Assembly (NCBI GenBank): GCA_017630215.1
Contig: JAGBVR010000007.1
Coordinates: 157,617-221,616, forward strand
Length of the DNA stretch: 64,000 bases
Source: Bacteroidales bacterium
Lineage (GTDB): Bacteria > Bacteroidota > Bacteroidia > Bacteroidales > UBA932
Direction: 5' to 3'
Position numbers and translations under genes: made by a program. Numbering within the stretch: position 1 is the stretch's first letter; every line of letters starts with the position of its first letter. The notes beneath the pieces are model-generated. The model was not told where the DNA came from. It was given only the letters and a program-made list of their open reading frames with translations, and searched no databases. Below, one piece after another: positions 1 through 64,000 of the stretch.

Positions 1-178
1 CCTTAACCTCTACCTCTACATTGATCTTGCTCTCACGAGCGAGCCAACCGAGTGCAGTGTAGAACTCTGCGCTACCGAGACCTGACTCCTTCTTGAGCTT
101 TGTCTCAGTCATCTTACCGTTTGCATTGAGTACATTCCAGAGAATGCCTGCGTTGTTTCCAATGTTGTTGATTTCCAT
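1..178 (-). CDS. Winged helix-turn-helix protein, partial (3' end outside window)
   Basis: The reverse strand encodes 59 residues from an ATG at 178 and stays open to the window edge. It begins MEINNIGNNAGILWNVLN and continues with MTETKLKKESGL and FYTALGWLARE. This matches the small (about 70 aa) Bacteroidetes winged helix-turn-helix family, in which a helix-turn-helix places a recognition helix at the FYTALGWL segment. The role is not established; it could be a DNA-binding protein or a protein-interaction module. A consensus promoter lies upstream. The C-terminus is missing only because the window ends. Confidence 0.75.
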   Translation of the reverse strand, partial: MEINNIGNNAGILWNVLNANGKMTETKLKKESGLGSAEFYTALGWLARESKINVEVEVK

Positions 179-533
179 AATAATTAATCTAGTTAAGTTT
201 ATAATTCTGCGGCATCTCACCGCCACACACTTTCCAATTTTGCGGGCGCAAAGATATGCAAACAAAATGACATAACAAACACTGTAACAGAAAGTTAACA
301 ATTTGGAATCTTACGATTTAAAAGCAATCGACCGCAATTACTTAAAATTCAAAAGAGATTCCAGGCCATCTCAACACAATCATAAGATCATTTGAATAGA
401 TAATTTCGAAATTCTACCGCACGACTTTTTGACAAATCCGCGCTTTTCTGTGCGGATTTTAGTGATTTTGAGCGAGTTTTTGGTAAATTTCCGCTCATTT
501 GTATGTATATTTACAAACTAATTCAATAATGAC
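179..533. other. Divergent intergenic region, 355 bp, no gene
   Basis: This gap separates two divergent genes and is AT-rich. It holds the clear leftward promoter at 249-279 and an imperfect stem-loop at 434-459 (AAATCCGC paired with GCGGATTT). A degraded -7 box (TATATTTA, 506-513) lies about 20 bases before the nuclease start. I see no ORF or RNA gene in it. Confidence 0.6.
249..279 (-). promoter_or_regulatory. Bacteroidetes promoter for the winged-helix gene
   Basis: Read on the reverse strand, TTTG (276-279) is followed after 19 bases by TATCTTTG (249-256). This matches the -33 TTTG / -7 TAnnTTTG consensus with near-ideal spacing. Transcription would start about 65 bases before the ATG. 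Confidence 0.75.
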
Positions 534-1343
534 ATGAAAAGACTAGCTATCTCAATCGTATGCATAATTATGCTTATTGCCCCCACCAATGCATTCGCAT
601 GGGGTGCGAAGGGACACGACGTCGTAGCGGCTATTGCCGAACAGAATCTGACACCGAAAGCGAAAAGGAAGATCAGCAAACTTCTGGAAGGTCGCTCTAT
701 CGTCTACTACTCATCATGGATGGACAACATCCAGAACTCCCCATATTGGGAGAACGGATACAACAAGACCAAGACCTGGCATTATGCCAATGTAGACAAA
801 GGCCACACATATCAGACAATGGAAAAAAACGAAAGCGGTGACGTAGTGAACGGACTGGAATTCCTCACTAAGCAGATGACTGACAATTATGACAATCTCA
901 CCGACAGCATGAGAGTAGACTATCTGAAGATGATAGTTCACATGGTAGGTGACCTCCATTGTCCTATGCACGCCGGAAGGCTCTCTGACCGCGGAGGAAA
1001 CGGCACAAGAGTGAGCTGGTTCAGAAGCGAGACAAGTCTCCATTCGGTATGGGACAGCAAAATGATCGATTCAGCCCGCAAATGGAGCTACAGCGAGTGG
1101 GTGGAGCAGCTGGACAGAGCAAACAGAAAATACAGAAAGGAAGTCAGCAAGGGATCTTATGAAGACTGGTTCGCTGAGACTGTGGAAGGCGCTGCAGACA
1201 TATATGACTATGTAGAAAGTTCCACCGATCGAGTTCCTGAACTTTCATACCAGTTCGTATATGACTTCTCCCCTCTCCTTGAAGTGCAGCTTATGAATGC
1301 AGGCTATCGTCTGGCTTATGTACTGAACACCATATTCAAATAA
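534..1343 (+). CDS. Secreted S1/P1-type zinc nuclease
   Basis: This 269-residue protein is a predicted secreted nuclease of the S1/P1 family, trinuclear-zinc enzymes that cut single-stranded nucleic acids and remove 3'-phosphates. The signal peptide should be cut after AFA-22, leaving Trp23 as the new N-terminus; in this family the N-terminal Trp is itself a zinc ligand. Other ligand motifs are visible in order: GAKGHD, TWHYANVD, HMVGDLHCPMH and LHSVWD. Length is typical. The gene is monocistronic and ends in a strong terminator. A role in scavenging phosphate or nucleotides outside the inner membrane is an inference. Confidence 0.9.
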   Translation: MKRLAISIVCIIMLIAPTNAFAWGAKGHDVVAAIAEQNLTPKAKRKISKLLEGRSIVYYSSWMDNIQNSPYWENGYNKTKTWHYANVDKGHTYQTMEKNESGDVVNGLEFLTKQMTDNYDNLTDSMRVDYLKMIVHMVGDLHCPMHAGRLSDRGGNGTRVSWFRSETSLHSVWDSKMIDSARKWSYSEWVEQLDRANRKYRKEVSKGSYEDWFAETVEGAADIYDYVESSTDRVPELSYQFVYDFSPLLEVQLMNAGYRLAYVLNTIFK

Positions 1344-1346
1344 ATG

Positions 1347-1385
1347 AAAACGGCTTGGATTTTTTCTGGTAATCCAAGCCGTTTT
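1347..1385 (+). terminator. Intrinsic terminator after the S1/P1 nuclease
   Basis: A perfect 15-bp stem (AAAACGGCTTGGATT pairing with AATCCAAGCCGTTTT) with a 9-base loop starts 3 bases after the stop codon and ends in a T run. It separates the nuclease from the tRNA gene. Confidence 0.9.
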
Positions 1386-1399
1386 TATGATAATATGCA

Positions 1400-1407
1400 T
1401 ATATTTG
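1400..1407 (+). promoter_or_regulatory. -7 box for tRNA-Gly
   Basis: TATATTTG fits TAnnTTTG and sits 9 bases before the mature tRNA 5' end, as expected for a tRNA promoter. No good -33 TTTG is visible. Confidence 0.6.
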
Positions 1408-1416
1408 CAGAAACAT

Positions 1417-1488
1417 GCGGGTATAGCTCAGTGGTAGAGCATCGGCTTCCCAAGCCGAGGGCCGCGGGTTCGACCCCCGTTACCCGCT
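1417..1488 (+). tRNA. tRNA-Gly (CCC anticodon)
   Basis: A full cloverleaf of 72 nt is visible. The acceptor arm pairs GCGGGTA with TACCCGC, the D stem pairs GCTC with GAGC, the anticodon stem is TCGGC/GCCGA around the loop TTCCCAA, and the T arm carries TTCGACC. Positions 34-36 read CCC, decoding GGG. The discriminator base is T, as is usual for glycine tRNAs. CCA is not encoded, so it must be added after transcription. Confidence 0.95.
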
Positions 1489-1496
1489 CAGCACAT

Positions 1497-2282
1497 CTAC
1501 TTCTTGATAAACAGCAGAGCCATCAGAGGCAATGCTATTATCGCCATCGTAGCACTGATTGGCAGATATATTCCAAAACTGACATATTTCACGACCAGAT
1601 AAGTCACAGCCAGAAGCCCGACTCCCATAGCTGAAGAAATCAGGTAATGCTTTCTGATGTCAGTACTCTTGCACACGATACGGCTGAGATTCGGCACTCC
1701 AAGTGAGATGAAACCGATAGGACCACATATTGAAACAGAACTGGTCACTAGGAACATTATTGCCAGCAGAAGCAGGGCCTTGGCCATATTGCCCAGTTCC
1801 AATTCTCCGTTGAAATGCCTTGTAAGAAGCTTTGCAGACCATAAGGCCGCCCCAAGTCCGACCACAAAGAGAACAAGAGAAAAGACAATATCTCCGCTCG
1901 TTACACCCTCAAGATTAAAATTGGCGGCACCCCAAAGATAATATTGCTTCAACAAATCCCCATTAGGGGCATTGGTAACAACGATAGTTCCAAGTGAGCC
2001 GATGAACGTGCCGAAAAGTATACCAAAAGTGATAAGATTCTGAGTACTCACCTTCAGTGTCACAAAAAAGCATACAATCGTACATATCAATGTGCATATG
2101 AAACTTCCCACTGTCAAAGAGCACCAGCCTGTCATTGTAGCCGCAGCTGCCCCAAGGCAGGCTGCACTTCCCAGACCGAGACTATATACATCTCCTAGCT
2201 GATTACGCCAGAGATATTGCATCTGGATGCCTCCTATAGGTAAGGCAATCCCTGAAATCAGTACATATAAAAGACTAAGCAT
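1497..2282 (-). CDS. FecCD/BtuC-family permease, short form
   Basis: This hydrophobic 261-residue protein matches the inner-membrane permease of iron-siderophore and vitamin B12 ABC importers. GIQMQYLWRNQLGD corresponds to the family's GxxxQxxxRNPLADP block, and CGPIGFISLGVPNLSRI to its GPIxFxGLxxPHxxR block. The family is normally about 330 residues; here the first one or two membrane helices before GIQMQ are absent, and the cytoplasmic segment before CGPIGF is shortened. It follows the TonB receptor gene with a 1-bp gap, so both share the cobalamin riboswitch. No ATPase or binding-protein gene is nearby. It may be a reduced B12 permease or a non-functional remnant under selection for reading frame. 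Confidence 0.75.
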   Translation of the reverse strand: MLSLLYVLISGIALPIGGIQMQYLWRNQLGDVYSLGLGSAACLGAAAATMTGWCSLTVGSFICTLICTIVCFFVTLKVSTQNLITFGILFGTFIGSLGTIVVTNAPNGDLLKQYYLWGAANFNLEGVTSGDIVFSLVLFVVGLGAALWSAKLLTRHFNGELELGNMAKALLLLAIMFLVTSSVSICGPIGFISLGVPNLSRIVCKSTDIRKHYLISSAMGVGLLAVTYLVVKYVSFGIYLPISATMAIIALPLMALLFIKK

Positions 2283-2283
2283 A

Positions 2284-4098
2284 TCAGAAACTGTATTCTA
2301 TTCCACCTATAAAATTACGTCCCGGCATCGGATATCCGCTGACCGTTTCATATCTGCAGTCTGCAAGATTTCTGGCTGTCACCTTGAATACGAGGCTACC
2401 CGCTTTCTTCAGGGACAGTTTCTTTGAGAATTCCACATCCAATGTATTCCAGTCAGGCAGGTCACCATATCCATCAGTTCTTCCCCCACGCCACTGCCAA
2501 AAAGGGCCCAGCTTCCAACCCTTCCAGGATAGTCCCAGACGCAGTATTGCAATATGTCTGGCAATATAAGGAATCTGCTGACCGAAGGACTCGCTTCCCG
2601 AAGTCCGGTCTACAGACGACTGGAAGGTATATTGACCTTTTGCATCGAAGAGCCATCTGCCCCTTATATACCGGAAACCGACCTCCGCGTCATATCCCGC
2701 CGAGAACACCTTGCCTATATTGTAAGGCTGCCATATATTCGGATCATCCGCGCTTGGAGCAGATGTAATCTTATCTGTAAGCCAGTTACAGAAGGCATCG
2801 AGACTTGCATCCACTTTCCAAGATGCTCCGATCACCTTTTTGAACTGCACAGCCAAGTCTGTCATCCAGGCATCCTCAGGTTTAAGTTCAGGGTTTCCAT
2901 AGCCAGCATAATAGAGTTCATTGAAGACCGGCACTCTATAGGATCTTCTCGCAAATGACCTTATATCGAACCCTTTGAATACAGTATATTTAAGGTCTAT
3001 GGATGGAGACACAGCTGTCCTTGCTTGAGCGCCATTATCATATGCCATGTTAAACTCCAGAGCTGCATCCGCTGCAAATCTTCCTGTGGTACAGGATGCG
3101 CCCAACGCAGAGAATGCGTTAAGACGTGATGCGTTATAATTCGAAGAATTCAATCCGTCCCACTGCAAGTCTGCAGCAAGAGACAATTTCAAGCCTTGGG
3201 TAATCTGAAAACTGTGAGATGTATTCAACTGCACCTCTGTCTGTCCATACTCACTGTCACCGTAGACACTTGTATAAAATATATCATCATAACCGGCCTT
3301 CAGGCTAAGATTAAGCGTATATAAAGGTGAGAATCTGTTAGTCAGTCTACCCTGCACAAAGGCATTCATATCCTTCTGTCTGTCATCTGACGGCCAGGCA
3401 ATGGAGCCGGGAGTTCCTCTTTGCGCAGTATTGAAAAACGCCTTGACATGATAATCACCCTCATCCAGCATGCCCCAAAGATCAAGACCGGACCTTATCT
3501 GGCTGATATCATTGTTAGTGCGTCTCTGGCCATCTCCATAGCTGTAATCTCCTTTGCTGAAAATTCCGGATGCATTTGCAGACAATGAGACTTTATCGGA
3601 AATACGGAAATCCACTCTTGTACTGGGGAGATAAGTCCCGAATGAACCAGCAGAGAAACGGATTGACCCAGATACAGGAATGTCTCTAAAGGAAGGTCTG
3701 GCCGTATTGAATGAAACACTGTTCTGAGCATAATCCAGCACCACATCACTGCAATACTCGACCCCAAGCATGCCGAGGTCATTCTGGCCGGACTGCATAT
3801 TGCCCACCTTTACCCCATCCACATACACTGATGTATGGGCACTGCCCATTCCCCTGAGGCTCACGGTCTTAAGACCGGCATAGCCTCCATTGTCACCGAC
3901 ATGTAATCCGGGACTTTGCAGAAGAATGTCTGAAACTGTAAATGAACCAGATGCGGAAAGAGTGTCCCTTCTGGAAACGAGTACACCTTTATCCGCGGTT
4001 ACTGTCACACTGTGAAGTGTGTCTGCGACAGGTTCCAACGAACCTGAATACAGGCCTTGAGAAAGCAGACCTGCAGAAATCAAAATTGTAAATAACAT
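2284..4098 (-). CDS. btuB: TonB-dependent outer-membrane receptor, BtuB-like
   Basis: This 604-residue protein has an N-terminal plug (VSDILLQSPGLHVGDNGG, then VSLRGMGSAHTSVYVDGVKVG) followed by a beta-barrel ending in an aromatic residue (GGIEYSF). These are hallmarks of small TonB-dependent receptors. A hydrophobic start and the ADTLHSVTVTADKG segment suggest a signal peptide followed by a TonB box. The cobalamin riboswitch in the leader makes cobalamin or a related corrinoid the likely ligand. It heads a two-gene operon with the short BtuC-like permease. The specific substrate is inferred from the riboswitch, not from the barrel sequence. Confidence 0.88.
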   Translation of the reverse strand: MLFTILISAGLLSQGLYSGSLEPVADTLHSVTVTADKGVLVSRRDTLSASGSFTVSDILLQSPGLHVGDNGGYAGLKTVSLRGMGSAHTSVYVDGVKVGNMQSGQNDLGMLGVEYCSDVVLDYAQNSVSFNTARPSFRDIPVSGSIRFSAGSFGTYLPSTRVDFRISDKVSLSANASGIFSKGDYSYGDGQRRTNNDISQIRSGLDLWGMLDEGDYHVKAFFNTAQRGTPGSIAWPSDDRQKDMNAFVQGRLTNRFSPLYTLNLSLKAGYDDIFYTSVYGDSEYGQTEVQLNTSHSFQITQGLKLSLAADLQWDGLNSSNYNASRLNAFSALGASCTTGRFAADAALEFNMAYDNGAQARTAVSPSIDLKYTVFKGFDIRSFARRSYRVPVFNELYYAGYGNPELKPEDAWMTDLAVQFKKVIGASWKVDASLDAFCNWLTDKITSAPSADDPNIWQPYNIGKVFSAGYDAEVGFRYIRGRWLFDAKGQYTFQSSVDRTSGSESFGQQIPYIARHIAILRLGLSWKGWKLGPFWQWRGGRTDGYGDLPDWNTLDVEFSKKLSLKKAGSLVFKVTARNLADCRYETVSGYPMPGRNFIGGIEYSF

Positions 4099-4140
4099 TG
4101 TTTACGCCTTAACAGAAGTCTGTCCCCGGACCTCATTCGT

Positions 4141-4297
4141 TTGACTTGACTATGGCAGGTCTTCGGACTCATCTCCGCATTCTGCGCCTTCTCACAGTCC
4201 AAAGGCTGCAATGGCATGATGCAAGTGCGTTAAGAGATTTACCGCTGCGGGCACAGTTCCGGATTTGCACCGGATTCCCTTACTCCATAATCCCGGC
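4141..4297 (-). promoter_or_regulatory. Cobalamin riboswitch
   Basis: The reverse strand carries the conserved elements of the adenosylcobalamin riboswitch in the right order: CCGGTGCAAATCCGG, CTGTGCCCGC, GCGGTAA and the 3' element GAGTCCGAAGACCTGCC. It lies between a TAnnTTTG promoter and the btuB start codon. By family precedent, binding of cobalamin lowers expression of the downstream transport genes, here btuB and the short permease. The boundaries are approximate. Confidence 0.93.
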
Positions 4298-4298
4298 A

Positions 4299-4306
4299 CA
4301 AATATA
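4299..4306 (-). promoter_or_regulatory. -7 box for the btuB operon
   Basis: The reverse strand reads TATATTTG directly upstream of the riboswitch, placing the start of transcription at its 5' edge. Confidence 0.65.
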
Positions 4307-4334
4307 AGTGTTATTTATCAGAAGCAGATAAAAT

Positions 4335-4826
4335 TCAAAGAGTTTTGACTATCGACTCATATAGATTCCGGCACCCGTCTTCCAGAAGATCCAGAACGAG
4401 GCTGAAGCCTTCCGAACCCATATAATACGGATCTGGAATATATGAAATCTTGTGACCGGTCAGATAGGAAGCCATTCTGACTATTTTATGACTGTCTTCC
4501 ACAGAAGGGGCCAGATGCATCAGATCCTCATAATTCTGATCATCCATAGCCACGATCAGATCGAAATCCAAGAAATCGTATCCTCGTACCTGACGGGCAG
4601 AATGAGAAAGTCCATATCCGCGATACAAGGCAGCTGTACGCATACGCCTGTCAGGATGCGCTCCACTATGTCCTCCATATATGCCGGCAGAATCAGCTAC
4701 AATACTATCCTGCATACCATTTTCTCTGACAATATGCTCGAATATGCCCTGAGCAGCCGGAGAACGGCAGATATTTCCCAGACACACGAAAAGGACTTTG
4801 TATTTCGAAGTAGCGGAAGTTTCCAT
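4335..4826 (-). CDS. Low-molecular-weight protein-tyrosine phosphatase
   Basis: The protein starts METSATSKYKVLFVCLGNICRS, containing the CX5RS phosphate-binding loop of the LMW-PTP family, and ends with DPYYMG, where the Asp is the general acid. At 163 residues it has the family length (about 155-160). An in-frame ATG at 4859 would add 11 residues and overlap alr by 32 bases. I prefer the ATG at 4826, which starts just past the alr stop and gives the normal N-terminus. It is the second gene of an alr operon. Such enzymes dephosphorylate tyrosine kinases of exopolysaccharide systems or other small substrates; the target here is unknown. Confidence 0.88.
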   Translation of the reverse strand: METSATSKYKVLFVCLGNICRSPAAQGIFEHIVRENGMQDSIVADSAGIYGGHSGAHPDRRMRTAALYRGYGLSHSARQVRGYDFLDFDLIVAMDDQNYEDLMHLAPSVEDSHKIVRMASYLTGHKISYIPDPYYMGSEGFSLVLDLLEDGCRNLYESIVKTL

Positions 4827-4827
4827 A

Positions 4828-5946
4828 TTATTGTTTATCAGCGATAATGATTCTTTCAATTCTGCGAGGAACTGAGGTCAATATCTCATATGGAATCGTT
4901 CCGAGGATGTCCGCGAGCTCGGCAATACCAGGCTCTTTGCCGAATATTGTCACAGTATCGCCCACTTTCACATCAAGACCGGTAACATCCAGCATCGTCA
5001 TATCCATACAGATATTGCCAATAGTCGGTACGCGGTGACCATTGACCATAAAACTGCCTTTCCCACGGCTGAGATGACGGTCAAGTCCGTCGGCATAGCC
5101 TACAGGAATAGTAGCTATCACCGTTCCCTCCGGTGCAATCTTTCCATGGCGGCCATATCCAATGGTCCCATCCTCCGGCTTCAATGTCTTGATCTGAAGG
5201 ACCTTGCATTTGAACGAAGCCACTGTGGCCAGATGGGTTCCAGGCAATGCACTCACACCATAGATGCCGATTCCCAAACGCACCATATCGAACTGATATT
5301 CAGGAAATCTCTCAATTCCGGCCGAATTAAGAATATGATAAACAGGCTTATAACCGATAGCATCGGTAAGTCTGTCGGCGCTTTCTTTGAAAAGACGCAC
5401 CTGATCATGAGTGAAATCGTCGCAAGACGGATCATCAGCCGCCGCAAGATGAGAATACACGGACCTCACCTTGACACAAGAGCAAGAAGAGAGGAATTCA
5501 AGGAGTTCAGGAAGTTCGTCACTCATAAATCCCAATCTGTGCATCCCGGTGTCAATCTTAATATGGACCGGAAAATCTCTGATTCCCCTTTTTTCCAGTA
5601 CGCCGCACAATATCTTGAGCGAATACATATTCGGAATGCCTGGCTCAAGACCGTAGTTGACGATCTGCTCGAAGGAATCCGTACCTGCAGTAAGTACCAT
5701 TATAGGGGACTTTATTCCGGCCTGACGGAGTTCAATTCCCTCTACGGGATAGGCTACTGCAAGATAGTCTGCTCCGGCCTGCTCCATAAGAGAGGCAAAC
5801 TGGACAGCTCCATGTCCATATGCATTGGCCTTCACCAGCACCAGAAGTCTGGTGGAAGCTTCAAGTCGGGATCTGAAATATCTGTAGTTTTCAAGGCAGC
5901 CGTTCAGATTGATCTCAAGCCTTGAAAATTCATTGCTGATGTACAT
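4828..5946 (-). CDS. alr: Alanine racemase
   Basis: This PLP enzyme interconverts L- and D-alanine for peptidoglycan. The PLP lysine is Lys39 in VKANAYGHG, near the N-terminus of the TIM barrel. The C-terminal beta-domain supplies the second catalytic base, expected at the Tyr in GYGRHG, and the conserved GNICMDMTMLDV segment. Length (372 aa) is standard. Its own promoter lies upstream, and the tyrosine phosphatase gene follows immediately. Confidence 0.95.
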   Translation of the reverse strand: MYISNEFSRLEINLNGCLENYRYFRSRLEASTRLLVLVKANAYGHGAVQFASLMEQAGADYLAVAYPVEGIELRQAGIKSPIMVLTAGTDSFEQIVNYGLEPGIPNMYSLKILCGVLEKRGIRDFPVHIKIDTGMHRLGFMSDELPELLEFLSSCSCVKVRSVYSHLAAADDPSCDDFTHDQVRLFKESADRLTDAIGYKPVYHILNSAGIERFPEYQFDMVRLGIGIYGVSALPGTHLATVASFKCKVLQIKTLKPEDGTIGYGRHGKIAPEGTVIATIPVGYADGLDRHLSRGKGSFMVNGHRVPTIGNICMDMTMLDVTGLDVKVGDTVTIFGKEPGIAELADILGTIPYEILTSVPRRIERIIIADKQ

Positions 5947-5973
5947 TGCTGAATTTCGTCAATAATTGAGCAG

Positions 5974-5981
5974 CAAAATTA
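5974..5981 (-). promoter_or_regulatory. -7 box for alr
   Basis: The reverse strand reads TAATTTTG, fitting TAnnTTTG, about 28 bases before the alr ATG. A CAAA at 5995-5998 is too close to serve as a good -33 element. Confidence 0.5.
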
Positions 5982-6124
5982 CTAAATATTCTGACAAAAT
6001 TGTCATTTTTGCTGCAGGCTTGTTTTTTGCACCTATATGCCGACGACATAGAAACCGCTGCCCCCGACATTGGCAGGACAAAATGTCAGTACTCCGGAAA
6101 ACAAACAATTAAACTTATAGCATT

Positions 6125-6796
6125 ATGAATATCTGGTTCATTATGATCGCCATCATGGTTCTGAGCTTCATCATCCAGCATATGTTGCAGAGCCGGTTCA
6201 ACAAGTATTCGAAAGTGGGCCTTCCCAACGGGATGTCTGGAGCTGAAGTTGCGCAGAAAATGCTACGTGACCACGGAATATATGACGTGAAGGTCGTACC
6301 CACAAACGGCATGCTCACAGACCACTTCAACCCTCAGACGAAAACCGTAGCCTTGAGTGAAGGTGTATATGCAAGCAGAAGCGTGGCTGCAGCTGCAGTA
6401 GCTGCTCACGAATGCGGACACGCAGTACAGCACGCCTACGGATATGCTCCTCTGAGAATGCGCTCAGCCCTCGTCCCTATGGTAAGCTTCGCATCCAATA
6501 TCGTACAATGGGTACTTCTTCTGGGAGTGATCATGATCAACAGCTTTCCGGGACTCCTGTGGTTCGGAATAATCCTTTTCGCGACCACAACCCTCTTCAG
6601 TTTCATCACCCTCCCTGTGGAGATCAATGCAAGCACCAGGGCCATCTCTTGGCTGACGCAGTCAGGAATCACCGACGCACAGACCCGCCCGATGGCTATC
6701 GATGCTCTCAAATGGGCAGCATATACTTATGTAGTGGCAGCACTCGGATCGCTTGCGACCCTTCTTTACTATATCGGACTTGCACGCAGAGACTGA
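6125..6796 (+). CDS. Neutral zinc metallopeptidase, YugP family
   Basis: This 223-residue membrane protein has an N-terminal helix, then AAHECGHAVQHAYGY, whose HExxH is the zinc-binding catalytic motif of the YugP-like family. Two or three further hydrophobic helices follow (WVLLLGVIMINSFPGLLWFG and AAYTYVVAALGSLATLLYYIG). The family also shows the conserved segment after residue 170 seen here as INASTRAISWL. Substrates are not well established; a role in membrane-protein turnover is likely. It is monocistronic and converges on the DUF4886 gene, with a repeat element between the two. Confidence 0.9.
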   Translation: MNIWFIMIAIMVLSFIIQHMLQSRFNKYSKVGLPNGMSGAEVAQKMLRDHGIYDVKVVPTNGMLTDHFNPQTKTVALSEGVYASRSVAAAAVAAHECGHAVQHAYGYAPLRMRSALVPMVSFASNIVQWVLLLGVIMINSFPGLLWFGIILFATTTLFSFITLPVEINASTRAISWLTQSGITDAQTRPMAIDALKWAAYTYVVAALGSLATLLYYIGLARRD

Positions 6797-6811
6797 CAAT
6801 CATTTCGATAA

Positions 6812-6991
6812 AGCACTTGTTTTATATAAGCCAGCGGTAGAGATACCGGTGACCCCCGCCTCCCGAACATTCCTGCTGCCGCAGGCTGTTCGCTGCAAAA
6901 GCCCACTGGGCTGTTTGCCGAGTTGCTCACGACCCCTAGCCGAGGGTGGCATGTCACCTATATCTCTACCGCTGGCTTTAAAACAAGTGCT
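6812..6991. repeat. Palindromic element A with conserved core inside locus-specific arms
   Basis: The gap between two convergent genes is filled by an inverted repeat. The left arm (6812-6853) and right arm (6953-6991) pair over about 38 bases, including AAGCCAGCGGTAGAGATA and an outer AGCACTTGTTTT. Inside lie two blocks shared with element B at 39193-39306: 6843-6864 (22 of 22 identical) and 6933-6962 (29 of 30 identical, opposite orientation). About 70 bases between the blocks are unique to this copy and include a GCCCAGTGGGC-type hairpin. The outer arms differ completely from those of element B. It contains no credible ORF. Confidence 0.85.
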
Positions 6992-7002
6992 GACGGACCT
7001 GA

Positions 7003-7839
7003 TTATTTGATTTTAGTAATCTTCGACGGCTTCTTGACAGCCTTTCTTGCAGCCTTCTGCGCTGCCTTGCACTGCTCCGGAGTCATTCCCTCAGGACAGT
7101 AAGTATTGCCGATCGGATTCTTTCCAAGCACAGCCTGAAGCCAGGTACACGAAGCGACATATCTGCCGAAAGGCCTGCTCAGATGATATCCGTCACGTGT
7201 CAGGTCATCTCCAAGAATAGATGTTCTGGCATTCTGGATGGCGGTTCCGGAAGGTATGATGATCTTTATATCTTGTATCTGTGGCACTACCTCATTTACA
7301 GTAGCAATGATCGCATTATACATCTTCATCTGATCATTATCATACCTGTGATATTCCTTATGATTGGAATCCTTGGAATACGCCCATGTCTGATGGAACA
7401 TAAATACCACATCTTCTGGCACACGAGCCTTAACATACTCCACAAGTTCGGGAAGCTGTGCATATGTTTCAGGCTGTCCCGAATTAGGACTTGACTGCTG
7501 GAAAGAAACATAATCCCAGTCCTCATCTGCAAGACCGCGTTCCATTGTATAGCCATAATCGATGGTCCTTATCCCCTCTGCGTCGATCTTACGATACTCA
7601 TAGTCGGCAATGTTTCCACGAAGATTCCTTACATGTCTCTCGATCGAACATCCAGCTTTATAAATATTGCCGATTACGATTGTAAGACCTTCGGCTTTTG
7701 CTAACCCGTGCAGATGATCCTCGATGGCATCATCGGAGAAACTATTGCCGATGGCAAGAATCTTTATAGTATCATTCTGAGCCAGACAGAATATTGACGA
7801 AATCAAGAGTGCCGCCAGTAACAATAAAAACTTTTTCAT
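7003..7839 (-). CDS. Secreted DUF4886 (SGNH-like) protein
   Basis: After a signal peptide ending near CLAQ-21, the sequence ILAIGNSFSDDAIEDHL carries the GNSFS block of DUF4886, an SGNH-hydrolase-like family common in Bacteroidetes. A later DGYHLSRPFGRYVASC supplies the Asp and His expected for the catalytic set. The family is thought to act as an esterase on glycans or other exported substrates, but activity is unproven. The C-terminus is rich in Lys and Ala (KAAQKAARKAVKKPSKITK), which is unusual and could bind anionic surface polymers. It is the second gene of an operon, 5 bases after the M28 peptidase. Confidence 0.85.
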   Translation of the reverse strand: MKKFLLLLAALLISSIFCLAQNDTIKILAIGNSFSDDAIEDHLHGLAKAEGLTIVIGNIYKAGCSIERHVRNLRGNIADYEYRKIDAEGIRTIDYGYTMERGLADEDWDYVSFQQSSPNSGQPETYAQLPELVEYVKARVPEDVVFMFHQTWAYSKDSNHKEYHRYDNDQMKMYNAIIATVNEVVPQIQDIKIIIPSGTAIQNARTSILGDDLTRDGYHLSRPFGRYVASCTWLQAVLGKNPIGNTYCPEGMTPEQCKAAQKAARKAVKKPSKITKIK

Positions 7840-7844
7840 ATGCC

Positions 7845-9563
7845 TTACTTTTTATTTGCCAACAAGTACATATCCGCCATTGGAACGATTACCATAATAT
7901 CAAAGAATGCCAGCATTGCCACAGCTCCGAACGCACCGATTGTAAGAGCCATTGCCAACGCATAAAGGAATGAAAGTGCGTGAAGAAGGATCAATGCGAT
8001 CGCAGCAAGCAGCCATACCTTAAGCGAAGTGATACGATATAGGATCAATGCCGCAGTTCCGAATGCCAAAGGAATGAAGAACATGAGGTTCTCCCCGAGA
8101 GTGAACAGAAGAACAGCGCTTAGAATAAACATGAGAGCCAATGTGCCGTAAAGCTTGCTGGCAGCATATTTTGCCACAGCATTGGAAGCAGCGTTTGCTC
8201 TCATTGACCCTGAGGTCTTGCGGACTGCCGCTCCCCTTCCGCGAAGATACACAAACACACAGGCCGCAGTCATCAATACAGTCGAGACAATCATCGCTAT
8301 ATTGTCAAATGTAACACCGTGCATTACTCCGAAAAGCTTGAACTTTGCTCCGCAGATAACCGCACTGAGATAAGCGACCAATTCACCTAAAACGAGCATA
8401 CCTACTCCTAAGCCGAGAACTGCAAGAGAAGACTTGAACACCTTAGAAGCACTCAGTCTTCCACGGACTCCATCAAAAGCTAAAGCAAGAAGGAAGAGAA
8501 CGAAGACAATGACATTCACCACCTTGTACATTCCCTTGCTGAAATTGAACAATCCCAGTACAGGAATTGTGAAATTCACAGTATCCTTCTCGGCCTTGAA
8601 ATAATCCTTATCTGCATACATCTCGTTTGTAAGATACTCCTTGGTTATCGGAACTATCTGTGCACCATAATGCTGGATGGATTTCTCGCTGATGTTGCTA
8701 AAGTTATCGAGATCTGTATGATAATGGTTCACATCGACGATTGTCGAGAAATTCATTCCCGGAATCTCATCTTTCACGATAGTGAAATCTGTAAAGTTCG
8801 GCATAAAATTATACACCACTGTGGTAAGTGAATAAGTGAACGGATATCTTGCAGACTTCGCATAAAGATCCATAACCTTCTCATTTCCAGGACATGTCTC
8901 GAAAAGAAGAGCCGGTCCCCAAGGACCACGGGCCTCTATATTGATCATAAAGCCGACATTGTCGAAGATCTGTCTGTCATGGGCCCACGCTGCCTTCATT
9001 CCCATCATTCCGACCTCTTCGGCATCAGTGAACAGCACCTTGATACCCTGCTTCCAGTCCTGACGGTACTTCAAAGCCTGAGCTACTGTTTCAAGGATGG
9101 TACTGACACCATATCCGTCATCGGCGGCACCGTAAGACCATACAGTATCCTTTGGCATCGGCTGAGAATATCTGGAGTCATAATGAGCAACAAAAAGAAG
9201 GTATGTCTGGTCCTGCGAAGGGGTCAGCGGTGAAAATTCCGCAAGTATATTGACCGCATCGAAAGTATATACTACGTGCTTGTTTTCAGGACCGACAAGA
9301 GAATCATATTTATAAAGGCTGATAGTATCAGCTCCGAGTCCTTCAAGTCTGCCGATCAGATATTCACGGACTTCCGCCCTTTCCTGAGGATGAGCTACCG
9401 AATGGTGCTCTCTGGACATCACTTCAATGTCCTTTACTGCTCTTGCGGCTGAAAATCCTTCTGCCTCAGCAGATTCTGCACTTGGACGAGTCCACAGGCC
9501 ATAAGCAAGAAGACCTGCGATAACGACTGTGACCGCAAGGATCAATGGTCTGAATTTATTCAT
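7845..9563 (-). CDS. Membrane-anchored M28 peptidase with C-terminal membrane helices
   Basis: This 572-residue protein starts with a membrane anchor and an M28 zinc aminopeptidase domain (about 35-330). The metal and catalytic residues are intact: His127 in AHYDS, Asp148/Asp149 in GAADDG, Glu182/Glu183 in DAEEVG, Glu210 in NIEARG and His282 in NHYHTDLD. From about residue 335 to the end come at least six hydrophobic helices, an architecture like eukaryotic Fxna/Pff1 membrane peptidases. The peptidase domain should face the periplasm. It shares an operon with the DUF4886 gene. It is catalytically complete, unlike the M28-TonB protein at 20990-22360. Confidence 0.9.
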   Translation of the reverse strand: MNKFRPLILAVTVVIAGLLAYGLWTRPSAESAEAEGFSAARAVKDIEVMSREHHSVAHPQERAEVREYLIGRLEGLGADTISLYKYDSLVGPENKHVVYTFDAVNILAEFSPLTPSQDQTYLLFVAHYDSRYSQPMPKDTVWSYGAADDGYGVSTILETVAQALKYRQDWKQGIKVLFTDAEEVGMMGMKAAWAHDRQIFDNVGFMINIEARGPWGPALLFETCPGNEKVMDLYAKSARYPFTYSLTTVVYNFMPNFTDFTIVKDEIPGMNFSTIVDVNHYHTDLDNFSNISEKSIQHYGAQIVPITKEYLTNEMYADKDYFKAEKDTVNFTIPVLGLFNFSKGMYKVVNVIVFVLFLLALAFDGVRGRLSASKVFKSSLAVLGLGVGMLVLGELVAYLSAVICGAKFKLFGVMHGVTFDNIAMIVSTVLMTAACVFVYLRGRGAAVRKTSGSMRANAASNAVAKYAASKLYGTLALMFILSAVLLFTLGENLMFFIPLAFGTAALILYRITSLKVWLLAAIALILLHALSFLYALAMALTIGAFGAVAMLAFFDIMVIVPMADMYLLANKK

Positions 9564-9592
9564 TTCTTTAGGTTTTAGTATTATACAATCTG

Positions 9593-9600
9593 CAAATATA
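9593..9600 (-). promoter_or_regulatory. -7 box for the M28-DUF4886 operon
   Basis: The reverse strand reads TATATTTG about 30 bases before the M28 start codon, fitting TAnnTTTG. Confidence 0.6.
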
Positions 9601-9699
9601 GAGAGTTTTCGCTGAAAATCCCTAATTTTACACTCATATAACCACCCTTCGCCATCTCAATCAAACAGAAAAGAAGGTTTCGGCAGAAAAGACAGACGA

Positions 9700-12600
9700 T
9701 CAATACACCACTAATTCATAAATCCTGGCCTTGATTCCGTCGTTCTGGTCAGCCTTGGTCACATTAAGTCTGACATAACGGGCCTGAACCGGCTCCTTGA
9801 GACGACGATCGGTCTGATATTCATCATTGTCACAAACAGTGTCCACTGTAATCCATGGATCGTCAAGAGAGTTCCTCACCTGAAGACTATATTCCTTAGT
9901 TATATAGCTCTGCGACTCTACTCCCGCATGCAGAACCGCCCACCCGTTGATAGTGGATTCCTTCTGCAGATCGACCTCGATGTATTTAGGCATCGTCTCT
10001 GACACATCGCACCACTTCGTATCAATATCATCATCAATGGCATATTCTGCCACCTCACGACGGTTGACTTCACCAGAGCGCGCAACAACCGGTTTGCCTA
10101 TGCACAGATTCTCAAAAGCACCTTCCATTACCGGCTCCTGCGAAACTTCCATTCCGATTCTGAACAGATCCGTACATGGAACTGCAACATTATTGACATC
10201 CATAACGGCTGTGGCAGCAAATATCACGACCTGGCTATTATCTGGAAGGACGACAGAGTCGGCTCCTTCCGGAATATCAAGAGCTATGGAGAACATATAT
10301 GAGTAATCGTACGGAAGATCTCTATCGCCGTTCATGCTATGCTTGTGAGTACCCACATAAGCGACATCTGCAGCCTTGAAGAACTCTTCAGTATGTCCGG
10401 TGTGCCCCCATTGGCCGATAAATCCTCCATAGTATGGAACTGTAACCTCCTGGACATCCTCTCCAACCGTAAATACGCACCTGGTATCGTTACGGAGCGC
10501 TGCAGCAAGAATATACAGTTTGTTATAAGTACCTTCCGGTAGAGATATCTTATTTCCTTTGCACTTAAGGCCGTTTGCCACGGTCGGATCTCCCAGTTTG
10601 AAATCGAGTCCTTTGAATGACAGACTTTCAGGAAGTAGCTCAGCAGCATATGAATTTCCAACTCCGTCGAAATTGACTTCTACGCGGAACGGATTGTATG
10701 ATGCTGTCTTTTTATCGAATGGAAGATCTACCTGCGCATAATCCCCTGGCACAGGCGGCTGCGGCTTCGCCAGACGCACAAGGAATGTCTTCATTGCATA
10801 TGGTCCGATTTCGAATTCCAGAGTGTTTTCTGATATTGAAGCCGGGCCTATCTCTTCTTCATTTCCATTGAGTTCCCTGGCTTCGAGAATGTCAGCAGCA
10901 AATCTGATTCCGGCCTTCTGAGCCTCGATACCGGCAGTTTCGTAGAAACGGACAACATATGCATCAGAGTCCTCTGCCTGCTTGACTGCTCTGAGAGCTA
11001 TGTTTTCATTAAGAGGCATCGCAAATGAGAAACTGCGTCCGTAGGTTCCTTTATGCTTAGGAACCACAAATGCCTTCAGAGGCTGGTTAAGCATCTCGGA
11101 TTTTCTCACCACATCACCATAACGGTAGTCCCCTCGGTGAGCTGCAATAGAGTAAGTAAAGGTATGTCTTCCGAAATCCTGACTGCTCTGATATGCATAG
11201 TTTCCATTAGTAGAAGGTGTATGAAGGAGGGTCAGACGCATGGTGTTGTCAGATGGTTTGTCCCAACCGTATTTGCAGTCATCCATCAAAGCCACACCGT
11301 AGCTTCCATCCTCCTCTGTAAGATCAGCCCATTGCTGAGCATATACTTCATATGCAGTAACCGTATTGTTTCCACGAGAGATAGTACCTATGCCAAGATC
11401 ATAGATAGCCCGCTCATTATGAATCGTAAGTGGAAATTCTGCTTTGAGAAGTGCATCTGCTGACTGCCAGAACACATCATTCTCTATATCGATCCTGTCT
11501 TCATGAGCTCCTTCGGTAAGGCTTATATGCTGCACAAATACTGACTCCCCATGTCTTCTTTCCACCTTGACGGTAACACGAACCGGGCCTTTCTCCACAA
11601 CACTGATTCTGACATCGCCATTTACCGGAACCGCCTCGGAATCAATGGTTTCCTTAAGGATTTCCCATGCTGGCCATTTATATGATTTATTCTCAGTAAA
11701 CAGAGCAAGACGTATAGCTTTTCCTTCTTCGACAAGTTCTCTTCCTACTCTTTTGTCAAAGATAGAGCAGATGTCACCATTATTATCGAATGCAAGCTTG
11801 TACACAGAGTTTTCCATTCCCTTTTCAGAAACAGATAATGTAGAAGGCAACGTCCCCGTACTACCTTTACGAACCTCGTATACTGCATAGCCCACCGGGC
11901 CTGCGACAGCTCTGAAAAGAAGCTTCCTTTTTCCATCTTTGACGATGGTCTGACTTGACACTCTCTTACCATCAGGTCCATATACTAAGGCATTTTCCGG
12001 CAAGCCTTCATAGGAAATCTCCACAAAACCGGCATGTTCAAATCCGGATGGATTATATACAAGCACCGGAACCCCCTTGACCCGAGTGTCAAGCAAACGT
12101 GAAAATGCTCCCACAGATGTCGTAAGGACATCGGCAAAGTGCTTCATTGAGATCAGTTCATCATTCCATGAGAATTCATATGCTCTTGGAATGCTTGTTC
12201 CCGTCAGATCGTCATGGAACTGATGCCAGATGAAACGTTTCCAGGCATCAGTAAGGAACTCTTTAGGATAAGATACCGCCCCGGCCCAATCCGCGATAAC
12301 TGCACTTCTTTCCGCAGCATCCGCCAACAATTCGTTGCGTCTGTTAAACAGTTTCATTGCAGCCTGGGATGTATAACATCCGGTAGCATGGACATCCATA
12401 AGGAGTTCTCCCTTCCAAACCGGAAGATCCGGATGGGCCTCATAAGGAAGATAATCCTTGAACATTCTGTCCGTCTCTGCACTTATGATTCTTACCGGGC
12501 CATCAGAGGCAATGCTCCTTTGCACGGTTCTGACAGACTGAACAGTAGGTGATCCACCAGTATCTCCCACGCCATAATAATGATATACGACACGATCCGG

Positions 12601-13287
12601 ATTCCTTTCACCAAGTTCCTGCAGATAAGTGCTTCTGCTCAGATCCTCTTCTTTCCATTTTGTAGAATATTTATGGGCATCTGCAGCTATCATGATCCGC
12701 GAACCGTCTACTCCTTCCCATAATCCGATATCGAACGGAACTTTACTGTCACCATAGAAAGGATTGTAACGCCATGACAATTTCTGCGTAGAGAATCCTA
12801 TCAGTCCCGAATGAGCAGCAACCGTCGGAAGGGTCCATCCGAAGCCAAAGCAGTCAGGAAGGAATATATCCGTACCCTGAACGCCGAATTCGTCGCGATA
12901 GAAATGCTGCCCGTAAAGAATATTACGGGTAAATGACTCTATTGAAGGGATATTGGGATCGTTGGCATCCCAGGTACTTCCTGAAATATGCCAACGACCC
13001 TGATCCACATATTTTCTTATCTGCTCCCAATACTCTGGATAATATTCTTTCATCCAGGCATATTTGACACCTCCTTCGAAGTTGAATATATATTCCGGAT
13101 ACCTCTCAAGCAGAAACAGATTCCTTTCGATGGTTTTTGGAATATATTCACTGATCGAGCGCTGCACATCCCAGTTCCATTGAGAGTCTAAGTGCGCATT
13201 CGACACCATATAAACCTTCGTATGCTCTTGAGCATAGGCTGTCAGCGACATCATTGACATCGCAATCAGGAACAGAATTTTTTTCAT
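9700..13287 (-). CDS. GH38 alpha-mannosidase with C-terminal discoidin-like domain
   Basis: This 1195-residue secreted protein has a signal peptide (ending TAYAQ). Its GH38 catalytic domain opens with VYMVSNAHLDSQWNWD (zinc His and Asp), then LPDCFGFGW, where the Asp is the expected nucleophile, and IWHQFHDDLTGTSI, a conserved zinc-binding block. Beta-sandwich domains follow to about residue 1050. The last 140 residues (VARSGEVNRREVAEYAIDDD onward, DTKWCDV, YVRLNVTKAD) look like an F5/8 type C carbohydrate-binding domain. The likely role is trimming alpha-mannosides from host or yeast glycans. It follows ettA with a 5-base gap, so its expression is probably tied to that housekeeping gene. The exact linkage preference cannot be read from sequence. 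Confidence 0.93.
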   Translation of the reverse strand: MKKILFLIAMSMMSLTAYAQEHTKVYMVSNAHLDSQWNWDVQRSISEYIPKTIERNLFLLERYPEYIFNFEGGVKYAWMKEYYPEYWEQIRKYVDQGRWHISGSTWDANDPNIPSIESFTRNILYGQHFYRDEFGVQGTDIFLPDCFGFGWTLPTVAAHSGLIGFSTQKLSWRYNPFYGDSKVPFDIGLWEGVDGSRIMIAADAHKYSTKWKEEDLSRSTYLQELGERNPDRVVYHYYGVGDTGGSPTVQSVRTVQRSIASDGPVRIISAETDRMFKDYLPYEAHPDLPVWKGELLMDVHATGCYTSQAAMKLFNRRNELLADAAERSAVIADWAGAVSYPKEFLTDAWKRFIWHQFHDDLTGTSIPRAYEFSWNDELISMKHFADVLTTSVGAFSRLLDTRVKGVPVLVYNPSGFEHAGFVEISYEGLPENALVYGPDGKRVSSQTIVKDGKRKLLFRAVAGPVGYAVYEVRKGSTGTLPSTLSVSEKGMENSVYKLAFDNNGDICSIFDKRVGRELVEEGKAIRLALFTENKSYKWPAWEILKETIDSEAVPVNGDVRISVVEKGPVRVTVKVERRHGESVFVQHISLTEGAHEDRIDIENDVFWQSADALLKAEFPLTIHNERAIYDLGIGTISRGNNTVTAYEVYAQQWADLTEEDGSYGVALMDDCKYGWDKPSDNTMRLTLLHTPSTNGNYAYQSSQDFGRHTFTYSIAAHRGDYRYGDVVRKSEMLNQPLKAFVVPKHKGTYGRSFSFAMPLNENIALRAVKQAEDSDAYVVRFYETAGIEAQKAGIRFAADILEARELNGNEEEIGPASISENTLEFEIGPYAMKTFLVRLAKPQPPVPGDYAQVDLPFDKKTASYNPFRVEVNFDGVGNSYAAELLPESLSFKGLDFKLGDPTVANGLKCKGNKISLPEGTYNKLYILAAALRNDTRCVFTVGEDVQEVTVPYYGGFIGQWGHTGHTEEFFKAADVAYVGTHKHSMNGDRDLPYDYSYMFSIALDIPEGADSVVLPDNSQVVIFAATAVMDVNNVAVPCTDLFRIGMEVSQEPVMEGAFENLCIGKPVVARSGEVNRREVAEYAIDDDIDTKWCDVSETMPKYIEVDLQKESTINGWAVLHAGVESQSYITKEYSLQVRNSLDDPWITVDTVCDNDEYQTDRRLKEPVQARYVRLNVTKADQNDGIKARIYELVVY

Positions 13288-13292
13288 AATTC

Positions 13293-14972
13293 TTACTCAG
13301 CCATCAACTTTTTGTATTTAAAACGCTTAGGCTCTTCATTTCCAAGTCGACGTTTCTTGTTTTCCTCATATTCCGAGTAAGTTCCCTCGAAGAAATAAAC
13401 CTGAGAGTCTCCCTCAAACGCAAGAATATGGGTCGCGATTCGGTCGAGGAACCAACGGTCGTGCGAGATAACAACTGCACATCCGGCAAAATTCTCGAGA
13501 CCTTCTTCAAGAGCACGGATTGTATTTACATCCACGTCATTGGTAGGCTCGTCCAGAAGAAGTACGTTACCTTCATCCTTAAGGGTCAGGGCCAGATGGA
13601 GACGGTTTCTCTCACCTCCGGAGAGTATGCCGCAAAGTTTTTCCTGATCCGCACCAGAGAAATTGAAGCGCGACACATACGCTCTGGCGTTCACCTCCCT
13701 CTTTCCAAGTCTCACAAACTCAGAATTCTCCGCAATCGTTTCATACACAGTCTTTTCCGGATCTATACTCTTATGCTGCTGATCCACATAAGCAATCTTC
13801 ACTGTTTCACCCAATGTAATCTCGCCTGAGTCTGGAGCATCAAGTCCCATAATGAGGCGGAAGAGTGTCGTCTTACCTGCACCGTTCGGACCGATCACAC
13901 CCACGATACCAGCTGGAGGAAGAACGAAATTCAGATTCTCATAAAGAAGCTTGTCGCCATATCCTTTCGAAACATTCTTGAACTCAATCACCTTGTTTCC
14001 AAGCCTTGGTCCATTAGGAATAAAGATTTCGAGGTTAGCCTCTTTCTCACGTCCGTCATCAGCGGCAAGTTTCTCATATGCACCAAGACGGGCCTTAGAC
14101 TTGGCATGACGAGCCTTAGGAGCCATTCTCACCCATTCAAGCTCACGCTCCAAAGCCTTACGGCGCTTACTCTCCTGCTTTTCCTCCTGAGCCAGACGCG
14201 TGCTCTTCTGATCAAGCCATGAAGAATAGTTACCCTTCCAAGGAATACCCTCACCTCGGTCAAGTTCGAGGATCCATCCAGCCACATTATCGAGGAAGTA
14301 ACGGTCGTGGGTAACGGCGATGACAGTACCTTTGTACTGCTGAAGATGAGCCTCAAGCCACTGGATACTCTCTGTATCAAGGTGGTTGGTAGGCTCGTCA
14401 AGAAGAAGCACATCGGGCTGCCTCAGAAGAAGGCGGCAAAGGGCCACACGACGACGCTCTCCACCACTAAGGTTAGCGACCAATGCATCAGAAGGCGGAC
14501 ACTGAAGTGCATCCATCGCTCTTTCGAGTTTTGAATCGATCTCCCAGCCTCCACAATGCTCAATCTTCTCAGTAAGTTCGCCCTGGCGTTCGATAAGCGC
14601 AGTCATCTCATCGTCTGACATAGGCTCACAGAACTTAAGGTTAACCTCTTCATATTCCTTCAGGATATCCATGACCTCCTGGACTCCTTCCTGAACAACT
14701 TCGATAACTGTTTTGTTCGGGTCCATCTGAGGTTCCTGTTCCAGATACCCCACCGAATAGCCTGGTGCCCATACTACCTCTCCTTGATATCCCTTCTCTA
14801 TACCGGCGATAATCTTCATCAAGGTAGATTTTCCGGATCCATTCAGACCGACAATACCGATCTTGGCTCCATAAAAGAATGAAAGATAGATGTCCTTGAG
14901 GATCACCCTATTGTTATGAGGCAGGATCTTACCCACCCCGTTCATTGAAAAAATAATCTTCTCGTCTGCCAT
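13293..14972 (-). CDS. ettA: Energy-dependent translational throttle protein EttA (ABC-F)
   Basis: This soluble 559-residue protein has two ABC ATPase domains and no membrane segments. Walker A motifs are GLNGSGKST and GPNGAGKTT, and signature motifs are LSGGERRRVAL and LSGGERNRLHL. The linker with WVRMAPKARHAKSKARL, including its basic stretch, fits EttA among the ABC-F proteins. EttA binds the ribosomal E site and gates the first elongation step according to energy charge. It has its own promoter and is followed closely by the GH38 gene. Confidence 0.93.
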   Translation of the reverse strand: MADEKIIFSMNGVGKILPHNNRVILKDIYLSFFYGAKIGIVGLNGSGKSTLMKIIAGIEKGYQGEVVWAPGYSVGYLEQEPQMDPNKTVIEVVQEGVQEVMDILKEYEEVNLKFCEPMSDDEMTALIERQGELTEKIEHCGGWEIDSKLERAMDALQCPPSDALVANLSGGERRRVALCRLLLRQPDVLLLDEPTNHLDTESIQWLEAHLQQYKGTVIAVTHDRYFLDNVAGWILELDRGEGIPWKGNYSSWLDQKSTRLAQEEKQESKRRKALERELEWVRMAPKARHAKSKARLGAYEKLAADDGREKEANLEIFIPNGPRLGNKVIEFKNVSKGYGDKLLYENLNFVLPPAGIVGVIGPNGAGKTTLFRLIMGLDAPDSGEITLGETVKIAYVDQQHKSIDPEKTVYETIAENSEFVRLGKREVNARAYVSRFNFSGADQEKLCGILSGGERNRLHLALTLKDEGNVLLLDEPTNDVDVNTIRALEEGLENFAGCAVVISHDRWFLDRIATHILAFEGDSQVYFFEGTYSEYEENKKRRLGNEEPKRFKYKKLMAE

Positions 14973-14996
14973 AACTGACTATAATTTAATTTTTTG

Positions 14997-15004
14997 CAAA
15001 GATA
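14997..15004 (-). promoter_or_regulatory. -7 box for ettA-GH38
   Basis: The reverse strand reads TATCTTTG about 25 bases before the ettA ATG, matching TAnnTTTG. Confidence 0.65.
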
Positions 15005-15028
15005 ACTCTCCGATGCTTAATCCACAAC

Positions 15029-16117
15029 TTATTTTTTAGTCCTGAGTTTCCTGGTTCTTTCCTTCCTGCACCATTCCCCTGGAGTTTCTCCCATGAAAAG
15101 TCTGAACGCCATATTGTAAGACACATCTGAATTAAAGCCACTGCCGCTCGCCAGATCATGTATCTTAAGATCATTATTATTCCTGAAAAGATCTATGGAA
15201 TATGTTATGCGGTAGTAATTTACAAACTGACAGAAGTTACGCCCAGTGAACTGACTTATTGCGCGGGAAATATACAGTTTATTCGAATACAGGACCTTAG
15301 CCAGATCGTTTATGGTAAGTTCATTGTCCAGAAAAGGCTTTTCTTCCTCGAAATAGATTACGACACGTTCGTAGATATCCTGATAAATGTCCTCTATACT
15401 CATCGGATCCACAGCTGTCTCCACCTTGGTAATCTTCATAGACTCAAGGATCCTCCGCTCCTGTCCTCTCCAGAATATGAACAATACATCATCTGCATCT
15501 CTAAGTCCTAAAGTGGCAAGCATCAGACCGGTCAAAAACGTAAATATAAGAAGGAATCCATCCGGACATATCACAGAGACTGATATATAAAACAGAGCAA
15601 GCAGCACATAAAGCAAAAGATATGTCACCTCTACCACAAGACATACATTTGTCCATATGGTTCCCGTTTTAAGAATCATCTTGACATCTCTTAAACGAAG
15701 GCACATTCCGGTAACGAAAAGTCCCGGGGGAAAGAGAACGAAAGGCAGACAGATCAAAATGGTCAGTGAGATGGAGGGCATCCCTACCCATCCCGCAGCT
15801 ACTGCAACATGCAGAGTCACAGGGACTGCATATGCTCCAGCTAACACCCATAGCGCCCTGCATACCTTCCTGCGCTCCCAGAATGAGGATTCCAGAACAA
15901 GCATGCCAGCCAAAGCAGGAAGTATTTCCAGCATCAGCATCTGGACAGAAAGACTGCCGGCAATGCATCCCACGCATATAGTTGCCGCCACCATCCCCAA
16001 GAGCAAGGCAGGAGCACTCCCCCTACGTTCTTCAGGTGCAGAAACACCCTTGAAGATCAAGTAGCATGATACCGCAAACAGAAGCAAAGATATCGCTGAA
16101 GCAATGAAAATTATCAT
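15029..16117 (-). CDS. Membrane-bound AraC-family regulator
   Basis: The first 210 residues form about six hydrophobic helices. The last 100 residues form a double helix-turn-helix of the AraC type (LTINDLAKVLYSNKLYISRA, then IHDLASGSGFNSDVSYNMAF followed by GETPGEWCR). The GFNSDVSYNMAFRLFMGETP segment is the family signature region. An integral membrane sensor joined to an AraC output is common in Bacteroidetes, but the signal is unknown. It is monocistronic and lies just downstream of the yitT terminator. Confidence 0.85.
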   Translation of the reverse strand: MIIFIASAISLLLFAVSCYLIFKGVSAPEERRGSAPALLLGMVAATICVGCIAGSLSVQMLMLEILPALAGMLVLESSFWERRKVCRALWVLAGAYAVPVTLHVAVAAGWVGMPSISLTILICLPFVLFPPGLFVTGMCLRLRDVKMILKTGTIWTNVCLVVEVTYLLLYVLLALFYISVSVICPDGFLLIFTFLTGLMLATLGLRDADDVLFIFWRGQERRILESMKITKVETAVDPMSIEDIYQDIYERVVIYFEEEKPFLDNELTINDLAKVLYSNKLYISRAISQFTGRNFCQFVNYYRITYSIDLFRNNNDLKIHDLASGSGFNSDVSYNMAFRLFMGETPGEWCRKERTRKLRTKK

Positions 16118-16150
16118 AAATGCGTCATTTTAACAATCCATTTCCAAAAG

Positions 16151-16158
16151 CAAAAATA
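16151..16158 (-). promoter_or_regulatory. -7 box for the AraC-type regulator
   Basis: The reverse strand reads TATTTTTG, fitting TAnnTTTG, about 33 bases before the start codon and just past the preceding terminator hairpin. Confidence 0.55.
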
Positions 16159-16163
16159 AACAA

Positions 16164-16197
16164 TGTCGCCATTCCGGAACACTCCAGAGTGGCGACA
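16164..16197 (-). terminator. Terminator of the leuS-yitT-yitT unit
   Basis: TGTCGCCA pairs with TGGCGACA around an 18-base loop that contains the palindrome TTCCGGAA. On the reverse strand the stem is followed by a T-rich stretch (TTGTTTATTTTTG). It lies about 60 bases after the last yitT stop. Confidence 0.65.
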
Positions 16198-16257
16198 CAC
16201 GTCAGATTTTTCTTTTTTTTATGTGTTTTTAACTTTTTTTATGTCAATTTTGGACCA

Positions 16258-17199
16258 TTACTTCTTTGTCTTTACTTTAATCGCATCAAAGCCCTGTCCA
16301 TATACTCCCATCACTGAAGAAACAGAGAGGAAAGCATCCGGATCAATTGACTTGACATATCTCAAAAGCAGATTGAGGTCAACCTTTCTGGTCACCACCA
16401 TGATCACCTGTTTATCCTCCTTCGAATACCATCCCTTAGCCGGAAGTACTGTCACACCCCTCTTCATATCAAACGCAATAGCATCGGCCATTTCATTTAC
16501 CTTCTTGGTAAAAATGAACGCCTGCACTGACTGCTTGGAACCGGAGATGTAGAGATCGATGGCATATCCGCAGACTGTTACCTGCATAAGACCATATACA
16601 ACAATCGCCACTTTCTCAGGATAAGGAAGCAAAACTCCATTCCTGTCGTATGATGGCAGAAGAAGTGATGAAAGAATGATCATGATATCAATGATGAGAA
16701 TCACTCTTCCCGGCGATGCCGGTTTGAACTTGCACCACACGAGAGCAATAATATCGGTTCCACCTGTACTTCCTCCCTGTGACATAGAAAGTCCGATACC
16801 AACACCGGCCATGATACCTCCGAGAACAGTACATACGATCTTGCTGTCTTGAGAGAATTCATCCACAAAATCCACTGGTATGAATTCCTGGGTGACACCC
16901 AGCATTATGGATGTCATGAAGATGGCATATATGGTCTTGGCACCGAAGCCTGTACCCAGAATCTTTGTTCCTACAATCAGAAGGATAATGTTCAGCACAA
17001 AATAAGTAATGGAAATCGGAATCAATCCATTGGTCGCATACTGCAAGATAGCAGCAAAACCAGTAACACCACCACCAATCATTCCATTAGGCGTCAAGAA
17101 CATAGCCCAGCCTAACGCATATAGTGTCAATCCGACTGTTATTAAAAAATATTCCTTGACAAGTACAGCAAGTGATGGTTTATCATTTAATCTGCCCAT
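16258..17199 (-). CDS. YitT family membrane protein (second copy)
   Basis: This protein has about five N-terminal membrane helices with FLTPNGMIGGGVTGFAAILQY, GTGFGAKTIYA and QGGSTGGTDIIAL. A C-terminal soluble DUF2179 domain carries KRGVTVLPAKGWYSKEDKQV. This is the full YitT layout (313 aa). Function is not established for the family. It is a paralogue of the gene just upstream, and its ATG overlaps that gene's stop codon as TAATG, so the two are translationally coupled. Confidence 0.9.
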   Translation of the reverse strand: MGRLNDKPSLAVLVKEYFLITVGLTLYALGWAMFLTPNGMIGGGVTGFAAILQYATNGLIPISITYFVLNIILLIVGTKILGTGFGAKTIYAIFMTSIMLGVTQEFIPVDFVDEFSQDSKIVCTVLGGIMAGVGIGLSMSQGGSTGGTDIIALVWCKFKPASPGRVILIIDIMIILSSLLLPSYDRNGVLLPYPEKVAIVVYGLMQVTVCGYAIDLYISGSKQSVQAFIFTKKVNEMADAIAFDMKRGVTVLPAKGWYSKEDKQVIMVVTRKVDLNLLLRYVKSIDPDAFLSVSSVMGVYGQGFDAIKVKTKK

Positions 17200-18113
17200 T
17201 ATTTACCCTCCTCCAGTTTATTGGTTTTCTTAATCTTAAGACCTGTCTTGACCTCTTCAAAGCCTTCTCCGAATACGCTCATCGCTGTAGATACCGAAAT
17301 AAAAGCCTTTTTGTCTATCTGCTTGATTTCATTCACCACCTCGTTCATCTGATATTTTCTTGAAACTATCAGAAGCACCTTGCTTTCCTTCTGCGAATAC
17401 CAGCCGACAGACTGCAATGCGGTCACACCACGATGAACATCATTAATTATATGATTGGCAATTTCTTCATACTTCGATGAAAATACAAGTATCTGCACTG
17501 AAGATTTGTTTCCAAGAAGCACGAAATCCACTCCAAACGAGAATCCGAGCATCATCACATATGCATAGATCATATCCACCAGACCCTTGCCAGGTACGAA
17601 GAGCAGGCAGGAAATGATGACCAGGTCAGTGATAAGATAGACTCTTCCCGGAGATACAGGCCAGTATTTATTGATCATCATTGCAATAATATCTGTTCCA
17701 CCCGAACTGCCGCCTCGAAGAAGTACGAGTCCAAGTCCGACAGACTCCATCGCCGCACCGACAAGGGCCACCAGCAGTTTTTCCTCCATCATTACATGAA
17801 GACTCGGAAACATTGGCAGGAATTCAAAAAGCAAAGATGTCAGAGCTATGACATATATTGTCTTGATCCCAAATCCCTTGCCCAAAGTAAGAAAACCCAG
17901 CAGAAGTAGTCCTATATTGACTATAGGATACGTCCAGCCGATAGGGACGGCTCCACCGGTAGCATACTGTATAATAGTACATAATCCTGTAAGTCCGCCA
18001 CTGGCCAGTCCGTTAGGAATGACAAATGAAGTCCACGCCATACAGAAAATCAGCGAGCCGACCGTCATGAGGAAATAATCCCAGAGCGTTGCCAGTATCT
18101 TATTTTGTTTCAT
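17199..18113 (-). CDS. YitT family membrane protein (first copy)
   Basis: This 304-residue protein has the same architecture as its neighbour: a membrane domain with FVIPNGLASGGLTGLCTIIQY and RGGSSGGTDIIAM, then DUF2179 with HRGVTALQSVGWYSQKESKV. The copies have diverged throughout, so the duplication is not recent. It starts 16 bases after the leuS stop. No substrate is known, and the pair may act as a heteromer (inference). Confidence 0.9.
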   Translation of the reverse strand: MKQNKILATLWDYFLMTVGSLIFCMAWTSFVIPNGLASGGLTGLCTIIQYATGGAVPIGWTYPIVNIGLLLLGFLTLGKGFGIKTIYVIALTSLLFEFLPMFPSLHVMMEEKLLVALVGAAMESVGLGLVLLRGGSSGGTDIIAMMINKYWPVSPGRVYLITDLVIISCLLFVPGKGLVDMIYAYVMMLGFSFGVDFVLLGNKSSVQILVFSSKYEEIANHIINDVHRGVTALQSVGWYSQKESKVLLIVSRKYQMNEVVNEIKQIDKKAFISVSTAMSVFGEGFEEVKTGLKIKKTNKLEEGK

Positions 18114-18129
18114 AGGTCAATAAAAACAT

Positions 18130-20895
18130 TTATTTCACTACAATGTTGACAATTTTACCAGGAACGACGATAACTTTAACAATATTTCCACCCGCCACAT
18201 ATTTCGCCGTCTGTTCCAGACCACGGACATGAGCATCGACCTCTTCTCGTGGCATATCGACAGGAAGGTCTACTGTAAATCTCATCTTTCCGTTGAATGA
18301 AACCGCATAAGTGCAGGTATTCTCGATTGTATAAGCCTCGATATACTCTGGGAAAGCAGCATATGTTATGCTGTCCTTATGTCCGAGAGCCTCCCAAAGC
18401 TCTTCTGCAATATGTGGTGTGAAAGGAGAAAGAAGCACGATAAGCTGCTCGAGAACCTCACGTTTATTGCACTTGAGGTCTGTCAGTTCGTTAACTGCAA
18501 TCATGAACGCACTCACTGCTGTATTAAACGAGAATGATTCGATATCCGAACGCACCTTTCCGATCAGTTTATGAAGAGCCTTAAGTTCTTCCGGAGTCGC
18601 TTTATCATCAGAAACGACAAAACCGTCACGGTCATAGAAAAGCCTCCATACTTTTCTGATGAAACGGTTCACGCCATCAATACCCTTTGTATCCCACGGC
18701 TTAGACTGTTCGAGCGGGCCGAGGAACATTTCATAAAGCCTCAGAGTATCAGCACCGTATGTATCACAGATCATATCCGGATTAACGACATTGAACATCG
18801 ACTTAGACATCTTCTCAACCGCCCATCCGCAGACATATTCTCCATCTTCGAGGATAAACTCAGCTGTAGCATATTCCGGCATCCATGCCTTGAAAGCCTC
18901 GATATCCAGACGGTCGTTGTGGACGATATTAACATCCACGTGGATCTCTGTAGTCTGATACTGATCCTTAAGACCGACAGAAACGAATGTATTGGTATTT
19001 ACGATGCGGTAAACGAAGTTCGAACGTCCCTGGATCATACCCTGGTTGATGAGCTTCTTGAAAGGTTCTTTCTCGCAGACATATCCGAGGTCGAAGAGGA
19101 ACTTGTTCCAGAAACGAGAATAGATAAGATGTCCTGTAGCATGCTCGGTACCACCGATATAGAGATCGACATCTCTCCAATACTCATCAGCCTCACGGCT
19201 TACGAGTGCCTGATCGTTGTGCGGATCCATATAGCGGAGATAGTATGCACTGCTGCCTGCAAATCCCGGCATTGTGCTAAGCTCGATAGGATATCCGTCA
19301 TATGTCCAGTCGGTTGCACGTCCAAGAGGTGGCTCACCCGACTCTGTAGGGAGATACTTATCCACCTCAGGAAGCTGAAGCGGAAGCTGATCCAGTGTCA
19401 TAGGAGTAGCAATACCATCCTTGAAATACATTGGGAACGGTTCTCCCCAATATCTCTGACGCGAGAAAATTGCGTCACGAAGACGGTAATTTATCTTTCT
19501 GTGACCGATTCCATGCTTCTCCACATAGTCGATAGCTGCAGGTATAGCATCCTTCACAGTCATTCCATTGAGGAAACCCGAGTTACACATGATACCTTCC
19601 TTGGCATCAAAGCTTGACTCGCTCACATCGCAACCTTCAATAAGCGGTATGATCGGCAGATCGAATGTCTTTGCAAAGGCATAGTCACGGCTGTCATGCG
19701 CCGGAACCGCCATGATGGCACCCGTACCGTAACCGGCAAGCACATATTCCGAAATCCATACAGGGACCTTGTCACCCGTAAGAGGGTTGGTCGCATAAGA
19801 ACCCGAGAATACACCCGTAACCTTTCTGGCCTCCATCATTCTTTCACGCTCTGTCTTCTTCCTGGCCATCGCAAGATATTCCTCAACAGCCTCTTTCTGC
19901 TGTGGCGTAGTAAGTTTCTCCACCCACTCGCTTTCAGGAGCGAGCACCATGAATGTCACACCGAATACGGTGTCTGCACGTGTGGTGAAGATAGTCATAT
20001 CATAGTCCTCGGTACCATTGGAAACCTTGAAGTTCATCTCGGCTCCCTGGCTCTTTCCTATCCAGTTACGCTGCATATCCTTGAGAGAATCAGTCCAGTC
20101 AAGATCTTCAAGATCTTCAAGAAGACGACCGGCATAGGCTGATACGCGGAGCTGCCACTGCGTCATCTTCTTCTGCTCCACAGGATGACCGCCACGGACA
20201 GAATATCCCTCCTTCACCTCATCATTAGCGAGTACCGTACCAAGCGCAGGACACCAGTTTACAGACGTTTCACCTTGGTATGCTATACGATACTGCATCA
20301 GAACAGCTGCTTTCTGTTTATCATCAAATGCATTCCATTGTTCAGCTGTGAAAGCTTCCACTTCGCCGCAGGCAGCATCTACACAAGCACTTCCTCCCTG
20401 AGCGAAAGCGGCCTCAAGTTCGACGATTGGACGAGCTTTCTGCTGCACATTATCATACCAGCTGTCAAACATCTGAAGAAATGCCCACTGAGTCCATTTG
20501 TAATAAGCCGGATCACAGGTACGCACCTCTCGCGACCAATCATATGAGAAGCCGATTCTATCCATCTGCTCGCGATATCGGGCAATATTCTTTTCAGTAG
20601 TCACAGCCGGATGCTGGCCTGTCTGGATAGCATACTGCTCCGCTGGAAGACCGAATGCATCATATCCCATAGGATGCAGTACATTGAATCCGCAAAGTCT
20701 CTTGTAACGGCTGTATATATCACTCGCGATGTATCCGAGCGGATGTCCCACATGAAGACCCGCTCCTGACGGATACGGGAACATATCAAGGACGTAATAT
20801 TTCGGCTTTGAATTGTCAATTTCAGCCTTGAATGTGTGGTTGGCAGCCCAATATGCCTGCCACTTACGTTCGATTTCCTTAAAATTATAGTCCAT
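18130..20895 (-). CDS. leuS: Leucyl-tRNA synthetase
   Basis: This class I synthetase charges tRNA-Leu. It has the HIGH motif as HVGH in the segment [14 protein letters not shown], a CP1 editing domain ([18 protein letters not shown] and [15 protein letters not shown]), and KMSKS in [15 protein letters not shown]. The C-terminal anticodon-binding region follows. Length (921 aa) is typical of Bacteroidetes. It leads a probable three-gene unit with the two yitT genes. Confidence 0.97.
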
Positions 20896-20916
20896 AGGTC
20901 TGTATTATATATCTTA

Positions 20917-20924
20917 CAAAGATA
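20917..20924 (-). promoter_or_regulatory. -7 box for leuS
   Basis: The reverse strand reads TATCTTTG about 22 bases before the leuS ATG, fitting TAnnTTTG. Confidence 0.65.
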
Positions 20925-20989
20925 AAAAGATTTCTCGACTTCGTTCGAAATGATATGTCATTTCACTCAAAAGACACATTAAATAATCA

Positions 20990-22360
20990 TCACTTTATGC
21001 CAAAGGAAGATTTGCTTCCTTTCTTTTCCAAACGGAATTCCACAGGTATTGTCATGGAAACTCTGACTTTCTCGCCAGCCAGCCTTCCCGGCTTCCACTT
21101 CGGTGAGGCACTTACTACTTTTACTGCTTCTGCATCCAGCTCCGGAGACACTCCCTTGACCACCTTTACGTCAGTAACCTTACCGTCTTTTTCGATTATG
21201 AAATCCACCATGACTCTTCCCTGAATGCCCTCTAAAAGAGCCGCTTCAGGATATTTGAGATATTGGTACACCCATTTTTCCAGGAAAATACGAGGATCCG
21301 TACTATTCAGAAACATAGGTTTCTGATCACAGTCGTTATATGAAAAGACGTCGGCAGCTTCCTTGTTTCCGGACTGAACTTCCGAAGGTCTGAAAGAGAA
21401 TCCGTTGCGATCGCCAGCGAGCGCAAGAACACAGTTATAAATATATTCGAGTTCACGCTCCATATTTTCATAATCGATGATTGACTGGGTATCTCTCTCT
21501 GTATTATGTTCATGATATCGTCCCGTAGTAAGGTGTATTGCCGGTATCTCCCTGTCATAGAATGCTCTATGATCGGAAGGATAAATCTCGGCAGCAGTTA
21601 TTTCCGGAAGAATAGGCTGAAGATCGCCTGTCAATGTACGCAGAAGAGCATTAAGGTCAGCATTGGAAGCTGTATATGCATAGAACCCATCACTTCCGGT
21701 ACCAAGCATATCGAGATTTACCATTGCATCGATTTTATCCGCATCCTTGAAAGAACGGTTAAGGAAATACCACGAACCGGCAAATGTCTCCAAGGAAGCT
21801 CCGAATGCAACAAAGAGAACCGAGCGACGGAACATCATTGAATTGGTCTGCACCATTCTGGCCAGTTCAAGCATGACCGAAAGACCCGAAGCATTACCGT
21901 TAGCGCCATAGAATATCTTCTCTACAGGCCTGCCATCGACGGTCATGGTCATCGTACCTTTATTGTCCAGCCTCGCTCCTACTACGATATAATGATCGCG
22001 GAGGTTCTTGTCATATCCCGAAACATAAGCCACAACATTTCTTGATATCAAAGTATCTCCCGAGGCTGTGCGGATACCGAAAGTTTCTCCGGAAGCTGGC
22101 GAAAGGACATCTACACCATAACCCTCCAACACCTGTGCAACATATTCAGCAGCAATCCTTTCACCCTCAGAGCCGGCTTTACGGCCCTCAAGATGAGCAG
22201 CAGACAGCTCACGCACATGCGATTTAAGGGCCGACACAGTCTCCCCGTCATATACATCCTCATATGATACCCCTTCCCGGAACTGAGCAGAGGCAGCAAA
22301 AGTCATCGACAGCATCACGAATGCTGCTATAAATTTCTTTAAAACCATAAGTTTACTCAT
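20990..22360 (-). CDS. M28-like pseudo-peptidase fused to a TonB C-terminal domain
   Basis: After a signal peptide (ending ASAQ-26), residues 40-315 follow the M28 fold and residues 350-445 form a TonB C-terminal domain (YPEAALLEGIQGRVMVDFII, WKPGRLAGEKVRVSMTIPVEF). Several M28 metal sites are changed. The zinc His is Arg130 (VVGARLD), the bridging Asp position reads Asn154-Gly155 (GANGNASG), and the Glu-Glu pair is Ser189-Leu190 (FGASLETFAGS). Asp217 and His264 (YPSDH) remain. It is therefore probably not an active peptidase, but could still bind peptides or cell wall. It follows the SPOR lipoprotein with an 8-base overlap. The lack of a membrane helix before the TonB domain makes a classical energy-coupling role unlikely. 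Confidence 0.85.
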   Translation of the reverse strand: MSKLMVLKKFIAAFVMLSMTFAASAQFREGVSYEDVYDGETVSALKSHVRELSAAHLEGRKAGSEGERIAAEYVAQVLEGYGVDVLSPASGETFGIRTASGDTLISRNVVAYVSGYDKNLRDHYIVVGARLDNKGTMTMTVDGRPVEKIFYGANGNASGLSVMLELARMVQTNSMMFRRSVLFVAFGASLETFAGSWYFLNRSFKDADKIDAMVNLDMLGTGSDGFYAYTASNADLNALLRTLTGDLQPILPEITAAEIYPSDHRAFYDREIPAIHLTTGRYHEHNTERDTQSIIDYENMERELEYIYNCVLALAGDRNGFSFRPSEVQSGNKEAADVFSYNDCDQKPMFLNSTDPRIFLEKWVYQYLKYPEAALLEGIQGRVMVDFIIEKDGKVTDVKVVKGVSPELDAEAVKVVSASPKWKPGRLAGEKVRVSMTIPVEFRLEKKGSKSSFGIK

Positions 22361-22871
22361 TCAATAAGATCCAGGAATCCTTAGGACAGAACGGTTCCTG
22401 TCTGAGCCGCTTTACATCTTCGAAAGTAACGGCAATTCTGTCAGAAGGACATACCCCTACAGCAATCATACCATTCTTACACGACATGAGTTCAGCTGAA
22501 TAGCCTCTTGCTCCCGCCTCAGCAGCCAGTTTCTGCGCATTACTTATTTCACGGAAAGCACCGATCACGACACAGTATCGAAAAGCCTTCCTTTCTTCAG
22601 CCAATCCACCCAATCTGGAATCGTCAGAAATCACAACTCCCTGAGCTGCAAGAGAATCAAGCGCTGCCAATGAATCAGCCACAATCTTTTTCTCTACTCT
22701 GTCAATAGAATCCAGCCGAGCCTGAAGAGCAGCCTCTTCGGCCCTCATTATCAGCACTCTCTTAGCATCTATATCCTTGCTTGTCGGCCTTCCGGCCAAC
22801 ACACGGAAAAAATCACAGCCGGTCACGGTCATAGCAGCCGCAAGTATAAGCAATATCACAGACTTTCTCAT
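22353..22871 (-). CDS. SPOR-domain lipoprotein
   Basis: The protein begins MRKSVILLILAAAMTVTGCDFF, a lipoprotein signal with TGC lipobox (Cys19). A charged, probably coiled region follows, then a C-terminal SPOR domain (FRYCVVIGAFREISNAQKLAAEAG). SPOR domains bind denuded peptidoglycan at division sites. An upstream in-frame ATG (22889) would leave almost no leader behind the TAAATTTG box at 22897-22904, so the ATG at 22871 is chosen, which also places the lipobox normally. It overlaps the pseudo-peptidase gene by 8 bases, so the two are probably coupled in cell-envelope work. Confidence 0.8.
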   Translation of the reverse strand: MRKSVILLILAAAMTVTGCDFFRVLAGRPTSKDIDAKRVLIMRAEEAALQARLDSIDRVEKKIVADSLAALDSLAAQGVVISDDSRLGGLAEERKAFRYCVVIGAFREISNAQKLAAEAGARGYSAELMSCKNGMIAVGVCPSDRIAVTFEDVKRLRQEPFCPKDSWILLNE

Positions 22872-22896
22872 ATCATCCGAAAATAGCACATTCGTG

Positions 22897-22904
22897 CAAA
22901 TTTA
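22897..22904 (-). promoter_or_regulatory. -7 box for the SPOR/M28-TonB operon
   Basis: The reverse strand reads TAAATTTG. Its distance to the two candidate ATGs decides the start of the SPOR gene in favour of 22871. Confidence 0.6.
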
Positions 22905-22938
22905 ACGATTTAATACACTGAGACAAAATAATTCTTGA

Positions 22939-22946
22939 TATATTTG
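22939..22946 (+). promoter_or_regulatory. -7 box for the capA-phoH unit
   Basis: TATATTTG lies 24 bases before the TTG start codon of the CapA gene, fitting TAnnTTTG and supporting that start. Confidence 0.6.
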
Positions 22947-22970
22947 TAGACCTAAAATACAGTTTTTGCA

Positions 22971-24113
22971 TTGAGAATCATAAAGTCACATATCCTGAGG
23001 CTGGCTACAGCACTTTTCCTCTTTCACTTACCAGGAGGATATGACGCCAAGGCGCAGGAATTGCTTATGCCGGAACGGTGGAAATGCGCTTTATCACATA
23101 TAAGACCGCTTTTCAGCCAGGACACATTGACAATAAGCTTTTTCGGTGACATGATGATGCACAGCGCCCAGATTGCCAATGCCCGCACATCAGCATCAGA
23201 ATATGACTTCAGTTCGTACTTCCATCTGCTTGAAGATAAGATCAACGATGCGGACTTGACTGTTGCAAACATGGAATTCACATTGGCCGGAGAACCTTAC
23301 ACAGGATATCCCTGCTTTTCCGCCCCTGATACTCTGGCCGCATATCTTGCAGAGTGCGGATTTGACATATTCCTTGCCGCGAACAACCACATTTTCGACA
23401 AGGGTGCAAAAGGGGCTGAAAGGACATTGAAAATTTTCCGCAGGCTGCAAGAAGAGAAAGGTATAAAGTTCACCGGCCTCGCAGGGGGAACGGAAGAACT
23501 CAATGGCAACAACCCATTAATGGTCAGAGTAAAAGGAATAAATCTGGCATTTATCAATCTCACATACGGTACAAATTCCGGAACTGGCACGCGCTGGCCC
23601 GAGACAAACCATATAGGAGAAAAGGAAAAGACAGCTTCAGCGTTTGCCACGGCAAAAGCTAAAGGTGCAGACTATATAATCGCATTGCCACACTGGGGTA
23701 CCGAATACCAGCTGAGACACTCCCGAAAACAAGAGGAAACGGCTCAGTGGCTTGCTGGAAACGGAGCTGATTTCATCATCGGAACTCACCCGCATGTAGT
23801 ACAGAACACAGGTATGATAGGAAAGACTCCGGTGATATACTCATTAGGTAATGCAGTTTCGAATATGAGTGCAGCCAACACTCAGCTTGAACTTATGGCA
23901 ACCTTGAAGATAGTGCGTCATTGTAATGGGGATCTTACCGCCTTACCGCTGGAACTGGATTATCTTTGGTGTTCAAGACCAGGAGGATTCAATGCTCACT
24001 ACACTGTCATCCCAATAGAGGCATACAAGGAAAAGCCGGAGCTGTGGAAAGGCAGATATGACTATGATAAAATGATATCGACTTACGAAAGAGTAAGAAA
24101 AGAAATAGAATAA
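22971..24113 (+). CDS. CapA family metallophosphatase-like protein, exported
   Basis: This 380-residue protein belongs to the CapA/PgsA family (metallophosphatase fold), first known from poly-gamma-glutamate capsule synthesis. Visible motifs are FFGDMMMH, VANMEFTLAG, AANNHIFDKG, LPHWGTEYQ and IGTHPHVVQ, which supply the metal-binding Asp, Asn and His residues. The start is a TTG, since the only ATG codons in frame fall after the signal peptide (LATALFLFHLPGG). Its stop abuts the phoH ATG (TAAATG), so the two are co-transcribed. No other capsule genes are present, so a capsule role is not supported by context. Confidence 0.88.
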   Translation: MRIIKSHILRLATALFLFHLPGGYDAKAQELLMPERWKCALSHIRPLFSQDTLTISFFGDMMMHSAQIANARTSASEYDFSSYFHLLEDKINDADLTVANMEFTLAGEPYTGYPCFSAPDTLAAYLAECGFDIFLAANNHIFDKGAKGAERTLKIFRRLQEEKGIKFTGLAGGTEELNGNNPLMVRVKGINLAFINLTYGTNSGTGTRWPETNHIGEKEKTASAFATAKAKGADYIIALPHWGTEYQLRHSRKQEETAQWLAGNGADFIIGTHPHVVQNTGMIGKTPVIYSLGNAVSNMSAANTQLELMATLKIVRHCNGDLTALPLELDYLWCSRPGGFNAHYTVIPIEAYKEKPELWKGRYDYDKMISTYERVRKEIE

Positions 24114-25061
24114 ATGGCAAGAAAAAACATCAGACTTGAAGCGATAGACCCGCTGGAAATATACGGCGCGGCAAACAAGAATCTTGAAGCATTATGCAGC
24201 TATTTCCCTGAATTGAAAGTAGTTGCGAGAGGTAATGAGATAATGCTCGAAGGAAAGGAAACGGATATCGAGGAGTTCGAAACAAAGGTGAAGATGCTTA
24301 TCGAGAGAAGGCATCATAAAATGAATATTACTCCTTATGATGTAGAGGATCTGTTTGACGGAGACATTTCGCCAGACAGGTTCAAGCTATGCGGCACTTC
24401 GGTGATTGTTCATGGCAATGACGGAAAACCTATCAAGGCCCGCAACCGCACTCAGGAAGAAATGGTAAAATCGTATTTTGAAAACGATCTCTTATTCGCT
24501 GTCGGACCGGCAGGAACAGGAAAGACATACATCGCCATAGCACTGGCGGTAAGAGCATTGAAGAACAGAGAAATCAAGAGGATCATACTCACCAGACCAG
24601 CAGTGGAAGCTGGAGAAAGGCTAGGTTTTCTTCCGGGCGACCTTAAGGACAAACTCGACCCATATCTCCAGCCTTTATACGATGCTCTTGGAGATATGAT
24701 TCCTGCAAAAAGACTCCAGGAATTCATGGCAGAAGGAACAATCCAGATTGCTCCTCTGGCATATATGAGAGGACGAACGCTTGACAGAGCATGCGTGATA
24801 CTTGATGAAGCCCAGAACACCAATCTGGGGCAGCTTAAGATGTTCCTGACCAGAATGGGATGCGACGCCAAATTCATCGTTACTGGCGATGCAAGCCAGA
24901 TAGACTTGCCGAATAAGAGAGACTCCGGTCTGTTGAGAGGTATAGAACTGACGAAAGACATCAAAGGCATCAAGACAATTTTCTTCAGGAATGAAGACAT
25001 AGTCCGACACCATTTGGTAGCAAAAATCGTCAAAGCATTCGAAAAAGGGGAAACGGTCTGA
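24114..25061 (+). CDS. PhoH family P-loop ATPase
   Basis: This 315-residue protein has an N-terminal KH-like region (about 1-90) and a PhoH ATPase domain. The Walker A is VGPAGTGKTYIA, followed by the family blocks LTRPAVEAGERLGFLPGDL and AYMRGRTL, and the Walker B VILDEAQNT. PhoH proteins are cytosolic ATPases linked to RNA metabolism and ribosome biogenesis. The terminator hairpin begins inside the last codons of this gene. Confidence 0.93.
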   Translation: MARKNIRLEAIDPLEIYGAANKNLEALCSYFPELKVVARGNEIMLEGKETDIEEFETKVKMLIERRHHKMNITPYDVEDLFDGDISPDRFKLCGTSVIVHGNDGKPIKARNRTQEEMVKSYFENDLLFAVGPAGTGKTYIAIALAVRALKNREIKRIILTRPAVEAGERLGFLPGDLKDKLDPYLQPLYDALGDMIPAKRLQEFMAEGTIQIAPLAYMRGRTLDRACVILDEAQNTNLGQLKMFLTRMGCDAKFIVTGDASQIDLPNKRDSGLLRGIELTKDIKGIKTIFFRNEDIVRHHLVAKIVKAFEKGETV

Positions 25062-25075
25062 CCGTTTCCCCTTTT
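25043..25075. terminator. Bidirectional terminator between phoH and the TPR gene
   Basis: A perfect 15-bp stem (AAAAGGGGAAACGGT with ACCGTTTCCCCTTTT) closes on a 3-base loop. A- and T-runs on both sides let it work on either strand, for the two convergent genes. Its left arm overlaps the phoH 3' end. Confidence 0.9.
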
Positions 25076-25100
25076 CTATTGAATATAAATGTCTGTCAGA

Positions 25101-26423
25101 TTAGCTTGGCTGACCAGTCTTCACTACTTCATTATACTTGTTGTAAGCAGCCTCATACTCTGCACCCTTTGAGATATTGCGGTAGTAGATGTTCTTGAGG
25201 TACTCTGCGATGCTCACTTTAAGATTGTCATCCTTTGTTACGTTGTAAGCCTTTTCAAATGGCTCAAGTGCATCGAGAAGTGCCTTCTCGAACTGCTCCA
25301 CAAGAGCATTGTACTTAGCGTCATCGAACTCATTCGAAGCCTGCTCTGAAAGTTCTACAGCTATCTCATAATAAAGGATACCAGCTCCGATGTAACCGAA
25401 CTCATAAGCAGGGTTGATATCAGCGCACTTCATATACGACTCAACAGCCTTCTCATAGTTCTTAAGTTCCTTGTAGATGTTACCCTCGACATAGTAAAGT
25501 GAAGCATTGTTAGGTTCATTCTTCTTAGCCTCGTCGATCAGGACAAAGAGACGGTCTGCATTCTCACCGCTTGTCATATAGTAGTTGATAAGTCCGATGA
25601 GGATACTCTGACTCTGAGGGAATTTCACGAATCCCTGCTCAAGAATCTCTGCACCCTTCTTCGCATCACCGAGGTTTGTATAGATATCTCCAAGCTTAGA
25701 GAACACCTCACCATCCTCATAATAGTAGTTTGCAGCAAGGCACTGCTCGAACATGCCCTTTGCTCTCTCATAATCCTTAAGAGCCCAAGCTGTGAAGCCT
25801 GCATTGTAAAGAGCTGTTGTATCGACCTTTGAAAGCGGTGCAGTTGCCGAAGCAGCCGCTGCCTTCTCGAAAAGCTGGCTTGCCTTACCCATGTCGCCAA
25901 GGGTATAGCTGTTCATTCCCTCATCGAGATACTTCTGCGCAATGATTGAAAGACCAGTAACGATATCCTTTGTCTTAGACTGCTTTGCATCCACCTCGTA
26001 AGCCTTCTTGTAAGCCTCGAGAGCTCCGGCAAGAGCATCCTCGACTACAGGCTGAGTCACATTGATGAGAACCAGCTGGCCTGCTGGGCTGAAATAAAAC
26101 TCCTTGTTTGAATAGGTCTCCTTGATTACCTCATCAGCACCGAGGAGCACTGCCTCTGTTGAAATCGGCTTCTCGTTGCCCATAATAAGCTGAAGTTCCT
26201 GCTTCGAAGCACCAAGCCAAGCACTTCCTGCAGGTGCATTGTATGCATCCATATAAGAAGATGCAAGCTTAAGCCATGTTGCTACCTTTGCAGCCTTCTT
26301 GGCATCCTTAGATGCAGCTTCGGCACTTTCTACAGCCTTCTTAGCTGCCTCTGGAGACTTTGTCTGTGCATCAGCCACCTGTACTGAAAGGAGAACTGCC
26401 AATGCGATCAAAATTCTTTTCAT
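25101..26423 (-). CDS. Secreted tetratricopeptide-repeat protein
   Basis: This 440-residue protein has a signal peptide (ending VADAQ-20). An Ala/Lys-rich helix follows, then TPR-like helical pairs, clearest between residues 180 and 340 (YNAGFTAWALKDYERAKGMF, KLGDIYTNLGDAKKGAEIL, YVEGNIYKELKNYEKAVESY). It is probably a periplasmic scaffold. It lies 22 bases after gyrA and probably shares its transcript. No enzymatic motif is visible. Confidence 0.85.
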   Translation of the reverse strand: MKRILIALAVLLSVQVADAQTKSPEAAKKAVESAEAASKDAKKAAKVATWLKLASSYMDAYNAPAGSAWLGASKQELQLIMGNEKPISTEAVLLGADEVIKETYSNKEFYFSPAGQLVLINVTQPVVEDALAGALEAYKKAYEVDAKQSKTKDIVTGLSIIAQKYLDEGMNSYTLGDMGKASQLFEKAAAASATAPLSKVDTTALYNAGFTAWALKDYERAKGMFEQCLAANYYYEDGEVFSKLGDIYTNLGDAKKGAEILEQGFVKFPQSQSILIGLINYYMTSGENADRLFVLIDEAKKNEPNNASLYYVEGNIYKELKNYEKAVESYMKCADINPAYEFGYIGAGILYYEIAVELSEQASNEFDDAKYNALVEQFEKALLDALEPFEKAYNVTKDDNLKVSIAEYLKNIYYRNISKGAEYEAAYNKYNEVVKTGQPS

Positions 26424-26445
26424 AATGTTCAGTTATATTAAGTGA

Positions 26446-28995
26446 TTATTCGTTATTCTGCTGTGGAGCCTGTTCTGAAGGCTGCTCAACCACCTGTTCC
26501 GCATTCTGCTCAGGAGCATCTTCCTCACTCTTGTTCACGGCTGAAATTGCGGCGATCGAGTCTCCCTCTCTGATATTGATCAGACGCACACCCTGAGTAG
26601 CACGTCCTGCCACCTTGATATCCGAAACGGCCATTCTGATGGTGATTCCAGATCGATTGATGATCATAAGGTCGTTCTCATCGGTAACATTCTTCATTGC
26701 CACCAGTTCGCCGGTCTTTTCTGTGATGTTCAGTGTCTTGACACCCTTTCCGCCTCTATTGGTCTTACGATATTCGTCGAAATCAGAGCGCTTTCCATAA
26801 CCATTCTCGCTGACAACAAGCAGACTGTGAGCCTGAGCGTCTTCAGCGGTAGGATCATATGCTATCATTCCGATAACCTCATCATCGTCATCAATATTTA
26901 TGCCACGCACTCCGGATGCAGTTCTTCCAAGAGCTCTGGCATCATTCTCATCGAAGCGGCAGCAACGTCCATGACGGCCGGCGAGCAGAATCTCGCTCTG
27001 TCCGTTGGTCATTACCGCATCGAGAAGTTCATCTCCGTCGCGTACTGTAATGGCGATTACTCCGTTTGCACGAGGTCTTGAATAAGCCTCAAGGGATGTC
27101 TTCTTAATGATTCCTCTCTTGGTTCCCAGTACGATATAATTGTTATTGATATAGTCCTCGTCCTTGAGATTCTTCACATTAAGATATGTCTTGATCTTGT
27201 CATCCGGCTCGATATTGATTACATTCTGGATGGCACGGCCCTTCGACGCACGTGAACCTTCCGGAATCTCGTATACCTTGAGCCAGTAGCAGCGTCCGTT
27301 CTGAGTGAACAGGAGCATTGTGCTATGCATATTGGCCACATAGATATGCTCGATGAAGTCTTCGTCGCGTGTCGCACTACCCTTCATTCCGACTCCACCT
27401 CTGTTCTGGAGACGATACTCGGTAAGAGAAGTTCTCTTTATGTAACCAAGATGGGAGATAGTGATCACCACATCCTCATCTGCATAGAAGTCCTCAGGAT
27501 TGAATTCCTCAGCTGAAAGTGCAATTTCAGTTCTTCTTGCATCCCCGTATTTCTCCTTCATCTCCATTGTCTCATCCTTGATGATACCCATCTGGAGTTT
27601 CTCGTCAGCAAGCACGTCCTCACAATAACGGATGAACTTCATCAGTTCGTCGAACTCGTTCTGGAGCTTCTCGCGTTCAAGTCCCGTAAGCTGACGCAGA
27701 CGCATCTCGACAATAGCGGTAGCCTGGACATCGGTAAATCCGAATGTAGTCATCAGCTCGTTCTTAGCCTCCTCGACACTCTTTGAAGACCTGATTATGC
27801 TGATGATCTGATCGATCACATCAAGAGCCTTGAGAAGTCCCTCAAGGATATGCGCTTTCTTGCGTGCCTTTTCCAGATCGAATCTTGTCCTTCTCAGAAC
27901 GACCTCGTGCCTGTGTCTTACGAAATACTTGATCAGCTGCTTGAGATTCAAAGTACGCGGACGACCGTTCACGAGAGCCACATTATTGACAGAGAAGCTT
28001 GACTGAAGCGGAGAATACTTGTAGAGCATATTGAGCACTACATTCGCATTAGCATCCTTCTTGAGTCTTATAACGACACGGACACCCTTCATGGTAGTCT
28101 CGTCGTTTATGTATGCGATTCCGTCCACCTTCTTTGTCTCCACAAGCTCGGCGATCTTTTCGATCATCTCACGCTTGTTGACCATATAAGGGATCTCTGT
28201 AACGACAATTGTCTCACGGCCCGAATCGTTTACCTCGATTTCAGTCTTCGAGCGGATCACGATACGGCCACGGCCTGTCTCAAATGCATCCTTGATACCC
28301 TGACGTCCCTGGATTATACCTCCTGTAGGGAAATCCGGTCCCTTGATATGATGCATCAGTTCCTCTATTGTAATCTCAGGATTGTCGATATATGCACAGA
28401 TGGCGTCGCAACACTCTGTAAGATTGTGCGGAGCCATATTGGTAGCCATACCGACCGCAATACCCGACGCTCCGTTCAAAAGCAGAAGCGGGAGCTTCGT
28501 AGGAAGGACAGTCGGCTCCTGGAGAGAGTCATCGAAGTTATTCTGAAAATCCACAGTATCCTTATCAAGGTCAGCGAGGACCTCGTCCGAAAGTTTCGAG
28601 AGCTTCGCCTCAGTATAACGCATGGCCGCCACAGGGTCACCATCCATAGAACCGAAGTTACCCTGTCCGAAGACGAGCGGATATCTCAAGCTCCAGTCCT
28701 GAGCCATACGTGCCATTGCGTCATAAACGCTTGAATCGCCGTGTGGGTGGTACTTACCAAGAACCTCACCGACAATTCTGGCTGATTTCTTTGTCTGGCT
28801 GGAATAAGTAAGTCCCAGGCCTTCCATTCCGAACAGCACCCTTCTGTGAACCGGCTTCATACCGTCACGCACATCAGGAAGAGCTCGGGATACGATCACA
28901 GACATGGAGTAGTCGATATACGCACTCCTCATCTGCTGATCGATATTGACCTGTTCAATCCTGCCAGTCTTTACCTCATTTTCCATATATTCCAT
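26446..28995 (-). CDS. gyrA: DNA gyrase subunit A
   Basis: This type II topoisomerase subunit introduces negative supercoils with GyrB. The N-terminal breakage-reunion domain contains the quinolone-determining segment [19 protein letters not shown], with Ser and Asp at the positions equal to E. coli 83 and 87, and the active Tyr in [11 protein letters not shown]. The C-terminal beta-pinwheel includes the GyrA box-like [10 protein letters not shown]. The tail is acidic and Gln-rich ([17 protein letters not shown]). A second ATG at codon 4 (28986) is an equally possible start. Confidence 0.97.
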
Positions 28996-29027
28996 TTAAC
29001 TTTTTTATGCTCGATTATACATCTTGG

Positions 29028-29035
29028 CAAAGTTA
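29028..29035 (-). promoter_or_regulatory. -7 box for gyrA
   Basis: The reverse strand reads TAACTTTG about 33 bases before the gyrA ATG. It is only 12 bases from the clpC -7 box on the other strand. Confidence 0.6.
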
Positions 29036-29047
29036 CGAAAAATTTAG

Positions 29048-29055
29048 TAAATTTG
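29048..29055 (+). promoter_or_regulatory. -7 box for clpC
   Basis: TAAATTTG lies 24 bases before the ATG at 29079. This rules out the upstream in-frame ATG at 29007, which would precede the transcript start. Confidence 0.65.
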
Positions 29056-29078
29056 TGCAATCAATTAAGAATATAATT

Positions 29079-31420
<2,342 letters not shown>

Positions 31421-31424
<4 letters not shown>

Positions 31425-31543
31425 ACGATATTGAAATCCATAACTTCCAGTCCCATTTCATCTATCATATCCACAAGCGTTCTGTAAGAAGCTTCTGATG
31501 AGATCATCGAACTGATGAAAGAAAGAGTGTTATCTGTGTTCAT
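31421..31543 (-). CDS. Small ORF, 40 residues, with its own promoter
   Basis: An ATG at 31543 opens a 40-residue frame ending in TAA at 31421, which overlaps the clpC stop codon on the other strand. The peptide starts MNTDNTLSFISSMISSEA and ends MIDEMGLEVMDFNIV. It is acidic at the C-terminus, rich in Ser and Met, and has no membrane helix. A TAACTTTG promoter box lies 38 bases upstream, and AAAGGA precedes the ATG by 2 bases. I do not recognise the family. It could be a small regulatory protein or a peptide precursor, or a chance frame. Confidence 0.5.
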
Positions 31544-31580
31544 ATCCTTTAGTTTTAAGGGTTTATCCGTTTTGTTGATG

Positions 31581-31588
31581 CAAAGTTA
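31581..31588 (-). promoter_or_regulatory. -7 box for the 40-residue ORF
   Basis: The reverse strand reads TAACTTTG. A TTTG lies 14 bases further upstream (31603-31606), which is closer than the usual 19-20. Confidence 0.45.
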
Positions 31589-31639
31589 CCGCATGCTTGT
31601 ACCAAAGTATGGCACACATAAAAAAATAGATAGGAAAAA

Positions 31640-32305
31640 ATGATAAAACTTGTTATTTTCGATCTGGACGGCACCCTGCTGGACACCCGCGAGGACATTG
31701 CAAATGCATGCAATCATGCTCTCAGAATGTGCGGATGCCCGGAAAGGGATCTTGACGAGTACAATATGCTGGTAGGACGCGGGATATACAACCTTTTTCG
31801 CGGTGCACTGCCACCTGGGTGCCGGAACGAAGAAATGGTATTGAACATGAAATCCCACTTCGTACCCTACTATAATGATCACATCTGTGACAAAACCAGA
31901 ACATATCCCGGGATTACCGAAATGCTCAGGGCTCTTGAATCCAGAGGCATCGCATTTGCAATTGCTTCGAACAAATATCAGGAAGGTACAGAAAGGCTTG
32001 CAGAAAAACTGCTGGGCGAATTTAATTTCATAAAGATATTGGGACAGAGAGACAATCAGCCCATCAAGCCTGATCCGAAAATAATAAATGAGACAATGGA
32101 TACATTGCCGGGAATAACCTTGGAAGAAACAGTCTACTGCGGCGATTCAGACGTAGACATGCAGACCGGAAGAAATGCAGGAATAAAGACGATAGGAGTA
32201 ACATGGGGATTCAGGACAAGAGAGGAACTGGCATCTTACAGCCCCTGGCTTATGGCAGAGAATCCGGAAGAAATTTCTGCAGCAGTGCTGCCCTATTCAG
32301 AATAA
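31640..32305 (+). CDS. HAD-family phosphatase, phosphoglycolate phosphatase-like
   Basis: The sequence opens with IFDLDGTLLDT (nucleophile Asp), has the Ser/Asn motif IASNKYQE, the Lys motif IKPDPKII and the metal-binding YCGDSDVDM. These are the four HAD motifs. Its helical cap is inserted after motif 1 and its length (221 aa) fits Gph/PGP-type phosphatases. Substrate could be 2-phosphoglycolate or another small phosphate ester. It leads a possible three-gene run with the exporter and the esterase. Confidence 0.9.
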   Translation: MIKLVIFDLDGTLLDTREDIANACNHALRMCGCPERDLDEYNMLVGRGIYNLFRGALPPGCRNEEMVLNMKSHFVPYYNDHICDKTRTYPGITEMLRALESRGIAFAIASNKYQEGTERLAEKLLGEFNFIKILGQRDNQPIKPDPKIINETMDTLPGITLEETVYCGDSDVDMQTGRNAGIKTIGVTWGFRTREELASYSPWLMAENPEEISAAVLPYSE

Positions 32306-32335
32306 AAACATAACTTTGTCACAAAGAGTACGAAT

Positions 32336-33505
32336 ATGGAACAGAGCGAAAGATACATAGACAAACTTGCCAAGTATACGCTTGCAGCTGCAGGAATTGC
32401 AATAGTCGGCGGCATCTGCTGGTTTTTCAGAAGTGTTATCATTTACATATTGGCCGCAGTGGTAGTATCGCTTATCGCCAAGCCAGTGATGACGGGATTA
32501 CAGAAAATCCGGATCAAGGGCAAAAAGGCACCAGACTGGTTTCTGGCAGCACTTTCATTGTCTCTTGTCATCACTGTAATACTTACAATATTCACTCTGA
32601 TCGTACCGATTGTAAGCAGTATGATCAAGGGTATATCATTCAGCAGCATAGAAAATGCTGCAGAACAGATATCGGTTCCTTTGTCCAATCTCAATGACTT
32701 TCTGAGGAGCAGATTCCCACAGCTTGGAGAAGAATTCCGAATAGAAATAATGATGATACAGGAAATACAGAAGGTGTTCGGAGCTTCTGCGATTTCCTCA
32801 ATAATAGGTTCGGCAACGTCGTTCCTGACTACTCTCGGAATAACTCTGTTCTCAGTGGTGTTCATGGGGTTCTTCTTCATCAAGGACGATGGCCTTTTCA
32901 CCAATATAGTATGCGCCCTGGTACCAGACAAACATGAAAAGACAACAGAAAAAGCAATAGCCGATATAGGATATCTGCTTTCCCGATATTTCATAGGAGT
33001 AATGATAGAAGTCTGCGGCGTAGCTCTTCTGAACTTCCTCGGACTGATGTTCATCGTCAGAATGGGCTTCAACGCGGCAATAGGAATCGCCTTCCTTACC
33101 GGTATTCTGAACATAATACCTTATGTCGGGCCACTTATGGGAGGAGTACTTGGAACTACACTATGCCTTATCCTTAAATACAGCAGCATTACACCAATTG
33201 GACTTGACGTCAGCTTCTGGGTATTTACAGCTATGCTGATTGCTATATTCAGCTTCACACAGCTGGTGGATAATTTCCTATACCAGCCTGTGATATATTC
33301 TACCAGCATAAAGTCCAAGCCTCTAGAAATATTCATCGTCCTGCTTGTAGTAGGTCACCTTGGAGGTCCGCTATCAATGATTGTCGCAATACCTTGCTAT
33401 ACTGTTGTCAGAGTAATCGCATTCAGATTCTTCAGACACATAAAAGCAATCAGAAGACTAATCCCTTCGGAAAGACTGATAACAGGTACCACGAATAAAC
33501 AATAG
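32336..33505 (+). CDS. AI-2E family transporter
   Basis: This 389-residue membrane protein has about eight hydrophobic helices, with the family core LTGILNIIPYVGPLMGGVLG and the following FTQLVDNFLYQPVIYS. Members have been linked to export of autoinducer-2 and other solutes or to Na+/H+ exchange, so the substrate is open. It starts 30 bases after the HAD gene and ends 4 bases before the esterase gene. Confidence 0.9.
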   Translation: MEQSERYIDKLAKYTLAAAGIAIVGGICWFFRSVIIYILAAVVVSLIAKPVMTGLQKIRIKGKKAPDWFLAALSLSLVITVILTIFTLIVPIVSSMIKGISFSSIENAAEQISVPLSNLNDFLRSRFPQLGEEFRIEIMMIQEIQKVFGASAISSIIGSATSFLTTLGITLFSVVFMGFFFIKDDGLFTNIVCALVPDKHEKTTEKAIADIGYLLSRYFIGVMIEVCGVALLNFLGLMFIVRMGFNAAIGIAFLTGILNIIPYVGPLMGGVLGTTLCLILKYSSITPIGLDVSFWVFTAMLIAIFSFTQLVDNFLYQPVIYSTSIKSKPLEIFIVLLVVGHLGGPLSMIVAIPCYTVVRVIAFRFFRHIKAIRRLIPSERLITGTTNKQ

Positions 33506-33509
33506 AAAT

Positions 33510-34466
33510 ATGATACGTAAATTATTGATCATCGCAGCAATAACAATGGCTGGAATCACAAGTGAAGCTATGCTGGCCCAGGAGCACAGCATAACCCCAG
33601 ATGGTACATACCTTTTTGTCCAAAGAGATACGTGTGATCTTTTTCTGGATGTATATAACCCTTCTGCAGGAAGCAAAACCAAAGCATTCGGAATAGAAAA
33701 GCCGACAGTGATATTCATGTTCGGAGGAGGATTCATCGGAGGAACAAGAGACAACGTGGATTATCACAAATGGTTCAGACTGATGACAGAAAACGGCTAC
33801 AGGGTGATTTCCATCGACTACCGTTTAGGACTCAAAGGATCGGACAAAGTAGGAGTAGCGCAGGTAAATGTCCTGGACAAGGCTATCCATATGGCTGTAG
33901 AAGATCTCTTCAGCGCTACCAACTTTATCATCGACAATGCCGACCAACTCGGAGTAAGCCCGGACAATATTGTAATCAGCGGCTCCTCAGCAGGTGCAAT
34001 CACAGCAATGCAGGCGGAATATGAAATCGCAAACAATACAGCATGGGCATCTGTTCTTCCTGAAGGCTTCAATTATGCAGGTGTAATGTCATTCTCGGGC
34101 GCGATACTTTCAAGAGAAGGCAAGGTGGACTTCAAGAAAGACCCATGCCCGACAATGATGCTGCACGGTACAGCAGACAAACTCGTGCCATACAAGCAGA
34201 TAAAACTCTTCAATCTCGGATTCTTCGGAGCAGGAAAGCTGGTGGAGAGATTCAAGAAATACGGTCTCAACTACAACATGTATCACTTCAACGATTACGG
34301 CCATGAGATCGCAGGGTCAATGGACACGACGCTTGACCTTCAGATCAAGTTCCTGGAAACCAATGTAATGCAGAAGAAGATGAGAATTGTGGAAGCATGG
34401 ATCGACGACCCTGATGTCTATAAAGGCTCAGGCCCTCAGTCCAGAAAAGAACTATACGGCAAATAA
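33510..34466 (+). CDS. Secreted alpha/beta-hydrolase, esterase-like
   Basis: After a signal peptide (about 1-23), the protein shows an oxyanion-hole segment FMFGGGFIGG, the nucleophile elbow SGSSAGAI (GxSxG), an acid candidate in HGTADKLVPY and the catalytic His in DYGHEIAGS. This fits the carboxylesterase branch of alpha/beta-hydrolases. The likely role is removal of acyl groups from glycans or lipids. It ends in a strong bidirectional terminator. Confidence 0.88.
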   Translation: MIRKLLIIAAITMAGITSEAMLAQEHSITPDGTYLFVQRDTCDLFLDVYNPSAGSKTKAFGIEKPTVIFMFGGGFIGGTRDNVDYHKWFRLMTENGYRVISIDYRLGLKGSDKVGVAQVNVLDKAIHMAVEDLFSATNFIIDNADQLGVSPDNIVISGSSAGAITAMQAEYEIANNTAWASVLPEGFNYAGVMSFSGAILSREGKVDFKKDPCPTMMLHGTADKLVPYKQIKLFNLGFFGAGKLVERFKKYGLNYNMYHFNDYGHEIAGSMDTTLDLQIKFLETNVMQKKMRIVEAWIDDPDVYKGSGPQSRKELYGK

Positions 34467-34502
34467 AAGTGAAGGCGGTTTATGAAAACCGCCTTCACTT
34501 TT
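34465..34502. terminator. Bidirectional terminator between the esterase and uridine phosphorylase genes
   Basis: A perfect 17-bp stem (AAAAGTGAAGGCGGTTT with AAACCGCCTTCACTTTT) with a 4-base loop overlaps both convergent stop codons. A and T ends make it active on both strands. Confidence 0.9.
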
Positions 34503-35376
34503 ATTCTGCCAGCTTATCAAGTACGAGCTCTACAAGCTTTCTGACCTGAGGCTTGTAGTCCGGATTACTTGCCTTATGGTGTCTGTGCGCAATGATGCAG
34601 CAGACTGTTCCCGCATTATGGCCAAGATGCGCAGCAATTCCGGCAATCGCCGAACCTTCCATCTCAAAGTTAGTCACTTTCAAATCATCGAATCTGAACG
34701 ACTCAAACGTATCAAGCATATCAGGCATCGCGAGAGGCATTCTGATCACTCGTCCTTGAGGACCATAGAAACCGGAAGCGGCTACTGTCATCCCCGGCAC
34801 CGTGCAATCCCTGAAAAGCTCCGACATTTTCTCTCCAGCCTTGACAAAATAAGGATCCGGAAGATGCTTGTTCCAGCCCGTATGTTCCTTGAAAGCTTCT
34901 TCTATGTCAGGAAGGGCTATCTTTTCACGGTCAGCATACCAGTTCAACAAGCCATCGCAACCTATCGATATATGCGAGAAGACAAATGCCCCAAGAGGAA
35001 TTTCCGGCTGGATGGCACCGGAAGTACCGATTCGTATGATATTTAAAGAACGATGCTCCGGTTTTACCTCGCGAGTTTCGAAGTCAACATTTGCGAGAGC
35101 ATCAAGCTCGTTCATGACAATGTCGATATTGTCAGTACCTATACCTGTAGAAAGTGCAGTTATCCTTACCCCCTTATATTTACCGGTTACTGATACAAAC
35201 TCACGTGAAGAATGTCTGAATTCCTTCTCGTCAAAATATTCCGCAATCATATCGACACGGCCGGGATCTCCGACTAGAATGACATTGTCAGCGAGCTCCT
35301 CCGGACGAAGGTGAAGATGGAACACCGATCCGTCTCCATTGATTATAAGTTCTGATTCTGGTATTTTCATACTCAA
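34501..35376 (-). CDS. udp: Nucleoside phosphorylase, uridine phosphorylase type
   Basis: This 291-residue cytosolic enzyme belongs to the PNP/UDP family. Motifs in order are ILVGDPGRVD (phosphate binding), LSTGIGTDNID, IRIGTSGAIQ and NFEMEGSAIAG, whose Glu-Met-Glu contacts the ribose. It should phosphorolyse uridine or a related nucleoside to the base and ribose-1-phosphate. Base specificity is inferred from family resemblance. The gene has its own promoter and is divergent from the DUF4293 gene. Confidence 0.88.
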   Translation of the reverse strand: MSMKIPESELIINGDGSVFHLHLRPEELADNVILVGDPGRVDMIAEYFDEKEFRHSSREFVSVTGKYKGVRITALSTGIGTDNIDIVMNELDALANVDFETREVKPEHRSLNIIRIGTSGAIQPEIPLGAFVFSHISIGCDGLLNWYADREKIALPDIEEAFKEHTGWNKHLPDPYFVKAGEKMSELFRDCTVPGMTVAASGFYGPQGRVIRMPLAMPDMLDTFESFRFDDLKVTNFEMEGSAIAGIAAHLGHNAGTVCCIIAHRHHKASNPDYKPQVRKLVELVLDKLAE

Positions 35377-35440
35377 AAAATTTTACTTCAATACAATATT
35401 TCCCTTAAATGACAGGATAGCGAAAGTGCCATTATTTTGC

Positions 35441-35448
35441 CAAATATA
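35441..35448 (-). promoter_or_regulatory. -7 box for the uridine phosphorylase gene
   Basis: The reverse strand reads TATATTTG, about 65 bases before the start codon and 21 bases from the opposite DUF4293 box. Confidence 0.55.
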
Positions 35449-35469
35449 GTTTTTTACGTCGAATTTTCC

Positions 35470-35477
35470 TACTTTTG
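35470..35477 (+). promoter_or_regulatory. -7 box for the DUF4293 gene
   Basis: TACTTTTG fits TAnnTTTG and lies 26 bases before the ATG. Confidence 0.55.
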
Positions 35478-35503
35478 TTTATAATTCTCAAACGGAACTT
35501 ATT

Positions 35504-35935
35504 ATGTGGCAAAGAATCCAGACATTGTATTTCGGTATCGCTACCGCCTTGATATTCTCTATGTTTTTCTGCATTTTCGCGACCATCATCGGCCCGGACG
35601 GGACAGAACTGACTATCAGATATTCTGAAAAAATGCCTTATCTGGTATTGATGATCATGCTTATAACTGCTCATATTGCTGCCACAGCAAGCTTCAAGGC
35701 GTTCTTCCTCCAGGCAAGAGTCGGAGTAATCGCCGGATTATTGGCGATAGGATTTCAAGTATGGCTTGGTCTTGACATCTTGATCAATCGCCACGACATG
35801 TCGTTTTCATTCACAGCTCTCTTCCCTCTCGTTGCTGCGTTCCTGGATTTCATCGCTGCCAGGAAATCCATGGTCGATGAAATGACCGTACAAGCGGTAA
35901 AGAGTGCCAGAAAGGCTGGTAAGAAAAGAAAATAA
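35504..35935 (+). CDS. DUF4293 family membrane protein
   Basis: This 143-residue protein has four hydrophobic helices and begins MWQRIQTLYFG, matching the Bacteroidetes-specific DUF4293 family, which usually starts MIQRIQTVY. The C-terminus is basic (SARKAGKKRK), predicted cytosolic. Function is unknown. Its stop codon lies one base from the convergent fabF stop codon. Confidence 0.8.
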   Translation: MWQRIQTLYFGIATALIFSMFFCIFATIIGPDGTELTIRYSEKMPYLVLMIMLITAHIAATASFKAFFLQARVGVIAGLLAIGFQVWLGLDILINRHDMSFSFTALFPLVAAFLDFIAARKSMVDEMTVQAVKSARKAGKKRK

Positions 35936-35936
35936 G

Positions 35937-37187
35937 CTACCTTTGATACTTTCTGAACACGACACAACTGTTGTGTCCACCAAATCCAAGAGAATCAGAC
36001 ATAGCGACAGTAAGATCTGCCTTCACCGGATGATTAGGAGTATAGTCCAGATCGCACTCAGGATCCACCTCATCGAGATTTATCGTAGGAGGTACAATTC
36101 CCTCCTTGAGAGCCATCACAGTAGCCACAGCCTCTGCAGCTCCGGCCGCACCAAGCATATGACCTATTGATCCCTTTATGGAGCTGATATGAGCCTTATA
36201 TGCATCCTCGCCCAAAGCATTCTTGAAAGCCAGGGTTTCAGACACGTCATTGAGTGCCGTACCTGTCCCATGAGCATTGATGTAAAGGACATCCTCTGAA
36301 GTATAACGGGCTTCGTCAAGAGCTTGTCTGAAAGCTGCAGCCTGAGTAATACCGTCGGGACGAGGAGCTGTAACATGATGAGCATCACAAGTGTTGCCAT
36401 AGCCGCAGACTTCAGCCAGTATCTCTGCACCTCGAGCCACCGCATGCTCATATTCTTCCAGCACAAGAACTGCCGCCCCTTCAGCCATAACAAAACCGCC
36501 ACGGTTCTTATTGAACGGGAGAGACGCATACTTCGGGTCTTCACTGCGGGACAAAGCCTTCGCATTGGCAAATCCGGCAATAGCCAGAGGGAGAAGGGCT
36601 GCCTCAGTGCCACCTGCAATAATGGCATCCGCATAGCCATGTTTGATGGCTCTGTAGGCCTCACCTATAGCGTGTGTAGAGGTAGAGCAAGCCGTCGAAA
36701 CGGGGAGACAAGGACCGCATGCTTTATTTCTGATGGCAATATTACCAGCAGCAATATTAGCTATCATCGTCGGTATAAAGAGAGGAGAAACCCATTTAGC
36801 ACCTTCATTCAGAATCTTTTCAGTCTCTCTGATCTGAGTTGCAAACCCACCTATTCCTGAACCGACATAGACACCAAAACGGAAAGGATCAATATTACCG
36901 CCTTCTTCAGAACTCAGACCGGACTGTCTCACAGCCTGCCATGCCGCAGCAACCGCATAAATGCTGAACTTATCCTGTTTTCTGACAAAAGATGTTTCAA
37001 TTTCATAATCGGCCGGATTAAAATCCTTTATCTCACCTGCGATCTTTACAGGTAAGTCATCAGTCGGTATTGACTTAAGGAAGTCGATTCCGCAGACTCC
37101 GTCAAGAAGATTCTTCCAATATGTCTGCACATCATTTCCGACAGGGGTGATAACACCAGTACCTGTCACCACTACTCTTCTGTTCAT
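35937..37187 (-). CDS. fabF: 3-oxoacyl-ACP synthase II
   Basis: This 416-residue condensing enzyme elongates acyl-ACP with malonyl-ACP. The catalytic Cys is in VSTACSTSTHAIGEAY and the two His residues are in NAHGTGTALND and SIGHMLGAAG. The N-terminus RRVVVTGTGVITPVGN is typical of FabF. Its ATG overlaps the fabK stop by 4 bases, so fabK and fabF form a coupled fatty acid elongation pair. Confidence 0.95.
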   Translation of the reverse strand: MNRRVVVTGTGVITPVGNDVQTYWKNLLDGVCGIDFLKSIPTDDLPVKIAGEIKDFNPADYEIETSFVRKQDKFSIYAVAAAWQAVRQSGLSSEEGGNIDPFRFGVYVGSGIGGFATQIRETEKILNEGAKWVSPLFIPTMIANIAAGNIAIRNKACGPCLPVSTACSTSTHAIGEAYRAIKHGYADAIIAGGTEAALLPLAIAGFANAKALSRSEDPKYASLPFNKNRGGFVMAEGAAVLVLEEYEHAVARGAEILAEVCGYGNTCDAHHVTAPRPDGITQAAAFRQALDEARYTSEDVLYINAHGTGTALNDVSETLAFKNALGEDAYKAHISSIKGSIGHMLGAAGAAEAVATVMALKEGIVPPTINLDEVDPECDLDYTPNHPVKADLTVAMSDSLGFGGHNSCVVFRKYQR

Positions 37188-38149
37188 TTCTTATTATCGT
37201 TGATTAATAATCTTGAATCATATACACGGACTATGATTTCTTCAGCCCCCAGAATAACATCTTCAACAATTGTCCGGGCTGATTCTATAGCCTTTACCAT
37301 TCCGGCGCATTCTCCCGCCATATAACTTCCGTCAAGTCCACCTTCCTGTACAGCCCTCTTGAGCGCACCGCTTCCGAAAGCCAACACATCTTCATGACTG
37401 ACTGAGGGATCGGCCTCCATTCTTGCCATTGTCTTAGAAAAAGGAGTCTTGAGGGAACGTACGGGATGTCCGAAACTTTTTCCCGTCACAATAGTAGAGA
37501 TATCTGTTGCCTCAATAATCTTATCTTTGTAGTTCTGATGAATATTGCACTCTTTAGCAGTCAGGAATCGAGTCCCTAGCTGAACCGCATCAGCACCCAG
37601 CATGAAGGCCGCAGCGGCTCCTCTTCCATCACAGATTCCACCAGCCGCTACTACCGGAATATCAATAGCTTCCACAACTTGAGGTATAAGAGGCATTGTA
37701 TGCAATTCTCCGACATGCCCCCCGGATTCAGCACCTTCAGCTACCACAGCATCGGCCCCGGCCGCCTGCATCTTAAGTGCAATCGCCACAGAAGGGACCA
37801 CAGGAATGACCTTTATCCCCGCCTCTTTCCACATCTGCATATATTTCACCGGAGATCCGGCACCTGTCGTTACGACCTTAACGCCTTCTTCGACGATCAT
37901 TGCAGCCACTTCAGCCGCATTAGGAGCCTGAAGCATTATATTGACGCCAAAGGGTCTGGCAGTCATTTCACGACATTTTCTCACCTGCTCACGCACAGCT
38001 TCAGTACAAGTATTTACTGAAGTTATCAGTCCTAAGCCTCCGGCATTCGATACTGCAGCAGCCAATGATGCATCTGCAATCCAGGCCATTCCACCTTGGA
38101 ATAGAGGATATTTTATGCCGAGCATTTCACAAATTCTGCTTTTGATCAT
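37184..38149 (-). CDS. fabK: Enoyl-ACP reductase II, FMN-dependent
   Basis: This 321-residue TIM-barrel flavoprotein starts ICEMLGIKYPLFQGGMAWIA. It contains the FabK/nitronate monooxygenase blocks VAEGAESGGHVGE (His at the active site), VVAAGGICDG and GADAVQLGTRFL. The operon with fabF favours FabK, which does the last reduction of the elongation cycle, over nitronate monooxygenase. FabK is not inhibited by triclosan in known cases. Confidence 0.9.
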   Translation of the reverse strand: MIKSRICEMLGIKYPLFQGGMAWIADASLAAAVSNAGGLGLITSVNTCTEAVREQVRKCREMTARPFGVNIMLQAPNAAEVAAMIVEEGVKVVTTGAGSPVKYMQMWKEAGIKVIPVVPSVAIALKMQAAGADAVVAEGAESGGHVGELHTMPLIPQVVEAIDIPVVAAGGICDGRGAAAAFMLGADAVQLGTRFLTAKECNIHQNYKDKIIEATDISTIVTGKSFGHPVRSLKTPFSKTMARMEADPSVSHEDVLAFGSGALKRAVQEGGLDGSYMAGECAGMVKAIESARTIVEDVILGAEEIIVRVYDSRLLINDNKK

Positions 38150-38171
38150 ATTCCTTGATTTAACGGAAAAG

Positions 38172-38179
38172 CAAATATA
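38172..38179 (-). promoter_or_regulatory. -7 box for fabK-fabF
   Basis: The reverse strand reads TATATTTG about 23 bases before the fabK ATG. Confidence 0.6.
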
Positions 38180-38249
38180 ACATATTTTTCTTTAGCCTAT
38201 TATCATAAGATTCCATCTGACTCTTCCTGGATCGGGTTCGTGGCGAGTT

Positions 38250-38281
38250 TTTGGTATTTGGGGCAAAATTTCATACATTTG
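38250..38281 (+). promoter_or_regulatory. Promoter for the LytTR gene
   Basis: TTTG (38250-38253), a 20-base spacer and TACATTTG (38274-38281) give a full match to the Bacteroidetes consensus, 20 bases before the ATG. Confidence 0.75.
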
Positions 38282-38301
38282 TCCAACCTAAACCTTAAAA
38301 A

Positions 38302-39195
38302 ATGTTTTTGAAAGATAAGATTCCTGGATATCTGCTTGGAAAATACCAACTGATCGGTACAGTTACCTTCTCTGTTCTGTTTGCTGTGGTATTCCTCAAT
38401 ATATATATACCATTTTCAGATACAGCATGGTTCGGACTTGGAGATTCATCAATGTTCGCACTTACTGTCATATTCGTTGCAGTATCTATTATGACCTTGA
38501 TTGCCAGTCGTATGATGATGTATAAGATCAAGAGTCTTTTCGACATCAATTACGGCGAGTATATAATATGGTGTCTTCTGGAAATCATCACAATCTGTGG
38601 TTTTTACACTGGCCTGACTATGGGGCATGATCTACCTCAGAGTGAAACTGGCTGGGAAGTATTCGGGAGGGCGATGCTATATGGAACGATTGCGCTTGGG
38701 ATACCATATCTGATTTCTGGAATGTACTTCGCGATCATTGACAAGAACAATACCATCAGACTGATGAATTTCGAGAACGTCGTGACAGACGAGCCGGCAA
38801 AGCCGGAAGCCCAGACTAACAAAATCACTCTTTTCGACAACAGCGGTGCCTTGAAATTATCTCTGAATCCGGAAAACCTATACTACATCGAGTCCGACGA
38901 CAATTATATTAAAGTCTGGTACACGGACAATAAGACCGAACTGAAACAATATATGCTACGCTGCCGTCTGAAAACAGTCGAAGAAAGTTTCAGAGGAGCA
39001 GGACTTGTCCGATGCAACAGAAAATATATTGTCAATATAAACAAGGTCGCTACATTAAGAAAAGAAAGTGACGGTTATGTTCTGGACCTGGCCAATGAAG
39101 CCATACCGCCACTTCCCGTAACAAAGACCTATACAGATAACGTACTAAGCTACTTCACTGAGGTACAGCCACTTATGGATCCTATCGAGGAATAA
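38302..39195 (+). CDS. Membrane-anchored LytTR-domain regulator
   Basis: Residues 1-155 hold four hydrophobic helices. A linker follows and residues 175-285 form a LytTR DNA-binding domain (LNPENLYYIESDDNYIKVWY, RCRLKTVEESF, LVRCNRKYIVNINKV). It lacks a receiver domain, so the membrane part is probably the sensor. Its targets and signal are unknown. The stop codon lies within the left arm of repeat element B. Confidence 0.87.
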   Translation: MFLKDKIPGYLLGKYQLIGTVTFSVLFAVVFLNIYIPFSDTAWFGLGDSSMFALTVIFVAVSIMTLIASRMMMYKIKSLFDINYGEYIIWCLLEIITICGFYTGLTMGHDLPQSETGWEVFGRAMLYGTIALGIPYLISGMYFAIIDKNNTIRLMNFENVVTDEPAKPEAQTNKITLFDNSGALKLSLNPENLYYIESDDNYIKVWYTDNKTELKQYMLRCRLKTVEESFRGAGLVRCNRKYIVNINKVATLRKESDGYVLDLANEAIPPLPVTKTYTDNVLSYFTEVQPLMDPIEE

Positions 39196-39306
39196 TATAC
39201 ATAAAGCAACCGTTGGTATATAGGTGACATGCCACCCCCGGCTAGGGGGTGCCTCCCGGCAGGGAGGCGGGGGTCACCGGTATACCAACGGTTGCTTTGT
39301 ATATTA
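39193..39306. repeat. Palindromic element B with conserved core inside locus-specific arms
   Basis: Outer arms (39193-39228 and 39273-39306) pair over about 33 bases, including AAGCAACCGTTGGTATA. Inside are two small perfect hairpins, CACCCCC/GGGGGTG and CCTCCC/GGGAGG. The blocks 39219-39248 and 39262-39283 match element A (6812-6991) almost exactly, in the opposite orientation relative to the window. The outer arms of A and B have unrelated sequences but each is self-complementary. It fills the gap between two convergent genes and has no coding potential of its own. Confidence 0.87.
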
Positions 39307-39312
39307 CGACTA

Positions 39313-39789
39313 TCAGTCCTCAAGTTCACATCCGGTAAAGAAGAAATCACTTTCCGCCTTTTCCTTCGTGAAGCAATAATATGTCATTTCGCACATTGAA
39401 CAGACCTGGCCTTCGCAGCTGAGAGAAGCCTCGATAAAGGCGAAATTTCTTTTGATCTCCTTAATGCGGCCTCTGATCTCGACAGTCACTCCTTCGCCCG
39501 TAGGAACCGGACGACGGTACTTCATCCGTAGATCGGTCGTCATTCCGGCCGTCTGAAGCTTCCGGTTCACAATCCAGCCACCTAGTTCATCCATCAGCGT
39601 AGCCTGGATGCCACCGTGAAGAGTCTTGAGCCAGCCCTGATAATTGTCAGTTGAATTCCAAATACAGACCAGGTCATCCCCATCCTCATAGAACTCCATC
39701 TTGAGTCCAGCCGGATTATCCGGACAGCAGGCAAAGCAGTTATAACCTTGTGACTGCAGGCCCAGATATGGGTTGCGGATTTTCTTCAT
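39313..39789 (-). CDS. PaaI-type hotdog thioesterase
   Basis: This 158-residue protein has the hotdog-fold core LKTLHGGIQATLMDELGGW, with the HGG and Asp/Glu of the acyl-CoA thioesterase family, followed by MKYRRPVPTGEGVTV. It carries an N-terminal Cys cluster (YNCFACCPDNPAGL) and a CSMCEM near the C-terminus, seen in some Bacteroidetes members. The substrate is not known. Its ATG overlaps the prfA stop (TAATG), so the two are coupled. Confidence 0.87.
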   Translation of the reverse strand: MKKIRNPYLGLQSQGYNCFACCPDNPAGLKMEFYEDGDDLVCIWNSTDNYQGWLKTLHGGIQATLMDELGGWIVNRKLQTAGMTTDLRMKYRRPVPTGEGVTVEIRGRIKEIKRNFAFIEASLSCEGQVCSMCEMTYYCFTKEKAESDFFFTGCELED

Positions 39790-40871
39790 TATTCTGCAGC
39801 CTTGAGACGCTCGGCATTCTCAGCGATCTGAAGCTGGTCGATCACATCCTGGATGGCTCCGTCCATAAATACAGGAAGATTGTACATCGTGTAGTTGATA
39901 CGATGATCGGTCACACGAGACTGAGGGTAGTTATAGGTACGGATCTTCGCAGAACGGTCACCTCCGGCCACCATTGTCTTTCTCTTTGCAGAGATCTCTG
40001 CGAGGTATTTCTCATACTCCATATTGTAGAGACGGGTACGAAGCTCAGCGAGAGCTTTGTCGAAGTTCTTGAGCTGCGACTTCTCATCCTGACACTGAAC
40101 CACGAGACCTGTAGGGATATGAGTAAGACGGATAGCAGAATAAGTGGTGTTCACTGACTGTCCGCCAGGACCTGAAGAACAGAATGTATCCTTACGGATA
40201 TCGTTCATATTCAGCTCAATATCAAACTCATCAGCCTCCGGAAGCACTGCCACGGAAGCAGCTGAGGTATGAACACGGCCCTGAGTCTCTGTCTGAGGGA
40301 CACGCTGTACACGATGTACTCCCGACTCATACTTCAGGACACCATAAACACCGTCACCGGAAACCTTGCATACGATTTCCTTGAAACCGCCTGCAGCGCC
40401 TTCTGCCTGGCTTGTGATCTCCATCCTCCAGCCTCTTGTCTCGATGAACTTCGAGTACATACGGAAAAGGTCACCGGCAAAGATAGCCGCTTCGTCTCCA
40501 CCAGAACCGCCACGGATCTCAAGAATCGCATTCTTGCTGTCCTGAGGGTCTGCCGGAATAAGAAGGAGCTTGATCTTCTCCTCCCATTCAGGAAGAGTAG
40601 GTTCAATTTCCGCAATCTCCTCTTTAGCCATCTCGCGAAGATCTTCATCCTTCTCTGTAGCAAGGATTTCCTTTGCCATCTCATAGTTCTCGAGTATCTT
40701 CTTGAACTCGTTTCCAGCTGCAATGATAGGAGTAAGCTCCTTGTACTCCTTGTTCAGCTGGACGAATCTCTTCATATCTGAAATCACCTCAGGATCAGAA
40801 AGCTGATTCTGAAGCGCCTCATATTTCTCCTGAAGGCCTAAAACCTTCTCCAAAAGTGAATTATCTGCCAT
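39789..40871 (-). CDS. prfA: Peptide chain release factor 1
   Basis: This 360-residue factor ends translation at UAA and UAG. The GGQ motif is in SGPGGQSVNTTYSAIRLTH, and the codon-reading tripeptide is PQT in RVPQTETQG, which fits the PxT of RF1 and not the SPF of RF2. An in-frame ATG at 40892 would lie upstream of the transcript predicted from the box at 40890-40897, so the start MADNSLLEKV at 40871 is chosen. Confidence 0.95.
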   Translation of the reverse strand: MADNSLLEKVLGLQEKYEALQNQLSDPEVISDMKRFVQLNKEYKELTPIIAAGNEFKKILENYEMAKEILATEKDEDLREMAKEEIAEIEPTLPEWEEKIKLLLIPADPQDSKNAILEIRGGSGGDEAAIFAGDLFRMYSKFIETRGWRMEITSQAEGAAGGFKEIVCKVSGDGVYGVLKYESGVHRVQRVPQTETQGRVHTSAASVAVLPEADEFDIELNMNDIRKDTFCSSGPGGQSVNTTYSAIRLTHIPTGLVVQCQDEKSQLKNFDKALAELRTRLYNMEYEKYLAEISAKRKTMVAGGDRSAKIRTYNYPQSRVTDHRINYTMYNLPVFMDGAIQDVIDQLQIAENAERLKAAE

Positions 40872-40889
40872 ATCTCTTAAATTATCGCA

Positions 40890-40897
40890 CAAAGATA
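40890..40897 (-). promoter_or_regulatory. -7 box for prfA-thioesterase
   Basis: The reverse strand reads TATCTTTG about 19 bases before the chosen prfA ATG and just downstream of the tcdA stop, so prfA need not depend on mazG-tcdA transcription. Confidence 0.6.
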
Positions 40898-40902
40898 ATA
40901 AA

Positions 40903-41628
40903 TTATCTGTATTTTTCCATAAGTCCTTGAATCACAGCTTGGGCACAGACACATCCGAATACGGCAGGGATATATGAAATCGTGCCGACCTGGGATTTTT
41001 TATTGCGGTCCTCACAAGGCACGATTGACTCCTTGTCCGGAAGCTCCTCTGAGAACACCACCTTGAATCCTTTCTTTATGCCCATATATCTAAGTCGCTT
41101 GCGGACAATATAGGCAAGAGGGCAATTGAATGATTTGGACACATCTGCAATGCGGATCTTGGTCGCATCATATTTCGCACCCGCACCCATCGAAGAAACC
41201 AACGGAATACCATTGTCCATGCAATACTTGATCAGATGCAGTTTCGGCGAAAGAGTGTCGATCGCATCCACAAGGAAGTCGATCTTGTAATCCCCAAGAA
41301 CCTCCCCGGCCTTCTCTGCTTCAAGATATTCCTTGATAACGATCAGGTCGAGTTCAGGATTTATATCCTTAAGCCTCTGCGCTAGCACATCACACTTGGG
41401 CTTGCCTACGGTCGAATCCAATGCCAGCAGCTGACGATTCTTATTCGTCACAGACACATCATCACTGTCCAATATGATAAGATGACCCACACCGGCACGA
41501 ACTATCATCTCCGCGGCATAGCCTCCTACGCCGCCGACGCCGATCACAGCCACGTTGGAATTCCGGAAATGCTCAAGCATCTCCTCCCCTACCAGCATCG
41601 CCGTCCTTTCTTGCCAATCGTACATCAT
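40903..41628 (-). CDS. tcdA: tRNA threonylcarbamoyladenosine dehydratase
   Basis: This 241-residue ThiF/MoeB-fold enzyme starts YDWQERTAMLVGEE, followed by the ATP-binding VAVIGVGGVGGYAAE and NKNRQLLAL. The C-terminal half (RIADVSKSFNCPLAYIVRKR and GTISYIPAVFGC) distinguishes TcdA from ThiF and MoeB. It cyclises t6A37 to ct6A in ANN-decoding tRNAs. There are two successive ATG codons (41628 and 41625). It overlaps the mazG stop. Confidence 0.9.
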   Translation of the reverse strand: MMYDWQERTAMLVGEEMLEHFRNSNVAVIGVGGVGGYAAEMIVRAGVGHLIILDSDDVSVTNKNRQLLALDSTVGKPKCDVLAQRLKDINPELDLIVIKEYLEAEKAGEVLGDYKIDFLVDAIDTLSPKLHLIKYCMDNGIPLVSSMGAGAKYDATKIRIADVSKSFNCPLAYIVRKRLRYMGIKKGFKVVFSEELPDKESIVPCEDRNKKSQVGTISYIPAVFGCVCAQAVIQGLMEKYR

Positions 41629-42443
41629 AGTCCCTTGGCTTTTCCCTCATCCCAGATCGCATCCATTTCAGCAAGGGTCATATCCTTTAGATTGCGTCCC
41701 TTGCGGATTGTCTGCTCTTCCAGATAGGTGAAACGACGACGGAATTTCGCACAAGTACGCTCAAGAGCGGTATCAGGATTGAGTCCATAAAGTCTTGCTG
41801 CATTGACAGTCGCAAAAAGAAAATCTCCCAATTCATCCTCCGCGCGATCATATGCCGCAGCCTTTTCTTCTTCAGTCTGAGCAGCTGCCATTGCATCCAA
41901 TTCAGCCTGATACTCTCCCATTTCCTCCTTCACCTTATCCCAGACCTGCTCCTTCTTCTCCCAGTCGAATCCCACTCCGCGGGCCTTGTCCTGCATTCGG
42001 TATGCCTTCAAAAGTGGCGGCAGGCCGTCGGGAACTCCGGAAAGCACGCGCTTGTTGCCATCCTTTTCCGTAGTCTTAAGCATCTCCCACTGCTTGATCA
42101 CATCCTCCGCACTTCCTACTTCAGCCGTAGAGAATACATGCGGATGGCGATATATCAGTTTATCACAGAGAAAGTTGATTACGTCCACGATGTCAAAGTG
42201 CAGCTTTTCCTCACCGATCTTAGCATAGAAGATCACATGCAGAAGCACATCACCAAGTTCCTTGGAAAGTTCATGTTCCTCTCCCTTGAGGATCGCATCA
42301 CTCAGCTCATATACTTCCTCGAGAGTCTGCGGACGCAGAGATTCATTGGTCTGTTTCCTATCCCATGGACATTTCTCCCTCAATTCATCCAGCACATCCA
42401 GAATCCTTCCGAATGCCTGAAGTTTTTCTTCTCTTGTATGCAT
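41625..42443 (-). CDS. mazG: Nucleoside triphosphate pyrophosphohydrolase MazG
   Basis: The 272-residue protein begins MHTREEKLQAFGRILDVL and continues CPWDRKQTNESLRPQTLEEVYEL, the typical MazG N-terminal all-alpha domain with the ExxE metal motifs (EEVYEL, SKELGDVLLHVIFYAKIGEE). The second domain has EDELGDFLFATVNAARL. It hydrolyses non-canonical or stress-related NTPs. An ATG at 42464 would add 7 residues; I prefer 42443 because AGGAG lies about 8 bases before it. Confidence 0.92.
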   Translation of the reverse strand: MHTREEKLQAFGRILDVLDELREKCPWDRKQTNESLRPQTLEEVYELSDAILKGEEHELSKELGDVLLHVIFYAKIGEEKLHFDIVDVINFLCDKLIYRHPHVFSTAEVGSAEDVIKQWEMLKTTEKDGNKRVLSGVPDGLPPLLKAYRMQDKARGVGFDWEKKEQVWDKVKEEMGEYQAELDAMAAAQTEEEKAAAYDRAEDELGDFLFATVNAARLYGLNPDTALERTCAKFRRRFTYLEEQTIRKGRNLKDMTLAEMDAIWDEGKAKGL

Positions 42444-42501
42444 AGTTATTTCTCCTTTTTCCATTACAGTTCCTTCGCCAACCGCTCAGGATGACAGTCT
42501 G

Positions 42502-42509
42502 CAAAGTTA
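42502..42509 (-). promoter_or_regulatory. -7 box for mazG-tcdA
   Basis: The reverse strand reads TAACTTTG. It is 20 bases from the opposing CoA-transferase box. Confidence 0.55.
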
Positions 42510-42529
42510 GCAATTCTAGAAAAAATAAC

Positions 42530-42537
42530 TATCTTTG
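42530..42537 (+). promoter_or_regulatory. -7 box for the CoA-transferase
   Basis: TATCTTTG lies 20 bases before the ATG at 42557 and after the earlier in-frame ATG at 42491, which rules the latter out. Confidence 0.6.
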
Positions 42538-42556
42538 GCAAGATAATCACATCATT

Positions 42557-43864
42557 ATGCGTAAAGAGATAACTTTCGTATCGGCAGATGAGGCCGTAAA
42601 GGTCGTTAAATCAGGCGACCATATCCATTTAAGCAGTGTAGCAAGCGCTCCACGCATTCTTATCGAGGCACTTTGCCGCAGAGGTGAGGCCGGTGAACTT
42701 CAGGATGTACGCATCCACCACCTCCACACCGAAGGAGCTGCTCCATACACAGATCCGAAATTCGACGGAATCTTCTTCCATCAGGCCTTTTTCGTAGGAG
42801 CCAATGTCCGCAAGAGTGTCCAGGCAGGATATTCCGACTATATCCCTGTTTTCCTCAGCGAGACCCAGAAACTTTATCGTTGCGGAGCCCTTCGCTGCGA
42901 CGTGGCTATGATCCAGGTATGCCCTCCGGACAAGCACGGATATGTTTCACTTGGAACATCTGTTGATGCCACATTGGCTGCGATCGAATGCGCAAAGACA
43001 GTGATCGCCGTGGTCAATCCGAATGTACCGCGCGCATGGGGGCAGGCAATGATTCCTATGGATATGATCGATATCTTTGTAGAAGGTAACGAACCGCTTG
43101 AGCCTGCTCACTTCAGCGAGCCGAACGAAGTGGAAATCGCCATCGGAAAGCATTGCGCAGCACTTATCGACGACGGAGCATGCCTTCAGATGGGTATCGG
43201 AGCCATTCCGAATGCCGTTCTCGCCCAGCTGGGAAACCATAAGAACCTAGGAGTCCACACAGAAATGTTCGCAGACGGAGTACTTGAACTCGTCGAGAAA
43301 GGAATCATCAACGGATCGAACAAGGTCACAGACAAGGGAAAACTCGTATCCACCTTCCTTATGGGATCACAAAAGGTATATGACTTCATCGATGACAACC
43401 CTATGGTGGCAATGATGGACGTGGGATATACCAACGATCCTTTCATCATATCAAAGAATCCTAAGATGACAGCCATCAACTCAGCCGTCCAGGTCGACCT
43501 CACAGGTCAGGTATGTGCAGACTCGATCGGAACACGTTTCCACTCTGGAGTCGGAGGACAGGTAGACTTTATCTACGGAGCCTCTCTCGCACCTCAAGGC
43601 AAAGCCATCATCGCAATGCCATCGACTACCAACAAAGGCGGCAGCAAGATAGCTCCTGTGATCATCGAAGGTGGCGGAGTCGTGACTACAAGACCTCATG
43701 TACACTATGTAGTGACAGAGTTCGGAGCAGTGGATCTCTACGGAAAATCAATGCAGGAGCGTGCTAAGCTTCTTATCAGCATCGCCCACCCTGACCACCG
43801 TGAGCAGCTCGACCGCGCAGCCTTCGAACGCTTCGGCCCGCATTACCATTCGGTGAAAATCTAG
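42557..43864 (+). CDS. Acetyl-CoA hydrolase/transferase family protein (4-hydroxybutyrate CoA-transferase-like)
   Basis: This 435-residue class I CoA-transferase begins MRKEITFVSADEAVKVVKSG. It has the conserved GIGAIPNAVLAQL, HSGVGGQVDFIYGA and VTEFGAVDLYGKS, where the Glu of TEFG is the expected acyl-thioester carrier. The nearest family type is the acetate-dependent 4-hydroxybutyrate or butyrate CoA-transferase group. The gene stands alone, so whether it serves butyrate, succinate or acetate handling cannot be read from context. Confidence 0.88.
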   Translation: MRKEITFVSADEAVKVVKSGDHIHLSSVASAPRILIEALCRRGEAGELQDVRIHHLHTEGAAPYTDPKFDGIFFHQAFFVGANVRKSVQAGYSDYIPVFLSETQKLYRCGALRCDVAMIQVCPPDKHGYVSLGTSVDATLAAIECAKTVIAVVNPNVPRAWGQAMIPMDMIDIFVEGNEPLEPAHFSEPNEVEIAIGKHCAALIDDGACLQMGIGAIPNAVLAQLGNHKNLGVHTEMFADGVLELVEKGIINGSNKVTDKGKLVSTFLMGSQKVYDFIDDNPMVAMMDVGYTNDPFIISKNPKMTAINSAVQVDLTGQVCADSIGTRFHSGVGGQVDFIYGASLAPQGKAIIAMPSTTNKGGSKIAPVIIEGGGVVTTRPHVHYVVTEFGAVDLYGKSMQERAKLLISIAHPDHREQLDRAAFERFGPHYHSVKI

Positions 43865-43887
43865 TATCAGATATATAAAGCATACAA

Positions 43888-43931
43888 TTACCGCTCGGAC
43901 TACTTTTTCATAAAAAGTGACCGAGCGGTAG
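43888..43931. terminator. Hairpin terminator downstream of the CoA-transferase
   Basis: TACCGCTCGG pairs with CCGAGCGGTA, and inside it ACTTTTT pairs with AAAAAGT around a 3-base loop, with a small internal bulge. It is followed by TTATTTTG on the + strand. It sits between convergent genes and probably ends transcription of at least the CoA-transferase. The rest of this gap (43932-44050) shows a partial copy of the stem motif (GACCGAGCG) but no gene. Confidence 0.7.
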
Positions 43932-44050
43932 TTATTTTGCCATTTTAAGCTGCGTTTTCGTGACAGCTTGCCCCAGTTTGGCCACAAAGTCGACCGAGCG
44001 ATTTCCGAGACGACATTGATACCGCCTTGCATTGAAGCAGTATAGAAGGG

Positions 44051-45100
44051 CTACTTAACAGCTGCTTTAGCCTTGCGACGAGCTGTGAGTTCGCGTTGAA
44101 AAGCTCTGGCATTTTTCAGATGCTCATTATAACCAACTGCGAAATTATGAGTGCCGTCGAAGGCCGGACTGGCGCAGAAATAGATGTAGTTGTGCCTCTG
44201 AGGATTCAGGACAGCCTCCAGACATGCCTTAGGTGGCACATTGATCGGTGCTGGAGGAAGACCGACATGCTTGTAGGTGTTGTATGGAGAATCCACCGTG
44301 AGATGCTTCTTCAGGATGCGGTCGAGGGTGTAGTCATAGCAGAATGCAATGGTAGGATCAGCCTGAAGCTTCATTCCTTTCTTATAACGGTTCAGATAGA
44401 CTCCCGCAATTATCGGATATTCGAACGACTTGAGAGTCTCACCGCTGACAATTGATGCCATAACAGACACTTCCAAAGGGGTAAGTCCCTGAACTTTAGC
44501 CTTTTCCTCACGTTCCGGTGTCCAGAAAGCATCATATTCCTTCTTGAAACGGTCAAATATATCCTTCACAGAGGCTGTCCAATACATTTCATAAGTATCA
44601 GGAATTATAAGTGCAAAGACATTCTCCGGCGTGAAACCGTACTCAGCAAGAAAGGCCTCATCATTAAGGGCTTCTGCTACCGAAGCTGAGTCCACCATCA
44701 TCTGAGAGCTGATCCGCTGAGCTATCCTGTCTTTCTTGCGAAGGGTTCCAGACAAGGTCATATTCTGCGGAGTCTGCCATCCGTAAACAAGCATACGAGC
44801 CACATAGATACTGGTGCATGTGGAATCCACCACATACCTTCCCGGCTTCATCCTGGTGACAGTCTCCATCTCAGCAAATGCCCTCTCTACACTCTTGGAA
44901 CGCAGCGTACCGGCTCCCGTCTGCAAAGAATCCATAACCTCTGCTACCGTCATATCAGGACGGACATACAAGACATACTTCTTTGAGAAATTCGGTTTCT
45001 TATTGTCTATATAATATCTGCCCAGCACAAATCCAGCAGCACCGGCAAACAACGCGCCCACAGCCAGGACTATGAGCAGAACCTTACGTTTTACAGTCAT
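44051..45100 (-). CDS. mltG: Endolytic murein transglycosylase MltG, variant active site
   Basis: This 349-residue protein has one N-terminal membrane helix, a LysM-like region, and the YceG/MltG catalytic domain (GVYLNRYKKGMKLQADPTIAF, SPYNTYKHVGLPPAPI). MltG cleaves nascent glycan strands and so sets their length. The usual motif SIVExET reads SIVSGET here: Ser219 replaces the first Glu, while Glu221 remains. It is co-transcribed with the glucosaminidase gene upstream. The assignment is secure but activity is uncertain because of this change. Confidence 0.9.
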   Translation of the reverse strand: MTVKRKVLLIVLAVGALFAGAAGFVLGRYYIDNKKPNFSKKYVLYVRPDMTVAEVMDSLQTGAGTLRSKSVERAFAEMETVTRMKPGRYVVDSTCTSIYVARMLVYGWQTPQNMTLSGTLRKKDRIAQRISSQMMVDSASVAEALNDEAFLAEYGFTPENVFALIIPDTYEMYWTASVKDIFDRFKKEYDAFWTPEREEKAKVQGLTPLEVSVMASIVSGETLKSFEYPIIAGVYLNRYKKGMKLQADPTIAFCYDYTLDRILKKHLTVDSPYNTYKHVGLPPAPINVPPKACLEAVLNPQRHNYIYFCASPAFDGTHNFAVGYNEHLKNARAFQRELTARRKAKAAVK

Positions 45101-45102
45101 AT

Positions 45103-46053
45103 TTATTTTCTTAAAATTATCACTTCGCCTTCCTTCAAGGCATATCTCTCAGAAAAAGCGTTCATACGGCGCAGACTTCCAAGTCTCACAGCATATCTCT
45201 GTGCTATTTCCTCCAATGTCTCTCCTGATTTCTCCACAATATGCTTGTCGAGTCCCTTAGCGGCCTGCTTCTTCTTTTTCTGAAGATATACTACCGTACC
45301 CGGATAAAGAGTCACATCTTCCTTCAGATCATTGTACCTTAGGATTTCCTTAAGGAAGAGATCATACCTTGCCGCTATACTTGCGTACGACTCTCCTTCA
45401 ACGGAATATACGAAAGGCACACCATTGACAGAGTACATCTGGCGTGAAAGAGTGAAATGGAAGGTTTCACGTTGCTTGTTATTCAAAGGATCCACTCTCT
45501 CAATCTGAGATGGAGATTCCGGAAGTACCCTCTGTCCGTCATCCACCACATCATACTTATGAAGTTCATACTCTTCAATCAAGCCGATAAGTTTTTGAGG
45601 ATATTTGGAATCCGTGGCATATCCGGCTTTCTTCAGACCGTGAGCCCAGCCTTTATAGTCTGTAGATTCGAGATCGAAAAGAAATCTGTATCTGTCTCTG
45701 AATCTCAGAAAATCAGAGTGGTCTCTGTATGATTCCTCTGGGGAACCATATTTACGGAAACACTCCCCTTTCCTGTCATCATCCTGAAACATTTTATCCC
45801 CGTTCCAGTTATGACACTTAATACCGAAATGATTATTGGCCTTTACTGCGAGTTCGGACTGTCCGTAACGAGACTCAAGAAGTCCTTGCGCCAGTGTAAT
45901 GCTGGCAGGAACTCCACTACGATACATCTCTCTGACTGCAAGGTCAGCATATCTTTCTATGTATATGTGTTGCGGAGACTTTCGAGTATCAGCTACAGAA
46001 GCATTCAGAGCCAACAGGCAGATCAGAAAGAATATGGTCAGCGCCCTTTTCAT
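45103..46053 (-). CDS. Secreted glucosaminidase (GH73) with two LysM domains
   Basis: After a signal peptide, residues 28-165 form a GH73 domain (ASITLAQGLLESRYGQSELA with the catalytic Glu in LLESRYG, NNHFGIKCHNW). Two LysM repeats follow (about 215-265 and 270-315; YSVEGESYASIAARYDLFLK, HIVEKSGETLEEIAQRYAV). It should bind and hydrolyse peptidoglycan. It lies between rnz and mltG, 2 bases from the latter, forming a cell-wall pair. Confidence 0.92.
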   Translation of the reverse strand: MKRALTIFFLICLLALNASVADTRKSPQHIYIERYADLAVREMYRSGVPASITLAQGLLESRYGQSELAVKANNHFGIKCHNWNGDKMFQDDDRKGECFRKYGSPEESYRDHSDFLRFRDRYRFLFDLESTDYKGWAHGLKKAGYATDSKYPQKLIGLIEEYELHKYDVVDDGQRVLPESPSQIERVDPLNNKQRETFHFTLSRQMYSVNGVPFVYSVEGESYASIAARYDLFLKEILRYNDLKEDVTLYPGTVVYLQKKKKQAAKGLDKHIVEKSGETLEEIAQRYAVRLGSLRRMNAFSERYALKEGEVIILRK

Positions 46054-46080
46054 AAAAATTCATCCATTTCTGCGAATATA

Positions 46081-46989
46081 CTAAATTTCTATCACATCCA
46101 TATCGTGAGCGAGGTCCGTATCCGGAAATATCGAACGAAGTTCATCCAGAAAGAAATCCACAGAAGGGAATCTTGAAGAATAATGACCTACCAGAAGTTT
46201 CCCCACACCGGCATCTCGAGCAGTCTGAGCGGCCTGCAACGTAGTGGAATGATATGTCTTCGCCGCCATTTCCTCCATTTCAGCAGGAAAAGTGGACTCG
46301 TGGTACAGAACAGTCACACCCTTGATCCATTCTGCAAGCTCAGGGAAAGGGGCGGTATCGCTGCAGTATGCATAACTCCTAGGGACAAATGGAATATATG
46401 CCGCCTCGGAGTTTGGAATCACTCCTTCAGGACGTACGAGATCCTCGCCTCTCTTCAATGCTCCTATTTCCGCTATGCTCAGGCCATATCTTGCGATTGC
46501 CTCCTTATATACATTGTGCTGGGGCATCTTCTCGCGGATTATGAATCCATAGGTGTCAATTCTATGATTCAACGGAAATGCAAGAAGTTCCGTACGCCTG
46601 TTTTCATAAACTATCTGCGGCTCCTTCATATCCAGAACAACATGTCTGACTTCATAAAGGAAACCTTCTCCAAACTGTTCGAGCAAGAACTTCAGAACAG
46701 GAGAGAAAGAGGCAGGAGCATAGATATTGAGTGGAGCCGTACGACCGAGCATTGCCATGGTCGAGAGCAGGCCGAAAAGTCCGAATATATGATCTCCGTG
46801 GATATGGGAAAGGCAGATATGCTCTATTTTCAGGAAAGAGATTCCGGCCTTGCGCATCTGTATCTGCGCGCCTTCGCCACAGTCTATCATAAACAAGCGC
46901 CCACGTACATTCAGTACCTGGGCGCTAGGATATCTTTCTGTCGTGGGCAGGGCCGAAGCCGTGCCCAGGACATTAAGTGTGAAATTCAT
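46081..46989 (-). CDS. rnz: Ribonuclease Z
   Basis: This 302-residue metallo-beta-lactamase-fold enzyme trims tRNA 3' ends. It starts MNFTLNVLGTASALPT, with the motif LSHIHGDHIFGLFGL (HxHxDH), then LNHRIDTYGF, YCSDTAPF and VGHYSSRF. The reading frame extends upstream into rpsA, but the ATG at 46989 gives the conserved N-terminus. It follows rpsA with a 4-base gap. Because the sole tRNA here lacks encoded CCA, such a 3' maturase is needed. Confidence 0.95.
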   Translation of the reverse strand: MNFTLNVLGTASALPTTERYPSAQVLNVRGRLFMIDCGEGAQIQMRKAGISFLKIEHICLSHIHGDHIFGLFGLLSTMAMLGRTAPLNIYAPASFSPVLKFLLEQFGEGFLYEVRHVVLDMKEPQIVYENRRTELLAFPLNHRIDTYGFIIREKMPQHNVYKEAIARYGLSIAEIGALKRGEDLVRPEGVIPNSEAAYIPFVPRSYAYCSDTAPFPELAEWIKGVTVLYHESTFPAEMEEMAAKTYHSTTLQAAQTARDAGVGKLLVGHYSSRFPSVDFFLDELRSIFPDTDLAHDMDVIEI

Positions 46990-46993
46990 CTGA

Positions 46994-48820
46994 TTACTTG
47001 TTCTCGAGCTGGCTCTTAAGTGCAGCAAGTGCGTCGAGGTCACCAAGAGTAGTCTTCTCTACGCTTGAGTTGATCTTCTTCACAGCCTTCTTAGTGTTGT
47101 CAGCCTCAGTAGCAGCACGCTCAGCGCGAGCCTCTACAGCTGCAGCATAAGTCTTAGCGTGTGAGAGAGTTACCTTCTTTGCGCTCTTCTTGAGCTCAGT
47201 AACCTTGAATGAGAGAGTCTCACCAGATACAGGCATCTTGCCGTCTTCCTTAACGAGCTCACGGTTGAAGCAGAAAGCGTCAACGTCGCCCTCAAGCTCT
47301 ACAACAGCACCCTTCTCGTTTACTGAAGCGATCTTAGCCTCAACTACAGTACCTACAGCATACTTAGCCTCAACCTCATCCCATGGGTTAGGGAGGAGCT
47401 GCTTGTGGCCGAGTGAGAGCTTGTGGTTCTCCTCATCGAAGTCAAGGATAACAACCTCGATAGCATCACCTGCAGCGATGATTTCTGATGGATGCTTGAT
47501 CTTGTTCCAAGAGAGGTCGCTGATGTGTACGAGACCCTCGATACCCTCCTCGAGCTCAGCGAATACGCCGAAGTTAGTGATATTGCGAACAGTTGCTGTG
47601 TGCTTTGAACCTACTGCATACTTAGCGCGGATGTTCTCCCAAGGATTAGCAACGAGCTGCTTCAGACCAAGAGACATCTTCTTCTCCTCGCGGTCGAGAG
47701 TAAGGATCTGAGCCTCTACCTCATCACCTGCCTTAAGGAAGTCAGAAGCGATGCGGAGTCTTGGTGACCATGACATCTCTGATACGTGGATAAGACCCTC
47801 TACACCTGGCTCGATTTCTACGAACGCACCGTAGTCAGCGATAAGAACTACCTTACCCTTAACCTTGTCACCAACCTTGAGGTTTGCATCAAGTGCATCC
47901 CAAGGGTGCTGGCAAAGCTGCTTGAGACCGAGAGCGATACGCTTCTTTGACTCATCGAAGTCGAGGATAACGACATTGATCTTCTGATCGAGAGCAACCA
48001 CTTCCTCTGGGTGGTTGATACGGCCCCATGAGAGGTCTGTGATGTGGATAAGTCCGTCTACGCCACCGAGGTCAACGAATACACCGTAACCAGTGATGTT
48101 CTTAACTGTACCCTCAAGTACCTGACCCTTCTCGAGCTTGCCGATGATCTCGCTCTTCTGCTGCTCGAGCTCTGCCTCGATAAGAGCCTTGTGAGAAACG
48201 ACAACATTGCGGAACTCCTGGTTGATCTTAACGATCTTGAAGTCCATGTTAGTGTCAACATACTGATCGTAGTCGCGGATAGGCTTGATATCGATCTGTG
48301 AACCTGGGAGGAATGCCTCGATTCCGAATACGTCCACGATCATACCACCCTTTGTACGAGTCTTCACGTAACCCTTTACGATCTCGTCTGCTGCGTAAGC
48401 TGCATTTACCATATCCCAAGAACGGAGCTGGCGTGCCTTCTTGTGCGAGAGAATGAGCTGACCCTTCTTGTCCTCAGCGTTCTCAACGTAAACCTCAACC
48501 TTGTCACCAACCTTGAGGTCTGGGTTGTAACGGAACTCAGGAGCCATGATGACACCCTCGCTCTTGTAGCCGATGTTAACGACAACCTCTCTCTTACCTA
48601 CAGAGGTAACCTCGCCTTCTACAACCTCACCCTCAACTACCTTTGAGAGAGTCTGGTTGTACTTCTCAGAGATCTCCTCTACTGAAGCACCGTAAACATC
48701 GTCGTTCTCAAACGCATCCCAGTCGAAATTCTCAGGAGCGACAGAAGCGTTAAGAACTGTCTTCTTGGTTTCTTCTACTGCTGGAGTTACCTCAGCAGCA
48801 ACTGTCTTGTTTTCTTCCAT
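46994..48820 (-). CDS. rpsA: 30S ribosomal protein S1
   Basis: This 608-residue protein is built from six S1 RNA-binding repeats; clear ones include LEGTVKNITGYGVFVDLGGV, VKGKVVLIADYGAFVEIEPG and HTATVRNITNFGVFAELEEG. It brings mRNA to the ribosome, which matters in Bacteroidetes with their weak Shine-Dalgarno use. Codon use is strongly biased to a few codons, as in highly expressed genes. It leads a unit with rnz, the glucosaminidase and mltG. The 66-base stretch upstream lacks a clear TAnnTTTG box. Confidence 0.97.
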   Translation of the reverse strand: MEENKTVAAEVTPAVEETKKTVLNASVAPENFDWDAFENDDVYGASVEEISEKYNQTLSKVVEGEVVEGEVTSVGKREVVVNIGYKSEGVIMAPEFRYNPDLKVGDKVEVYVENAEDKKGQLILSHKKARQLRSWDMVNAAYAADEIVKGYVKTRTKGGMIVDVFGIEAFLPGSQIDIKPIRDYDQYVDTNMDFKIVKINQEFRNVVVSHKALIEAELEQQKSEIIGKLEKGQVLEGTVKNITGYGVFVDLGGVDGLIHITDLSWGRINHPEEVVALDQKINVVILDFDESKKRIALGLKQLCQHPWDALDANLKVGDKVKGKVVLIADYGAFVEIEPGVEGLIHVSEMSWSPRLRIASDFLKAGDEVEAQILTLDREEKKMSLGLKQLVANPWENIRAKYAVGSKHTATVRNITNFGVFAELEEGIEGLVHISDLSWNKIKHPSEIIAAGDAIEVVILDFDEENHKLSLGHKQLLPNPWDEVEAKYAVGTVVEAKIASVNEKGAVVELEGDVDAFCFNRELVKEDGKMPVSGETLSFKVTELKKSAKKVTLSHAKTYAAAVEARAERAATEADNTKKAVKKINSSVEKTTLGDLDALAALKSQLENK

Positions 48821-48885
48821 TGTAAAAATTAAAACAAACTAGTGGGTTAAACATTATTTATTGTGCTTGCCTTAAGCGACTTACG

Positions 48886-48919
48886 ATAAAAAAAGCGCGC
48901 CTTCGGTCAAAAAGCGCGC
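48886..48919 (-). terminator. Terminator after the DUF805 gene
   Basis: On the reverse strand GCGCGC (48914-48919) pairs with GCGCGC (48895-48900) around a 13-base loop, followed by seven T residues. It separates corA-DUF805 from rpsA. Confidence 0.85.
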
Positions 48920-48964
48920 AAAAATATGGATAATTTTCCGATTTTCAAAGGGTTTCGAAAGAAA

Positions 48965-49315
48965 TTATGCTTTTGGATCAGGACCATAAGCATTGCTGCC
49001 GTTATTACCTTCCTTAACCATAAGGATGATAAGCCAGATAGCTCCGATAAGCGGTACAAAAGAAATAAGGAGCCACCAGCCGCTCTTTCCGATATCATGA
49101 AGCCTTCTCACGCCAATGGCAACTCCCGGTACCAGGAGAGCAATAGAATAGATGTATGAAAGCCAGTCAAATCCGATCAGGCCGGCAACCAATCCTACCG
49201 CCATACTGATGAGGAAGTTGAAAAGCACGAAATACCAATACTCTGACCTTCTTGCTCTGCCATTGAAATCCGCATACTTGTTGCGGATTACATCTACAAA
49301 ATACTGATTGAACAT
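48965..49315 (-). CDS. DUF805 family membrane protein
   Basis: The 116-residue protein begins MFNQYFVDVIRNKYADFNGRARRSEYWYF. It has three hydrophobic helices and the family motif VAIGVRRLHDIGKSGWW. The frame extends 35 codons upstream into corA-side sequence, but the ATG at 49315 gives the normal DUF805 start. Function is unknown. It follows corA by 26 bases and ends at a strong terminator. Confidence 0.88.
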   Translation of the reverse strand: MFNQYFVDVIRNKYADFNGRARRSEYWYFVLFNFLISMAVGLVAGLIGFDWLSYIYSIALLVPGVAIGVRRLHDIGKSGWWLLISFVPLIGAIWLIILMVKEGNNGSNAYGPDPKA

Positions 49316-49341
49316 AATTTTTGATTTTAGGTTAATATTGA

Positions 49342-50292
49342 TTAAAACATTTTTCTTCTTTTGAAGATGCCGAAGATGACAACGGTCGATATGGCCATAA
49401 GGGTCAACGCCAGAATCCACGACCAGCCGGCATTGCCGAACCAGCCGAAACGCACATTCATTCCGAAAAAGCTGGCAATCAAGGTCGGAGGCATCAGCAT
49501 CAGCGAAACAAGAGTGAACACTTTCATGATCTTGTTCTGGTCGAGGTTGATGATACCCAGGACAGTATTCTGAAGATATTCGAGTCTCTCGAAGCTGAAA
49601 TTCGTATGATTGATAAGCGAAGATATATCCTTCAGAAGTACATTCAGCTTCGAATGATATTCAGGCGGATATTTCTTGCTCTTGATAATGCTTGATATAA
49701 CCCTCTGCTTGTCGACTATATTCTCACGGATGAGCATGGTATTGTCCTGCAGCTGATTGATGTCAATGAGGAATTCCTCACTGATATCCTCTCCCAGACT
49801 GACCTTCTTGTTATATTGGGTGATTTCCTTCGAAACCAGCTCTACCATATCAGCATCAAGGTCGATACGCTGTTCAAGAATGCTCAGGAATGCCACATGA
49901 CCCGAATCATACATTTTAGGGAATGCCAGCATACGGCGCTGAAGGTCTGTGAAGCTCTTCAGCGGACATTCGCGAAGAGTGGTAAGGATGTCATCAGTCA
50001 ATATGAATGACACCGTCTCCTCATTGTACTCGTCCGGGCCGGGGATAAGGAAGCTGGTATTGGCGAAAATAGCTTTCTCAGTCTCATAGAATCGCGACGA
50101 TATCTCGATTTCCTCTGCCTGGGCACGATTCTGAATGACAGTGCCGAGGAACTGCTCCACAGTCCTCTTCTCTTCGCCCGAAGGAGCGAAAAGGTCGATC
50201 CAGACAACATCTGAATATGGGATACCTTTAAGATCAGCTTCCGACTGGGAAACCATAATCTGTCCGTCCTGATTGTAGAAGATCTCGATCAT
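49342..50292 (-). CDS. corA: CorA family divalent-cation transporter
   Basis: This 316-residue protein has a large cytosolic domain with long coiled helices and two C-terminal membrane helices. The loop motif is FFGMNV, where the GMN signature is intact but the classic context is YGMNF. It should import Mg2+, or possibly Co2+ or Ni2+. The start is fixed by a strong GGGAGGTGG ribosome-binding site 2 bases upstream of the ATG at 50292, exceptional in this window; an ATG 45 bases upstream lacks one. Confidence 0.92.
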   Translation of the reverse strand: MIEIFYNQDGQIMVSQSEADLKGIPYSDVVWIDLFAPSGEEKRTVEQFLGTVIQNRAQAEEIEISSRFYETEKAIFANTSFLIPGPDEYNEETVSFILTDDILTTLRECPLKSFTDLQRRMLAFPKMYDSGHVAFLSILEQRIDLDADMVELVSKEITQYNKKVSLGEDISEEFLIDINQLQDNTMLIRENIVDKQRVISSIIKSKKYPPEYHSKLNVLLKDISSLINHTNFSFERLEYLQNTVLGIINLDQNKIMKVFTLVSLMLMPPTLIASFFGMNVRFGWFGNAGWSWILALTLMAISTVVIFGIFKRRKMF

Positions 50293-50294
50293 TT

Positions 50295-50303
50295 CCACCT
50301 CCC
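50295..50303 (-). promoter_or_regulatory. Strong ribosome-binding site of corA
   Basis: The reverse strand reads GGGAGGTGG, ending 2 bases before the corA ATG. It is close to a full anti-SD match, rare for this genome, and decides the start codon. Confidence 0.65.
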
Positions 50304-50350
50304 TCTTTAAAATTACACGAAACAGACCCGCATACAAAAATGCAAGCTTG

Positions 50351-50358
50351 CAAATTTA
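50351..50358 (-). promoter_or_regulatory. -7 box for corA
   Basis: The reverse strand reads TAAATTTG about 59 bases before the corA ATG, beside a TGCAAGCTTGCA palindrome. Confidence 0.55.
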
Positions 50359-50383
50359 TCTTTTTTTATCGAGAAAGCCAAAT

Positions 50384-51049
50384 TTACGGCTTGAAAATCT
50401 GACGGTTTATTATCGAACGGCCGAGAGTGAGTTCATCGGCATATTCGAGATTATCTCCAAAACCGAGTCCGCGTGCAAGAGATGAGACCTTCACCCCATA
50501 CTGGGCAATCTGACGGTATATGTAGAACGCCGTGGTCTCTCCTTCCACATCACCGCTGAGAGCCAGTATAACTTCACCCGGGGTCCCGTCCGAACCGGGG
50601 GCATCAGCCTCGAAAAGGCCCTCTGGCGAAACAAGGGCCGCGACACGGGCTACAAGTTCACGCACAGTAATATCCGAAGGGCCGATACCATTGATAGGAG
50701 AGATTATTCCTCCAAGAACATGGTACACTCCATTATATTGGCCGGTATTCTCTATACTCATCACATCCCGCACGCTTTCCACAACGCATATTGTACGATG
50801 GTCTCTCGAGCGGTCCGAACATATCGCGCAGACATCATTGTCAGATATCATCATACAATGACGGCAATATTTCACCTGATCACGCAGACGGCTGATCGAA
50901 GATGTGAAATGATGTACGTTTTCATGGGGCTGCTTCAGTAGATGAAGTGCCAGACGAAGAGCACTGCGACGTCCCACCCCCGGGAGGGAACTGATGGCAT
51001 CTACGGCATCTTCCAGAAGACGCGAAGGATAATTTTCTTTATAGGCCAT
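50384..51049 (-). CDS. recR: Recombination mediator RecR
   Basis: This 221-residue protein has a helix-hairpin-helix (SSLPGVGRRSALRLALHLL), a four-Cys zinc finger (YCRHCMMISDNDVCAIC), a Toprim domain (ICVVESVRDVMSIENTG, with VLGGIISPINGIGP) and the C-terminal LARGLGFGDNLEYADELTL. It helps RecO and RecF load RecA on gapped DNA. A GTG at 51055 is an alternative start; the ATG at 51049 is preferred. It overlaps the kinase gene upstream by 11 bases. Confidence 0.95.
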   Translation of the reverse strand: MAYKENYPSRLLEDAVDAISSLPGVGRRSALRLALHLLKQPHENVHHFTSSISRLRDQVKYCRHCMMISDNDVCAICSDRSRDHRTICVVESVRDVMSIENTGQYNGVYHVLGGIISPINGIGPSDITVRELVARVAALVSPEGLFEADAPGSDGTPGEVILALSGDVEGETTAFYIYRQIAQYGVKVSSLARGLGFGDNLEYADELTLGRSIINRQIFKP

Positions 51050-51905
51050 AACCACAATGATATTTAACCAATTTATCTATCGGAGATTTCAGAAAAGCGA
51101 CAAACTCAAGGCCATACTCCCGGCCGATTTCACAGAGCATTTCCTCGCACGCACAGCCGAAGGAGCCCACGACTCCCACTTTGCACGCAGCAGCTTTGTC
51201 TCCTGCAAAACCGGCATATCTGGACAATGCCCTTTTCACGAATGATTCCAGACAATCTCTCACCATTGAGCGTACGTAAGGTTCATCCATGTGCGACAAC
51301 ACGAAGGGTGCCAGCGAAGCCATAAAAGCAGAAGCAGCCTGTTCTCTATATACTTTCCGCACAATACCGGGATAATCGAGTCCTGTATGAGCCAGAAATT
51401 CCGACTCAATGAATTCGGGCAAAAGTCCTTTCACAAGATCAGCCAGAAAAGCTCTTCCAAGGGCTACGCCACTACCTTCATCCCCAAGCACATAGCCTCC
51501 CGGACGGATATTCTTCACAATTTGTCCGTTTTCATACAGGCAGCTGTTGGAACCAGTCCCCATTATGGCCACCACGCCGCTTCCGTCGCCAAATAACGCT
51601 CTTGCAGCCGCCAGAATATCCGAATGGAACTCCACCTCAGCAAAAGGACACCACATTTCCAGACACGAACGCACAGGAGCAGAGGATTCCTCAGAAACAA
51701 GACCGGCTCCATAAAAGACAATCTGTCTTACGGTCTTCCCTTCCGGATTAAGGGCGGGTATCGCTTTGCGGACAATACCGCCTATATATTCTGCATCGAG
51801 GCAAGTCGGGCTGAGTCCCTCGGTAAGCACTTCAGCGACATTTCCGTCAGAGGACACAGACTTCCAAGCAGTTTTTGTTGCCCCGCTTTCAACAATAATT
51901 CTCAT
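51039..51905 (-). CDS. N-acetylglucosamine kinase-like (BadF/BadG family)
   Basis: This 288-residue sugar kinase/ATPase-fold protein starts RIIVESGATKTAWKSV (phosphate-1-type loop). It has AIMGTGSNSCLYE (phosphate-2) and GGYVLGDEGSGVALG, a block shared with eukaryotic GlcNAc kinases and bacterial MurNAc/GlcNAc recyclers. It probably phosphorylates N-acetylglucosamine from wall or host glycans. It overlaps recR and is divergent from the SGNH hydrolase. Confidence 0.88.
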   Translation of the reverse strand: MRIIVESGATKTAWKSVSSDGNVAEVLTEGLSPTCLDAEYIGGIVRKAIPALNPEGKTVRQIVFYGAGLVSEESSAPVRSCLEMWCPFAEVEFHSDILAAARALFGDGSGVVAIMGTGSNSCLYENGQIVKNIRPGGYVLGDEGSGVALGRAFLADLVKGLLPEFIESEFLAHTGLDYPGIVRKVYREQAASAFMASLAPFVLSHMDEPYVRSMVRDCLESFVKRALSRYAGFAGDKAAACKVGVVGSFGCACEEMLCEIGREYGLEFVAFLKSPIDKLVKYHCGYGL

Positions 51906-51925
51906 TCGTTTTGATTATAGAAATG

Positions 51926-51933
51926 CAAAAATA
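51926..51933 (-). promoter_or_regulatory. -7 box for the kinase-recR unit
   Basis: The reverse strand reads TATTTTTG, 20 bases before the kinase ATG and 11 bases from the opposite box. Confidence 0.55.
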
Positions 51934-51944
51934 AGAAAATTCCA

Positions 51945-51952
51945 TATCTTTG
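51945..51952 (+). promoter_or_regulatory. -7 box for the SGNH hydrolase
   Basis: TATCTTTG lies 20 bases before the ATG, fitting TAnnTTTG. Confidence 0.6.
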
Positions 51953-51972
51953 CGTAAAGCAAAAACATCAAC

Positions 51973-52632
51973 ATGAAAAATATCCGCATCCTCATCGCTT
52001 CCATAGCGATACTGCTACCCGTCCTGTGCCAGGCTCAGGACTGGGCTAAATTCAATCGTTACGCAGATCAGAACTCTCAGGTGACCGTAAAGCCAAAGGT
52101 CGTATTCATGGGAGATTCAATCACAGAAGGGTGGGCGAAGGAAGACCCGGGCTTCTTCACAGACAACAATTTCATCGGCAGAGGCATATCGGGCCAGACT
52201 ACGTCTCACATGCTCGTACGCTTTAGAAGAGATGTAATCGACCTTGACCCGAAATATGTCGTGATATTGGCAGGAACAAACGACATTGCAAAAAACAATG
52301 GTGAGATAAGCCTCGAGAATGCCCTTGGAAACATCATTTCAATGTGCGAACTGGCCAAGGTCAACAAAATCAAGCCTATCCTCTGCGCAGTACTGCCAGC
52401 TGCCGGATTCTATTGGAGGCCGGAAGTGAAAGAACCCGCAGGCGAGATTATCATGCTCAATGAAATGATAAAGAAATATGCTGACGCCGAGAAGATCCCA
52501 TTCGTGGATTTCCACACGCCGCTTAAAGATGAATCCGACGGACTCCCTAAGATCCACGCTGCAGACGGAGTCCATCCGAATCTCCAGTGCTATAAGATCA
52601 TGGAAGAAATTGTACTTAAATATATAAGGTAA
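51973..52632 (+). CDS. Secreted SGNH/GDSL hydrolase
   Basis: After a signal peptide (ending LCQAQ), the SGNH blocks are complete: VVFMGDSITEGW (Ser), IGRGISGQTT (Gly), ILAGTNDI (Asn) and ADGVHPNLQ (Asp and His). At 219 residues it resembles platelet-activating-factor acetylhydrolase-like or glycan O-acetyl esterases of Bacteroidetes. The substrate is unknown. Confidence 0.9.
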   Translation: MKNIRILIASIAILLPVLCQAQDWAKFNRYADQNSQVTVKPKVVFMGDSITEGWAKEDPGFFTDNNFIGRGISGQTTSHMLVRFRRDVIDLDPKYVVILAGTNDIAKNNGEISLENALGNIISMCELAKVNKIKPILCAVLPAAGFYWRPEVKEPAGEIIMLNEMIKKYADAEKIPFVDFHTPLKDESDGLPKIHAADGVHPNLQCYKIMEEIVLKYIR

Positions 52633-52669
52633 TACACGGGAGCGTCTATGGACGGTCACGATATAACGT

Positions 52670-52708
52670 AAAGCACGGATGCTACGCGATGTAGCGCCCG
52701 TGCTTTTT
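52670..52708. terminator. Terminator between the SGNH and pnuC genes
   Basis: AAAGCACGG pairs with CCGTGCTTT, with an inner GCTAC/GTAGC stem, and a T run follows. It overlaps the last codons of pnuC on the opposite strand and serves the convergent pair. Confidence 0.85.
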
Positions 52709-53272
52709 CCAATGTACGTAACCGATTATTGCCGAGATTGAATAGGCTGCGTAAAGTGCCGCCATCCACCAAAGTCCCTGGCTGGCACACAATATAGTAC
52801 TGATCGTATCGGCAGCTACCCACAGCCACCATTGCTGAATATAGCAGCGGACAAGCCACCAGGTCGCCACTGCGCTCAGCACCGCCACAGCCGAATCAAG
52901 GTAGGACATAGGATTTTCCAGATGTTCCATTACCAGAGCAAGGGCCAATGTACCCGCGACAAGAGCGACAGCACTGATTGCTACAGTCTTGAGGCTCAGA
53001 TGTTTCAGACGCACTGTGCCATCATCCTTCTCAGTCCCGTCTTGAGAGACTCTGTCAATATCCATGCGCCATTGCCACAATCCGATGACTGATGTCACCA
53101 GATAATAAGTATTCAATCCGAACGACGCGTAAAGCCCTTGACGGAAGAATACCCACATCGCCGCTATACTGGTGAGAATTCCTACGACCCACATCAGATT
53201 CTTCTGACGGATCTCCAGAATAATATAAATCACCCCCGTAACGAGGGTGAAAATTTCCATGAAAGAGTTCAC
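52682..53272 (-). CDS. pnuC: PnuC family vitamin transporter
   Basis: This 196-residue protein has about seven hydrophobic helices. It shows the PnuC blocks QKNLMWVVGILTSIAAMWVF, YYLVTSVIGLWQW and QQWWLWVAADTISTILC. Members take up nicotinamide riboside, thiamine or riboflavin by facilitated diffusion; no riboswitch is present to choose among these. The start is a GTG overlapping the FKBP stop (TAGTG); an ATG four codons later is possible. Confidence 0.87.
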   Translation of the reverse strand: MNSFMEIFTLVTGVIYIILEIRQKNLMWVVGILTSIAAMWVFFRQGLYASFGLNTYYLVTSVIGLWQWRMDIDRVSQDGTEKDDGTVRLKHLSLKTVAISAVALVAGTLALALVMEHLENPMSYLDSAVAVLSAVATWWLVRCYIQQWWLWVAADTISTILCASQGLWWMAALYAAYSISAIIGYVHWKKHGRYIA

Positions 53273-53877
53273 TAGAGAACCTCAATAAGCTCGACGATGA
53301 ACTTCAAGGTAGCATATGGAGGGATTGCTCCCGGAGCGCCATGAGCACCGTAAGCGAGATCATAAGGAATATAGAACTCATACTTAGAGCCCTCTGACAT
53401 AAGCTGAACTCCCTCTGTCCATCCCGCGATTACCTGATTGAGACCGAAAACAGCAGGCTCGTTGCGGTCATATGAGCTATCGAACTTCATTCCGTTGAGG
53501 AGGGTTCCCTCATAGTGGCATTTCACCTGAGATGTTGCAGACGGCTTCTTTCCTGTACCTTCTGTGATAACCTTGTACTGGAGACCGCTAGGGAGTGCAA
53601 CCACGCCTTCCTGCTCAGCATTGAACTTGAGGAATGCCTCACCCTCTTCACGCATAGCTGCGCTCATAGCCTCTGCCTGAGCCTTCTGCTCAGCCTCGAG
53701 CTCTGCAAAATATTTATCAAGAAGCTGACCAGCTTCCTGGAATGAAACGGCAGGCTCTGTACCTGTAAGCACAGCCTTCACGCCGGCTGCAAAATCATCG
53801 AATTCAACAGACTTGATGCCTGATGAAAGCATATTGTGGGCAATGCTCATGCCCAATGCGTAACTGTTCTTATCCAT
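53272..53877 (-). CDS. FKBP-type peptidyl-prolyl cis-trans isomerase
   Basis: This 201-residue protein has an N-terminal helical dimerisation domain (about 1-90) and a C-terminal FKBP fold (LPSGLQYKVITEGTGKKP, VKCHYEGTLLNGMKFDSSYD, GWTEGVQLMSEGSKYEFYIP, YGAHGAPGAIPPYATL). Unlike many relatives it has no signal peptide, so it should act in the cytosol. It is coupled to pnuC by a 1-base overlap. Confidence 0.92.
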   Translation of the reverse strand: MDKNSYALGMSIAHNMLSSGIKSVEFDDFAAGVKAVLTGTEPAVSFQEAGQLLDKYFAELEAEQKAQAEAMSAAMREEGEAFLKFNAEQEGVVALPSGLQYKVITEGTGKKPSATSQVKCHYEGTLLNGMKFDSSYDRNEPAVFGLNQVIAGWTEGVQLMSEGSKYEFYIPYDLAYGAHGAPGAIPPYATLKFIVELIEVL

Positions 53878-53918
53878 TTTCTTATTGTTTTAGAATTTCA
53901 GAAATTGTTTCAGGGGTG

Positions 53919-53926
53919 CAAATGTA
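53919..53926 (-). promoter_or_regulatory. -7 box for FKBP-pnuC
   Basis: The reverse strand reads TACATTTG about 42 bases before the FKBP ATG. Confidence 0.55.
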
Positions 53927-53972
53927 GTAAATTATATTTATTCCCGGACAAATACGGGATTCCGGGAATCCG

Positions 53973-54839
53973 TTACCGGCGAGGATGATGTGAGAGGACT
54001 TCCCGATGCCAGGTAGAGGTGTCTATGTGAGTGTAAATTTCCGTCGTGACCAGATTTTCATGACCGAGCATCTCCTGGACCAGCCTCAGATCAGCTCCGT
54101 TCTCCACCAGATGCGTAGCAAAAGAATGCCTCAATGTATGTGGCGAAATCTCCTTGCGGACATCAGCCAGAAGAGCCATCTTCTTCATCATCAAAAATAT
54201 AGACTGACGGCTCAATGACCTGCCGAAGCGATTAAGGAAAACCAGGTCATCGGAAACCGCATCACATGGATAAGGGCGGTGCTGAAGATAGGCATTGACT
54301 GCATCCGCCGCCATTTCTCCTATCGGAACAAGCCTCTCCTTGTTTCCCTTGCCCGTCACCTTTATATAACCCTCGTCGAAATACAGATTGGAGATTTTCA
54401 GTCCGACAGCCTCTGACACACGCAATCCACATCCATACAGGACTTCCAATATCGCTCTGTCGCGCATTCCCTGCCATGTCGAAGGATCCACCGCACCGAT
54501 TACAGCCTCGACCTCTTTGACTGAAAGCACCTGCGGAAGATACCTGCCAAGCTTGGGAGCATCCACATTGTCACAGGGATTGTCAGTAATGACACCCTCC
54601 ATGACCAGCCATCCGAAAAACGATCGCAAAGAGCTGAGGAATCTTGCCTGGGAACGTTTGGTCACCCCATCAAGGTCAGCGAGATAACTCTCGACGGACC
54701 CGGGGTCGACCTCTTTCAGAGGAAGATCACATCGATCAAGAAACTTCCGTATATCAGAGCAATACGATGCCACAGTATTCCGCGACATCGCACGCTCTAT
54801 CTTCAGATAGTTTTCGTAATCTTTGAGGAGATCCTCCAC
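53973..54839 (-). CDS. xerD: Tyrosine recombinase XerD-like
   Basis: This 288-residue recombinase has an N-terminal SAM-like core-binding domain and a catalytic domain. The full active-site set is visible: Arg in CGLRVSEAV, Lys in TGKGNKERL, His-Arg in SPHTLRHSF, His in MLGHENL and Tyr in EIYTH. Length and the housekeeping setting fit XerD, which resolves chromosome dimers at dif. It is not flanked by mobile genes or attachment repeats, so a phage-type integrase is unlikely. Confidence 0.9.
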   Translation of the reverse strand: MEDLLKDYENYLKIERAMSRNTVASYCSDIRKFLDRCDLPLKEVDPGSVESYLADLDGVTKRSQARFLSSLRSFFGWLVMEGVITDNPCDNVDAPKLGRYLPQVLSVKEVEAVIGAVDPSTWQGMRDRAILEVLYGCGLRVSEAVGLKISNLYFDEGYIKVTGKGNKERLVPIGEMAADAVNAYLQHRPYPCDAVSDDLVFLNRFGRSLSRQSIFLMMKKMALLADVRKEISPHTLRHSFATHLVENGADLRLVQEMLGHENLVTTEIYTHIDTSTWHREVLSHHPRR

Positions 54840-54893
54840 TTCGTTCAGGATGACAGGTGAGTTCCGGATTACAGGTACGTTCTGAATTACAGA

Positions 54894-56891
54894 TTAAAGT
54901 GCAGAATATTTTCTGCCGTACTGAAGCATCTGGTCGAGATAGCTGTCAGCATACTCGATCTTATAATCAACGACCTTTCCACCCTTCATCACAGGGACAA
55001 TGTCAGGATTTACAAAACCGCCATATGGTTTGAGGCCAAGAGATGCATAACGCTCAAGGACCTCTTTATGAAGATCGAAATCGATATTGACTGCGTAGGT
55101 TTCCACGAGAGCCTTTCCTGCCTCATAATCACCCTCTGACTTGATTCTCTGAACCTCGGCAAGAAGGTCTCCGAAGAGTCCGCGAAGAGCCTCGAAATCA
55201 TTGACTACGAAATAGGTCTTTCCGTCACGGACCTTCTTTTCGATCACATTGTCGGCAAGGCCCTTCTCATAACACCACTGAGCGATGAGCTTGCGGTCCT
55301 GCATATGAGACTCCATATTCTTCTTTCCGAGTTCCACCCTTGTGAACTGAGTGAATATACCGTTGCGGATGAAGCTTGAGTACTGAGCCTTGTACGCCTC
55401 CATATCAGGAACGATTCCAAGCTCGACCATCTTAGGATCAGCAAGATAGTAAAGTCCGAAAAGATCCGCACGAGTTTCCTCGAGAGCTGAGCTGTACTCG
55501 CCCAGAGCATTAGGAGAAGTACCTGGAAGAAGCTGGCCGGAACCATGTCCGAGGCACTCATGAAGGTCTGTATGAAGGTCATTTGTCAACGCACCATATT
55601 TCTTTTCGAGAGCGATCTCTTCCTCTGACCATGCAAATTCGCCAAGCTGGTTCTTAGGAGACTCCTGCGCCGCCATATTGTATGCAGAAGTAAGGTTGGC
55701 AATGGTCACAGACTTCGAGCCGTGCTCACGACGAATCCAGTCTGCGTTAGGAAGATTGATACCGATAGGAGCGGCAGGATAGCAGTCACCGGCAAGCACA
55801 GCCACATTGATGACCTTTGCAGTCACACCCTTGACTTCCTTCTTCTTGAAACGAGAATCTACCGGTGAATTATCCTCGAACCACTGGGCATTCTCGCTGA
55901 TGAGTTCAGTGCGGAGAGATGCCTCTGCATCCTTGAAATTCACGAGACCTTCCCAGGTAGCCTTGCGCCCGAGAGGGTCATTGTAATCCTCCACGAATCC
56001 GTTCACAAAATCTACGGTTCCCAGAGTATCATTCACCCATTTGATATTGTATTCATCCCAAAGATTGAGATCGCCGGACTGATAATAAGCCACGAGGTCG
56101 GCAATATATGCCTTCTGGGTCTCGTTTTCAGCTACTGCTGCTGCTTTTTCAAGCTCTGCACAGATCTTCTCGAGAGCTGCTCCGTAAAGTCCGCCTACCT
56201 TATATACTTCTTCGCGCACGACTCCGTCCTCACCCTTTACCACGCGGCTGTTAAGTCCGTATGATACCGGGGTCTTATCTGACGGATCCACCATTGAGGC
56301 ATAGAGGGCCTCCACTTCTGCACGGGTGACATTCTCATAGAAATTGACTGCAGACTCTGCCACGATATCGTTTCCATCCATAACCTTTCTTGCCGGGAAT
56401 ACCGCAGGATCATAGATGAAATATTCCAGTTCCGCATCATCCTCACCTACCGCCGCCATCAGATCGTGAAAATAATCCTGAGAGCATTCAGGGAAAAACT
56501 TGTCCTCAGCATAGTGATGATGGATACCGTTACTGAAGAATACTCTTTTGGCATAAGTCTCGAACCTGGTCCAGTCTTCGCAGGTACGGTCACCATCATA
56601 GTTCTCGAGAATATTCTCAAGTGTCTTGCGGATCTGGAGATTATATTTGCAGTTCTGCATCCAGATAATGTCACGGCCATATTTCGCTGCCTCTGAAAGA
56701 TGGTAGACATACTCCTTCTGCTGAAGCGAAAGTGCGTCCCATCCTGGGACCTGATACCTCATTATCTTAAGATCAGCGAATTCATCGATGAGATACTTGA
56801 ATTCTCCGTTCTGTGCCGCCTCATCCGAAGAGCAGGATGCAAAGGCTGCGGCAAGGCCTGCAATCGTAATCATTTTACCTAAAGCTTTCAT
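54894..56891 (-). CDS. Dipeptidyl peptidase III (M49), lipoprotein
   Basis: This 665-residue zinc peptidase has the M49 motif as HECLGHGSG (His444, Glu445, His449) and the second motif EETRADL (Glu471/472). HECxxGH replaces the eukaryotic HExxGH by one spacing type, as in the known Bacteroides enzyme. A lipobox (FASC, Cys20) suggests membrane anchoring. It removes dipeptides from short peptides. The frame opens 6 codons earlier with a TTG; the ATG at 56891 is chosen because it follows the promoter at a normal distance. Confidence 0.92.
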   Translation of the reverse strand: MKALGKMITIAGLAAAFASCSSDEAAQNGEFKYLIDEFADLKIMRYQVPGWDALSLQQKEYVYHLSEAAKYGRDIIWMQNCKYNLQIRKTLENILENYDGDRTCEDWTRFETYAKRVFFSNGIHHHYAEDKFFPECSQDYFHDLMAAVGEDDAELEYFIYDPAVFPARKVMDGNDIVAESAVNFYENVTRAEVEALYASMVDPSDKTPVSYGLNSRVVKGEDGVVREEVYKVGGLYGAALEKICAELEKAAAVAENETQKAYIADLVAYYQSGDLNLWDEYNIKWVNDTLGTVDFVNGFVEDYNDPLGRKATWEGLVNFKDAEASLRTELISENAQWFEDNSPVDSRFKKKEVKGVTAKVINVAVLAGDCYPAAPIGINLPNADWIRREHGSKSVTIANLTSAYNMAAQESPKNQLGEFAWSEEEIALEKKYGALTNDLHTDLHECLGHGSGQLLPGTSPNALGEYSSALEETRADLFGLYYLADPKMVELGIVPDMEAYKAQYSSFIRNGIFTQFTRVELGKKNMESHMQDRKLIAQWCYEKGLADNVIEKKVRDGKTYFVVNDFEALRGLFGDLLAEVQRIKSEGDYEAGKALVETYAVNIDFDLHKEVLERYASLGLKPYGGFVNPDIVPVMKGGKVVDYKIEYADSYLDQMLQYGRKYSAL

Positions 56892-56922
56892 ATATATTTT
56901 TGATTTCAATTTTCAGAATTGG

Positions 56923-56930
56923 CAAATATA
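56923..56930 (-). promoter_or_regulatory. -7 box for the DPP III gene
   Basis: The reverse strand reads TATATTTG, 31 bases before the ATG and 11 bases from the opposite clostripain box. Confidence 0.6.
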
Positions 56931-56941
56931 CATAAAATAAT

Positions 56942-56949
56942 TATATTTG
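56942..56949 (+). promoter_or_regulatory. -7 box for the clostripain-type gene
   Basis: TATATTTG lies 26 bases before the ATG at 56976. The earlier in-frame start at 56919 precedes it and is ruled out. Confidence 0.6.
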
Positions 56950-56975
56950 CCATTTTGTACAATTTGAATAAAAAC

Positions 56976-58286
56976 ATGAAATATACAAATAACATTATCA
57001 CATACCTTGCAGCCGCGCTTATGATTATATCCGCATCAAGCGCATGCTGCGAAATCGACCCACCGAAGGATGACTGCGTCACGGATGAATCTTCACGCAA
57101 GGTTCTGCTACTTTATTCCGCAGGATGCAATTCTCTGAGAAACTATCTTCTGGACGACATAAAGGACCTGAAGAGCGGCTGGCTTCCGGGAGATGACTGC
57201 AACGACGACATTCTGCTCGTATATACTCACACCCCAAGAGTCAGCGGAGCTTACGACAATCAGTCCACCCCTTACCTTATAAGATTATATAAGAAGGACG
57301 GAAACACTATATCCGACACGCTGAAAAGGTACCCGGCCGGCACAATATCATCATCGGCAGCACAGCTTAATCAGGTCCTGGGATATGTAAAAGACAATTT
57401 CACTTCCGGAAGCTACGGAATGATATTCTCATCCCATGCCACCGGATATCTTCCCGCTGGATACTACAGCAATCCAAGCGGCTACTTATTCCCCAGATCA
57501 GGCATGATGAGATCAAGGGGAATTCACTCTCCCAATCCCGTACCATACATCGAACCGGACTTCGACCCGTCGCTTCCCATGGTTAAAAGTATAGGTCAGG
57601 ATGTGACCGGTCCTTCAAGCAACAGAGTTTCCTACGAAATGGAGCTTGCAGATTTTGCTGAAGCAATACCTATGAAACTTGACTATATCCTCTTCGATGC
57701 ATGCCTGATGGGAGGCATAGAAGTGGCATACGAACTAAGGGACAAATGCTCCAAGGTAGGTTTCTCTCAAGCAGAAGTTCTCGCAGAGGGATTTGACTAC
57801 AAAATACTCACAGAGCACCTTCTTCTTAAAGAAGTACCAGATCCCATGGGAGTGTGTCATGACTACTTCACCCAATATGACACACAAAGCGGAGTTTACA
57901 GATCTGCCACTATATCACTGGTGGATTGCGACAAGCTTGAACCGGTAGCAGAAATCTGTCGTGAAATCTTCGCGGCTCATCGAGACGGCCTTGCATCCAT
58001 TACCCCTTCCAATGTGCAAAGATTTTACCGTAGCGGCAAGCATTGGTTCTATGACCTTGAGAGCATTATCAGGGAAGCGGGAGCCACTGAAGAAGAAATC
58101 GCCGGCTTGAACGAAGCACTTGATCAGTGCATATTATATAAGGGACATACCCCGGAGTTTATGAAAGAGTTCAAGATCAATGTATTCTCTGGCTTCAGCA
58201 TGTACCTTCCCTGCCATGGCAGCACCGAACTGGACCTATTCTACAAGACTCTACAGTGGAATCAAGCTGCCGGACTGGTAGAATAA
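56976..58286 (+). CDS. Clostripain-family (C11) cysteine peptidase, lipoprotein
   Basis: This 436-residue protein carries a signal ending SASSACC, probably a lipoprotein (Cys24). The C11 core shows LLLYSAGCNSL, the catalytic His154 in FSSHATGYLP and Cys243 in LFDACLMGGIEVAYEL. C11 enzymes cleave after Arg or Lys and often self-activate. It is divergent from the DPP III gene, so an endopeptidase and a dipeptidyl peptidase share one promoter region. Confidence 0.9.
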   Translation: MKYTNNIITYLAAALMIISASSACCEIDPPKDDCVTDESSRKVLLLYSAGCNSLRNYLLDDIKDLKSGWLPGDDCNDDILLVYTHTPRVSGAYDNQSTPYLIRLYKKDGNTISDTLKRYPAGTISSSAAQLNQVLGYVKDNFTSGSYGMIFSSHATGYLPAGYYSNPSGYLFPRSGMMRSRGIHSPNPVPYIEPDFDPSLPMVKSIGQDVTGPSSNRVSYEMELADFAEAIPMKLDYILFDACLMGGIEVAYELRDKCSKVGFSQAEVLAEGFDYKILTEHLLLKEVPDPMGVCHDYFTQYDTQSGVYRSATISLVDCDKLEPVAEICREIFAAHRDGLASITPSNVQRFYRSGKHWFYDLESIIREAGATEEEIAGLNEALDQCILYKGHTPEFMKEFKINVFSGFSMYLPCHGSTELDLFYKTLQWNQAAGLVE

Positions 58287-58307
58287 GTAATCTTTTCCAC
58301 ATTATCA

Positions 58308-58337
58308 TTTGACATTCAAATATTTTGTCTATCTTTG
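58308..58337 (+). promoter_or_regulatory. Promoter for rplY-pth
   Basis: TTTG (58308-58311), an 18-base spacer and TATCTTTG (58330-58337) fit the Bacteroidetes consensus. The transcript has a leader of nearly 100 bases. Confidence 0.75.
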
Positions 58338-58340
58338 CAG

Positions 58341-58411
58341 CCCCAAAAAATTTGGTCTAAAAAGCAGATGCTTTTTGGTGCAATGGGGTTTTTACTTGGA
58401 ATAGTAAAAAC
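58341..58411 (+). promoter_or_regulatory. Structured 5' leader of rplY
   Basis: The leader can form AAAAAGC/GCTTTTT (58359-58376) enclosed by CCCC/GGGG (58341-58388). An alternative pairs CCAAAAA with TTTTTGG. A second hairpin, GTTTTTACT/AGTAAAAAC (58388-58411), follows. Overlapping pairings suggest a regulatory leader, such as ribosomal-protein feedback, but no known class is recognised with certainty. Confidence 0.5.
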
Positions 58412-58440
58412 TGAGTAACACATTTTAACAATTAATTACA

Positions 58441-59037
58441 ATGAAGCACATTGAACTCAATGGCCAGGTACGCGAAGCTGGCAACAAGGCAGCCGTTAAG
58501 GCTATCCGCCGCGAGGGACAGGTTCCTTGCAACATCTATGGACTCGGACTGGAGAACATCCTCTTCACTATCGATGCTCAGGACCTCAAGACTATCACTC
58601 ACACTCCTAACTCATTCATCATCGACCTTAAGCTCAGCGACGGCAGAAGCGGTTACGCAGTGCTCCACGAGGTACAGTATCATCCTGTAACTGACGAGGC
58701 TCTTCACGTTGACTTCCTCTTCGTTTCTGAGGACAAGCCAGTAACTATCGAGGTTCCTGTTAAGGTTGTAGGACACTCTGAGGGTGTTAAGATGGGTGGT
58801 AAGCTCCTCGTTTCAAGCCGCAAGCTCCGCATCAGCGCTATGATGAACAATCTTCCTGACGTACTCGAGGTTGACTCTACTCACCTTATGATCGGTAAGC
58901 AGATCGTTGCAGGTGACCTTAACTACGAAGGCGTTACAATCGTTTCACCAAGAGCTACCATCATCTGCTCTGTACGTCCTACACGTGCTACTCAGCAGGC
59001 TAAGATGGAGCAGCAGGCTACTGGTAAGAAGAAGTAA
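58441..59037 (+). CDS. rplY: 50S ribosomal protein L25, Ctc form
   Basis: This 198-residue protein binds 5S rRNA. The N-terminal L25 domain shows EAGNKAAVKAIRREGQVPCNIYG, and the C-terminal TL5 domain follows (EVPVKVVGHSEGVKMGGKL). The long CTC form is typical outside Gammaproteobacteria. Codon use is highly biased, as in strongly expressed genes. It is followed by pth after 11 bases. Confidence 0.95.
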   Translation: MKHIELNGQVREAGNKAAVKAIRREGQVPCNIYGLGLENILFTIDAQDLKTITHTPNSFIIDLKLSDGRSGYAVLHEVQYHPVTDEALHVDFLFVSEDKPVTIEVPVKVVGHSEGVKMGGKLLVSSRKLRISAMMNNLPDVLEVDSTHLMIGKQIVAGDLNYEGVTIVSPRATIICSVRPTRATQQAKMEQQATGKKK

Positions 59038-59048
59038 TCTGAATTGGT

Positions 59049-59642
59049 ATGAATTATTTGATCGTCGGTTTAGGAAATATCGGCGTCGAATATGCCAACA
59101 CCAGACACAACATTGGATTTATGGTATTGGATGCCTGGGCTCAGGCATCCAATATTGTTTTTGAGTCTGGAAGATACGGCAGTACGACGACAATCTCCTT
59201 TAAGGGTAGGAAGTTTACACTTCTGAAGCCTTCCACATATATGAATCTCAGCGGAAAGGCAGTACGCTACTGGCTGAACGAGCTGAAAATACAGCCGGAA
59301 AACCTTCTGGTCATTTCAGATGATCTGAACATTCCGTTCGGAACCTTGAGACTGCGCAAGAACGGAAGTGCCGGAGGCCACAACGGACTTACTAACATCA
59401 ATGAACTCATAGGAACCCAAGAGTATGCCAGAATCCGTGTCGGCATCGGCAATGAATTCGGACGCGGTCAGCAGATAGGCTATGTTCTTGGTGAGTTCAC
59501 CGAGGAAGAAAGAAAAGAGATTCCGGAAATATGCAAGCGAGTCATAGACGGAGTGAAGGCTTGGGCCACAGTAGGGGCAGACAGAGCCATGAATGCTGTG
59601 AACACAAAACCGAAGCCAAAGGAAATCGAGACGAGAGAATAG
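59049..59642 (+). CDS. pth: Peptidyl-tRNA hydrolase
   Basis: This 197-residue enzyme releases peptides from drop-off peptidyl-tRNAs. It starts MNYLIVGLGNIGVEYANTRHNIGFMVLD, holding the substrate-binding Asn and the catalytic His. It continues with KPSTYMNLSGKAV, VISDDLNIPFG (Asp) and GSAGGHNGLTNI. The operon with rplY is widespread in Bacteria. It ends in a hairpin terminator. Confidence 0.96.
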   Translation: MNYLIVGLGNIGVEYANTRHNIGFMVLDAWAQASNIVFESGRYGSTTTISFKGRKFTLLKPSTYMNLSGKAVRYWLNELKIQPENLLVISDDLNIPFGTLRLRKNGSAGGHNGLTNINELIGTQEYARIRVGIGNEFGRGQQIGYVLGEFTEEERKEIPEICKRVIDGVKAWATVGADRAMNAVNTKPKPKEIETRE

Positions 59643-59659
59643 TCCAATACACTGAAAAC

Positions 59660-59689
59660 AACAAATTTAGAAGCAAAAATTTGTTTTTT
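59660..59689 (+). terminator. Intrinsic terminator after pth
   Basis: AACAAATTT pairs with AAATTTGTT around an 8-base loop, followed by a T run, 18 bases after the pth stop. Confidence 0.75.
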
Positions 59690-59755
59690 ATGAGGATTAT
59701 TCATACCTTGGCATCAGTTTATTAAAGTTTCACGAACTATTTAAAATTTCAAGAC

Positions 59756-59929
59756 ATGAGAGAACTTGTAGATCAGATCAAGGCAGAGTACGAAGTATTC
59801 GCACAGAATGCTGAGGCTCAGGTAGAGAAAGGCAACAAGGCTGCTGGAGCACGTGCTCGCAAGGCTGCGTTGAATCTTATGAAGCTGATGAAGGATTTCA
59901 GAAAGGATTCTGTAGAGGCTTCAAAATAA
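59756..59929 (+). CDS. Histone H1-like (Hc1) small DNA-binding protein
   Basis: This 57-residue protein begins MRELVDQIKAEYEVFAQNA and continues with GNKAAGARARKAALN and KLMKDFRKDSVEASK. It matches the Hc1-like histone family of Bacteroidetes, small basic helical proteins thought to condense the nucleoid. Codons are highly biased, which suggests strong expression. It lies after the pth terminator with a possible degenerate box TACCTTGG at 59704-59711. Confidence 0.88.
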   Translation: MRELVDQIKAEYEVFAQNAEAQVEKGNKAAGARARKAALNLMKLMKDFRKDSVEASK

Positions 59930-59951
59930 TCAACCTTCAAGGAAAAAGTTA

Positions 59952-59984
59952 AAGGGTCGGTAGTTTCTCAACTAACCGGCCCTT
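59952..59984. terminator. Hairpin downstream of the Hc1-like gene
   Basis: AGGGTCGGT pairs with ACCGGCCCT (one G-T pair) around a 13-base loop, 22 bases after the stop. No T run follows, so termination is only likely. Confidence 0.5.
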
Positions 59985-60073
59985 AAACGTGTACTAAAAC
60001 CTAAACCTGACATATAGATGCATACTACTTTCAAAATGTTGCATCAATTTGAAAAAAAAATCCACTTTTCGAA

Positions 60074-61051
60074 TTACATCACTATCTCCACATTATCCAC
60101 CCACACCACATTGCCGACACCACCATAAAAAGCTTTTCCACAGCTGGACAGGATATGTATCATCATATGAGTCGGCTCGGTCCCCGGGGCAGCCCACCCG
60201 TCCTCCTGAATGACAACATTCTTACCCTTACTGTTCAAAGCGTGATACGCCGTCTCGGGATCGGTCTTGAGTCCCATGTATTCTTCATAAAACGACTCGG
60301 AAGTGATGTCCCCATAATGAATTTTCACTTCATATCCGTTTACCCATTCAGGAACATCCTCCATTATTCTTTCGATCCCAGTTCCGACTCTCAAAGCGTG
60401 GACATTACCATCTTCATCTTCCCATCGCTTCTGCAGCATAACAGTGATCTCAGCATAGTCATTGTATCCCATTGGCTTAAGTTTGGAAAATCCTGTCCCA
60501 CGCACCACTTCATGTCCCACATCAGCCTTATAATCCATCCTCACAGCCTTAGGAGAGCCATTGAACGGAAAACCATAGAATACTTTGGCCATAGGATCTT
60601 TGGTGGTCGTGATAGGTTCGGGGAGCACTCCTACAAGCAAAGCCCCCTGACATGTAACGTCCATATTGACGATACCCAGCGCCTTGACTTCTTCGATATG
60701 AGTTTCAATTCTGGCGCACCAGCCGCCTCCCCTTTTCTCGGGATAAATAGTATTATTGGTCTTTACAACACCCGCGACGACTGCAAGAACATTGTTCGTT
60801 CTCCACATATAACCGTCAGGCGCCTTGAAAGGGGTCTTGCCAGTAACAAGAGTGTCCTGATTTCCGTAAAACTCGTAAAGGTATTTTGTCTGCCCGCCTA
60901 TAATGCCGGATTCCTTAACCTCGCGCACACACCAGTTATCAAACCTGCCTACTTCATTAATCATCTTTACAGTGCTGTCCTGAGCTCTGAGATTGAAGGC
61001 GGCAGCAAATATAGCGCAACAAGAAAGCGCAAATAATCTTGTCCGTCTCAT
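60074..61051 (-). CDS. PCMD-domain secreted protein
   Basis: This 325-residue protein has a signal peptide (ending NLRAQ) and resembles the putative carbohydrate-metabolism (PCMD) domain of Bacteroidetes: FDNWCVRE, GYMWRTNN, IYPEKRGGGWCARIET, VFYGFPFNGSPKAVRMDYK and a C-terminal VWVDNVEIVM. The family has a jelly-roll fold and is linked to glycan or lipid binding, but no reaction is known. It stands alone, divergent from the M6 protease. Confidence 0.82.
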   Translation of the reverse strand: MRRTRLFALSCCAIFAAAFNLRAQDSTVKMINEVGRFDNWCVREVKESGIIGGQTKYLYEFYGNQDTLVTGKTPFKAPDGYMWRTNNVLAVVAGVVKTNNTIYPEKRGGGWCARIETHIEEVKALGIVNMDVTCQGALLVGVLPEPITTTKDPMAKVFYGFPFNGSPKAVRMDYKADVGHEVVRGTGFSKLKPMGYNDYAEITVMLQKRWEDEDGNVHALRVGTGIERIMEDVPEWVNGYEVKIHYGDITSESFYEEYMGLKTDPETAYHALNSKGKNVVIQEDGWAAPGTEPTHMMIHILSSCGKAFYGGVGNVVWVDNVEIVM

Positions 61052-61080
61052 AAAAATTTCCTAAATATGCAATTCTTTTG

Positions 61081-61088
61081 CAAATATA
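61081..61088 (-). promoter_or_regulatory. -7 box for the PCMD gene
   Basis: The reverse strand reads TATATTTG about 30 bases before the start codon. On the + strand only a degenerate TTCTTTTG is seen for the M6 gene. Confidence 0.55.
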
Positions 61089-61121
61089 CTGGTTTTTAGA
61101 AAAACCAAACAGTAAGAGAAG

Positions 61122-63299
61122 ATGAAACATAAAACGATACTTATATTTTTAGCATTAATCATTACATTCCAGGCTTTTTCCAAACCGGCAAGGAAAGGCA
61201 TTGTTCCCCTTGTGCAGCCGGACGGAAGCGTCTTCGACGCAAGGCTGAAAGGAGACGAGTTCTTCAGAGTCACGACAACTCTTGACGGCAATGCGATCGT
61301 CCAGGATGAAGACGGATGGTGGTGTTATTCCACATTTGACGAGGAGGGTAACAGATACAGCAGCGGATGCAGAGTGGGAGAAAAGACTCCGATGGCAATA
61401 TTGGCTGAAAGCCGCAAGATTCCATATGAAATTCTTTACAGGAAGGCAAGGAAGATGCACATAGTCGGCAAAACGCTGGCACAGAAAAGAATTGACACTA
61501 AAAGCGACACGCCGCAGACTAAGCATGGTGTCATCATATTGGCCCAGTTCAGTGATGTAGGATTCAAATTCGAACGAAATGACTTTGTCGCCCTACTGAC
61601 TCAAGACGGATATTCCAGAAACGGAGCGAGGGGCTGTGCCAAAGAATATTTCGAAGAGCAGTTCGGCGGAAGAGCGGACTTCATCTTCGATGTCAGCGAG
61701 ATAGTGACCCTTCCCGGGAAACGGGCTGACTATGGAGCCAATCTCCCGGACGGCGAAGATAAGGATCCTGCCCGAATGATCATAGATGCATGTCAGGCAA
61801 CAGACAATGCCATCGACTTCTCTTTGTACGATGACGACAAAGATGGAGAAATAGACAATGTATTCGTATTCTTTGCAGGTGGAGACGAGGCTGACGGGGC
61901 CGGTGAAGACTGTATATGGTCCCATGCCTGGTACGTACACGACGGAGCCGGAATGAGCGTCGTACTTGACGGAAAGGAACTCAACAGCTATGCCTGCTGC
62001 TCGGAACTTATCCCCAAAGGAGACGGCGGACATTTCGACGGAACAATCACAGGAATCGGAACGTTCTGTCACGAGTTTAGTCACACATTGGGGCTTGTAG
62101 ACATGTATGACACTGACTACGAAGGCAGCGGAGGTGTGGCGGCCGCACTTTGGAGACAGACATCCTTGATGGACGGAGGCAATGCGAACAATGCCGACAA
62201 CACTCCCCCTAACTTCAATGCTATTGAAAGAGAGAGGCTCGGAATATGCGAGCCCGTCAGAATCCTGACCGACGGCTCGTACTCTTTAGGACCGATCGAC
62301 CAGACCAATATGGTCTACCGGATCGACACGGAGAATGAGAACGAGTACTATCTGCTCGAATGCCGCGACAGAAAGGGATGGGATGCATACATAGGCGGAA
62401 GCGGAATGCTTATATACCACATTGACCGTTCGGACAGAGACTCCGGATACTCTGAGATTTACGGACGTAACCTCAAGGCCGCGGAACGCTGGAACAAGAC
62501 CAACGAGGTGAACTGCCGTCCTGACCATCAGTGCGCAGACCTGATCGAAGCTGACGGGCGCAAGGATATTTTCCAAGAGGCGGAACATCCTGACATCAGT
62601 GGCATATTCTTCCCTCAGGAAGGTAGTCCGGAAGAAGGTCTGAGTCTCAATTTATGGAACGGAACTGTCGCAAAGGCGAGGATTTCGAATATTACGAGAG
62701 AGGACGGACTCATCAAGTTTAGTGTAAACGGATTATCCGAGTCAGAAGTTCCTCCAAGCGTATCCAAAGTAAAAATAGAGACATTCGTTGACGCAGCGAT
62801 ACTGCAATTCGAAAGCGAGAGCATATTCGAAGGAAAAGCCGTGGTAGAATGGGGGCGCGCGGGAGAAAGGATGGAAAGCCTTGTCGCAGAGGCTTATGAA
62901 CCAGGGAAATATGCCATCCTTCTGGAAGATCTGCAGCCGGACAATAAAAAGTACAATGTCACTTTATTCTTCGAAATTGAAGGAATCAAAGGCGAAAGCA
63001 AGACTATTTCTTTCATGACAAGAAAATCTCCTGCAGTAAGCTGGCCATACATCTATATGAACGGAGTACCACGAAACAGCGACGGCAGCATTCCTCCCGG
63101 AAGTCCGCTCCCGCTCCGGGTTAGCAATGCATCCGATGCCATGGAAATCAATTGGACCTTCAATAACAGAGAAATTTCTCCAAGCGGAGATCTATATTAT
63201 AAAGTGACCGAGAACGGCACACTTAAAGCCCGGATCATCTGGAAAGATGGTACCGAGGATACGATAATCAAGGAAATTAGACTTGGAAAAGAGGAGTAG
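61122..63299 (+). CDS. Secreted M6-family metalloprotease
   Basis: This 725-residue protein has a signal peptide (ending AFSKPA), a pro-region to about 130, and an M6 (immune inhibitor A-like) domain. It shows KHGVIILAQFSDVGF, DDDKDGEIDNVFVFFAG (calcium-binding-like) and the zinc site FCHEFSHTLGLVDMYD (His317, Glu318, His321). From about 560 a fibronectin-like sandwich follows, ending without a recognised sorting domain. It probably degrades host or dietary proteins. The small lipoprotein gene starts 3 bases after its stop. Confidence 0.9.
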   Translation: MKHKTILIFLALIITFQAFSKPARKGIVPLVQPDGSVFDARLKGDEFFRVTTTLDGNAIVQDEDGWWCYSTFDEEGNRYSSGCRVGEKTPMAILAESRKIPYEILYRKARKMHIVGKTLAQKRIDTKSDTPQTKHGVIILAQFSDVGFKFERNDFVALLTQDGYSRNGARGCAKEYFEEQFGGRADFIFDVSEIVTLPGKRADYGANLPDGEDKDPARMIIDACQATDNAIDFSLYDDDKDGEIDNVFVFFAGGDEADGAGEDCIWSHAWYVHDGAGMSVVLDGKELNSYACCSELIPKGDGGHFDGTITGIGTFCHEFSHTLGLVDMYDTDYEGSGGVAAALWRQTSLMDGGNANNADNTPPNFNAIERERLGICEPVRILTDGSYSLGPIDQTNMVYRIDTENENEYYLLECRDRKGWDAYIGGSGMLIYHIDRSDRDSGYSEIYGRNLKAAERWNKTNEVNCRPDHQCADLIEADGRKDIFQEAEHPDISGIFFPQEGSPEEGLSLNLWNGTVAKARISNITREDGLIKFSVNGLSESEVPPSVSKVKIETFVDAAILQFESESIFEGKAVVEWGRAGERMESLVAEAYEPGKYAILLEDLQPDNKKYNVTLFFEIEGIKGESKTISFMTRKSPAVSWPYIYMNGVPRNSDGSIPPGSPLPLRVSNASDAMEINWTFNNREISPSGDLYYKVTENGTLKARIIWKDGTEDTIIKEIRLGKEE

Positions 63300-63302
63300 A
63301 AC

Positions 63303-63701
63303 ATGAAAAGATTGGCTACGATTATCATTATTGCGGTTCTAGCGACAGGATGCAGATACGATATTGATGAAATTCTATTGGTAAGGGAAGACATTTCATT
63401 TACAATCAAAGATGAGGAGATATTTGTCTTCAATCCTCTTACATGCCAGATATCATGCAGCCGTCCGGAGAACATCTATCGTATGTATGACGACAGACTG
63501 TCCGACTGGGTCATGATGGAATGCGCTGAAAGACCGGACACAGAAGGTCAGATAGTTAAGGCAGACCTCACTTGGACAGCAAGCAGCAGCATAAGAATAG
63601 AACGAGGTCTGAAGTTTACTGTTCAGAAAACCTCCCCAGACGGGAAGGTATGGCTGTGGAACAAATCCAAAAAGATAGGAATAGTCATAAAAAACTTGTA
63701 A
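63303..63701 (+). CDS. Small predicted lipoprotein paired with the M6 protease
   Basis: This 132-residue protein has a clear lipoprotein signal (IIIIAVLATGC, Cys17). A short beta-rich domain follows (SFTIKDEEIFVFNPLTCQIS, FTVQKTSPDGKVWLWNKSKK). I do not recognise the family. The 3-base gap shows translation linked to the M6 protease, so it may anchor, inhibit or assist that protease; none of these is proven. Confidence 0.75.
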   Translation: MKRLATIIIIAVLATGCRYDIDEILLVREDISFTIKDEEIFVFNPLTCQISCSRPENIYRMYDDRLSDWVMMECAERPDTEGQIVKADLTWTASSSIRIERGLKFTVQKTSPDGKVWLWNKSKKIGIVIKNL

Positions 63702-63721
63702 ATTTGCGGCGCAAATTACAA
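63696..63721. terminator. Hairpin at the end of the small lipoprotein gene
   Basis: TTGTAAATTTGC pairs with GCAAATTACAA (one bulged A) around GGC, overlapping the stop region. It ends exactly where the 161-bp tandem repeat begins. Confidence 0.55.
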
Positions 63722-64000
63722 CATTTTCTCATTTTCCCTCGAAAAGGGAAAGTGTTCACCAAAGAGATGAAACAACAATAATCATAAACGCCTTTCAAAT
63801 TTAGGAAAGGCGACGAAGGAGACCGCTCCGGGAAGGAGCGAAATACCCCATAGGGGTGACGACGCAGTCGTCGGGGGTTGGACATTTTCTCATTTTCCCT
63901 CGAAAAGGGAAAGTGTTCACCAAAGAGATGAAACAACAATAATCATAAACGCCTTTCAAATTTAGGAAAGGCGACGAAGGAGACCGCTCCGGGAAGGAGC
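63721..64000. repeat. 161-bp tandem repeat, hairpin-rich, running off the window
   Basis: The unit starting at 63721 recurs from 63882 and is identical over the visible 119 bases, giving a period of 161. Each unit carries five perfect hairpins in a row: TTTCCC/GGGAAA, CGCCTTTC/GAAAGGCG, GCTCC/GGAGC, ACCCC/GGGGT and GACGAC/GTCGTC. Small open frames on both strands simply run through the hairpins. The array begins immediately after the hairpin at 63696-63721, and its right end is not visible. Confidence 0.85.

Follow-up and report, generated by a model that had tools for sequence, protein, structure and literature searches.

Palindromic repeats with a shared core and private arms at gene ends in gut Bacteroidales

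Described palindromic repeats and the present family

REPs of the GTAG and CGTC families are palindromic, intergenic sequences found mostly in tandem or convergent gaps downstream of coding regions, with some inside genes, and some are themselves held inside longer palindromes, as with GTAG-15 of A. variabilis, GTAG-23 of T. roseum and CGTC-1 of H. neapolitanus (PMC3733652, in the accessible part of that account). The element described here, two copies of which (A and B) lie in the window, the whole stretch of 64,000 nucleotides that was analysed, resembles the REPs in its position after stop codons, in having some copies in genes, in its patchy bursts and in being a palindrome within a palindrome. 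It also differs from them, as REPs are given as 20-40 bp long with enclosing palindromes that have a consensus (PMC3733652, same part), whereas the present core measures about 50-110 nt and each locus has its own private arms. In the copies inspected by eye the motif at the foot of REPs, GTAG/GGAG (or CGTC), is absent and no constant tetranucleotide stands at the foot of the outer stem; the core boundary, again by eye, has GGA or GTA beside a variable triplet, with cores of about 50 nt or more. REP copies flank their cognate RAYT gene, and no such arrangement was found in 40 Y1 loci, which come from incomplete genomes. As both the foot motif and the flanking of RAYT genes are lacking, the element is not filed here as a REP.

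A second group, the Rickettsia palindromic elements (RPE), is described as lying in-frame in the ORFs of proteins that are likely functional (PMC3733652, accessible part). The likeness is that the present element also has in-frame copies inside ORFs in addition to those in spacers. RPEs too occur between genes. Private arms, inversion of the core and replacement of the core are not described for RPEs in the accessible part of that account (PMC3733652), and in this the present element differs from them. Nor does it answer to a MITE, which has fixed terminal inverted repeats, a target-site duplication and a cognate transposase; arm sequence differs between most unrelated loci, with some pairs sharing inner arms, and no constant duplication was seen.

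Template switching provides a further comparison; in short inverted repeats with a spacer it is reported to homogenise the arms and invert the spacer (PMC8604942), and it is able both to give rise to hairpins and to preserve them (PMC8794818). The two effects, on arms and on spacer, match changes seen here, but template switching is a mutation process rather than an element, it has been described in yeast and in RNA genes, and the accessible parts of these descriptions mention no repeat family carried in the spacer (PMC8604942, PMC8794818). Lastly, subclass 2.6 of the TnpA-REP (RAYT) proteins, from Bacteroidetes, is noted for 'atypical secondary structures' in the accessible text (PMC6006769). 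The phylum is the same and Y1 proteins, counted without regard to subclass, are present in all 14 element-bearing genomes, whereas several of the Y1 loci here carry other palindromes of their own (20 flanks read). In the literature covered, which was mostly open-access, no description was found of the present family or of private-arm hairpins with exchangeable cores.

The reading preferred here, with moderate confidence, is that of a non-autonomous palindromic repeat, similar to REPs and RPEs, in which template switching keeps the arms matched and flips the core, and which slippage can delete.

Elements A and B and the wider family

The two elements have a common core, GACATGCCACCCCCGGCTAGGGGGTGCC..GGCGGGGGTC, set in arms that have no resemblance between the loci and are each self-complementary. 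Compared by eye, block 6843-6864 of A is the reverse complement of the end of B (22/22) and block 6933-6962 is identical to B at 29/30 positions. Two shared blocks, unrelated yet self-paired arms and a convergent setting had all been put forward in a preliminary description of this DNA, and each is borne out, with A lying between convergent ORFs whose ends are 6796 and 7003 and B between ORFs whose ends are 39195 and 39313 (Table 1). Inverted-repeat detection pairs 6828-6853 with 6953-6978 in A (92%) and, core included, 39197-39249 with 39252-39304 in B (74%). When folded as single-stranded DNA the minus strand of A has z = -12.7 and the two strands of B z = -11.5 and -9.6, with 0/200 shuffles as good in each case.

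Table 1. Features of the window, with loci that hold palindromes of a second core family
Feature	Position or locus	Strand	Remarks
Left neighbour of A, Zn_peptidase_2 family	6125..6796	+	Pfam PF04298, E 1.1e-86
A outermost left arm	6812..6824	.	Pairs with 6979-6991
A left arm	6828..6845	.	AAGCCAGCG part common to plain hairpin of G359 orthologous gap
A core	6846..6955	- (core-sense)	CC internal-loop motif, GGT, GACCCCC...CATGTC; model R1 match
A extra module	6865..6932	-	Replaces most of hairpin 2; boundaries approximate
A right arm	6956..6978	.	Complementary to left arm
A outermost right arm	6979..6991	.	
Right neighbour of A, convergent, DUF4886 family	7003..7839	-	PF16227, E 1e-98
Plain perfect 16-bp hairpin without core	25043..25075	.	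End of ORF 24114-25061
Plain perfect 20-bp hairpin without core	34462..34505	.	Between ORFs 33510-34466 (+) and 34501-35376 (-)
Left neighbour of B, LytTR-domain protein	38302..39195	+	PF04397, E 6.8e-12
B left arm as modelled by R1	39204..39219	.	Stem extends outward to about 39193
B core GACATGCCACCCCCGGCTAGGGGGTGCCTCCCGGCAGGGAGGCGGGGGTC	39226..39275	+	104.1 bits
B right arm	39282..39297	.	Stem extends outward to about 39306
Right neighbour of B, convergent, 4HBT thioesterase family	39313..39789	-	PF03061, E 7.8e-11
Palindromes of the second core family, private-arm layout	L108, L140, L143, L335, L352, L364, L382, L488, L517, L534		

A covariance model (R1) of 95 columns was made by aligning eight copies from this MAG, B among them and A not; B scores 104.1 bits, whilst on A the match spans 6829-6977 of the minus strand with 62.2 bits. 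The model runs from an arm through GGA, three paired variable bases, GAC and an unpaired ATGC to a CACCCCC-GGCTA-GGGGGTG hairpin. Beyond it come another hairpin, which is variable, a run of unpaired bases, GTC, three bases that pair, GGA and the other arm. The predicted fold of the core is a three-way junction, which a symmetric GGA/GGA internal loop and a stem of ~16-22 bp close off. Across the eight copies 60 cells are changed on both sides of a pair, compared with 18.3 in shuffles (0/500 reach it), and the arm pairs covary strongly; by these scores and changes the element is far beyond chance. The inner part of A is a longer variant, with an extra module of ~65 nt (..CAGCAAACAGCCCAGTGGGCTTTTGCAGCGAACAGCCTGCGGxAGCAGG..) at about 6865-6932. 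Among module-bearing copies the module is found at hairpin 2 in A and 6/7 others, and in hairpin 1 in L003/L167. The module of A was also seen inside a CATTCTGAG...GAGAATC palindrome (L004 around 1513-1600, which is C45:116187 of the genome that holds the window). We take this palindrome to be a widespread bacterial repeat, and translations like CHSERSEES of GAGAATC-type repeats occur in MurB-like linkers.

Elsewhere in the window, the hairpin structure of two plain hairpins that had been placed at 25043-25075 and 34465-34502 is confirmed (Table 1). A scan for consensus terminators, limited to loops of 3-8 and blind to filled hairpins, gave none at A, and no family of Rfam 15 reached its gathering score over the element in the window. 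Six loci searched at E up to 1 gave a single sub-threshold Rfam match, rox2, which was judged an unrelated chance match. A Cobalamin riboswitch (RF00174, 90.6 bits) lies at 4137-4304 on the minus strand.

The search of the genome and its relatives with a covariance model, a step that the preliminary description had proposed, yielded many further copies, and the earlier two-copy picture stands as to layout, but the family is far larger. The MAG from which the window comes (2.26 Mb, 58% completeness) has 17 model rows, which fall at 16 distinct places; at one place the match is weak (E 0.008). Within the genus the model matches 14/61 genomes, this one included, with a patchy distribution and up to 23 copies per genome, and at the family level, with a stricter cut-off, 8/199 genomes and 4/25 genera. 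The related MAGs are Bacteroidales; ruminant guts are the source of the nearest ones, and the more distant matches include Candidatus Cryptobacteroides. The copies studied number 89, from eight of the 14 element-bearing genomes, after 10 opposite-strand duplicates of listed copies were removed from 99 model matches. Hairpin 2 of the type I core is largely genome-specific, most clearly in G007 and G024, the latter with more than one form, which points to bursts of spread.

By context, assigned with a simple longest-ORF script instead of a gene finder, 24 of the 89 copies are convergent, 42 tandem, one divergent, 18 within ORFs and four undecided. Of the tandem copies 37/42 begin within 20 nt after the upstream stop (median 5.5), against 10/42 that lie as close to the downstream start. 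In 44/60 oriented cases the core-sense strand runs antisense to the host gene (p 0.0004). With 18/89 copies within ORFs, terminators are not the sole location. These copies, among them a probable chance ORF (L131) and a degenerate copy (L166), read in-frame in genes for unrelated proteins, and all six hosts run in Pfam could be named: MurB, a PrmC-like methyltransferase, an ArgC-like semialdehyde dehydrogenase, a radical SAM protein, shikimate kinase and SufBD. Some of the palindromes would be translated inside murB-, prmC- and shikimate-kinase-like genes. In the PrmC-like genes (L256, L257, L258, L283, L282) one linker holds different palindromic inserts by species, and in G006 it holds another repeat; with inserts so varied the linker looks like a hotspot.

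The same gaps in related genomes

The family is more dynamic than the two copies in the window reveal. Thirteen intergenic sites of the genome were sought in 14 relatives, some of which yielded only part of the sites, and the gap of B was examined in named contigs. The closest relative among the matches listed, with two candidates scored per genome, is G359, taken to be MAG cow4.3. Of the 14 sites (the 13 and B), five carry the element in G359 (sites 1, 2, 5, 9 and 12). Others are plain hairpins, whose arms are the same as here at A and site 4, similar at B and different at sites 3 and 11. Site 7 has a hairpin with another core family, and sites 6, 8 and 10 lack a hairpin. At site 9 of G359 a palindrome of another type was observed beside the element.

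In the gap of A, G359 reads AAGCCAGCG-GTATATAT-CGCTGGCTT, a plain hairpin, where A itself reads AAGCCAGCG-(GTAGAGATACC..core..TATATCTCTAC)-CGCTGGCTT, and by eye this empty site has no pair matching the outermost arm of A. Site 4 of G359 reads AAAAAATACTGACCG-ATATAC-CGGTCAGTATTTTTT, with arms as in the genome studied. The letters of the shared arms were compared with random windows, and both cases are clear (A, 12 letters, 2/3000; site 4, 24 letters, 0/3000). At B the longest run shared with the G359 hairpin is 6, in the left arm, which 1306/3000 random windows equal and which is not significant, the similarity there resting on AAAGCARCC/GGYTGCTTT as seen by eye. No model match was found for A in 14 other orthologous loci listed, in many of which the neighbouring gene differs. 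The gap of B has the element in 1/80 loci (L443), in the same orientation and with related arms, and the convergent neighbour is kept in 14/42 loci read, in one of them only in part.

Cores have also been turned around. Among the matches listed, the core is flipped with recognisably kept arms at sites 1 and 5 (G000/G359) and site 10 (G000/G039), and unflipped at sites 9 and 12, at B (L443) and in L113/L144 and L137/L147. Further flips are found against other species at sites 2, 4, 5, 6 and 9 at least, and against G359 at site 2; in all of these the arms are unrelated or unclear and the flips could be independent events. In addition, a pattern scan of the fetched loci gave ten more palindromes, whose arms are private, perfect and 13-26 bp long and whose core differs (Table 1). 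In this second family the core reads CRTGGCCGCCCGTGG... or CCGTGCTACCCCT..., and close to the right end comes GGGAGGGATT or a sequence much like it. At least 7/10 of these palindromes occupy orthologues of type I sites (site 2 in G056/G007, site 6 in G026/G511, site 7 in G026/G359/G424). Orthologous gaps that differ in this way between species, with empty, flipped and replaced states, lead to the rejection of purely vertical descent with identical arms and core, the state of affairs that the preliminary description had set against its own reading. Its placing of the core inside the loop of gene-end hairpins, with plain hairpins in orthologous gaps, does hold at A and site 4, with a similar case at B.

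That description went on to suggest a mobile element that attacks hairpins as single strands. On such a reading the element recognises the loop of an existing terminator hairpin in its single-stranded form and places its core exactly there, the arms being the stem of the old terminator. The core in the loop, the empty sites of G359, the lack of a model match at A in the other orthologous loci, the close following of upstream stops and the other cores at type I site orthologues would all be as expected. So would the extra module found in different core hairpins, and the inner arms that, among the matches listed, L171/L162 and L129/L135 have in common inside outer arms that are private yet complementary. 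Other observations weigh against it. The intragenic copies do not sit in terminators, and in G039 the PrmC linker without an insert is short and has no comparable hairpin. No target motif is constant and no duplication is constant by eye. The empty loops themselves, GTATATAT at A and ATATAC before CGGT at site 4, resemble the inner arm of the element, and since they look like inner-arm remnants both sites may be losses rather than virgin targets. A deletion between two copies of CGGT in the G000 sequence of site 4 yields the stem and loop of G359 exactly, and a collapsed core, GGTGACATGCCACC, was left between good arms at site 9 in G519. The direction of change is here read from such footprints rather than from a dated tree. 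Given the loop footprints and the intragenic copies, pure insertion into virgin terminators is set aside, and as slippage fits the empty sites an element that attacks hairpins is possible but rather unlikely.

A related proposal, considered unlikely, is a class of small mobile DNA in which exchangeable cores (type I/II, GACATGCC..., type III, CRTGGCCGCCCGTGG..., other types too) settle in whatever hairpin loop is stable, entering and leaving terminator loops as single-stranded DNA in either orientation. If true, bacterial terminators would be docking sites for a pool of exchangeable cassettes.

Upkeep of the arms and the spreading step

Arm pairing in intergenic copies is ~0.9 midway along the stem and has dropped to background at about 22 bp, and the pattern in intragenic copies is similar but weaker. 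Towards its outer end the stem is enriched in A in the left arm and in T in the right arm, a bias that would be expected of a two-way terminator, the putative function of these stems. In ten hand-chosen comparisons of homologous arms, with site 12 entered three times, 18 positions are changed on both sides, 6 of them as double transversions, and 30 are broken on one side. At sites 2, 3 and 11 the arms are unrelated between G000 and G359, and arm turnover therefore appears faster than simple homogenisation of drift suggests.

On the preferred reading, that of a REP- and RPE-like repeat, the element would spread in bursts and settle where extra hairpins are tolerated, that is just past stop codons, in or as the stem of a terminator, and in permissive protein linkers. 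Template switching between the arms during replication would then preserve their complementarity as they drift, without any need for selection, which would make the arms private, and it would also invert the core between them. Slippage between short direct repeats may remove the core and leave a plain hairpin, whilst the spreading step is perhaps carried out by a Y1/HUH transposase acting on the single-stranded hairpin. We infer template switching as the cause because it accounts for arms that are private but paired, for the double transversions (6/18 double changes) and for core flips in one step; slippage between short repeats would likewise account for the near-perfect loss of the core.

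A conserved core in private, well-paired arms is normally taken as proof of a selected RNA structure, and in the present family that pattern is accompanied by empty sites, by cores turned around and by cores replaced with others. It is quite improbable that the family is a structured RNA at mRNA ends, selected for example for processing, stability or protein binding, in which only the pairing of the arms matters. The conserved core, the covarying arms, the 3'-end location and the A-left/T-right enrichment of the outer stem are consistent with such a role. The residual mismatches of the arms point the same way, as in the core-sense strand G-T exceeds A-C in 28 elements versus 2, with totals of 57 to 14, scored in 68 of the 89 copies with orthologues retained and copies near contig ends or with more than four other mismatches excluded. 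This asymmetry suggests a role for pairing of the core-sense strand, either as RNA or as single-stranded DNA, and it counts against the preferred explanation, as plain template switching does not predict it. Against an RNA stand the frequent antisense orientation of the core-sense strand to the host gene, the 18 copies in ORFs, the presence and absence, inversion and replacement between species, and the absence of any Rfam match to the element in the window that reaches the gathering score. The family thus offers many natural replicates in which to ask how much 'compensatory' covariation comes from template switching and how much from selection.

A different origin of the arms is hinted at by site 10, where in G039 arms of 26 bp reach past the stop to the final codons (TTC CGA TAA), and other species have this coding end too. 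As these arms span the stop codon, the best reading of one of them is that it copies host DNA in inverted form, and in G000 the left arm of site 10 resembles the start of the next gene. It might be proposed from this that insertion copies about 20 nt of host DNA in inverted form, the arms being inverted duplications made from the target. This is very improbable, as at A and site 4 the empty sequence already has both arms, the G359 state of site 10 also fits a deletion between two ATGGCA repeats, and template switching lengthens arms in a like manner.

As to what spreads the element, Y1_Tnp is present in 46/61 genomes, in 14/14 of those that bear the element and 32/47 of the others (Fisher p 0.014, with relatedness uncontrolled). 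RAYT-type Y1 proteins are candidates by presence alone. The preliminary description had advised a search for target duplications and for a transposase acting in trans; neither was pinned down, with no constant duplication and no constant target motif seen by eye. Forty Y1 loci were fetched from element-bearing genomes, in most cases with some 2 kb of flank to either side, the genomes being incomplete and some loci ending with their contig. In one of them there is a strong R1 match, roughly 3 kb away from the Y1 gene, and L247 has a weak hairpin match of 36 nt (E 0.33). RAYT as a direct partner is rejected, as Y1_Tnp is also found in 32/47 of the genomes without the element and several of the 20 loci with flanks read carry other palindromes.

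The pattern of empty sites, inverted cores and replacements also suggests that, in gut Bacteroidales, hairpins at the ends of genes are hotspots of small selfish palindromes. Within L216-L235 several Y1 genes are flanked by short palindromes of their own, different from the present element, for example GAAAATGCTTGCTGC..GCAAGCATTTT in G056, and in that genome one such palindrome is found at the orthologue of site 7.
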